DNA of 29,121 nt from a virus. The notes beneath the pieces are model-generated. The model worked only from the letters and a program-made list of their open reading frames with translations, was not told the DNA's origin and made no database searches. A program made the position numbers and the translations under genes. The stretch covers positions 1-29,121 of the IMG/VR virus record IMGVR_UViG_3300025601_000084; one strand, 5' to 3'. The stretch's first letter is position 1, and the number at the start of each line of letters is the position of its first letter. Shown piece after piece: positions 1-29,121 of this stretch.

Positions 1-2
1 TG

Positions 3-53
3 ACGGAAAGAGAAGAAGAGGCAGATAACAACATGAGAAATGTGGGCTACTAA
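3..53 (+). CDS. 3' end of an upstream gene (partial)
   Basis: An open frame enters from the left edge and ends with TAA at 51-53. The last visible residues are charged and acidic (TEREEEADNN...), finishing in GY. The stop overlaps the next start as TAATG, the coupling seen throughout this + strand cluster, which is the main reason to believe it. Too little is visible to assign a function. Confidence 0.4.
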   Translation, partial: TEREEEADNNMRNVGY

Positions 54-271
54 TGAGGGTAACAAGAGAAGACGAATTAGCCATGGCTTACAGCCGGGGG
101 CTAGACGACGGGGTTGAGTTCGGACATAGTCTGCCACGCAAAACCAGGAAAGAGAAAAGAGCCGAGAGGTGCGACCACCGCGTTCCAGCCGGCGCTATCC
201 CCGAAAGCTCACACGCTTGTTGTGTGCATAGTGTCAGAAGTAGTCTCGGAATGGTTAGGAAGTGGGTTTGA
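53..271 (+). CDS. small hypothetical protein
   Basis: A 72-residue frame whose ATG overlaps the preceding TAA (TAATG) and whose TGA ends one base before the kinase ATG at 273, consistent with a tightly packed phage early-type operon. The N-terminal half is acidic (REDELAMAY, DDGVEFGH) and looks protein-like. The C-terminal half is rich in Arg, Cys and Ser and is less convincing, so the true gene could be shorter or frameshifted. I do not recognise the family. An alternative is that part of this stretch belongs to an N-terminal extension of the kinase, but that frame has no conserved look. Confidence 0.45.
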   Translation: MRVTREDELAMAYSRGLDDGVEFGHSLPRKTRKEKRAERCDHRVPAGAIPESSHACCVHSVRSSLGMVRKWV

Positions 272-272
272 A

Positions 273-1181
273 ATGAGAAAACAAGTATTCGTACCGAGAG
301 GTTTACCGGGCTCCGGCAAAAGCACATGGGTAGACATATACACGGGAGCGCCGAATGTCGCACGGATTAGCAACGACGACCTAGCGCCCATGCTGTACGG
401 CAGGCCCAAGGGGCAAGACGTTTTCAGCAAAGAGTCGGGCGCGACGCTACACCGCCTTCGTATTGCGATGCTCACAGCTTTGCTAGAAGACCCCGCCATC
501 GACAGGGTTTTTATTGACAACACTAATCTCTCCATCCGTACCGTCAAGTCTCTGTATGAGGTAACGCGGAGGGCGGGCGCTGAGTTTGTTGTCAACGACG
601 AGTTCCTTCTAGTTGACGTCGAAGAATGTATCCGCCGTGACGCAGAGCGCGAATACCCGGTGGGCGAAGACGTCATTCGCAAGATGGCTAAGCAGGCAAA
701 GCTCCTCAAGCCCTGGACCAACGGCGACGAACCCGACATTCAGCCCTACGACAACGAACAGCAGTTGCCCGAAGTGATTATCTGCGACATTGACGGCACG
801 ATTGCACGCATGGTGAACAGAGGGCCATACGAACTAGACAAGGTCTACACCGATGAGCGTATTTTGGCCGTGACCGACCTCCTGGAAAGTTTAGATGCAG
901 AACAGGACATAATCTTCCTGTCCGGCAGGAGCGAAGAATCCAGGGACGCTACTGAGGCTTGGCTTGATTGGAACCTCCGGGGAGGCGAGTGCCAGGGTCT
1001 TCACATGAGGGCAAAAGGCGACAACAGGCCCGACTGGATTGTGAAGTACGAACTATTCCAGAAGCACATCGCTGGAAAGTACAAGGTCCGGTTTGTACTC
1101 GACGACCGAGACCAAGTAATCCACTTGTGGCGCAGACAACTCATGCTGCCCACATTCCAAGTAGCAGACGGGAACTTCTAA
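273..1181 (+). CDS. pnk: T4-type polynucleotide 5'-kinase/3'-phosphatase
   Basis: A 302-residue protein matching T4 Pnk (301 residues) in length and domain order. The N-terminal kinase has a P-loop GLPGSGKST at residues 10-18. The C-terminal HAD-type phosphatase has the DxDGT nucleophile motif (D172, D174) followed by an RGPYELDK stretch as in T4 Pnk. The last 30 residues (VLDDRDQV, then a WRR and a QVA-G-F ending) also track the T4 C-terminus. The family phosphorylates 5'-OH ends and removes 3'-phosphates or 2',3'-cyclic phosphates from nucleic acid, and in T4 repairs host-cleaved tRNA together with RNA ligase. No RNA ligase lies in this window. I chose ATG 273 because AGGAAG lies about 10 bases upstream and because the frame before it (from 114) does not resemble the family. 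Function confident; biological substrate inferred. Confidence 0.93.
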   Translation: MRKQVFVPRGLPGSGKSTWVDIYTGAPNVARISNDDLAPMLYGRPKGQDVFSKESGATLHRLRIAMLTALLEDPAIDRVFIDNTNLSIRTVKSLYEVTRRAGAEFVVNDEFLLVDVEECIRRDAEREYPVGEDVIRKMAKQAKLLKPWTNGDEPDIQPYDNEQQLPEVIICDIDGTIARMVNRGPYELDKVYTDERILAVTDLLESLDAEQDIIFLSGRSEESRDATEAWLDWNLRGGECQGLHMRAKGDNRPDWIVKYELFQKHIAGKYKVRFVLDDRDQVIHLWRRQLMLPTFQVADGNF

Positions 1182-1214
1182 CATGAAGCGGTTAGTCAGC
1201 TCGGATGCAAATTA

Positions 1215-1355
1215 ATGGAGCTCATGTCTGGGCACGGTATCGTGTGGGAGCTGCTGCCGTACAGCTTGGCGGCCATCGTGGTTTTCGGGTTCTTCTGGGT
1301 TCTTGTCTGCGCCATTGAGTACATAATCGAAGTATTGAGAAAGGATAGACGATGA
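1215..1355 (+). CDS. 46-residue single-pass membrane peptide
   Basis: A short frame with one strongly hydrophobic segment (about residues 16-39, LAAIVVFGFFWVLVCAIEYI) followed by a basic tail (LRKDRR), predicting one membrane span with a cytoplasmic C-terminus. Its ATG sits in a TAATG with a 10-codon frame (1183-1215) that starts just after the kinase stop. Its TGA overlaps the next ATG as ATGA (1352-1355). This double coupling plus the membrane character supports a real gene. I do not recognise a family; a regulator of lysis or of the membrane is possible but unsupported. Confidence 0.6.
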   Translation: MELMSGHGIVWELLPYSLAAIVVFGFFWVLVCAIEYIIEVLRKDRR

Positions 1356-1573
1356 GTGATAATCCAGTAACTTCGGTGATGGTGCGGGAAAGTTTTATGT
1401 TTGCGCAGCTTAGCGCGACAGGGCGAGACACTAACGAGGCTGGGACTGCTTTTACAGCGGCGAAAAGTAGGGCTTTTGATGTGTGGCTTGAGTCTGTGAA
1501 GCAGGAAGCCCGTGATTCTGTCACAGCAGAGGTTCGTGTGATGCGGTCAAACTCGCGCAAAATGGGCAGATAA
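1352..1573 (+). CDS. small hypothetical protein
   Basis: A 73-residue protein with no recognised domain. It begins in a 4-base ATGA overlap with the membrane peptide and ends just before a strong terminator, so it is the last gene of the + strand operon. Composition is mixed, with an amphipathic, probably helical middle (TAAKSRAFDVWLESVKQEARD) and an Arg/Lys-rich C-terminus (RVMRSNSRKMGR), which could bind nucleic acid, but this is only a composition argument. Confidence 0.6.
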   Translation: MSDNPVTSVMVRESFMFAQLSATGRDTNEAGTAFTAAKSRAFDVWLESVKQEARDSVTAEVRVMRSNSRKMGR

Positions 1574-1587
1574 GTAGACGCAAAGCA

Positions 1588-1624
1588 AGAACCCCCCGGT
1601 AATCAAACCGGGGGGTTCTCTTGT
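1588..1624 (+). terminator. Rho-independent terminator between convergent operons
   Basis: A perfect hairpin: AGAACCCCCCGGT (1588-1600), a six-base loop, and ACCGGGGGGTTCT (1607-1619), followed by a T-rich run (CTTGTTT). It ends the + strand kinase operon. On the opposite strand it would also stop transcripts leaving the holin genes, whose last stop codon is at 1646. Confidence 0.85.
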
Positions 1625-1645
1625 TTGGACCACCAGCCTTTCGTT

Positions 1646-1855
1646 CTATACGGACGAAGGCTCTCTGTCGTACTGGAGTACAGACGTAAGAAGTGACATG
1701 AGTGTTGCGAGTGCGGCCACGCCGAGAGTCGTGCCGAAGTCTACGTCAACAATAGACAACGCAGCGTTCGCGGTAATGACCCCGATAGTGGTCTGTGCGA
1801 AAGTTTTGATTGCGCGCTCCGCAGAGTACGACCAGAATTTCTTGAGCTTAACCAT
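1646..1855 (-). CDS. holin, phage r1t type
   Basis: A 69-residue protein with the layout of the r1t-type holin family common in phages of Gram-positive bacteria: a short basic N-terminus (MVKLKKFW), the stretch AERAIKTFAQT, a first membrane segment (about 19-32), a short linker with acidic residues (VDVDFG), a second membrane segment (about 39-58) and a hydrophilic tail. Holins oligomerise in the cell membrane and set the time of lysis by releasing or activating the endolysin. I chose the ATG at 1855 because AAGGAG lies about 7 bases upstream; a longer frame from 1906 exists but would add an unusual leader. It overlaps the upstream membrane-protein gene by 8 bases, so translation is probably coupled. 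Confidence 0.8.
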   Translation of the reverse strand: MVKLKKFWSYSAERAIKTFAQTTIGVITANAALSIVDVDFGTTLGVAALATLMSLLTSVLQYDREPSSV

Positions 1856-2135
1856 CTTGATTCTCCTTAGAATTATGTAACGATTTGTCTTCCCATACAG
1901 CACCAAAAATATAGCTGGTGAGGATGAGTGTAATCAAGGCTACACCACCATTGACGAGGTAGCTAATGTCCATGTCGATTCCGGTGATAGCGCCATAGAT
2001 GGCACCACCAATCATGGACGCACCGATAACGAACGAGGCGAAGATATACCGCCTCCGGTTTTTCCAGGTAGGTTTATTCATAATGTACTTAAGTCCTTTC
2101 AGGTAAGCAGCGAGAACATTGCGGGTCACAGTCAC
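1848..2135 (-). CDS. small membrane protein, possible second holin or antiholin
   Basis: A 95-residue protein with a basic N-terminal region (KPTWKNRRRY), two hydrophobic segments (about residues 31-52 and 59-80) joined by a short acidic loop (GIDMDISY), and a charged C-terminus. Two-span topology next to a holin gene is typical of a partner holin or antiholin. The GTG start at 2135 is favoured by GGGAGG five bases upstream; an internal ATG at 2081 would give a 77-residue form and also keeps both spans, so dual starts are possible. Role inferred from context and topology only. Confidence 0.65.
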   Translation of the reverse strand: MTVTRNVLAAYLKGLKYIMNKPTWKNRRRYIFASFVIGASMIGGAIYGAITGIDMDISYLVNGGVALITLILTSYIFGAVWEDKSLHNSKENQDG

Positions 2136-2147
2136 AGCATCCTCCCA

Positions 2148-2228
2148 CTACTCACAACTTTCACAGTTGAGCGCGTCCTGAGGATTTGTCGGGCATACGA
2201 TTCCGTCTACTATTTCAGATTCAGTCAT
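2148..2228 (-). CDS. 26-residue Cys-containing peptide
   Basis: A tiny frame reading MTESEIVDGIVCP... and ending NCESCE. It has three cysteines (C12, C22, C25), the last two as a C-x2-C pair, giving a small metal-site-like pattern. Its stop lies just before the Shine-Dalgarno of the downstream membrane-protein gene. Support comes from a TGC-TAAAAT promoter exactly six bases before its ATG, the same leaderless arrangement seen for large genes here, and from a second possible ribosome site (GGAG) in those six bases. No family recognised. It could equally be a leader peptide for the lysis genes. Confidence 0.45.
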   Translation of the reverse strand: MTESEIVDGIVCPTNPQDALNCESCE

Positions 2229-2266
2229 TACTCCATTTTAGCACCTTGTCGTGTTAGAATTAGGGC
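2229..2266. promoter_or_regulatory. divergent extended -10 promoters
   Basis: On the minus strand TGC-TAAAAT (2243-2235) lies six bases before the ATG of the 26-residue peptide, predicting a leaderless lysis transcript. On the plus strand TGT-TAGAAT (2252-2260) predicts a start near A2267 and an 18-base leader carrying GGGAGGA before the exonuclease TTG. The two -10 elements are only about 8 bases apart on opposite strands, so polymerases would compete for the site. Neither has a clear -35 hexamer. Confidence 0.55.
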
Positions 2267-2285
2267 ACCAATCGGGAGGAACCAG

Positions 2286-3044
2286 TTGAATATCTTTCAG
2301 CAGGACATAAAGATTCTGGCGTTTGATTTAGAGTCACGCCCCAACAAGGTCTACACTTGGGGGCTGTTCAATCAGAACATCTCTATAGGCCAGATTATTG
2401 AGCCCACGTCGATGATGTGCTTTGGCGCACGGTGGTTCGGTAGCAACAAAGTAATCTTCCGGTCCGAGTACCATCACACCAAGAAAGAGATGCTCGAGGA
2501 GCTACACCGGCTCATGGACGAGGCTGATTATCTTGTCGGCTGGAACAGTAAGGGCTTCGACCATAAGCACATCAACCGTGAGTTTCTCGAGAATGGCATG
2601 ATGCCACCCTCTCCCACGAAAGACCTTGACTTGTTGCTTCTGGCAAGGAGATACTTCCGCTTCACGTCTAACAAGCTGGACTATGTGGCAAAGCAGTTGG
2701 GTGTGGGCGAGAAGGTCAAGCACACGGGCTTCCAGCTCTGGATTGACTGCATGGCACGGGACGCTAAGGCGTGGGCCATGATGAAAAAGTACCAGATTCA
2801 GGACGTCAACCTTCTCATAGACCTGTACGAAATACTCAAGCCTTGGATGGACAACACTCACCCGAACATGGCTATCGCTACCGGGCAGCCCCAGGCTTGC
2901 CGTATCTGTGCGTCCACCGACCTTCGGCCACGAGGCCACGCTTATACTTCGGTCGGGTCTTACGTCCGCGTGTTGTGCCACAACTGCAACAAGTGGGACA
3001 AAAAGAGGGGCGTTATCGCAACTTCGGAGATGAGGCAGATATGA
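2286..3044 (+). CDS. DEDD-family 3'-5' exonuclease with C-terminal zinc ribbon
   Basis: A 252-residue RNase H-fold exonuclease. Motif I is FDLES (D14, E16), motif II is NSKGFDHKHI (D92), and motif III is YQIQDV (Y169, D173), the spacing expected for DnaQ/YprB-like DEDDy enzymes that remove nucleotides from DNA or RNA 3' ends using two metal ions. A C-terminal zinc ribbon follows, with C205-x2-C208 and C231-x2-C234, probably for nucleic acid binding. The start is TTG at 2286, chosen for a strong GGGAGGA seven bases upstream. The gene stands on the + strand between the two halves of the lysis genes and overlaps the next gene by ATGA. Its physiological substrate cannot be read from sequence. Confidence 0.82.
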   Translation: MNIFQQDIKILAFDLESRPNKVYTWGLFNQNISIGQIIEPTSMMCFGARWFGSNKVIFRSEYHHTKKEMLEELHRLMDEADYLVGWNSKGFDHKHINREFLENGMMPPSPTKDLDLLLLARRYFRFTSNKLDYVAKQLGVGEKVKHTGFQLWIDCMARDAKAWAMMKKYQIQDVNLLIDLYEILKPWMDNTHPNMAIATGQPQACRICASTDLRPRGHAYTSVGSYVRVLCHNCNKWDKKRGVIATSEMRQI

Positions 3045-3284
3045 GTGCCGAAACTTATGTGGCGCTACAGGAAGCCATAGAAGCTCACGTCGCGGACACG
3101 CTGGAGCTAGACGTACTCCATTGTCAAGGACTGGGTCCTGGTGGGCGCCATGAGCGAGCTGGAGGACACTGAGGGGCACGAGCAGATATTTGTCCACCGG
3201 TCGTTACACACATCGCTGTACGCCGTCACAGGGCTGTTGCAGTGGGGTGCCGAAAATATGATTCCGGGCGAGTTCTTAGAGTAG
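3041..3284 (+). pseudogene. small unknown gene interrupted by a +1 frameshift
   Basis: The first frame starts in an ATGA overlap with the exonuclease and gives 24 sensible residues (MSAETYVALQEAI..., ending DTLELD), then degrades into Gly/Arg/His-rich text and stops at 3172. The +1 frame, open from just after a TAG at 3108-3110, reads on as YSIVKDWVLVGAMSELED... to a TAG at 3282-3284 and looks fully protein-like. Skipping one base near G3113 joins them into an 80-residue protein whose shape (AHVAD..., then DWVLVG...ELED...) resembles small conserved actinophage proteins of unknown function. No slippery run lies at the junction, so a one-base insertion or a sequencing/assembly error is likelier than programmed frameshifting. 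Confidence 0.6.
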
Positions 3285-3288
3285 AAGC

Positions 3289-3364
3289 ACAAAACCCCCC
3301 ATTCCCTTCATAACTGTAGGGGTGGGGGGCTATGGCAGACAACATGCGGGAGTTTATCCCCGCA
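3289..3364. terminator. two hairpins between convergent genes
   Basis: The first hairpin pairs CCCCCCATTCCC (3293-3304) imperfectly with GGGGTGGGGGG (3319-3329). On the minus strand it is followed by a T-rich run (GTTTTG), so it probably terminates the late structural/lysin transcript. A second hairpin pairs TGCGGG (3345-3350) with CCCGCA (3359-3364). Together they separate the + strand exonuclease island from the minus strand late operon. Confidence 0.55.
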
Positions 3365-3390
3365 CCTCGTTCTAAAACTATAGCACAGCT

Positions 3391-3660
3391 TTAGGTTACA
3401 GAGGACACGGCCCACGTGAAGCCCCAGCCGGCTACCAGGAGGATGATACCGAAGGCTCCGATACTTTGCCACCTGTAGTTCTCCAGGACCCTCACACGGG
3501 CTTCTAGCGCCGCAATGATGGCCTGTAGCTCGGCAATCTTCTCTTCGCTTCTCTCGCCCCTACCGTCGATGCGTAGCAAAATGTCGCCCTGAGACTGAAT
3601 CTCCCTGTACATGACCCCGATTGTCACTCTCACACCGGGCTCATGTTCCTCGGAGGTCAC
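3391..3660 (-). CDS. XhlA-like membrane protein with coiled coil
   Basis: An 89-residue protein with a helical, heptad-like middle (about residues 36-62, EEKIAELQAIIAALEARVRV), then one C-terminal membrane span (about 66-87). This architecture matches the XhlA family (hemolysin XhlA) encoded beside lysins in Bacillus and other Gram-positive phages, where it acts with a holin in lysis. Its start overlaps the endolysin stop, so the two are translated together. A spanin-like or antiholin role is an alternative. Family assignment is by architecture only. Confidence 0.6.
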   Translation of the reverse strand: MTSEEHEPGVRVTIGVMYREIQSQGDILLRIDGRGERSEEKIAELQAIIAALEARVRVLENYRWQSIGAFGIILLVAGWGFTWAVSSVT

Positions 3661-4355
3661 TAGAAGGTGCCATCATTCAACGCACGCTGCATGGCGCTGA
3701 TAGTTAGTCTGCCCCAGTTGCCGTCGGCTTTCACCCCTAGCTTCTCTTGTACTGCACGGCGTGTGTTGGGTCCCATGCGACCGTCAGGGTTCGCTCCCGC
3801 CCATTCTTGCAAAGCAGTGTAGGTGAGAGTTCCTGGGCGTCCATCAAGGCGTCCAAGGTACAAGCCGTGACCTTTGAGGCCACGCTGAATCTCACGCCAA
3901 GTGTTACGGCCCAGTCGCCCGTCAACCTTGATGACAGGTGCGGAAACTTTGCCCATGAAATGGGGCATCGGATCGACGGTCTGCCCCCAAATCCCGCCAC
4001 GTTTGCGTAATTCGTAGTGAAGATGTACGCCCGTGCTGGCGCCAGTCGTACCGCTAGGGTAGACCTCTTGGCCGGTGACTACGCGGGAGCCTTTCTTGAG
4101 TCCGGTACGGTGCTTCCCGTGGTAGTAGACGCTGACATATTCTCCGTGGTCAATTTTGACAACGTGGCCACCACCGCGACGGCTGAAACCTATGTGGCTG
4201 ACAACACCCTCGTCTGTTACCGTGCAGGGGAATGAGCCCCTGACGTCAACTCCGTGGTGAAATGCTCGTTTCCCGGAAATCGGGTGTTTTCTCCAGCCGT
4301 AGGGACTTTTTTCGTTTACGGTGAAGGGCTCGGGCCATGGCTTAGTCAAGTTCAT
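3660..4355 (-). CDS. endolysin: M23 metallopeptidase with peptidoglycan-binding repeats
   Basis: A 231-residue lysin. The N-terminal domain is a zinc peptidase of family M23 (lysostaphin/LytM type): start motif SPYGWRKHP, zinc ligands H33 and D37 in the HHGVD motif, H79 in YYHG, and the H111-x-H113 pair in VHLHYELR. This class cuts peptide cross-bridges of peptidoglycan. The C-terminal half (about 143-229) holds repeated segments of the form DGRxGxxTxxALQ, the signature of peptidoglycan-binding domain 1. No signal peptide, so export depends on the holin. It starts in a TAATG overlap with the upstream gene. Enzyme class is secure; the exact bond cut is not. Confidence 0.9.
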   Translation of the reverse strand: MNLTKPWPEPFTVNEKSPYGWRKHPISGKRAFHHGVDVRGSFPCTVTDEGVVSHIGFSRRGGGHVVKIDHGEYVSVYYHGKHRTGLKKGSRVVTGQEVYPSGTTGASTGVHLHYELRKRGGIWGQTVDPMPHFMGKVSAPVIKVDGRLGRNTWREIQRGLKGHGLYLGRLDGRPGTLTYTALQEWAGANPDGRMGPNTRRAVQEKLGVKADGNWGRLTISAMQRALNDGTF

Positions 4356-4684
4356 TATGGTGTCTCTTTCCAGTCAGTTATGGTTTCGTCCCATGTGTAC
4401 ATTTTGCCGTCATCGGGTCGAGCTACAGGCGCTTCCCATAAGCAGGTTGCCTCATCGAGTACCCATGAAGGGTAAGGTTGTGGCGGAATGAAAGCGTCAC
4501 GGTCAGCATCATAAGTGTGACCTAGACCGGCATAATTCTTACGCAACGAACCGTCAATATAGGTTTGCCGGTACACGTCACCAGTCCGAGCGTTCAGTTC
4601 TTCCTCAAGCCCGTCATCTTCTTCCCGGCCCGCAGTCACAAAAACGACCACATTATCAGGGTCAAGTTTCGCAAAATAGGTCAT
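4355..4684 (-). CDS. conserved phage protein of the MxxFAKLD...GYTYDADRDAF type
   Basis: A 109-residue protein with features I recognise from a family widespread in cyanophages and other aquatic phages: the start MTYFAKLD, a middle LRKNYAGLGHTYDADRDAF, a PPQPYPSWVLDE stretch, and a C-terminal DGKMYTWDE. In those genomes it lies beside tail-fibre genes and is usually unnamed. Here it lies between the glycine-rich tail protein and the endolysin, overlapping both by a few bases, so a virion tip or fibre-assembly role is reasonable but not established. Confidence 0.7.
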   Translation of the reverse strand: MTYFAKLDPDNVVVFVTAGREEDDGLEEELNARTGDVYRQTYIDGSLRKNYAGLGHTYDADRDAFIPPQPYPSWVLDEATCLWEAPVARPDDGKMYTWDETITDWKETP

Positions 4685-5598
4685 TTTATAGTAACCGTCT
4701 CGTCAGTTGTTGAAGTAGCCGTGACCGTGTAAACACGGTTTCCCCCGATAATCGCAGAAGTTTGGGTTACACCAGCACTAAAGGTTGCTATTGCTTGAGC
4801 AGGTAAAGTGAAAATAACAACACCTGAACCGCCAGCAGCACTAGCCGTATTATTAGAACCCGCACCACCGCCACTACCAGTGTTTACCGTCCCAGCCGTA
4901 GCCGCGGCAGCATTTCTTCGGGAACCATTACCACCCCCACCTGAGCCCCCAGTGCCCGCTGTCCCCGTGTCTGCAAAGTCAGAAGCACCACCGCCACCAC
5001 CAGCGCGTGTTACGGAAGAACCAGTAATGGAAGAAGCGACCCCGTTGCCCCCGTTGCCTGCAACCTGTGAAGTAGTACAGTTGGCCCCTACAGCACCGGC
5101 ACCACCACCACCAGCACCAGCAGCATTAACTCCTGTGCTTAGCCCTCCGTTGTACCCTTGAGCCACGGTTCCCGAACCAGCAGCGCCAGTCGGCGAAGCC
5201 CCGCCGCCACCGGAACCACCATTAGCACCAGCGACATTTTGACCACTTCCGCCTCCACCGCCGCCATCGGAAATAATCGCGAAAAAGACGCTATCCGAAC
5301 CGGAAGTGCCTTTAATACTACCGCTGGAACTGCCAGCCCCCCCAGCCCCAACAATCAACGGGTGAACCCCTCTGGCTACAATTAAGGAACTTTCGGAGAT
5401 TGCCCCACCGCCAGAAGTTCCCGCGTTAGTCCTGTAACCGCCAGCACCACCACCACCAGCAGCCGCGAGCCCGCCTCCACCGCCACCCGCGACAACAAGA
5501 TACTCACAAGAAAAAGGCCCAGCCGCAAAAAAGGTTGCCATGGAATTATATTTCACAAAGTCCCTTATGGAACTGTTTGCCATACTTGTTACAGCCAC
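4681..5598 (-). CDS. glycine-rich tail fibre or adhesin-like protein
   Basis: A 305-residue protein with a short N-terminal anchor (about 1-30), the family hallmark EYLVVAGGGGGG (about 32-43), then roughly 200 residues of glycine islands (GGGGAGGY, GGGGGG, GGSGGGG) ending in GGSGVVIF, and a small C-terminal beta-rich piece with VTQTS and YTVTATSTTDETV. Proteins of this glycine-rich class occur among tail fibres and tips in many aquatic phages. In T4-like gp38 adhesins, glycine islands form a polyglycine type II helix bundle that carries receptor-binding loops, and this is a plausible analogy. The GTG start at 5598 has AGGGG five bases upstream; an ATG at 5583 is the alternative. The opposite strand shows a proline-rich frame that is only the shadow of the glycine codons. 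Confidence 0.75.
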   Translation of the reverse strand: MAVTSMANSSIRDFVKYNSMATFFAAGPFSCEYLVVAGGGGGGLAAAGGGGAGGYRTNAGTSGGGAISESSLIVARGVHPLIVGAGGAGSSSGSIKGTSGSDSVFFAIISDGGGGGGSGQNVAGANGGSGGGGASPTGAAGSGTVAQGYNGGLSTGVNAAGAGGGGAGAVGANCTTSQVAGNGGNGVASSITGSSVTRAGGGGGASDFADTGTAGTGGSGGGGNGSRRNAAAATAGTVNTGSGGGAGSNNTASAAGGSGVVIFTLPAQAIATFSAGVTQTSAIIGGNRVYTVTATSTTDETVTIK

Positions 5599-5606
5599 AA
5601 CAACCC

Positions 5607-5945
5607 CTAAACTGTTATCTCGGCACCGAACACGTTGACACTCAAACGGTCAGCAGTCGTAGCCTGAACCGAAAGAACATCAGTCGCCGACATCGTGATA
5701 CCCAAAGTTAGCGTGGTCGAATCATTCGCCGCCACCGGCACATCAAACGCAATGTAATGGCTGTTCGAGATAGCATCACCGTCAGTCTGGATAGCAATCC
5801 GAAAACTGTCAGCGCTCGCGTTACGGTTCGCAATAATAATTGTGCTGATGACGACCTCCTTGCCGGCGCCTACCGTCAACAGGGTGGTCAAAGCCGTAGT
5901 GGTCAGGTCTACCTGAGCCAGTGTCTTGTAGCTGGTACTTGCCAT
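5607..5945 (-). CDS. small virion beta-protein, fibre/decoration type
   Basis: A 112-residue protein matching a common phage pattern: a start like MASTSYKTLAQ, an N-terminal TLLTVGAGKEVVISTIIIANR, a core with FRIAIQTDGDAIS...HYIAFDVPVAANDSTTLTLG, and an end with DRLSVNVFGAEI. The alternating hydrophobic pattern predicts a compact beta sandwich. Such proteins lie among tail-tip genes and may be fibre or decoration components; no catalytic residues are apparent. Confidence 0.7.
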   Translation of the reverse strand: MASTSYKTLAQVDLTTTALTTLLTVGAGKEVVISTIIIANRNASADSFRIAIQTDGDAISNSHYIAFDVPVAANDSTTLTLGITMSATDVLSVQATTADRLSVNVFGAEITV

Positions 5946-5948
5946 CGT

Positions 5949-6125
5949 TTACGCACCCATCAGTAGGAAGTTATTTTCGAATCCGCCAGCGCCACCATCG
6001 GCTGCGGCCGCAACAAGAGCTGACTGCACGGAGTCGGCAAGGTCTTTGAACACTGTGTTCAGTGGCGCAATCGGGTCGCTCGCGTCCGGGTAAACAATCC
6101 CGTCGGGGCTAGTGGTTGATGCCAT
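5949..6125 (-). CDS. 58-residue small phage protein
   Basis: A short frame beginning MASTTSPDGIVYPDASDPIA and continuing PLNTVFKDLADSVQSAL, ending with a Gly/Ala-rich tail (GGAGGFENNFLLMGA). The start is strongly supported by AAGGAG seven bases upstream. The SPDG-YPD-DPIAPLN pattern is common in small proteins beside tail genes of actinophages and aquatic phages, often serving as a short fibre stalk or foldon-like module, though function is unproven. It has its own predicted promoter (TATACT, 6158-6153). Confidence 0.75.
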   Translation of the reverse strand: MASTTSPDGIVYPDASDPIAPLNTVFKDLADSVQSALVAAAADGGAGGFENNFLLMGA

Positions 6126-6146
6126 ATGAAACTCCTTGTGTTATCT

Positions 6147-6161
6147 CTGTCAAGTATACCA
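6147..6161 (-). promoter_or_regulatory. extended -10 promoter for the 58-residue gene and tail-fibre group
   Basis: Minus strand TGG-TATACT (6161-6153), then six bases and a predicted A start at 6146, giving a 20-base leader that contains AAGGAG before ATG 6125. It lies directly downstream of the 6167-6727 gene, so it would start a separate fibre/lysin transcript. Confidence 0.55.
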
Positions 6162-6166
6162 AACTG

Positions 6167-6727
6167 TTACAAAACAGCATGGGCCAAAAGGTTGAACCGG
6201 GCCACCACCACGTCATCGGTGGCGTCAATGTTGGCCACCCACAACGAAACCTCGTCGCCGGGCTCCATTCGTTGAATCCATTGTGAGCGCCCGCCAGTAG
6301 TGGAACGAGATTCTGTGGCGTCGATAGGCACGCCGTTGAGCGCCAGCTTGAGCCCCACAACATTCCCGCTCGCGCCCACGCCTTCGTAGGATGCTGCGAG
6401 GGACACCGTGCGGGCCCGGTCAATGTTGTTTCTGAGCCCGGAGGCGTTCGTGGTGCCGGCAATCATATTGAAATCCATTGCCAGGGTGCCAGCGACGTTG
6501 ATGGGAACATAGGTGCCCGCCGTGGCAATACTGACCGTGGTGGAGGTTTGTCTCCACAGGACCGCACGCATGGGTTGTGCTGTGGCGATGTTGAGTTGAC
6601 GTATAGCATTCTCTGTGGCGAGGTCGTACTCTTGACGTTTGGCCAGGTAGTTGCGGAGCGTACTTGTCACCCAACGGCCCCAGGGTTGTGATGCCGGCTG
6701 GAGGTATGCTTCTGGAATCTTTGCCAT
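6167..6727 (-). CDS. minor tail / virion protein
   Basis: A 186-residue protein. The N-terminal third is helical and polar (WGRWVTSTLRNYLAKRQEYDLATENAIRQLN) and may anchor or trimerise. The rest is beta-rich (TTVSIATAGTYVPINVAGTL..., later GVPIDATESRST and EPGDEVSLWVANI), resembling the jelly-roll ends of phage fibres. It starts at the stop of the large minor tail protein (shared position 6727). Sits in the tail-tip block; receptor binding or tip decoration are the likely roles. Family not recognised. Confidence 0.65.
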   Translation of the reverse strand: MAKIPEAYLQPASQPWGRWVTSTLRNYLAKRQEYDLATENAIRQLNIATAQPMRAVLWRQTSTTVSIATAGTYVPINVAGTLAMDFNMIAGTTNASGLRNNIDRARTVSLAASYEGVGASGNVVGLKLALNGVPIDATESRSTTGGRSQWIQRMEPGDEVSLWVANIDATDDVVVARFNLLAHAVL

Positions 6728-8346
6728 TATGAGACTGGCTCCAATCTGAGGGGGAGAAGCGCGTAGTCTTTGAAGGTAACACCGTCGAAGATTGTGTTGA
6801 ATTCCTCAAATGTTTTTCCAGCGTACACCCCGTTCACATCGCCAAACAGAGTGTCATACTCTGCGTCGATGGTCACGGCGTCAGGCGTGATGCTGACAGT
6901 TCGCACGCGGTACATGGCGTCATCTAGGTGAATCCTAGAGCCGGACACTTCCCCGAATCCTTGCGGGACGTCGTTGCCGATTTGGGTCGTGAATTCGGCA
7001 AAGGTTTGAGCCGAGTAGTCCGAGTTGAAATTGTCAAAGCTGTAGGACGCTCCCACGAGGTCGTCAAAGTCGTCGAACGTGGGGAACAGTACGGTTGGGA
7101 CCGAACCAATCAGCCTCTTGAACTCCCTGGAACTCGTGTTGAATGTTTGGGTAGGAAGCGAGTAAACCCTCCGCGCAAACAAGCCCTGCCTTTTCGCGTC
7201 GGCCAGAGTGTCCGTAGCCACGTTGTCAAGCTCATTGCCTTTGACCGTGGGGGTGTCGCTATCCTTGAGCCCCGTGTATTCGGTGTGGAGCAAACGCTCG
7301 TAGTTCATACCCGTGCCGACAATTCTTAGCGTGGAGTAGTCGCTCGCGCCGTCGCTGATAGAGATTGAGTAGGGGGACAGTGAGGGGTAGTCGGGTCCGG
7401 TTATGGAAACTTTCACGCGGTTGCCTTCTCCGAGAATCTCGAAGCTCATGGCACCACCGAAGTCGTTCCAAAAGGCTGCCGTGACGGGAAGGTTGTCGTT
7501 CCCCGAAACAGCATATGCGGAAGCGCTACCGTAGTCCTTGGCGACAGTATCCCTGGCGGTCGGTTGCTGCACGCTAGTGAGGTAGAACTCCAGGTCAATC
7601 TCAAAATCTACGGTCTCGTTGGCTTCCACGGAATAGACGGTTGTTTCGGGAACCCAGCCGCCCTTGGGTTCCACCAGGAAGTTAGACTCTGGCTCGTAGT
7701 TGTAGTAAGCAACGTCGAAGGACTGGGCAAGTTCAATGTCTTGCAACTGCCAGCTACTATTTGAGAGGTTCTCGGCGCTGATTGTTCTTTGTCGGACGGG
7801 GCGCACCACAATGTAGTCCCGGACCACTGTAACCTCGAAGTCGTAAGCGGAGGCAAGGCTCTTCGTGAAATTCCACACGTCGCCGAAGAACCCCGGAGTG
7901 CGAATGGTCGTGGTGGGCAATGAGGTTTCGTAAACTATTTCTGTGGTGATGCCTACCAGCCCAAAAAGGTATCCCATAACATCTTCAATGGTGCCGGATT
8001 GTGGCTGGATAGTTCTTTCCAGGTTGAGGGCGGCCAGCCGGCTACGGCCACCCATGGTGATTGCCCCGTTGTTACCGGAAACGTTTTCGATAGTCCCAAT
8101 GACGGCACCGTGCAGGCTGTCTTTTAGGTAGAACTCGTCTTTGTATAGCAGGATGGAAGCGTTGTTAGAGTTTTCGACGTCGATGCTCATATCACCGATA
8201 GCGCCGGATTCGTCGCCGGGAACAAGTGGCGTGGAGCCCTCGGTATAAGAGTAGCCGGACACGTTAGATGCGCCACCCATGAACCGGCCAGTTCCGACAA
8301 GCCTTAGCGTTACTTCACCGCTAGTCTCGCCGCCCCACTCGGTCAC
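6727..8346 (-). CDS. minor tail protein (tail tip / hub-like)
   Basis: A 539-residue protein, second gene after the distal-tail-like protein and third after the tape measure, the usual place of the tail hub in siphoviruses. It is beta-rich with repeated acidic/aromatic stretches (SFDNFNSDYSAQTFAEF, later KTFEEFNTIFDGVTFKDY near the C-terminus). A central segment (about residues 100-200) has a short helical LAALNLERTI and VMGYLFGLVG like the hub proteins that carry a peptide-binding groove. No peptidase motif is visible. The start overlaps the end of the preceding gene. Confidence 0.7.
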   Translation of the reverse strand: MTEWGGETSGEVTLRLVGTGRFMGGASNVSGYSYTEGSTPLVPGDESGAIGDMSIDVENSNNASILLYKDEFYLKDSLHGAVIGTIENVSGNNGAITMGGRSRLAALNLERTIQPQSGTIEDVMGYLFGLVGITTEIVYETSLPTTTIRTPGFFGDVWNFTKSLASAYDFEVTVVRDYIVVRPVRQRTISAENLSNSSWQLQDIELAQSFDVAYYNYEPESNFLVEPKGGWVPETTVYSVEANETVDFEIDLEFYLTSVQQPTARDTVAKDYGSASAYAVSGNDNLPVTAAFWNDFGGAMSFEILGEGNRVKVSITGPDYPSLSPYSISISDGASDYSTLRIVGTGMNYERLLHTEYTGLKDSDTPTVKGNELDNVATDTLADAKRQGLFARRVYSLPTQTFNTSSREFKRLIGSVPTVLFPTFDDFDDLVGASYSFDNFNSDYSAQTFAEFTTQIGNDVPQGFGEVSGSRIHLDDAMYRVRTVSITPDAVTIDAEYDTLFGDVNGVYAGKTFEEFNTIFDGVTFKDYALLPLRLEPVS

Positions 8347-9194
8347 TACTTACTCCAACCGTAATACTCTGAAAGTTCTATGACTACACCAACCTTGTCT
8401 AACGCCGAAGAATATGGCGTATAGGTTGGCTGAGAAACAAACTGCAAACCCGAGTTGCCTTGGCCTGAAATAAAGCCTCCGGTAGCCGGGGTAACACCTG
8501 TTTCTAACACTTGTACCATTATACCTGATAGGGTCAAAGTTCCCTCCCCCCCCAATGACAGCTCCACGCCGTCATAAGAGGTCGAAGCAAAGCTCTCATT
8601 GAACCTGGCATCATCGGTCACGGCCAGGAGCGTCAAGGTCTCGGGAGTCCCGTCAGTGTTGGCGCTCACCGTGGGTGTGGCCACTACCGTGCCACCAGTC
8701 CCATTGGCGCCATACGCCCCCACATGAGCCGTGTAGCCCGTGGGGATAGGAACCCACACGCGGCGGGTTTGCCCGGTTAGCACGGTGTACAGGATGGACT
8801 CTACGGGGAAACCGAGAGTATTCGAAGGTGTTGCAGCCGACTCGCCACGAGTACCGTCGTTGAGCGCCAAGCCGTCGGTCAAACCCTGAGCGGGCATAGC
8901 CCACCACTGGGGCAATACGTTACGGTCATTCGTCATTGGATCGTGGACATATACGGGCCCGTTGCCGTAGAGCCCGTCCGCAATGTCGAGAAGGATACGC
9001 GCGTCATCGCGGCTGATAGAGTTCCACGTCATCGTGTAGTTCTTGTGTGACGCAGTAGAGCGACGGATAGAGGTGCCGCCGTTCAGGAAGTCAGTCTTGT
9101 TGAAATAGCCCTGCTTCGTGGCCGGCATACTCACCGAAGGTGCGCGAATTTCGAGCATGGCGTTCCTGGTGCCCATGTAAAAACAGCTACTCAT
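8346..9194 (-). CDS. minor tail protein, distal-tail-like
   Basis: A 282-residue protein immediately following the tape measure, in the position of the distal tail protein (Dit) of siphoviruses. The N-terminus (MSSCFYMGTRN...MLEIRAPSVSM) and the stretch NGGTSIRRSTASHKNYTMTWNSIS resemble tail-tip proteins that sit on the last tube ring. The C-terminal half (about 160-282) is a beta-rich module with a GTGGTVVATPTV turn and could be a carbohydrate-binding-type fold, but no ligand residues can be named. Start and stop overlap both neighbours by one base or so, showing translational coupling. Confidence 0.68.
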   Translation of the reverse strand: MSSCFYMGTRNAMLEIRAPSVSMPATKQGYFNKTDFLNGGTSIRRSTASHKNYTMTWNSISRDDARILLDIADGLYGNGPVYVHDPMTNDRNVLPQWWAMPAQGLTDGLALNDGTRGESAATPSNTLGFPVESILYTVLTGQTRRVWVPIPTGYTAHVGAYGANGTGGTVVATPTVSANTDGTPETLTLLAVTDDARFNESFASTSYDGVELSLGGEGTLTLSGIMVQVLETGVTPATGGFISGQGNSGLQFVSQPTYTPYSSALDKVGVVIELSEYYGWSK

Positions 9195-12100
9195 TAGTTG
9201 CTACCTCGCCTAGCGTCACTCAGGTTATTGGAGTTCGTCGCCTCCGCCACAATCTTACCATTCAGCTTCAACTGGACATTGCCGGCATTGACCAAGAGCT
9301 TGCGGTCATAAGGTGAAAGCTCCACCATCATCGTGCCGTCGCCACCGTTGTCACGAGAGCCACTGCCGATGCTAAAGTTCCGCATACCCGACTGGAGTTG
9401 AGCCAAGAAACTCGCGTCAGGGAGGCCCGTGTTCTGATTGACGTGCTGTTTGGGAACTATGTACTCGCCCTTGTGGGTTGACCCGGCAAACTCGTTAGCG
9501 TTACCGCGACCGGTGAACCCGCCACGCTTAAAACCATAACCGTCTTTTATGGAACGGACTTCATCTCGAGCAATTTTTATTTGCCTATAAGCAAAGCTTA
9601 ACTCTGATGCCACGCTCGCTTGAAAACCTGCAACCTGGGGACCCTGCCCGGAGCTTCTGCTAAGCGTACTAATTCTTGAAGCCCAAGACCTAACCGAGTT
9701 CTCAGCCGCCTTTAGTGACGCCGAAGCGCCCGACATGCCGGCTTCGCTTTGGTCAAGCTTGGGGCCATCGTCCCTGGAGCTGCCATTGCCATTGCCGCTA
9801 CGCTGGGTGACCGGCTGCCCCAAAGCCCGGTTCAAATCGTTAGCCGCAGTAATTTGTCTCTGCAAGGAAGCGTTCAGTTCGTTCAACGCTTGCAAAGCCG
9901 GGTTCACGTTCGCCTCAACCGTGATGTTACGCGGGACCCTGTCTATCGCCGTGCGAACATCATCGAACGCTTTCGCGTACTCGTTGACAACCGACTCCTG
10001 GTAGCCAAGCTCGATAGCCTGAGCAACAAACTCTCGACGCGCCCTTACAGTAGCTTTACGCAACTCGTCCTGGCTCGCACCCGACTCCGCCAAAGTCTCA
10101 ATGTACCCCTGGTAATCACGCACAAGGCCAAGCAGGTCGGACCTGTTTTGCCTCTGCCCGACACCCTGCCCAGTCAGGTCTCCGCCTGCAATAGCTTGAG
10201 CATTAGCGAGCTTGCCAGCGTTTTCGGCTTGGTCTCTGTCCATCTCTAACAGCTCTTTACGGAGCACGGCAGCCCGCAACATGTCACCATAAGATTCTGC
10301 GACAGACAAGAAGTACATTTTGATTGCCCGGTCGGCCCCCAAACCTTGCTGGGCCGCCTGCAAGTCTTCAACTTCGAGCCTTGCTCTTTCCACGTTATCG
10401 CCAAGGTTGTCCCAGGCTTCCGCAATCCTGTCAATGTCGAAAGTTTTAGCGAAACGCAAATCAAAAGCACGAGAAAAAACGTTTTCTAGGTCGCCAGCGT
10501 AATCGGACAGCGTGCGAATCTTTTCCTGTGTTGCTTTGATTCCTCTATTGAAATTATCAAAGTTGATGTTGGCAATGCCATCACCGGCAGTGTCAATAAA
10601 CCTTTGCGCTTCTGCTTCGGTTATGCCAAACTCGGATGCGACCCGGCTGATGGCTTGTCTGAGGATACTCAATGAGGGGGAAGCGTTGCCACCCACTTCT
10701 TTCGCGAGGCCGGCAAACAGCGAAGCTAGGTTAGCCACACCTTCTTCGGCGCTTTCGGATTGTTGCAGAATGGCACCGATGGCGTCCTGCATTTCTTCGC
10801 TAGAGTACAAAGCTTTTTTGCCTGTATCACCGAACGCTTCACCGAGAGCAAAGATTGCTTCTTCGGTTTCGCGGCCAAGGTTGATTGCGTCGAACATAAC
10901 ATCGACAAGTTCTTCAAACTGTTCCGCCAATGTTTTGACTTTCCCAGAAGCTTTATCTGCAGAAGCTCCCACACCATTCATTCCATCCATGAGGGCGTCC
11001 AGCGCCCCTTCTAGGGTGCCTTCCGTTGCGCCAAGCGCAGTAAGCTCTAAAACTCGAGCTGTTGTAATTCCAGCGGTGATGCCGAGACCCTCAATGGTGT
11101 CGTTGAATATGACTGCTTGTTTGCTGGAAAGAACTCCGGCTGCTTCCATGACAAGCATAGCTTGTGCCAAGTTTATGATTTGCTGTTCGGCGTCAGGGGT
11201 GCCAGCTATAACTGCCGCAATAACCCCTTGTATGGCGCCCGTGGCAGCGCCAGCGTCAGGCCCCAGGTCAGCGAACTCTTCCCCAAGTTTTCTGAACGAA
11301 TCAGTTGTTTTCTTGTTAGCGTTAGCCAAACCAAAAATGTCTTCCATCAAAATCTTTACAGAAGCGTCAGTAAGGTCAATATAAGTTTTCGCGTCTTGTT
11401 GGCCCTCGTTGGCAAACGTAAGAGCTTCGGTGGCTTGTTTGTCTAAAGCGATACTGTCTGCTTGGGTCCTCAAATGCCCGAGAAGGGACTCTTCGTATTC
11501 TTCCGCCATTTCTTTGCGAGCGTGGATGGCTCTTGTTGCCGCAGCATACTCCGGGCCGGTGTCCCCATGCGTTACAAGTATTTCTTGCCTTCTGGCTTTT
11601 AGTTCTTCTATGCCCGCGTCTAACTGTGCACTTATCGCGTCAGTAAGCGGGGAGCTTTCGCCCTCAATGTTTGCGGCAATAAGTTCACTGACCGTGACCC
11701 CCGCTTTATTCATAGCGTCTTGGAAAGCGGCGTCAGAAAACAGGTCAACAATATCTTCGTCTTTGAGGAGCTGATTTTTGAAATATGCGACAGTGTTCTC
11801 GTCTATGACCCTTGTTTGCTTTTCGAGTGCGGCCGTACCGTCCTCGGTGGACGCTGTCATCTGTTCGTCAGAATGAACAAAATCGCCCGCTATGTTGACG
11901 CTATCCTTTATGGCGTCGTTTTTGTTTTCTATGGTTCTGGTGTAAACCCTAAGAGCGTCACTACCATCTTTCATCTTCCCAGTGTTCTTATCGAACGCCG
12001 CAGTGTCCTCATCAATCGCCGTGGAAAGCGATTCCATGTCACCGTACAAGTCCTTAAGCTTGGAACTCGTTGCGTCAGAATTTTTCCCCAACGTAGAAAG

Positions 12101-13642
12101 ACCCCAGGAGATGAGGAGCAACACTGCGCCAATGCCCGTGCTGATAAGGAGAGCCCTGAAAGCGGCAGACAAACCAAGAACCGCAATCGTGGCAAACTTA
12201 CTCTTGAAAGCGAGACCATCTATAGCCTTATTGTTAATCATCACTTTGGCGGCTGCACCAATCGAATCAAACCCAAGCTTCTGCAACGCGAACCTAATTG
12301 CAAGAATTGATGCGGCGGCTCCGGCCACTGCCGCGAACAATGCGGTAAAAGCGGCAATAAGCAACGAGGTGATAATGATAAAACCACTGATAGCTTCGCC
12401 TATGGGATGCTGAGCCCACACCGTAAGGCCCTGTACAACTTGATTCAAGTATTTCAAGAACCCTCCAAGAGGGCCAACCGAGTCGCCAAAAGCGGCGCCC
12501 AAAGTTTGCACGTTCTGTCCTAGACGAGAAACCTGTTCGGCCGTAGTGTCGCTAATAATGCCGTACTGCTGATTGATTTTGGAGCCTCTAAGGAACTCGT
12601 CGTTACTAATCCCGATAAGCTTGGCAACCTCGTCGGAGGTTTGCGCCAAACGCAAAATAGCCGGAATGTCCCGCACGGAAGTAATGCCCAGCTCCCTTAG
12701 CGTGCGCTCTGCCCTGGGACCCTCATCGTTTATGCCTCTAAAGAAGTCCTGTAAAACCCGGCCTGGCTGGGTGCCCCAATCCGAAACAAACTCTTCGGCT
12801 GTTCTCCCCGTCAAACGGCCAAACTCGGTGACGCCTCGCCCGCCTTCGACAGCGGACTTTCCAATGTTGCTAAACAGGCGTGTGACGTTACCGCGTGCAA
12901 GCTCTGGCTTGATGCCTACGGATGCCATGGCGCCAGATAGTCCAATAATCTCAGGGGCAGTGAGGCCCGCCAAGTTACCCATAGAAGCAATCTGTGTGGA
13001 CACCGAAACAATTTCAGATTCCGTGGACACAGAACTGATACCTACAGCCAGAATTGCGGAACCAAGCTTCTCGAACTGGCCATCAACACCGTCAATGAGC
13101 TGATTAAGGCGCCCGAACGCGGTCGCGGCAGCATCCACTGTTAAGTCCGTGGTGGCAGCAAACTTAGCTACCGACTCAGTAAAGCTAGCGATATACTTTT
13201 CCGCAATGCCGAGCTGCCCAGCCAACGCTGCGATGTTCGTAATGTCTTCCCAAGAAATAGGGGTGCTTTCGGTAATCTCCTGGAGCTCTGCACGTAACTC
13301 TTGTGTGGAACCCACCACCAATTCGTTAGTTCTAATAACGTTTGCGAAAGCCCGTTCATACTTGATGGAAAGGGCCACAGGCGCTATGGCCACAGCGGCA
13401 AAAGCGACCGATATAAGACTAAGAGTGTTTCTTATGTCATAGAGTGCGTACCTAAGAGCCGGAAGGCTTTTGCCCGAGTCGCCGAACTCCCGGAAAGATG
13501 AAGCAAGAGTTTTCGCGCCCCCACTGGCCGTTATTGCGGCCTGGCCAATCTCGTTAATAACTCCTACCGCTTTTTTGGCGGAAGCAGCTAGTTTGGCATG
13601 ACCAATAGTGATATCAATGTTCACTTCTGGGTCATTTGCCAT
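9194..13642 (-). CDS. tape measure protein
   Basis: At 1482 residues this is by far the largest gene, just after the frameshifted chaperone, as in nearly all siphoviruses. The N-terminal part carries the PhageMin_Tail-type region. Hydrophobic segments lie near residues 73-93, 415-455 and 484-520, the kind thought to help DNA cross the host membrane. Long polar helical stretches follow, and the C-terminal end has the common tape-measure motif GGFTGRG...HKGEYIVPKQ near residue 1375. It sets tail length; at roughly 1.5 angstrom per residue this predicts a tail of about 200 nm. No lysozyme or peptidase motif was noticed. There is no Shine-Dalgarno; instead TAGAAT lies six bases before ATG 13642, predicting a leaderless message. 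Confidence 0.93.
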   Translation of the reverse strand: MANDPEVNIDITIGHAKLAASAKKAVGVINEIGQAAITASGGAKTLASSFREFGDSGKSLPALRYALYDIRNTLSLISVAFAAVAIAPVALSIKYERAFANVIRTNELVVGSTQELRAELQEITESTPISWEDITNIAALAGQLGIAEKYIASFTESVAKFAATTDLTVDAAATAFGRLNQLIDGVDGQFEKLGSAILAVGISSVSTESEIVSVSTQIASMGNLAGLTAPEIIGLSGAMASVGIKPELARGNVTRLFSNIGKSAVEGGRGVTEFGRLTGRTAEEFVSDWGTQPGRVLQDFFRGINDEGPRAERTLRELGITSVRDIPAILRLAQTSDEVAKLIGISNDEFLRGSKINQQYGIISDTTAEQVSRLGQNVQTLGAAFGDSVGPLGGFLKYLNQVVQGLTVWAQHPIGEAISGFIIITSLLIAAFTALFAAVAGAAASILAIRFALQKLGFDSIGAAAKVMINNKAIDGLAFKSKFATIAVLGLSAAFRALLISTGIGAVLLLISWGLSTLGKNSDATSSKLKDLYGDMESLSTAIDEDTAAFDKNTGKMKDGSDALRVYTRTIENKNDAIKDSVNIAGDFVHSDEQMTASTEDGTAALEKQTRVIDENTVAYFKNQLLKDEDIVDLFSDAAFQDAMNKAGVTVSELIAANIEGESSPLTDAISAQLDAGIEELKARRQEILVTHGDTGPEYAAATRAIHARKEMAEEYEESLLGHLRTQADSIALDKQATEALTFANEGQQDAKTYIDLTDASVKILMEDIFGLANANKKTTDSFRKLGEEFADLGPDAGAATGAIQGVIAAVIAGTPDAEQQIINLAQAMLVMEAAGVLSSKQAVIFNDTIEGLGITAGITTARVLELTALGATEGTLEGALDALMDGMNGVGASADKASGKVKTLAEQFEELVDVMFDAINLGRETEEAIFALGEAFGDTGKKALYSSEEMQDAIGAILQQSESAEEGVANLASLFAGLAKEVGGNASPSLSILRQAISRVASEFGITEAEAQRFIDTAGDGIANINFDNFNRGIKATQEKIRTLSDYAGDLENVFSRAFDLRFAKTFDIDRIAEAWDNLGDNVERARLEVEDLQAAQQGLGADRAIKMYFLSVAESYGDMLRAAVLRKELLEMDRDQAENAGKLANAQAIAGGDLTGQGVGQRQNRSDLLGLVRDYQGYIETLAESGASQDELRKATVRARREFVAQAIELGYQESVVNEYAKAFDDVRTAIDRVPRNITVEANVNPALQALNELNASLQRQITAANDLNRALGQPVTQRSGNGNGSSRDDGPKLDQSEAGMSGASASLKAAENSVRSWASRISTLSRSSGQGPQVAGFQASVASELSFAYRQIKIARDEVRSIKDGYGFKRGGFTGRGNANEFAGSTHKGEYIVPKQHVNQNTGLPDASFLAQLQSGMRNFSIGSGSRDNGGDGTMMVELSPYDRKLLVNAGNVQLKLNGKIVAEATNSNNLSDARRGSN

Positions 13643-13657
13643 ATATATATTCTACCG
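13643..13657 (-). promoter_or_regulatory. -10 promoter, leaderless start of the tape measure gene
   Basis: Minus strand TAGAAT (13654-13649), then ATATAT, then ATG at 13642. The base context before the hexamer is CGG rather than TGn. No ribosome-binding site lies in the 20-base gap after the chaperone stop, so start-codon-first initiation would explain expression. Confidence 0.5.
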
Positions 13658-13662
13658 CATAG

Positions 13663-14768
13663 CTACTTTTTCCCCTGTAAAATTTGGGGCTCCTGGGGCC
13701 GTCGTCTAGGTTCCTGGGGGCCCTTCTTCGCTTCTTGCTCCTCAAGCCACTCTTGCCTTGTTGGCATCGCACCCTGGTCCATTGTGCGGGGCTCCGCAAT
13801 AAAGTACAGGCCGTGAGACTTGGTTTTCTTCTTGCCGTCTATTTCGGAAGCCTTCTCGACTGCGGCACGAGACTTAGACACTCTGCCTTTAGCGTCAAAA
13901 GTGACACGGTCGGACTCGTCCCACCAGATAGGCACGCCGTCCCGATACCAGTCCTCTAGGAGGTAGTGAGCTTTGATGAGACGGTAATCCCAAAAGGTCC
14001 ACTTCTTGTGAGACGGGTCACTGAAAATAACCGCCGTCGGTGGGTGCCCTATGCTCGCGGCAGCCTTGAGGAACGTTGCCAGGAACCTGTTTTGATTCCA
14101 GGTTAGGGCTTCGCTAAAAAATCTTCGCCCGTTTCCATCACGAATAATGCGGTAGCGTCGCGGAGCTTCTCGATAGCTTTGTTGATTGCAATAGAGGCGC
14201 TCAAAGGAAACTGATTGCGTACCTGATTGATGGTACTGTAAGCGAAGTCCGTTTGTTCGTTGCCTTCAACGTCAACTATTTTTACAATGTGTTCTTGCCA
14301 CAAAAAGTCGGTGAACAAGTCGTCGCGTTGAGGCGAATCTTTCTGCTCTTTCTTTTTGCCACCAGCGAGAAGTCCAGCCATAGGGTCTTCTTTTTCGTAT
14401 TCGATTGGATACTTTTTCACAGCCTTGCGGTAAGTTTCTTCTCTCGAGCCCTCAGCAATGCCCACAAGGTGCACGGTAAGCCCCGAAGCAGTAATCTTTT
14501 TAGTGAGGGATTCTTTTTCTTCGTAGAGAGCCTCGATGATTTTTTTGGTTTTTTCGCTCTCCCCTTTGAGTCCAGTTTTGTTTTCTTGCTCCTCAATCTT
14601 GTCTTTCACTTCGGAGATAGCATAAATGGCGTTTTCGTCCATGTACACTGGGACCTGAGTTTCGGGGTATCCGCGACCTTTCAATACGGAAAGGATATCA
14701 AAAACGCCTGGCGCCTTTACAGCATCTACCGCTTCACGGATTTCTTCGTAATCTGATTCTGTAGACAA
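13663..14768 (-). CDS. tail assembly chaperone, long form by -1 frameshift
   Basis: The short chaperone frame and the downstream frame are joined at a perfect slippery heptamer T-TTT-TTA (minus strand, plus positions 14115-14121). Reading slips back one base after codon 218 and continues as SEALTWNQNRFLATFL... to a TAG at 13663, adding 150 residues (total about 368). The extension is protein-like from the slip onward (HKKWTFWDYRLIKAHYLLEDWY...), with no start codon near its beginning, so it must be reached by frameshifting. This is the lambda G/GT arrangement: both forms bind the tape measure during tail assembly and are absent from the virion. The C-terminus is Lys/Glu/Pro-rich (QEPRRRPQEPQ). 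Confidence 0.88.
14103..14768 (-). CDS. tail assembly chaperone, short form
   Basis: A 221-residue protein, ending EDFLAKP and TAA at 14103. It is helical and charged, with an early region EEIREAVDAVKAPGVFDIL and a Lys/Glu-rich middle (about 75-100). The start is TTG at 14768, because AGGAGG lies four bases upstream; a 14-codon longer frame from 14810 would place that ribosome site inside the gene and lacks its own. It precedes the tape measure, the fixed position of these chaperones. A promoter (TGG-TAGTAT, 14803-14795) and an upstream terminator make it the head of its own unit. Confidence 0.85.
   Translation of the reverse strand: MSTESDYEEIREAVDAVKAPGVFDILSVLKGRGYPETQVPVYMDENAIYAISEVKDKIEEQENKTGLKGESEKTKKIIEALYEEKESLTKKITASGLTVHLVGIAEGSREETYRKAVKKYPIEYEKEDPMAGLLAGGKKKEQKDSPQRDDLFTDFLWQEHIVKIVDVEGNEQTDFAYSTINQVRNQFPLSASIAINKAIEKLRDATALFVMETGEDFLAKP
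14115..14121 (-). promoter_or_regulatory. -1 programmed frameshift slippery site
   Basis: TTTTTTA on the minus strand, read T-TTT-TTA in the zero frame, fits the X-XXY-YYZ rule and lies four codons before the zero-frame stop. Slippage gives -LSEALTWNQ- in the -1 frame. No strong stem follows within about 10 bases, as is often true of these phage sites. Confidence 0.85.
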
Positions 14769-14788
14769 TTTTCCTCCTGGTGGTTTGT

Positions 14789-14803
14789 ACCACGATACTA
14801 CCA
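14789..14803 (-). promoter_or_regulatory. extended -10 promoter before the chaperone gene
   Basis: Minus strand TGG-TAGTAT (14803-14795), then six bases and a predicted A start at 14788. The 20-base leader contains AGGAGGA next to TTG 14768. It lies right after the terminator of the tail tube gene, so transcription would be re-initiated here. Confidence 0.55.
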
Positions 14804-14813
14804 TGGGCAAAGA

Positions 14814-14845
14814 AAAACCCCCGCCGAAGCGAGGGCTTTTCCTGT
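14814..14845 (-). terminator. Rho-independent terminator after the tail tube gene
   Basis: On the minus strand CCCTCGC pairs with GCGGGGG around a TTCG tetraloop (one G-T pair), followed by TTTTTCTTT. It sits about 10 bases after the stop at 14856, with the next promoter immediately beyond it. Confidence 0.85.
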
Positions 14846-14855
14846 CGGGTAGTTC

Positions 14856-15608
14856 CTATGCGACAGTAACCGCACAAGTATCAGTGGTGGCACCAGGGGA
14901 GGTAGCAGTGATTGTTGCGGTCCCGGACGCTACGGAGGTGACAACGCCAGCCGAAGAAACGGTGGCAACTGCCACGTCACTTGAGCTCCACGTTACGCCC
15001 TTGCTGTAGACACGCCCACCAAAAGTTGCGGCAAGAACGTCGAAGTCGCCAGCGTCACTGGAAAGGGTGTCGGGAGTGACAACTACATCACCGGCGCCGA
15101 CGATTGCGCGAACCGCATAGTCACCCTGGGGGAGCATAGAGACCGTGTAGCGGAAAGCTTCTTCGCCAGTAACGGACTCAGCAAACCCATCAGTAATTAC
15201 TTTGAGAACGTGAACCATGTTGCCGTCAGCAGCAGCCTTATTGGAAGGTTCCGTGCCATCGATACGCATAACAACGTATCCCAGCGTGCGGGGCGTGTCA
15301 ATAAGGTCGTAAGTCAACGAGTAGGCGCTGTTTGCGTCATCGAAGCTCTGAGGGTAGTACATGGACATGTTGCCACCCCAGTTAGCGTAACCACGGTCTG
15401 CGGTTTTACCAAGAGCTGTGATAGCAGGGTCATCAAGTTGGTTAGAAGCTTGAAGCCCGAAGTCCAAGTCGTTCCACGAGATAGCATCCGAAATGTCAAC
15501 AGAAGCGTTGATTTCAGCCGCAGTGGGGTTCTTGTAGTCCGAGAAGGCGCTAGGGATAGCCCACCAGATGCGAATGTTTCCGCTTGAAGGAACTTTTACA
15601 TCAGTCAT
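14856..15608 (-). CDS. major tail protein with C-terminal Ig-like (Big_2) domain
   Basis: A 250-residue tail tube-type protein. Residues 1-170 carry the tube domain (NIRIWWAIPSAFSDYKNPTAAEINAS near the N-terminus, an acidic WNDLDFG, and YVVMRIDG in the core). Residues about 174-250 form a bacterial Ig-like group 2 domain, with the hallmark TWSSSDVAVATVSSAGVV then ASGTATITATS. Ig-like add-ons on tail tube proteins decorate the outside of the tail and are thought to aid binding to cell-surface carbohydrate. The N-terminal domain is paralogous to the next upstream gene. The start overlaps the stop of that gene, so they are co-translated; a terminator follows. Confidence 0.85.
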   Translation of the reverse strand: MTDVKVPSSGNIRIWWAIPSAFSDYKNPTAAEINASVDISDAISWNDLDFGLQASNQLDDPAITALGKTADRGYANWGGNMSMYYPQSFDDANSAYSLTYDLIDTPRTLGYVVMRIDGTEPSNKAAADGNMVHVLKVITDGFAESVTGEEAFRYTVSMLPQGDYAVRAIVGAGDVVVTPDTLSSDAGDFDVLAATFGGRVYSKGVTWSSSDVAVATVSSAGVVTSVASGTATITATSPGATTDTCAVTVA

Positions 15609-16126
15609 TATGAAGCCACCTCGTAGTTCCAGTTAGTGAAATCGTTGTTCAGGAAGGACTGTACCATTCGCGTATTCTCGCCGGAGCCGATAGCGTCGAT
15701 ACCAAAGTCAGTTTTTACGCCAACCATTTTGATTCGGTCCCCAGTCGCGAAGTCAACATCGCTGGCGCTTCCCACTCGCATGACCGCGATGTAAGCAACA
15801 TCGGGGAATGCCATCAGGTTGAACGCTGCGTTGAACACTCCGGTTGCATCAATGTCCGCGTCGCGGAACATCTCAAACACAACTTCGGGGTTATACAGTG
15901 TAGGCGTAGACACGTTTCCTACGTCACAAAAAGTGACGGAATCGTCGGTGTCTGAATCGCCAAGCGTAAATGTGGTTCCGTCTTCGTTTAGGGCGCAAGT
16001 AACGTTAGTTACTAGAGCCGATGCGTTCAGCTCCGCTGCGGTGGGGGCTGTGCGGTCTGCGAAAGCCTCCGGGTAAGCGAGACAGAACTTAATGTTTGCG
16101 CGATAAACTCTAGTGTTAGTCGTCAT
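15608..16126 (-). CDS. tail tube protein paralogue without Ig domain
   Basis: A 172-residue protein that shares the N-terminal plan of the gene downstream: RANIKFCLAYPEAFADRTAPTAAELNAS here against RIWWAIPSAFSDYKNPTAAEINAS there, followed by a Y-A-VMRVG core motif (YIAVMRVG here, YVVMRIDG there). It lacks the Ig-like domain. Tandem tube-like genes suggest duplication, with one serving as main tube subunit and the other as a minor or tip form; which is which cannot be read from sequence. Starts overlapping the end of the preceding gene (position 16126). Confidence 0.75.
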   Translation of the reverse strand: MTTNTRVYRANIKFCLAYPEAFADRTAPTAAELNASALVTNVTCALNEDGTTFTLGDSDTDDSVTFCDVGNVSTPTLYNPEVVFEMFRDADIDATGVFNAAFNLMAFPDVAYIAVMRVGSASDVDFATGDRIKMVGVKTDFGIDAIGSGENTRMVQSFLNNDFTNWNYEVAS

Positions 16127-16377
16127 TAGTTCTCTTTCTCAATATCGGTTTCGGTTTCCTGCTCTTGAACTACCTCTAGTTGTCTTTTCCGAAGAAAATT
16201 CAACCCGGAGCGTTGCTCATCTTTCTCGGCCACGGTGCCTGGCTGATACATTACCGGATTGTACGGTTTTGCGTCAGAACCAACGGGGACAAGAATGTCT
16301 TTATAGTTAGGGTGGGCAAGAATCCTGGGGGTCACGTCACAAATCTGACCGGACACAGTGTTTAGGGCAAGTACCAT
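16126..16377 (-). CDS. small hypothetical virion-region protein
   Basis: An 83-residue protein between the tail terminator and tube genes. It has a short hydrophobic start (MVLALNTVSGQICDVTPRIL), a Pro/Tyr-rich middle (KPYNPVMYQPGTVAEK), and a strongly charged C-terminus (ETETDIEKEN). Its position and size match small tail-completion accessory proteins of actinophages, but no family is recognised. There is no ribosome site; TGG-TAAACT sits six bases before ATG 16377. Confidence 0.6.
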   Translation of the reverse strand: MVLALNTVSGQICDVTPRILAHPNYKDILVPVGSDAKPYNPVMYQPGTVAEKDEQRSGLNFLRKRQLEVVQEQETETDIEKEN

Positions 16378-16392
16378 ATATCTAGTTTACCA
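16378..16392 (-). promoter_or_regulatory. extended -10 promoter, leaderless
   Basis: Minus strand TGG-TAAACT (16392-16384), then AGATAT, then ATG at 16377. The six-base gap puts the predicted first transcribed base at the A of the start codon. Confidence 0.55.
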
Positions 16393-16396
16393 TCAC

Positions 16397-16855
16397 CTAC
16401 GGGGTTATATTAGAATTTGGGTTATCCGAATTGAAACGGAAGCTGAGAGTGCCTATCCCCAAGTATAGGTGCGGCACGGCGTTCGAATCTAGGATGGGAA
16501 AAACGGACTCCCCGAGCTCCGGCGTCAACGATGCACCATTGGTTATTTTCCATCCGATGAGGCCATCCAAAAAGTAGTTCAAAACTTGCCTGGCTATTTT
16601 TGGGTTGGGCGCCACAGAAATAATGTCAAACTTGGAGAAGTACTCATCGTGTCGGACGCCAGCAAACGAAGTGTTTTGTTCGCTCCGGTTCAAGCCGCCC
16701 CAGCGAAGAACAACAAATGGTTTGGTTTTGTTGCTCACTCGCAAGATTGCCTCATCGTCGAGAACTTGGTCTTCTTTTATCGCAAAGTTAGGGAAAGCGG
16801 TGGCAATGTGTGTCTCAATTTCTTCTTGAATGGAAACTAAATCTATCCCGTTCAT
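16397..16855 (-). CDS. tail terminator-like protein
   Basis: A 152-residue protein with an N-terminal helix (SIQEEIETHIATAFPNFAI), then VVLRWGG and a compact alpha-beta core (FDIISVAPNPKIARQVLNYFLDGLIGW). This outline, a gene of about 150 residues directly after the HK97 gp10-like protein and before the tube genes, fits tail terminator (gpU/gp17-like) proteins that cap the tail tube and join it to the head. The gene overlaps its upstream neighbour by 4 bases. Assignment by position and fold pattern, not by a catalytic motif. Confidence 0.65.
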   Translation of the reverse strand: MNGIDLVSIQEEIETHIATAFPNFAIKEDQVLDDEAILRVSNKTKPFVVLRWGGLNRSEQNTSFAGVRHDEYFSKFDIISVAPNPKIARQVLNYFLDGLIGWKITNGASLTPELGESVFPILDSNAVPHLYLGIGTLSFRFNSDNPNSNITP

Positions 16856-17403
16856 ATTCTTTTCATCTCCTGAACAATGTTTTTGATGTACTGTTTTTTG
16901 AGTTTTGGTATCATCTTCTCCAGGTCAAACCTGGTGTCACGAATAGCAAACATTCCCTTAGTCATGTTGAACTCACCATTGGGGAGCATCCTCAGAACGG
17001 GTTTCCCACCCTTGACTCTTAGCGCACCACCGGCGCTGTACGCCGCCTTGAACCTGTTCTTGAATCCGCTTTCCTGGTATCTGTAATACTTGGGAACGCT
17101 AGACTTAATCCAGCCCACAAGAATCCTTGTTTTGCTTTTGAAAGCAACCGTCTTGTAGCTCACCGAGTTGTACATCTTCCCCGTGCGTCTCCTACCAGAA
17201 CCCTTGTTTAGCCCAGCGGACTGTGCGGCCCTGCTAAAAGGCGTCTCGCTTTCGATAATGTACTTCTTGATGCGCTTTTCGCCAATATTACCAATTTCCT
17301 TAGCAAGGTTCTCGGTCTCTTTCATAATCAACTCAGGGAGAGCAAGAATTCTGTCGTTCACCCTTTGCTTCATCTTCTCGTTCAAACGCATTGAAAAAGA
17401 CAC
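16852..17403 (-). CDS. HK97 gp10-like tail completion protein
   Basis: A 183-residue basic protein. It has a long N-terminal helix (about 5-50, NEKMKQRVNDRILALPELIM...), the segment GRRRTGKMYNSVSYKTVAFKSKTRILVGW and a motif YYRYQESGF, the pattern of HK97 gp10-like proteins (RTG...NSV...GW, then YxxxxExG). These occupy the head-tail joint. The C-terminus is again helical and Lys-rich. Sits between the head-tail stopper and the tail terminator, the expected order. Confidence 0.78.
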   Translation of the reverse strand: MSFSMRLNEKMKQRVNDRILALPELIMKETENLAKEIGNIGEKRIKKYIIESETPFSRAAQSAGLNKGSGRRRTGKMYNSVSYKTVAFKSKTRILVGWIKSSVPKYYRYQESGFKNRFKAAYSAGGALRVKGGKPVLRMLPNGEFNMTKGMFAIRDTRFDLEKMIPKLKKQYIKNIVQEMKRI

Positions 17404-17882
17404 TACGCGGGCGACTTCACATCAGCGTCGCACTCAATGGTTCTATTCCACCCGTAAGACGAATTGATTGCCGACCGGACAACAAGTATGAGGTCCTCGA
17501 GAACTGCGTCCTCGCCCCCGCTAGTGACTCTCACCTGCATACCCTTACGCACGAGCCCCAGGGTGGCGTCATAAGGAACCTGCACCATAACGCCCTGTAT
17601 GGACCCCTGAGTAACCTCTAGCTGTGGTGTGGAAGAAGAGCGGACAGGCTGAATGCGTGCCTTCCCGGACCATACGATTGTTTCCGTGGTGGCCCCGTAA
17701 GTGTTCGTCGCCATATCCCAAGTCTGCTCACGAAGGTTCGTGTCAATCACTTCCACTTGAGCGTTGTACCAACCCTCGACAACGGAACGCATCTCAACCG
17801 CAATTTTATGGAAGTCGATAACCGCGTTTTTGTAGATGGCCACGCTAGTTCCACCAAGGGTAAGTGTCCGCCGTACCATCAT
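17403..17882 (-). CDS. head-tail stopper-like protein (head closure)
   Basis: About 159 residues from ATG 17882; a longer frame from 17897 begins with TTG and an ATG at 17879 is also possible, with no clear Shine-Dalgarno for any. The N-terminus predicts a helix (FHKIAVEMRSVVEGWYNAQVEV), then a beta-rich body with VWSGKARIQPV and GVMVQVPYD, ending in a WNRTIECDA strand. That pattern matches small actinophage head-closure proteins (the DUF6093 type), which plug the connector. It overlaps the adaptor gene by about 38 bases, an unusually long overlap. Confidence 0.65.
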   Translation of the reverse strand: MMVRRTLTLGGTSVAIYKNAVIDFHKIAVEMRSVVEGWYNAQVEVIDTNLREQTWDMATNTYGATTETIVWSGKARIQPVRSSSTPQLEVTQGSIQGVMVQVPYDATLGLVRKGMQVRVTSGGEDAVLEDLILVVRSAINSSYGWNRTIECDADVKSPA

Positions 17883-18255
17883 CGTCTTCGTCAACAAACA
17901 TTTTTATCATCTCAAAGTATTCGTTTGACTCATCCTGGAGCGCCTCTTCGCGCAACTGGGCGGCAAGCTTGCGTAGGGACTCGGCAATCTTATCGCCGTT
18001 TACCGTCAGGTCATCAGACGACCAAGACTTGAGAAGCATGGCCTGAGAGGTCGCAAGAGTTTCAAGACACCTGGCTGCCGCAAGCTTAGTGTTGTCGCCG
18101 TACATTGTGAGAAATGCAGCAATCTCGTCATCGCCAAAGTACATGTACGTACCTTCACCAGCATCAACACTCTCAGCTTGCGTATCCCCAATTAGTACAC
18201 GAACCTTGCCTACGTCACTCGTGTAGTCTGCGGGGAAAATTCCTGTGTTAGCCAT
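17845..18255 (-). CDS. head-tail adaptor protein
   Basis: A 136-residue protein with the actinophage adaptor pattern: PADYTSDVGKVRVLIGDT at the N-terminus, FGDDEIAAFLTMYGD, then LAAARCLETLATSQAMLLKSW and a basic helix (KIAESLRKLAAQLREEAL). These helices build the ring below the portal. First gene after the capsid, as expected. It has no Shine-Dalgarno; TAAAAT sits six bases before the ATG at 18255. The C-terminus is very acidic (DEDDDGTADT), overlapping the next gene. Confidence 0.8.
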   Translation of the reverse strand: MANTGIFPADYTSDVGKVRVLIGDTQAESVDAGEGTYMYFGDDEIAAFLTMYGDNTKLAAARCLETLATSQAMLLKSWSSDDLTVNGDKIAESLRKLAAQLREEALQDESNEYFEMIKMFVDEDDDGTADTYPWWN

Positions 18256-18270
18256 GATTCTATTTTACAC
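18256..18270 (-). promoter_or_regulatory. -10 promoter, leaderless start of the adaptor operon
   Basis: Minus strand TG-TAAAAT (18269-18262; TG directly abuts the hexamer), then AGAATC, then ATG at 18255. It lies after the capsid terminator and long hairpin, so connector and tail genes would need it. Confidence 0.55.
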
Positions 18271-18280
18271 CACTTAAGCA

Positions 18281-18329
18281 GATTTCGACCCGGAGCCAGG
18301 AAGGGGGTTAGGCTCAACGGGTCGAAATC
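18281..18329 (-). other. long stem-loop between the capsid gene and the adaptor gene
   Basis: GATTTCGACCCG (18281-18292) is the exact inverse of CGGGTCGAAATC (18318-18329), and the stem continues inward with GAGCC (18293-18297) pairing with GGCTC (18311-18315) after a two-base bulge. That is 17 base pairs around a 13-base loop (AGGAAGGGGGTTA on the plus strand). A smaller hairpin, ACAGC/GCTGT around 18332-18350, lies beside it. There is no T-run, so it is not a simple terminator; an RNA-stability element, processing site or protein-binding dyad is possible. Confidence 0.7.
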
Positions 18330-18365
18330 CTACAGCAGGAGGGAAGCTGTTAGCTCCATCATAGC

Positions 18366-18401
18366 AAAGAAAAACCCCCCGAACCGCAATGGCCCGGGGG
18401 G
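18366..18401 (-). terminator. Rho-independent terminator after the major capsid gene
   Basis: On the minus strand CCCCCCG pairs with CGGGGGG around a 13-base loop, followed by TTTTTCTTTG. It sits about 15 bases after the capsid stop at 18417, so the abundant capsid message can be ended here. Confidence 0.9.
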
Positions 18402-18416
18402 AATTCTTTTTAGTGC

Positions 18417-19538
18417 TTAGGAGCCGGCACCTGTCGAGACGCGAAGCCCATCTTTGAACATGGGGATGGCCTGCACGATGTGACGGATACGAGTCTGTAC
18501 ATCGTCTTCCTCGAAGCTACCTTCACGGAAGGGGACCTCTCCGCCACCGAGGCTAAAGTGTCCGCTGTCCTTGATGGAGATAAGGGGGGTGCGAGCACCA
18601 GACAAGAATGTCTGCCAGAAGTGAGGACGGGGGAGGTTCTGAGGCATAACGAACCAGAACGCATCAGTTGTTCCGCCAGAGACAGTGTCCAGGGCGTTGA
18701 ACTCGATAGGCGAGTAAGGAGAAGTAAACAAACGAGGGTCGAATGTGCTTTCCGTGTCACCTACAGTCCTAACAATTTGCTGAACAGCGAACATGTCGCG
18801 AACAGTCAAACGGAGAGCCGAGCCGTAAACCAACTTAAAGTCAGTTCCGAGTACGCGGTCGCCGTCAACGGTGTCCGTGCGAGATGCTGTCATAGCAGTA
18901 TCCAGAGCGGCAAGGGACAAAGCTGGGTTTCCAGCAATTCCTTTTCCGGTGAATCCTGTTCCGATTGCGCCAGCCGTAGTGACAAACAACTTGGCCAAGG
19001 AAATATCTTCCTGGCGAGCTGCGGCACGAGCAAACGCCGTGGTCATCTCACTGATGATGTTGAAGTCACCGGTGCGGCGAAGAGTTTCAAACGACAGGCG
19101 GACGCGAACACCCTTTTTGCCTTCGAACTCTTTCTCGACCTCGCTCGTGGTGAACGGAACTGCCTGGTACTCTTCATATTCGCCTACGGAAGGAAGGCCA
19201 CCTGCGATGAACTCTTCTCCACCGCCTGCGGTGATGTGAGTAGCGTCGATGTTGAAGTTACCGAACTTGATTTTCCCGAAGTTATCTTCGGTCCTTTCGT
19301 CGGCAATCTGGTCCCACACGTTTACCTCAGCGGCATACTTCGCAAGGAAGGTGACGTTGACGATGGGCTCAAGCAGGCTAGGAATGTCGCTGGACGAAAT
19401 ACCTTCCTGGAGAGTCAGTTTGGCACGCTTGTCACCGGCGAGCGCGGCAGTGAAAAGCTTTGCAGCTTCCATCTGACGCGACGTGGTGCGCTCTTCGATG
19501 GCCGTTACGGCCTCTTGTACTTTTACAATGCTGGGCAT
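18417..19538 (-). CDS. major capsid protein (HK97 fold)
   Basis: A 373-residue protein in the normal place, after the decoration protein and before the connectors. The N-terminal arm (about 1-45) is helical and polar. Then LLEPIVNVTFLAKYAAEVNVWDQIADE begins the folded shell domain. Internal stretches such as SFETLRRTGDFNIISEMTTAFARAAARQEDI (spine-helix type) and WFVMPQNLPRPHFWQTFLSG, with the C-terminal FREGSFEEDDVQTRIRHIVQAI, match actinophage major capsids of the HK97 fold. No large N-terminal delta domain is obvious, consistent with a separate protease/scaffold gene. Start ATG 19538 with AGGTGA eight bases upstream. A terminator follows the stop. Confidence 0.88.
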   Translation of the reverse strand: MPSIVKVQEAVTAIEERTTSRQMEAAKLFTAALAGDKRAKLTLQEGISSSDIPSLLEPIVNVTFLAKYAAEVNVWDQIADERTEDNFGKIKFGNFNIDATHITAGGGEEFIAGGLPSVGEYEEYQAVPFTTSEVEKEFEGKKGVRVRLSFETLRRTGDFNIISEMTTAFARAAARQEDISLAKLFVTTAGAIGTGFTGKGIAGNPALSLAALDTAMTASRTDTVDGDRVLGTDFKLVYGSALRLTVRDMFAVQQIVRTVGDTESTFDPRLFTSPYSPIEFNALDTVSGGTTDAFWFVMPQNLPRPHFWQTFLSGARTPLISIKDSGHFSLGGGEVPFREGSFEEDDVQTRIRHIVQAIPMFKDGLRVSTGAGS

Positions 19539-19555
19539 TAGTCAGTCACCTATTC

Positions 19556-19900
19556 TTAGTTGTTGATTCTGACGAGGACCGTGCCGGCGGTTCCGGCCTT
19601 GACGGCTGCGGCGCGACCAACGAAGAAGTTGTCGGTTGCAGTCGTGGTCAACGCAGTACCCCAGAGAGCCTCGCCTGCAATGTAGAGAGCGTCTCCGATT
19701 GCGGTAGCGTCTGCCGTGGTCCCACGGAATACACCAATCTGACGAATGGTGGAGTAGTGGTTCGTGTCAGCGCCAACCTTTGCGTCGGTCTCGGCAACAC
19801 CGTGCAGTCCGTTAAGGTGCACGAACATGCCCGACCGGACGGCGGTGTTGACTTGGTACTCCACAGAGAAAGCATCTTTGTAGACTTCGTTCAGGGCCAT
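19556..19900 (-). CDS. capsid decoration protein, DUF2190-like
   Basis: A 114-residue beta-rich protein (SVEYQVNTAVRSGMFVHLNGLHGVAETDA...; later ATAIGDALYIAGEALWGTA and FFVGRAAAVKAGTAGTVLVRIN). This pattern matches DUF2190-type phage proteins, small beta-barrel proteins now known as head decoration proteins that lie beside the capsid gene. It is encoded between the protease/scaffold and major capsid genes, the common order, and its ATG overlaps the protease stop (TAATG), giving coupled translation. Confidence 0.75.
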   Translation of the reverse strand: MALNEVYKDAFSVEYQVNTAVRSGMFVHLNGLHGVAETDAKVGADTNHYSTIRQIGVFRGTTADATAIGDALYIAGEALWGTALTTTATDNFFVGRAAAVKAGTAGTVLVRINN

Positions 19901-20868
19901 TAGGCACCAACCTTAATGTTTGCGATGCTGGAAAGGGTCTCGCCTTTTCCTCCACCATTGATGATGAGAGCTTCTTCGATTGCCCTGGGGGAAGACTTTG
20001 CTTCCTCTTTGAGGTGAGCTTTCACGGAGTCAACGTAAGCCTTCTGGCTTTCGATGGCTACAGTAATGTCCACACCGGCACGAATAGACTCGTAGACAGC
20101 CTTACGAGAAATCTGGGGGAGGTCGGCAGCGACCAACGCTTCGGCAACAGCCTCAACATTAATCTCTTCCTTCTCTTCCACTTCCTCGACAGGGGCCATA
20201 GCTTCTACGACAGCGGTTGCAATGAGTTGAGGCAAAGCAGCAATCTGGTCGCTCAGTTCTTGGATTTCCATATCTGAGTATCCTTCTTCTTCATTTATTG
20301 TTGAGACTACGACTATCGGAGGCGTAGCACTTGTTTCCGAATCGAGAACTTCTTCCTCGATGGAAATTTCTTTTTCCGCAGAAATCGATACTGCGGCTTC
20401 GTAAAGCTTTGCTTCAAGCTTTGAGCCCGGGCGCCCGGCGTAAGACACCAGGTCAACTGAGTTTTGAATGTTAGCGTGGAGACTGGTGACTTCAAATTCT
20501 CCAGAGTCAGCCTCGTCGCCTTCGCCCATTGCGTAGATAGAGAGGCCCGTGTGCGGGGCCACTGCCTCAACAAACTCTTTCCAGTGGGGCATGATGTCAA
20601 TTTCCCCAACAAGACCAATACCTTTTTCGTAGTAAGCGTCTTCCGCCAGCGTGCCGATTAGGTTCTTGGCAGAGCGGGATTCTTCGTCGGAGCGGGGGTG
20701 GTCCACGTAAGAGTGAGTGCCCTTGGGGAAAGCCACTGCGCCATATTTGGACAGCACCGACTCGCTATAGACACCCGTAGAGCCGCTACCCGGGGTGATG
20801 AGTACAGCTCGCCAGCGATTGCCTACCTTAGTGGGTGCGCTTGACTGCTCAATAAGAATTTTAGACAT
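19900..20868 (-). CDS. capsid maturation protease with C-terminal scaffold
   Basis: About 322 residues from ATG 20868 (a GTG at 20889 would add seven). The N-terminal half (to about 175) is protease-like: FPKGTHSYVDHP carries the likely catalytic His, GLSIYAMGEG the likely Ser, and NSVDLVSYAGRPGS is a hallmark of this phage protease class. The C-terminal half (about 200-320) is highly charged and helical (VEEVEEKEEINVEAVAEALVAADL), the form of an internal scaffold that is cleaved away. Position between portal and decoration/capsid genes agrees. Catalytic residues are inferred from pattern, not alignment. TGG-TATCAT lies seven bases before the ATG. Confidence 0.8.
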   Translation of the reverse strand: MSKILIEQSSAPTKVGNRWRAVLITPGSGSTGVYSESVLSKYGAVAFPKGTHSYVDHPRSDEESRSAKNLIGTLAEDAYYEKGIGLVGEIDIMPHWKEFVEAVAPHTGLSIYAMGEGDEADSGEFEVTSLHANIQNSVDLVSYAGRPGSKLEAKLYEAAVSISAEKEISIEEEVLDSETSATPPIVVVSTINEEEGYSDMEIQELSDQIAALPQLIATAVVEAMAPVEEVEEKEEINVEAVAEALVAADLPQISRKAVYESIRAGVDITVAIESQKAYVDSVKAHLKEEAKSSPRAIEEALIINGGGKGETLSSIANIKVGA

Positions 20869-20884
20869 TGTGTCAATGATACCA
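20869..20884 (-). promoter_or_regulatory. extended -10 promoter before the protease/scaffold gene
   Basis: Minus strand TGG-TATCAT (20884-20876), with seven bases to ATG 20868, so the transcript would carry at most one leader base. It overlaps the last codons of the upstream HNH gene and would let the head genes be expressed independently of that insert. Confidence 0.5.
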
Positions 20885-20888
20885 CGCA

Positions 20889-21404
20889 CTAGCTATTGGA
20901 TAGATAAACGATAGCGGATTTTAGCCTGTCTACATTATCATCAAAATTTGCAATGCCCAAATTGCAAGAGCGGCAAAGTAGCCCCCTTACTTCTTGCGTG
21001 ACATGGTCGTGGTCAATGGACAAGTTTGTCGTTTCTTTTCTGCCACATATTTTACAAGAAAAGTTTTGCTCCACCAGTAATTTTTGGTAATCGACTAAAG
21101 ATATTGAATACCTTCTTTCGACGGTGTAGTGGTAGCGACAAAGTTTCTTTGCATAAAAAACATCGACGCATCCTTCCATTGAGCATTGACAATCACTAAA
21201 CTCTCCCGCGTTTCTTGCCGCTTGATAATGGTTTCCGCAATACCCTCTTTTCTTGAAGGCCAAATCGCAATCCTCGACAGAGCAACGCTTCGGAGCCCTG
21301 TCTCTGTTCTTCGCGAAGGCACCCGATTTCCAAAGTTTATGGTAATGAGTGGAGCAATGGCCCCGACTTACGGGTTTTCCGATGCAGTTTTCAAATAGGC
21401 ACAT
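20889..21404 (-). CDS. endonuclease VII-type HNH protein with three zinc-finger repeats
   Basis: A 171-residue protein inserted between the portal and protease genes. The C-terminal part (about 105-170) has the endonuclease VII-type HNH pattern: CKIC (117-120), IDHDH (130-134) and CRSCN (144-148). The N-terminal part has three repeats of identical spacing C-x4-C-x9-C-x2-H (C2/C7/C17/H20, C41/C46/C56/H59, C74/C79/C89/H92), each containing RGxCxxHY or a near version, probably DNA-reading zinc fingers. Such free-standing enzymes behave as homing endonucleases in many phages; a structural or packaging role is possible given its position. TGA-TATTAT lies six bases before the ATG. Confidence 0.85.
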   Translation of the reverse strand: MCLFENCIGKPVSRGHCSTHYHKLWKSGAFAKNRDRAPKRCSVEDCDLAFKKRGYCGNHYQAARNAGEFSDCQCSMEGCVDVFYAKKLCRYHYTVERRYSISLVDYQKLLVEQNFSCKICGRKETTNLSIDHDHVTQEVRGLLCRSCNLGIANFDDNVDRLKSAIVYLSNS

Positions 21405-21419
21405 ATCACAATAATATCA
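21405..21419 (-). promoter_or_regulatory. extended -10 promoter, leaderless, for the zinc-finger HNH gene
   Basis: Minus strand TGA-TATTAT (21419-21411), then TGTGAT, then ATG at 21404. It lies in the short gap after the portal stop, so the endonuclease gene would carry its own promoter. Confidence 0.55.
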
Positions 21420-21427
21420 CGATATTC

Positions 21428-22912
21428 TTACCTAGGGTCGTCTTGCCTGTCCCGCATGATATTATCGCCGTCCGAAAGGTCACCATCGCCAGTTCCAGAG
21501 TTACCTTGTGAAGTTGAATTGTTGTTAGGGTTTCCGGCACCAAGTGTTTGCCCATCGTTAGCAAAGCTTGATGCGTTGTTCGGAACAAGGGCACCAACCG
21601 GCACGAGGCCGGGAGCCTCAATACCAATCTGCTCCGCGAAAGCTTCCTGCATAATCTCAGGGTCAAACAGCCCGCTCATCCACGCGGTCGCAAGGGACTG
21701 AATCGTGCGGTACGCCGGGTCAACAATAATGTTGTTGAACGTAACAGTAGGCGCTTTGACCCCCATGATTTTGAGCACACGGGTGAAGAACTCTTCCCAG
21801 CTACCCTGGCGCGTGTACGCGGCACTCAACGTGGGCTGGTCAATAACTTGAGAACCGCCCCCACCAGTGTCTTCGCTTCCAGCCAGTAACGCTTTCACCC
21901 CGACCTCAAGAGAAGTTGCGGTCATCGCGGCCAAAGGCATACCGGTCGCAAGGTCCACCGCGTTCGTCCTCGGCATAGAAGAAAGCTCAATCCCTGCACC
22001 CGTTACCGCCGTCGCAGCAACATCTTTGTTCTTTGTCAGCTTCGCAGAAATGTTTTTCCCACCCTTAGTGCTCTTGGTGGTCACCTGCCAAGCAATAGAA
22101 GCCAAAGCTTTCAGCATCTTCGAACCATCTTTGAGGTACTCCGAATACGCCCAAGCCCAAGGAAGTGCTGGCAAAGAATCGGGGACACCCCAAAGCTGCC
22201 CCGTGTCATCATTAGCTTTTATGTCAATAACAAAAGAGTTTCGTTGCACCGGAATACCCTGAATCATTGATACAGGTTTTTCAACATGGTCAACGGGATA
22301 CCACGCCTTAGTCAGCGTATAAAGAATGCCAGTAGCAGCACTACTGTCCACAACCCCCTTTTGGTACTCGCGTTCGTAATAACGAATTGTTTCAGGGTCA
22401 TCCGGGTCCGTAGCGAAACCAGATATTTCCGCAAGAGGAATTCGGCTAAAAAGTTTAGTGGTCTTATTGTAAACAACAAAAAAGTTTCCGTCAGTGAATA
22501 GAGCCTTCTCGTTTTTCTTGCAAGCATCTTTGCTAAACAAAACTTTACGGTTCACTGGGTTATCAATAATTGCCTGGTGCCGGGGCGCTAACGGTTCCCC
22601 ATCGGAAGCCATCTTAAAGCCACGACCAAACACATAGCCCGCACGAAGGGCCGCCCCCCGCTTGAGCAAAGAGTTAGAAGTCGTCTGTTTTCGTGCACTC
22701 GCGGAAGCCTTTTTTATGTCAACAAGCAACATGCCGCTCTGAGCGTACTGGTTTAGCGGAGTCCAACCTTGGTCTTCAAAAGCCAAAGTCGCTCTCGCCA
22801 TGGCCGCATAAGTCTCAGTGAGTAACGTATTGTCCTCAGAAAGCTTATCAATCTGCTCCAAAAGAGCCTGAGAATCCTTCGAAGTGCCCATAAAAGTGTC
22901 TAAAATACCCAT
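21428..22912 (-). CDS. portal protein
   Basis: A 494-residue portal, in the expected place after the large terminase. The N-terminus is helical. A central region has GYVFGRGFKMASDGEPLAPRHQAIIDNPVNRKVLF and KNEKALFTDGNFFVVYNK, typical of actinophage portals, followed by DPDDPETIRYYEREY and the wing/stem helices (WAWAYSEYLKDGSKMLKALASIAW). The C-terminus (about 455-494) is Asn/Ser/Gly/Asp-rich and probably disordered. It forms the dodecameric DNA gate. No Shine-Dalgarno at ATG 22912; TGG-TAAGAT lies six bases before it. Confidence 0.87.
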   Translation of the reverse strand: MGILDTFMGTSKDSQALLEQIDKLSEDNTLLTETYAAMARATLAFEDQGWTPLNQYAQSGMLLVDIKKASASARKQTTSNSLLKRGAALRAGYVFGRGFKMASDGEPLAPRHQAIIDNPVNRKVLFSKDACKKNEKALFTDGNFFVVYNKTTKLFSRIPLAEISGFATDPDDPETIRYYEREYQKGVVDSSAATGILYTLTKAWYPVDHVEKPVSMIQGIPVQRNSFVIDIKANDDTGQLWGVPDSLPALPWAWAYSEYLKDGSKMLKALASIAWQVTTKSTKGGKNISAKLTKNKDVAATAVTGAGIELSSMPRTNAVDLATGMPLAAMTATSLEVGVKALLAGSEDTGGGGSQVIDQPTLSAAYTRQGSWEEFFTRVLKIMGVKAPTVTFNNIIVDPAYRTIQSLATAWMSGLFDPEIMQEAFAEQIGIEAPGLVPVGALVPNNASSFANDGQTLGAGNPNNNSTSQGNSGTGDGDLSDGDNIMRDRQDDPR

Positions 22913-22927
22913 GGAGCTATCTTACCA
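22913..22927 (-). promoter_or_regulatory. extended -10 promoter, leaderless, for the portal gene
   Basis: Minus strand TGG-TAAGAT (22927-22919), then AGCTCC, then ATG at 22912. It sits in the 26-base gap after the large terminase stop and fits the six-base spacing rule exactly. Confidence 0.6.
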
Positions 22928-22938
22928 GTAGTTATGGG

Positions 22939-24474
22939 CTACCAGTAAGTGTCAGTGTAGAAAGCGTGCTCCTCTTCGGAATCATCCGTACCCACAACGT
23001 CCCCCGGAGAAACACCATAATCGACATGGCTAATGGTGGCCAGAATTGCGGCATCCAAAGAGTCAGGCGAAGCAATGCCCGCCTTTTTCATATCATCCTT
23101 ACTTGTCATAAGAATGGCGCCACTAGCATTGAACTTGTACGTTTGCGTAATCATCTCCTCACGCAAACCCTTATCCTCAAAGTCTAGGTCAATGCTCCCG
23201 TTTGTAACGAGTTCTCGGAACGTGTCGTAATGCCACGCACGAGCGTTCGCCCAACGAGCCGTATCAGGCGAAGAGTTTGACCCATTAATAGAACCAACAG
23301 AATAAACGGCGTTATCAAACTCATCCAAACGCAAAAGAGCATCGACGACACCACCACCCACACCATTGACGTCCACGTTGAGGATTCCGGCCATGAGTCT
23401 TTGCGTGTGTCCATGAGCTCTCCTAGCTGTTTCAATAGTGTCCAGTTTAGACCACCTATCAATAATTCTTAGCCGGCCACCCTGGTTGCAATACAGTACG
23501 TTCTCGTCCGCACCATAACGCGCCACGTCCAAGCCCAACGTAATACTCTCATCCCCATCCTCCGGTATATCCGTATCCACACCAGTATCAATCGCTTTCT
23601 GCGAAAAGAATGTGTTGTCGGCCTCATCGGGGAACTCCCCAAGCACCTTCGACTTGTACCGTGCGGACTCAATACCCCAAGCCCTTTTCTTGTGCTCCAC
23701 CCACTCCACACTTGTAAGCCCATCAAGCATCGCTTGTTGCTTCTCCGGGTCCTCGTACACAATTTCCCCGGTGAATGTGGGGAGGTCATGCACCCCAATA
23801 GTTTGCCGGTTCCAGTCCTGCATCAAGTTCGGGTCAGTGAAAATCTTGTGGAACTCGGTGCCACGATTGTCCGGGTTACCAATAACCAGAATTCCCGAAT
23901 TGGCACCAGTGGCTACCGCCTCCGAAGCCGTAAACATTGCTGCCGGCAAACCGCCACCCTCATCCAAAAAAACTTTCGTGTTCTTCTTACGTGTCCCCTG
24001 GAACGAGTTTACAATGTCTTGGTCAGGTGGTCGCTTCCCGAACACAAGGAACTCAGCGCCCTCTGGTCCGTCTAGCTTCCACGCCAGCGTCTCGGTAATG
24101 CGACCGGGGAGCTCGAGCCCGCGAGCTTTGGCCATACCCTTATTGACTTTGAGATAGGCGAAGATAACTTTCTCCACCTGGGACATGGTGGGCGCCGACA
24201 CTATGCACAACGTGTCAGCCGGGACACTCGTGGCCACCGTCCACGTAATAAGGTCTGCCACGACCGCAGACTTCCCACAACCGTTAGCGGACTTGACCGC
24301 TGTGCGAGTGTTGTCCATAAAGCTCTGGGCCACCTCGGTCTGCTTCGAGTACCACCTCTTGCCGAGCACGTCCCACAGCCACGCGGCCGGGTCATCCTGG
24401 TACAAACGCAAACGGGACTTGTGGCGCATTTCCTTCATGGCCTCATCAAGCACTTGCTCAAAGTAGGTTGGCAT
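22939..24474 (-). CDS. terL: terminase large subunit
   Basis: A 511-residue packaging motor. The ATPase domain has Walker A SANGCGKS (residues 62-69) and Walker B VFLDE (D171, E172). The C-terminal RNase H-like nuclease has GLDVARYGADEN (D316) and VDVNGVGG (D369), with a third acidic residue expected further on. It cuts concatemers and pumps DNA through the portal. The start is ATG 24474; AGGAAG lies seven bases upstream, while an extra TTG codon precedes it. It overlaps the small subunit gene by 17 bases, a normal arrangement. Confidence 0.95.
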   Translation of the reverse strand: MPTYFEQVLDEAMKEMRHKSRLRLYQDDPAAWLWDVLGKRWYSKQTEVAQSFMDNTRTAVKSANGCGKSAVVADLITWTVATSVPADTLCIVSAPTMSQVEKVIFAYLKVNKGMAKARGLELPGRITETLAWKLDGPEGAEFLVFGKRPPDQDIVNSFQGTRKKNTKVFLDEGGGLPAAMFTASEAVATGANSGILVIGNPDNRGTEFHKIFTDPNLMQDWNRQTIGVHDLPTFTGEIVYEDPEKQQAMLDGLTSVEWVEHKKRAWGIESARYKSKVLGEFPDEADNTFFSQKAIDTGVDTDIPEDGDESITLGLDVARYGADENVLYCNQGGRLRIIDRWSKLDTIETARRAHGHTQRLMAGILNVDVNGVGGGVVDALLRLDEFDNAVYSVGSINGSNSSPDTARWANARAWHYDTFRELVTNGSIDLDFEDKGLREEMITQTYKFNASGAILMTSKDDMKKAGIASPDSLDAAILATISHVDYGVSPGDVVGTDDSEEEHAFYTDTYW

Positions 24475-24964
24475 CAAGAATCTTCCTAGCCCTTTTCAGT
24501 CCCTCTTCTACCAAATCGTCAATGTCCCCATCCTCGGGCACCCCGTCAAAAGCTCTGAACCCCACGATAATGTATTGCAGGGCCGAATCAAAGGCTTCTG
24601 CGAAAATTTTTGCGTGAGCGGTCGTTATCCGGTTGATATCATCATCAACAAGTTTCCTTCGAGAATCCAACCTCTCACTCATAAGCTTCAACGACCTCAG
24701 CACCACGTTCGCCACGGCAGCAAAACCGTTAGGGTCCTCTACCTGGTCAAGCATATCGTTGGCTTTATCCTTGAGTGACACTGCCTCCATCAGAAGCAAA
24801 CGTTCCTCTTGGCGGTCCGTCAACCAGTCTTTACTGTCCAGCAAATACGTAATACGTTCCGCGACATACCCGGGCTCCAGTCCGGTGAGCTCCGCAATTT
24901 CCATCGGCGACTTCCGTGCGTGACTCAGTAGCTTTTTATCGAGCGAGCTTTTTTCCACTTCCAT
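24458..24964 (-). CDS. terS: terminase small subunit
   Basis: A 168-residue helical protein with an N-terminal helix-turn-helix (about residues 11-43, LLSHARKSPMEIAELTGLEPGYVAERITYLL) and a long helical oligomerisation region (about 55-150). Position just before the large terminase and the DNA-binding N-terminus support small terminase, which recognises the packaging site; family assignment is by position and shape. ATG 24964 has no ribosome site; TGG-TAGACT lies six bases before it. The region immediately upstream (25100-25320) holds a duplicated element that could be its binding site. Confidence 0.75.
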   Translation of the reverse strand: MEVEKSSLDKKLLSHARKSPMEIAELTGLEPGYVAERITYLLDSKDWLTDRQEERLLLMEAVSLKDKANDMLDQVEDPNGFAAVANVVLRSLKLMSERLDSRRKLVDDDINRITTAHAKIFAEAFDSALQYIIVGFRAFDGVPEDGDIDDLVEEGLKRARKILDANLL

Positions 24965-24979
24965 GCAAAGAGTCTACCA
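24965..24979 (-). promoter_or_regulatory. extended -10 promoter, leaderless, for terS
   Basis: Minus strand TGG-TAGACT (24979-24971), then CTTTGC, then ATG at 24964. Only three bases separate it from the oppositely oriented promoter at 24983-24991, so the two probably exclude each other. Confidence 0.6.
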
Positions 24980-24982
24980 TTG

Positions 24983-24997
24983 TGCTACAGTACGTAT
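24983..24997 (+). promoter_or_regulatory. extended -10 promoter of the tRNA-like RNA
   Basis: Plus strand TGC-TACAGT (24983-24991), then six bases, predicting a first base at G24998, which is exactly where a tRNA-like 5' end would begin. The same octamer GTGCTACA recurs at 25218-25225 before the second small unit. Confidence 0.5.
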
Positions 24998-25142
24998 GAG
25001 GCAATAGCTCAACGGCAGAGCATCACATCCTCGATGGTGTGAATAGATTTCGGTTCGACTCCGTGTGCTTTGCTAGCCCCGGCACCGTCCCTGTAGTCCT
25101 TCCCGGAGCACCGGTCAAACGGACCGGGCAGGTTTTGTTTTT
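24998..25142 (+). ncRNA. tRNA-like small RNA (degenerate tRNA or novel phage RNA)
   Basis: From 25007 the sequence shows a textbook D arm (GCTC-AACGGCA-GAGC), an anticodon-like arm (CACAT...GTGTG, loop of 8 rather than 7 bases), and a T loop TTCGACT at 25054-25060 with GG/CC closing. The acceptor is poor: GGCAA (25000-25004) pairs with TTGCT (25070-25074), but four extra bases intervene and the T stem has mismatches, so it is not a standard tRNA and no anticodon can be assigned safely. A promoter starts it at 24998 and a terminator ends it near 25142. It may be a decaying tRNA or a tRNA-mimicking RNA. Confidence 0.4.
25111..25142 (+). terminator. Rho-independent terminator (copy A)
   Basis: CCGGTC (25111-25116) and GACCGG (25122-25127) form a perfect 6-bp stem with a 5-base loop, followed by GCAGGTTTTGTTTTT. 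It would end the tRNA-like transcript. The T-run is the start of the duplicated 52-bp element. Confidence 0.75.
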
Positions 25143-25176
25143 AGGGAATGGACGGTTTCGACGGCAGGATAATCCC
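25125..25176 (+). repeat. 52-bp direct repeat, copy A
   Basis: Starts CGGGCAGGTTTTG, then a T-run, then GGGAATGGACGGTTTCGACG and ends GATAATCCC. It matches copy B at 25266-25317 in 50 of 52 positions (G/C at position 13, G/A at position 44). The inner GGACGGTTTCGAC is reminiscent of the 5' end of tmRNA genes, but nothing else of a tmRNA is present. Confidence 0.9.
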
Positions 25177-25204
25177 TCACCGTTTGCTTGGCGGTGGGGG
25201 TTTT
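25174..25204 (+). terminator. terminator-like hairpin after copy A
   Basis: CCCTCACCG (25174-25182) pairs with CGGTGGGGG (25192-25200) with one wobble, then TTTT. It overlaps the end of repeat copy A and precedes the second small promoter. Confidence 0.6.
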
Positions 25205-25218
25205 CCCATGTCCGGGGG

Positions 25219-25227
25219 TGCTACACT
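25219..25227 (+). promoter_or_regulatory. extended -10 promoter of a tiny transcript
   Basis: Plus strand TGC-TACACT, predicting a start near A25234. Only about 50 bases lie before the next terminator, so the product would be a very short RNA or an attenuated leader. Confidence 0.45.
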
Positions 25228-25239
25228 TGTGTTACTAAC

Positions 25240-25283
25240 ACCTGCCCCTCTTCCCTTAATGGGTACGGGCAGGTTTTCTTTTT
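25240..25283 (+). terminator. Rho-independent terminator (copy B)
   Basis: CCTGCCC (25241-25247) pairs with GGGCAGG (25267-25273), with an inner CCC/GGG stem in the loop, followed by TTTTCTTTTT. The 3' arm and T-run belong to repeat copy B, whereas the 5' arm differs from copy A, so the hairpin has been kept although its partner sequence changed. Confidence 0.8.
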
Positions 25284-25317
25284 AGGGAATGGACGGTTTC
25301 GACGGCAAGATAATCCC
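25266..25317 (+). repeat. 52-bp direct repeat, copy B
   Basis: Second copy of the element at 25125-25176, 141 bp further on. After its final GATAATCCC comes a small GC hairpin (CCCG-CACG-CGGG, 25315-25326), as a hairpin also follows copy A. It lies between the second HNH gene and terS. Confidence 0.9.
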
Positions 25318-25340
25318 GCACGCGGGGTCAGGCCGGACTG

Positions 25341-25820
25341 TCACTTAGGTGGCTGGTCGTAAAGCTCAATAATCTCTTTTGCCCACGCCACAGCATCCTC
25401 GACTCTTATTCCCGTTGGCTGAGGCTTGACCCAAAGTTCCAGATTTTCTATCCGGTTGTCATCTTTAACGCCATTAATGTGATGCACATTCTCTGTCTTT
25501 GTCAATTCTCTGCCCAAGTAATCCTCCATGACAAGAACGTGGTGAAACTTGTACTTTGATTTGTTGCCATCCGCAAAGGGAATCCTGACCATTAGGTAGC
25601 CTCTTGCGTGACTGATTTGCCCGCCTTTCCAGTTTGGGTTCTTGTCCCAAGCGCGCGAAAAGCAATCATTGCAAGCTTGTGATTTTCTTTGCTTGAGACG
25701 ACCGCATACTACGCAGGGAGTTTTTAGGGACTCTTTCCTGCATTCCGGACATTTAGAATGTCGGCTGCTGGGCTTGTATTTCTGGAGGCACTCTAAGCAG
25801 GTTCTTTCCACATAAGGCAT
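25341..25820 (-). CDS. HNH endonuclease with zinc-finger N-terminus
   Basis: A 159-residue protein. The N-terminus has Cys pairs C8-x2-C11, C24-x2-C27, C36-x2-C39 and C50-x2-C53, two probable zinc ribbons. The C-terminal half carries the HNH_3-type pattern: KFHHVLVMEDYLGREL (H93, H94), then NVHHINGVKDDNRIENLEL (112-129). It is probably a metal-dependent DNA nickase or endonuclease of the homing type. HNH proteins beside the terminase also assist packaging in HK97-like phages, so its position before terS leaves both roles open. TGG-TAGAAT lies six bases before ATG 25820, with no ribosome site. Confidence 0.85.
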   Translation of the reverse strand: MPYVERTCLECLQKYKPSSRHSKCPECRKESLKTPCVVCGRLKQRKSQACNDCFSRAWDKNPNWKGGQISHARGYLMVRIPFADGNKSKYKFHHVLVMEDYLGRELTKTENVHHINGVKDDNRIENLELWVKPQPTGIRVEDAVAWAKEIIELYDQPPK

Positions 25821-25835
25821 AGTTTCATTCTACCA
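25821..25835 (-). promoter_or_regulatory. extended -10 promoter, leaderless, for the HNH gene
   Basis: Minus strand TGG-TAGAAT (25835-25827), then GAAACT, then ATG at 25820. This is the best match to the shared pattern in the window. Confidence 0.6.
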
Positions 25836-25921
25836 CCCTCCACGCGCCGAGTTCGACTCTCCACATTTCCACTAGGTTCCTGTACCCGATAAAGTTAGCT
25901 GTGGACGAAACGTGCCAATAC

Positions 25922-26109
25922 CGTACCAATTTTGGTACGTTTGTGACACTTATGTCACATATGTACCCAACTAGGTACAAATATAGCTTTATTGCTATAC
26001 AACAGGAATATAGCTTTATTGCTATACAACACGTTCGGGTAATTGCCTTGTTCCGCTGTCAGCCGAACACGCTCATTTGCCGAACCATCAACTCTCAGTT
26101 TGTAGTTGA
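25922..26109. promoter_or_regulatory. palindrome-dense control region between diverging gene arms
   Basis: In under 200 bases lie: CGTACCAA/TTGGTACG (25922-25939), a perfect TGTGACA-CTTA-TGTCACA (25942-25959), TGTACC/GGTACA (25962-25979), a tandem repeat with an internal dyad (25980-26031), GTTCGG/CCGAAC (26033-26038 and 26063-26068, third half-site 26080-26085) and TCAACT/AGTTGA (26088-26093, 26104-26109). No protein gene lies in 25821-26154. Leftward and rightward genes diverge from it, so operators for one or more phage regulators, or an iteron-type origin, are plausible. Confidence 0.65.
25980..26031. repeat. two tandem 25-bp repeats, each with an inner dyad
   Basis: AATATAGCTTTATTGCTATA plus CAACA occurs at 25980-26004 and again at 26007-26031, identical copies with a period of 27. 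Each contains TATAGC-TTTATT-GCTATA, a perfect 6-bp inverted repeat. Tandem operator or iteron character. Confidence 0.9.
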
Positions 26110-26139
26110 CTCACTCCCCTAGCGGCGCGCCCCAAATTG

Positions 26140-26154
26140 TGGTAGCTTGGCGCC
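26140..26154 (+). promoter_or_regulatory. extended -10 promoter, leaderless, for the rightward arm
   Basis: Plus strand TGG-TAGCTT (26140-26148), then GGCGCC, then ATG at 26155. The hexamer is weaker than the others, which would suit a regulated promoter downstream of the palindrome cluster. Confidence 0.45.
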
Positions 26155-26577
26155 ATGAACACTAAACAAGAAGCAGTAAACGACGCCTGGGCTCTCTACG
26201 AAGAAAGCCTGGACCTGATGACCGTAGCCCTCTACAGAACCCTCGAGCACCCGCACGACAGCGTCGCAGAAACCGTACTTAGAAACTGTCGCGACTTGAC
26301 ACACCATTATCTATCGGTCGCCGTGGAAGCCTTTGGGGCACTACACGAAGAAAACGCCCTCATCTCCGAGTACAAGAAAATCAACCAAGAGGTCCTCGCC
26401 TGGGAAGCAGAAGTACGCGGCTACGGGCTCTCCGAAGCCCAAGAAGGCTACTACCAGACAGCGCTCAAAAACAGGGATAGCGCCATGGAAGCATTGCGAG
26501 TCCTCTTGGGCATTACGCGCCTAGTCGAAATTGTGTACGCCGAAGAAAAAACACAAGTCAGCAAAGTGCCCGCCTGA
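26155..26577 (+). CDS. hypothetical helical protein, first gene of the rightward arm
   Basis: A 140-residue protein, apparently all helical, with regularly spaced hydrophobic residues (AWALYEESLDLMTVALYRTL, then HHYLSVAVEAFGALHEENALI) that suggest a four-helix bundle. No catalytic motif or family is recognised. It is the first gene after the palindrome-rich region and ends in a TGATG overlap with the next gene, so it heads an early-type operon. Confidence 0.65.
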   Translation: MNTKQEAVNDAWALYEESLDLMTVALYRTLEHPHDSVAETVLRNCRDLTHHYLSVAVEAFGALHEENALISEYKKINQEVLAWEAEVRGYGLSEAQEGYYQTALKNRDSAMEALRVLLGITRLVEIVYAEEKTQVSKVPA

Positions 26578-26786
26578 TGGTAACTAAAACGCACCAAGAG
26601 CTCGAACACACTCTCGCCGTCGCGGTGAGCCACGAAGCGGTCTGCTTGGAGAACTGCAACAAGTACGGTTTCGCGCCACCCTTCATCACAATCTACGGCA
26701 AAGCAGTACGCGACCGCCAAGAAGCCCAACAACACATAAACGAACACCAACGTGTAAAAAAAATGGCCAAAAGTTTACACGTCTAA
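26577..26786 (+). CDS. small hypothetical protein
   Basis: A 69-residue protein coupled to the preceding gene by a TGATG overlap. It is His- and Gln-rich (HQELEHTLAVAVSHEAV, RQEAQQHINEHQRV), with a short GFAPPFITIYG stretch and a basic C-terminus. No family recognised. Its last codons contain half of an inverted repeat (26750-26782). Confidence 0.6.
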   Translation: MVTKTHQELEHTLAVAVSHEAVCLENCNKYGFAPPFITIYGKAVRDRQEAQQHINEHQRVKKMAKSLHV

Positions 26787-26799
26787 CCCATGTGTAAAC
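26750..26799. repeat. inverted repeat ACGTGTAAA with a third half-site
   Basis: ACGTGTAAA (26750-26758) and TTTACACGT (26774-26782) are exact inverses with a 15-base spacer, and TGTGTAAAC follows at 26791-26799. There is no T-run after the stem, so an operator is likelier than a terminator. Confidence 0.65.
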
Positions 26800-26802
26800 G
26801 GT

Positions 26803-26889
26803 ATGGACATATCCCGACTTCACGCAATGTCGGCTTATCCCCGCATTACCCACAGTTTCGGGGTTAGTGTCGACGAAGGCGGACATTAG
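26803..26889 (+). CDS. possible 28-residue peptide
   Basis: ATG 26803 opens a short frame (MDISRLHAMSAYPRITHSFG, then VSVDEGGH) ending at 26889, overlapping the start of the next frame. The sequence is protein-like but has no ribosome site or family, so this is tentative. Confidence 0.25.
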   Translation: MDISRLHAMSAYPRITHSFGVSVDEGGH

Positions 26890-27055
26890 CAATCATCCGC
26901 ACAACACCGCTGCAATCGTCCGGCAACTGTTCGGAAAACCCGAACTGTTACTACCGGGCAAGCTTACTAACAGTTCGCTAAAAAAAACTAAAAACTTGAA
27001 AAGTATCCACTGGAGATACAAACCAAGCACCCAAAAAACCAAGGAGGAACCATGA
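26867..27055 (+). CDS. small hypothetical protein
   Basis: A 62-residue frame from GTG 26867, with a plausible middle (NTAAIVRQLFGKPELLLPGK) and a Lys/Thr-rich C-terminus. The stop overlaps the next ATG as ATGA (27052-27055), which supports it. A GGGG lies close upstream of the GTG but is poorly spaced. No family recognised. The coding sequence also contains three related CGAACTGTT-type sites (26925-26978). Confidence 0.4.
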   Translation: MSTKADISNHPHNTAAIVRQLFGKPELLLPGKLTNSSLKKTKNLKSIHWRYKPSTQKTKEEP

Positions 27056-27330
27056 GCAAAAGACACGACAATGCAATCCCCGATGCCTGGTACGAAGGGC
27101 GCGATGTAGGTCACAGAGAAGGCTACCAAGACGGACGGTCAGACGGCGACAACCACGAAATGGGATACCAGGCGGGCTACGAAATTGGCTACCAATCGGG
27201 GTTATCGCAAATAGACGGCTACCAAAAAGGATACGCGCAACACGCAGCAGACGCCGAAGAAGCAGAACAAATGCAGCAGAAAAAAGACTTTGCGGCGCTA
27301 AATCTGAAAAAGAAAAAAAAGAACGACTGA
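27052..27330 (+). CDS. tandem GY-repeat hydrophilic protein
   Basis: A 92-residue protein with a strong ribosome site (AAGGAGG five to eight bases before ATG 27052). From residue 14 to 62 it is built from short units of the form G-Y/R-x-x-G (YEGRDVGHREGYQDGRSDG; GYQAGYEIGYQSG; DGYQKGYAQ), rich in Gly, Tyr and Asp. The C-terminal third is acidic then ends in a Lys run. Similar short G-Y-x-x-G arrays occur in small phage proteins of unknown role and in essential-for-export YmdA-like repeats, but I do not claim a family. Confidence 0.65.
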   Translation: MSKRHDNAIPDAWYEGRDVGHREGYQDGRSDGDNHEMGYQAGYEIGYQSGLSQIDGYQKGYAQHAADAEEAEQMQQKKDFAALNLKKKKKND

Positions 27331-27341
27331 CAGGGGAAATT

Positions 27342-28241
27342 ATGAACACTGCAAAAATTATTGTTGGCAACGCCAGCGACACGCTGAAAACCTTACCGGC
27401 TGGAACCGCGAGAACGTGTGTGACTTCGCCGCCTTATTGGGGTTTGCGGGATTACGGTCAGGAGGCGCAGCTTGGTTTGGAGGATTCCCCTGAAGCGTTT
27501 ATTGAGAATTTGTGCCTAGTGTTCGATGAGGTGTGGCGGGTGCTGGCAGATGATGGGACTTGCTGGGTGAATCTTGGGGACACTTACGGGAAAACTGCTC
27601 AAGGCGAGGTGAAGGTAAAGGACTTGGTGGGTATTCCTTGGATGTTTGCGTTTGCTATGCGGGCGCGTGGCTGGTACTTGAGGCAGGACATTATCTGGGC
27701 GAAACCTAACCCTATGCCGGAGAGCGTGAAAGACCGTTGTACAAAATCGCACGAATACATTTTCTTGTTTAGCAAACAAACCAGCTACTACTACGACCAT
27801 GAGGCAATCAAAGAACCTGCAGTTGCTCAAACCCACCACGATGCTACCGGCACCTCATACCACGCGCCCGGTCAGACAAAACAAACAGGCAACAGGGGGA
27901 AGGAAATATCAGGGCCATTCACCCGCAACAGGCGTTCTGTTTGGTCTGTAAATGTGGCGGCATACAAAAGCGCCCACTTTGCCACCTACCCACCGGCGCT
28001 TATCCTGCCCTGTATCCTGGCGGGTTCTGCCCCTGGCGATACTGTGCTGGACCCATTCAGCGGGTCAGGCACAACAGGTGAAGTTGCCTTGCTAAATGAC
28101 CGCAACTACCTGGGAGTAGAACTAAACCCTGAATATGCGTTGCTTAGCGAGAAGCGCATTACTGAGGCTGCTGGAATGTTTGGCACCGTTGAAGTCAAAC
28201 AATTTCCTATTTCCAAAAACCAAAAACAGATTCTAAATTAG
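27342..28241 (+). CDS. DNA methyltransferase, N6-adenine/N4-cytosine class (beta order)
   Basis: A 299-residue methyltransferase. Catalytic motif IV is TSPPYWGL (residues 28-35) and the S-adenosylmethionine-binding motif I is DPFSGSGTTG (237-246), with motif IV first, the beta-class order. The stretch HFATYPPALILPCILAGS precedes motif I as in many phage enzymes. SPPY is commonest in N4-cytosine enzymes but also occurs in N6-adenine ones, so the modified base is not certain. The target-recognition region is the variable middle (about 155-200). No restriction endonuclease is adjacent, so it probably protects phage DNA or acts as a regulator. GGGGAAA lies about 5 bases before ATG 27342. Confidence 0.9.
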   Translation: MNTAKIIVGNASDTLKTLPAGTARTCVTSPPYWGLRDYGQEAQLGLEDSPEAFIENLCLVFDEVWRVLADDGTCWVNLGDTYGKTAQGEVKVKDLVGIPWMFAFAMRARGWYLRQDIIWAKPNPMPESVKDRCTKSHEYIFLFSKQTSYYYDHEAIKEPAVAQTHHDATGTSYHAPGQTKQTGNRGKEISGPFTRNRRSVWSVNVAAYKSAHFATYPPALILPCILAGSAPGDTVLDPFSGSGTTGEVALLNDRNYLGVELNPEYALLSEKRITEAAGMFGTVEVKQFPISKNQKQILN

Positions 28242-28538
28242 CGCGACAGGGCCGTACACCGGACATGGCCGTTCGGGGTTCCGGGAATTGTTTGGGCTTG
28301 GGGCGTGTTTGTCAAGTTTGACTTTTGGGGCTTTATGGTGTATCGGGCGCGTGGGGGCGCGTTCCGCTTTTGGGCCGATGGGGTTGTGTGGCGGCTGGGG
28401 CCGGGTATTGTAGCGTAGTTTCGGGCGCCCGCTTACCACCCTATGAAACTCACCTGGGATGGAGTGGACTTTTATCTCAAGGTGTGCGAGGATGGGCCTA
28501 GGCCGCACCGCGCGGCACTCACCACGAAAGGAAACACA
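28242..28538 (+). other. G-rich intergenic stretch with no firm gene
   Basis: Rich in G and GT on the + strand. A 27-codon frame at 28335-28418 (MVYRARGGAFRFWADGVVWR...) and a frame opening at ATG 28443 (MKLTWDGVDFYLKV...) running into the next gene are both possible but unsupported by ribosome sites. A weak TATTGT (28407-28412) could be a -10 element. I see no RNA gene or strong terminator here. Confidence 0.4.
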
Positions 28539-28763
28539 ATGAACGTCTACACAGTCACAGTCCCGGGCCAGTCGCCCGGCGGCATCAACTACCGCCACAA
28601 GTTCGCCGGCGATAAGGCTAGCGCCAAGCGCCACGCCCGCTGGCAAGTAATGATGGGCCACTTGCCCGCCGTGACACTGTCAACCGGCCGCCACGCCACG
28701 CCCCGCCCCGTGTGGGGTATCCGTCTCGCCGTGCGTCACTTCATGTCTGGGCACAACGCATGA
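28539..28763 (+). CDS. small hypothetical protein
   Basis: A 74-residue basic protein, starting MNVYTVTVPGQSPGGINYRH. ATG 28539 is chosen because GAAAGGAAA lies just upstream; an in-frame ATG at 28443 would add 32 residues without a ribosome site. A Lys/Arg/His-rich middle (KASAKRHARWQVMMGHL) could bind nucleic acid. It overlaps the next gene by ATGA. Family not recognised, though similar short Y-x-V-x-V starts are common in small actinophage proteins. Confidence 0.6.
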   Translation: MNVYTVTVPGQSPGGINYRHKFAGDKASAKRHARWQVMMGHLPAVTLSTGRHATPRPVWGIRLAVRHFMSGHNA

Positions 28764-28891
28764 GCCCCCGCTATGTCCACCCGGATACGCTGGCAATTGC
28801 GAAGCTGGTGGCCCGGGCGACTCATATCCCGCTAGCTGAGGCCATAGAAGACCAACTGGAGCTTTTCGAAAATGAAGGGGTATCAAAATGA
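28760..28891 (+). CDS. 43-residue hypothetical protein
   Basis: A short frame (MSPRYVHPDTLAIAKLVARA... ending FENEGVSK) starting in an ATGA overlap with the preceding gene and ending in another ATGA with the following gene. The centre is an amphipathic helix-like segment (LAIAKLVARATHIPLAEAIED) of the kind seen in ribbon-helix-helix or small regulatory proteins, but this is only a pattern. The double overlap makes the gene convincing. Confidence 0.65.
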   Translation: MSPRYVHPDTLAIAKLVARATHIPLAEAIEDQLELFENEGVSK

Positions 28892-29121
28892 GCACGAAGG
28901 AAAGCAGTGTGTACTTTTGGAACACGGGCGACGTTGGACGTATGGCGGGCGACTGTGGCAACCACTGGTTCGAACCGGCAAGCCTAAGATTCTTTGGTAG
29001 CCGCGTGAGTTCCACCGTGTATGGTGGCCGCTATTTTGTTTCGAGTGAGCAGGGCGGGCGCGACATATGGGGCGGGGAACGCCGCTACAGTGTGCGTGAG
29101 GTGACCTACCTTGACGGCCAC
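28888..29121 (+). CDS. conserved small actinophage protein, 3' end cut off
   Basis: Seventy-eight codons are visible, open to the window edge. The pattern WFEPASLRFFGSRVSSTVYGG, then YFVSSEQGG..., then RYSVREVTYLDG matches a small protein I recognise as widespread in Actinobacteria-infecting phages (F-DP-T-RFFGSRV... and R-YTVR), function unknown. It starts in an ATGA overlap with the previous gene. The recognition rests on memory of the pattern; the full C-terminus is outside the window. Confidence 0.7.
   Translation, partial: MSTKESSVYFWNTGDVGRMAGDCGNHWFEPASLRFFGSRVSSTVYGGRYFVSSEQGGRDIWGGERRYSVREVTYLDGH

Follow-up and report, generated by a model that had tools for sequence, protein, structure and literature searches.

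Tandem 18-bp dyads in near-exact 20-bp register, a putative operator array, adjoin a split TLD-only tmRNA gene in a virus genome and in part recur in unrelated phages

The divergent junction at 25821-26154 of the window (the whole 29,121-nt stretch of DNA analysed, an IMG/VR virus record), which lies between an HNH gene (25341-25820, minus strand) and orf26155 (plus strand), contains five dyads of a single plan, each of 18 bp with perfect 6-bp outer arms around a 6-bp centre (6-6-6). The dyads start at 25922, 25942, 25962, 25982 and 26009, i.e., at steps of 20, 20, 20 and 27 bp, with 2-bp linkers separating the four dyads in 20-bp register. We propose, giving the idea about as much credence as doubt, that they could be operators in tandem, bound cooperatively by the dimers of a regulator; from the sequence we infer that a protein binds here, that it is a single cooperative protein and that a promoter is what it controls. 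The dyads are the following.

25922-25939, no strand: D1, CGTACCAATTTTGGTACG; arms extendable to 8 bp; few changes in L148, L150, L151 and L244
25942-25959, no strand: D2, TGTGACACTTATGTCACA; arms extendable to 7 bp; identical in L148, L151 and L244, one change in L150
25962-25979, no strand: D3, TGTACCCAACTAGGTACA; final element of the cassette shared with other phages; identical in L148, L150 and L151, one change each in L244 and L008
25982-25999, no strand: D4, TATAGCTTTATTGCTATA; window lineage only, missing from the L148 group
26009-26026, no strand: D5, exact copy of D4, within the 27-bp tandem repeat

The arms of D1-D5 (CGTACC, TGTGAC, TGTACC, TATAGC and TATAGC, respectively) have a common form, YRTRNC, with T fixed at position 3 and C at position 6. 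All inverted repeats that a sequence-only reading had listed for this region are present where it placed them, as is its 27-bp-period tandem repeat, which consists of two identical 25-nt copies (25980-26004 and 26007-26031) of the last dyad and its flank and thereby yields D4 and D5. Five of the listed dyads are real and of the same 18-bp kind. The other two, GTTCGG...CCGAAC (26033-26068, 24-nt loop) and TCAACT...AGTTGA (26088-26109, 10-nt loop), lie outside the register at chance level and were not counted because about 0.8 dyads with arms of at least 6 bp are expected by chance in this region. A CRP-like reading of D2 (TGTGA...TCACA) was also rejected, the gap being 8 and not 6. The exact 20-bp register and the common arm form point to one lattice of sites instead of the several unrelated palindromes for several proteins that had been suggested; that description recorded the dyads themselves and missed their common length, the register and the adjoining split tmRNA gene, which is cut down to the tRNA-like domain (TLD-only).

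Dinucleotide shuffling of 25821-26154 (5000 replicates) gave on average 0.075 dyads of this plan and never more than 2, versus 5 observed, and the three observed pairs at 20 bp have no counterpart in any shuffle. The remaining 29 kb holds eight 6-6-6 dyads, versus approximately seven expected (1 per 4096 positions), and the YRTRNC form, scanned with zero mismatches, has one further match in the window and another two in the 18-kb extension described below; the array sites themselves have no other copies elsewhere in the genome. There are more than the two similar dyads at a regular, helically phased spacing by which a tandem array would be recognized, and the 20-bp register places all dyads on nearly one helix face.

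The closest phage record to the large terminase (TerL) of the window is Clavibacter phage CN1A (49%), which makes an actinobacterial host likely; the phage probably infects planktonic actinobacteria. The minus strand carries late genes and the plus strand early-type genes. A near-identical contig, G001 (L002), prolongs the plus arm by ~18 kb and encodes a primase, ERF, SSB, a helicase, a WhiB-like protein and an RNA ligase. No repressor-like domain or gene was detected among the 20 window proteins scanned with Pfam, in agreement with the earlier suggestion that the regulator is encoded elsewhere. In temperate phages the gene for the cognate repressor or activator usually, though not always, adjoins its sites. 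The extension encodes a 100-aa helix-turn-helix (HTH) protein (G001:791-1093) in addition to the WhiB-like one (G001:10279-10941), neither of which could be linked to the dyad sites. The genes adjoining the array, orf26155 and orf26577, have no family match, so that a new regulator might be encoded there, and given that the contigs are fragments, a missing regulator gene is weak evidence. Several other features of this genome were observed. A polynucleotide kinase/phosphatase (window 114-1181, plus strand) and an RNA ligase-like gene (G001:225-794, minus strand) together make up an RNA-repair pair. Over the window and the G001 extension, GATC is nearly missing (2 observed, whereas trimer counts predict 121) and no GGTACC occurs where 7 would be expected, which suggests restriction pressure from the host.

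Conservation of the dyads in other phages, which the sequence-only reading had put forward as a check, was borne out for D1-D3. We scanned 2.9 million viral contigs with exact patterns, such that divergent arrays would escape. D3 together with the start of D2 occurs in six contigs: L114 and L115, which are the two near-identical copies; L149, a relative that is the same contig as L008; and L148, L150 and L151. A scan for three dyads in register (GTRNC-N6-GNYAC) adds L244, and three in-register dyads of this form are confined to these phages among the 2.9 million viral contigs. In 84,980 genomes the three-dyad pattern had only five matches, all of them unrelated simple repeats; DNA similarity searches of 50,697 phage and 72,556 plasmid records revealed no credible look-alikes, and the single matches that the exact D4 sequence has elsewhere among viral contigs were taken as chance.

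L148, L150, L151 and L244 represent another phage group, unrelated to the window phage, in which D1-D3 recur, centres included. Apart from spurious matches over the cassette itself, the larger ORFs of L148, L150 and L151 match nothing in the window or the extension, and the L148 capsid protein shares 62% identity with its counterpart in Pontimonas phage phiPsal1. The methyltransferase of the extension is common to L244 and phiPsal1, some tail-end and lysis proteins are common to phiPsal1 and the window, and a 65-residue protein is common to L244 and the extension; on this basis, the phages probably share hosts. The alignment of D1-D3 spans 62 columns with 96% mean identity. The centres are as conserved as the arms, and that of D3, TAGTTG, is invariant in six sequences including L008. 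Variable columns number 8 of 58 in D1-D3 versus 11 of 47 in the adjoining spacer, a difference that is not significant (Fisher p = 0.22). The in-register array is missing from all TerL relatives L005-L031, of which L008 alone has a recognisable, degenerate form (local score 45 versus a shuffle maximum of 30); the tandem hairpins of L009 are a resemblance only, differ in sequence and were not counted.

The dyads of both phage groups belong to a larger unit. Homology between the window and L148 starts at GTGCTAYACTTG (window 25218) and stops right after D3, beyond which none was found (27% identity over 81 nt). This cassette and its surroundings comprise the following elements.

25218-25979, plus strand: cassette that, leaving aside the HNH insert, is common to L148, L150 and L244; promoter-like start GTGCTACACTTG, T-run leader hairpin, mini-tmRNA, 47-nt spacer, D1-D3
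25285-25340, plus strand: 5' part of the mini-tmRNA; 5' strand of the acceptor, GGGAATG, GGTTTCGAC D-loop, P2 stem and T-stem start ...GGACTG (from CM R1 and the L148 alignment)
25849-25871, plus strand: 3' part of the mini-tmRNA; T loop, 3' side of the T stem and 3' strand of the acceptor
25341-25848, minus strand: 508-bp insert that interrupts the mini-tmRNA in its T stem (TG|GAG), with the HNH gene at 25341-25820 (minus strand)
25144-25214, plus strand: second, decayed mini-tmRNA copy, a repeat; 5' half recognisable, T arm lost (CM R1, 25.2 bits)

The RNA gene of the cassette is a tmRNA reduced to its tRNA-like domain, with a 7-bp acceptor, the GGUUUCGAC D-loop, a T arm and a single short stem that replaces the entire tag region. 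All features of a TLD-only tmRNA are present in L148, L151, L244 and phiPsal1 (CM R1, 79-82 bits), with no tag frame, and L148 and L024 score above gathering with the Rfam tmRNA model RF00023. In the window only partial CM matches were obtained and no intact mini-tmRNA gene, the flanks of the insert still being able to pair (TGGAG with CTCCA at 25859-25863, and GGGAATG with CATTTCC at 25864-25870). D1-D5 are perfect in the window although the mini-tmRNA gene is split by the HNH endonuclease gene. A T-loop intron occurs in bacterial tmRNA (PMC11915505); in contrast, the HNH insert of the window is at a different place and is no intron, the 508-bp insert having no Rfam match to a group I intron at gathering or at E up to 5.

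TLD-only tmRNAs are widespread in IMG/VR viral contigs: the pattern is present in at least 120 of them, and at least 82 distinct copies have the full 7-bp acceptor (L018, L024, L148 and L152-L269). Covariation across 47 aligned copies is 0.587 versus 0.154 when shuffled. The isolate phiPsal1 (MG835450; L276 3005-3083) carries one upstream of its capsid gene, where no feature is annotated, and ARAGORN calls no tmRNA in L148, L150, L151 or L024. The downstream flanks of the 82 mini-tmRNAs do not generally have tandem dyads; hence the array is no general part of the RNA. Furthermore, the array occurs without the mini-tmRNA in L008, the mini-tmRNA occurs without the array in L024 and phiPsal1, and in the window the array is intact beside a broken RNA gene, which together argue that the array is an independent cis-element.

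Several promoter-like sequences border or overlap the dyads.

25920-25941, plus and minus strands: extended -10-like sequences, TGGTACGTT (plus, 25933-25941) and TGGTACGGT (minus, 25928-25920), both overlapping D1; consensus match only
26140-26155, plus strand: predicted leaderless-type promoter of orf26155, TGGTAGCTT
25835-25827, minus strand: predicted leaderless-type promoter of the HNH gene, TGGTAGAAT

The leaderless-type arrangement recurs, being seen at 25835-25827 and 26140-26148 of the window and in the TerS upstream regions of relatives; in L005, L009, L012, L014 and L016, GGTAGAAT or TGGTAGAAT/TGGTAGCTT precedes the start codon by ~6-9 nt upstream of TerS. In other relatives (L007, L010 and L013, and L008 at ~755-775), repeats resembling GTTACCAAATCGTTAT and TGTCAAGCCGACACGCCG are present in many copies upstream of the terminase genes.

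Under the operator hypothesis, each 18-bp dyad would be a putative site for one dimer of a regulator of the HTH type, and successive dimers, two helical turns (20 bp) apart on the same DNA face, would bind cooperatively, such that the bound array would control transcription leaving the intergenic region. Extended -10-like sequences of both strands overlap D1, so that a regulator bound to D1-D3 would prevent or redirect initiation there. D1-D3 terminate an exchangeable cassette that otherwise consists of the TLD-only tmRNA, and the window lineage kept the array and extended it with D4 and D5 despite the splitting of the mini-tmRNA by the HNH gene. We prefer the operator hypothesis because of the one-face register, the independence of the array from the RNA and the -10-like overlap at D1. 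It is also favoured by the fact that none of the 5000 shuffles reaches four dyads and all five have YRTRNC arms, by the conservation of the centres at the level of the arms, as with protein contact or a bend, and by the confinement of the in-register triple to these phages. Conversely, the operator hypothesis is weakened by arms that differ among dyads yet are perfectly symmetric within each, which is unusual for the degenerate sites of one protein and more like a pairing constraint. It is further weakened because the array of the L148 group, located between the mini-tmRNA and the major capsid gene in the same direction, is at no divergent junction, because the sites have no other genomic copies and no regulator gene is tied to them, and because D1-D3 are not significantly more conserved than the spacer.

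The sequence-only reading had proposed protein-binding sites or RNA structures at the divergent junction, and both kinds of explanation retain support. The main rival is that the dyads are a hairpin cluster with which the mini-tmRNA transcript ends and which halts RNA polymerase or shields the 3' end, a possibility that we regard as rather unlikely but worth serious attention. The cassette runs from a promoter-like sequence to the exact end of D3, where a self-contained transcription unit would have its terminator. Folding of either strand is much stronger than in shuffled sequences (z = -3.9 for the minus and -3.8 for the plus strand), and perfectly symmetric arms that change from dyad to dyad are in keeping with pairing. 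Clusters of short hairpins have been proposed as terminators that lack U tracts (PMC8355165). However, no dyad is followed by a T run, and no intrinsic terminator (a G+C-rich stem with a T run) is found in 25821-26154. Compared with the proposed hairpin-cluster terminators (PMC8355165), the array has AT-rich stems without compensatory change, and the function would be a predicted one. Across four distinct sequences, none of the 18 pairs is altered on both sides and four are broken, which weakens the RNA explanation; an argument from late-strand G.U pairs was dropped because L150, L148 and L244 have uncompensated breaks. The loops are conserved like the stems, and the array persists and has even grown where the mini-tmRNA is split, besides occurring without one in L008.

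We consider it improbable that the dyads are a recombination target or conserved joint at which the cassette is swapped, each dyad with its arms and 6-bp centre being similar to the inverted core at which a tyrosine recombinase acts. Such a role would agree with a cassette that is common to unrelated phages and has its limit at D3. Nevertheless, the scanned proteins of the window and extension yielded no integrase, such a core is not built as a series of several different sites, and ordinary recombination also leaves homology at a limit. An origin of replication with iterons, the alternative named in the sequence-only reading, is very improbable: the region is intergenic, contains repeats and is AT-richer than its surroundings (0.44 GC at 25750-26000), but there is a single direct repeat pair (D4/D5, one duplication of D4) where several iterons would be expected, no adjacent initiator gene and no change of GC skew at the site, and the primase, SSB and recombination genes are many kilobases away in the extension. 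A chance cluster without function, which the location between genes and the absence of D4 and D5 from the other phage group might suggest, is hardly credible, being contradicted by the shuffles and by conservation between unrelated phages.

Tandem phage operators are already well known. At those of temperate phages, neighbouring repressor dimers bind cooperatively. Similar to lambda OR and the pR/pL operators of 186 CI, the array consists of adjacent, evenly spaced dyads, each ~17-20 bp long, that are flanked by divergent or promoter-bearing segments; it differs from them in having no adjoining repressor gene, a strict 20-bp period with 2-bp linkers and arms that differ more, and in recurring in unrelated phages beside an RNA gene. 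The sites of the P2 Ogr/Delta activators have the form TGT-N12-ACA. By analogy, these are 18-bp dyads that D2 and D3 fit; unlike them, the array has tandem sites and includes D1, D4 and D5, which misfit, and no Ogr-type gene is present among the scanned proteins. In coliphage 186, CI acts as a high-order multimer on five distinct operators (PMC7708051). The literature searched contained no example of differing dyads in a strict 20-bp array that is both conserved in unrelated phages and linked to a TLD-only tmRNA.

That literature names one phage with a TLD-only tmRNA, mycobacteriophage DS6A (PMC4131195, PMC11915505). The mini-tmRNA next to the array in L148 and L244, like that of phiPsal1, which lacks the array, resembles the DS6A molecule in being a TLD without a tag frame, whereas here it resides in a shared cassette with dyads and, in the window, is split by the HNH gene. 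According to Mao et al. (2009), as cited in PMC4131195, a TLD-only molecule inhibits tmRNA. The mini-tmRNA likely interferes with host ribosome rescue. Tentatively, and with more doubt than belief, we hypothesize that the dyads and the TLD-only tmRNA might be one mobile regulated cassette, in which a decoy RNA would disable host trans-translation and the array would be its own control element, either an operator or a 3'-end hairpin cluster, and which would be exchanged among phages of planktonic actinobacteria that are otherwise unrelated. A regulatory array kept in unrelated phages, down to its exact spacing and sequence, would be a control element that can be transferred, and it offers a precise target for finding the regulator in phages of abundant aquatic actinobacteria, and the commonness of TLD-only tmRNAs in viral contigs makes phage interference with ribosome rescue directly testable.

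A hairpin directly upstream of the mature 5' end of the mini-tmRNA, e.g., in L157, L162, L172, L181, L192, L204 and the window (25260-25284), is seen in 41 of 79 cases versus 442 of 1580 random places. This leader hairpin, which would have to be transcribed through, is followed by a T run in some copies.
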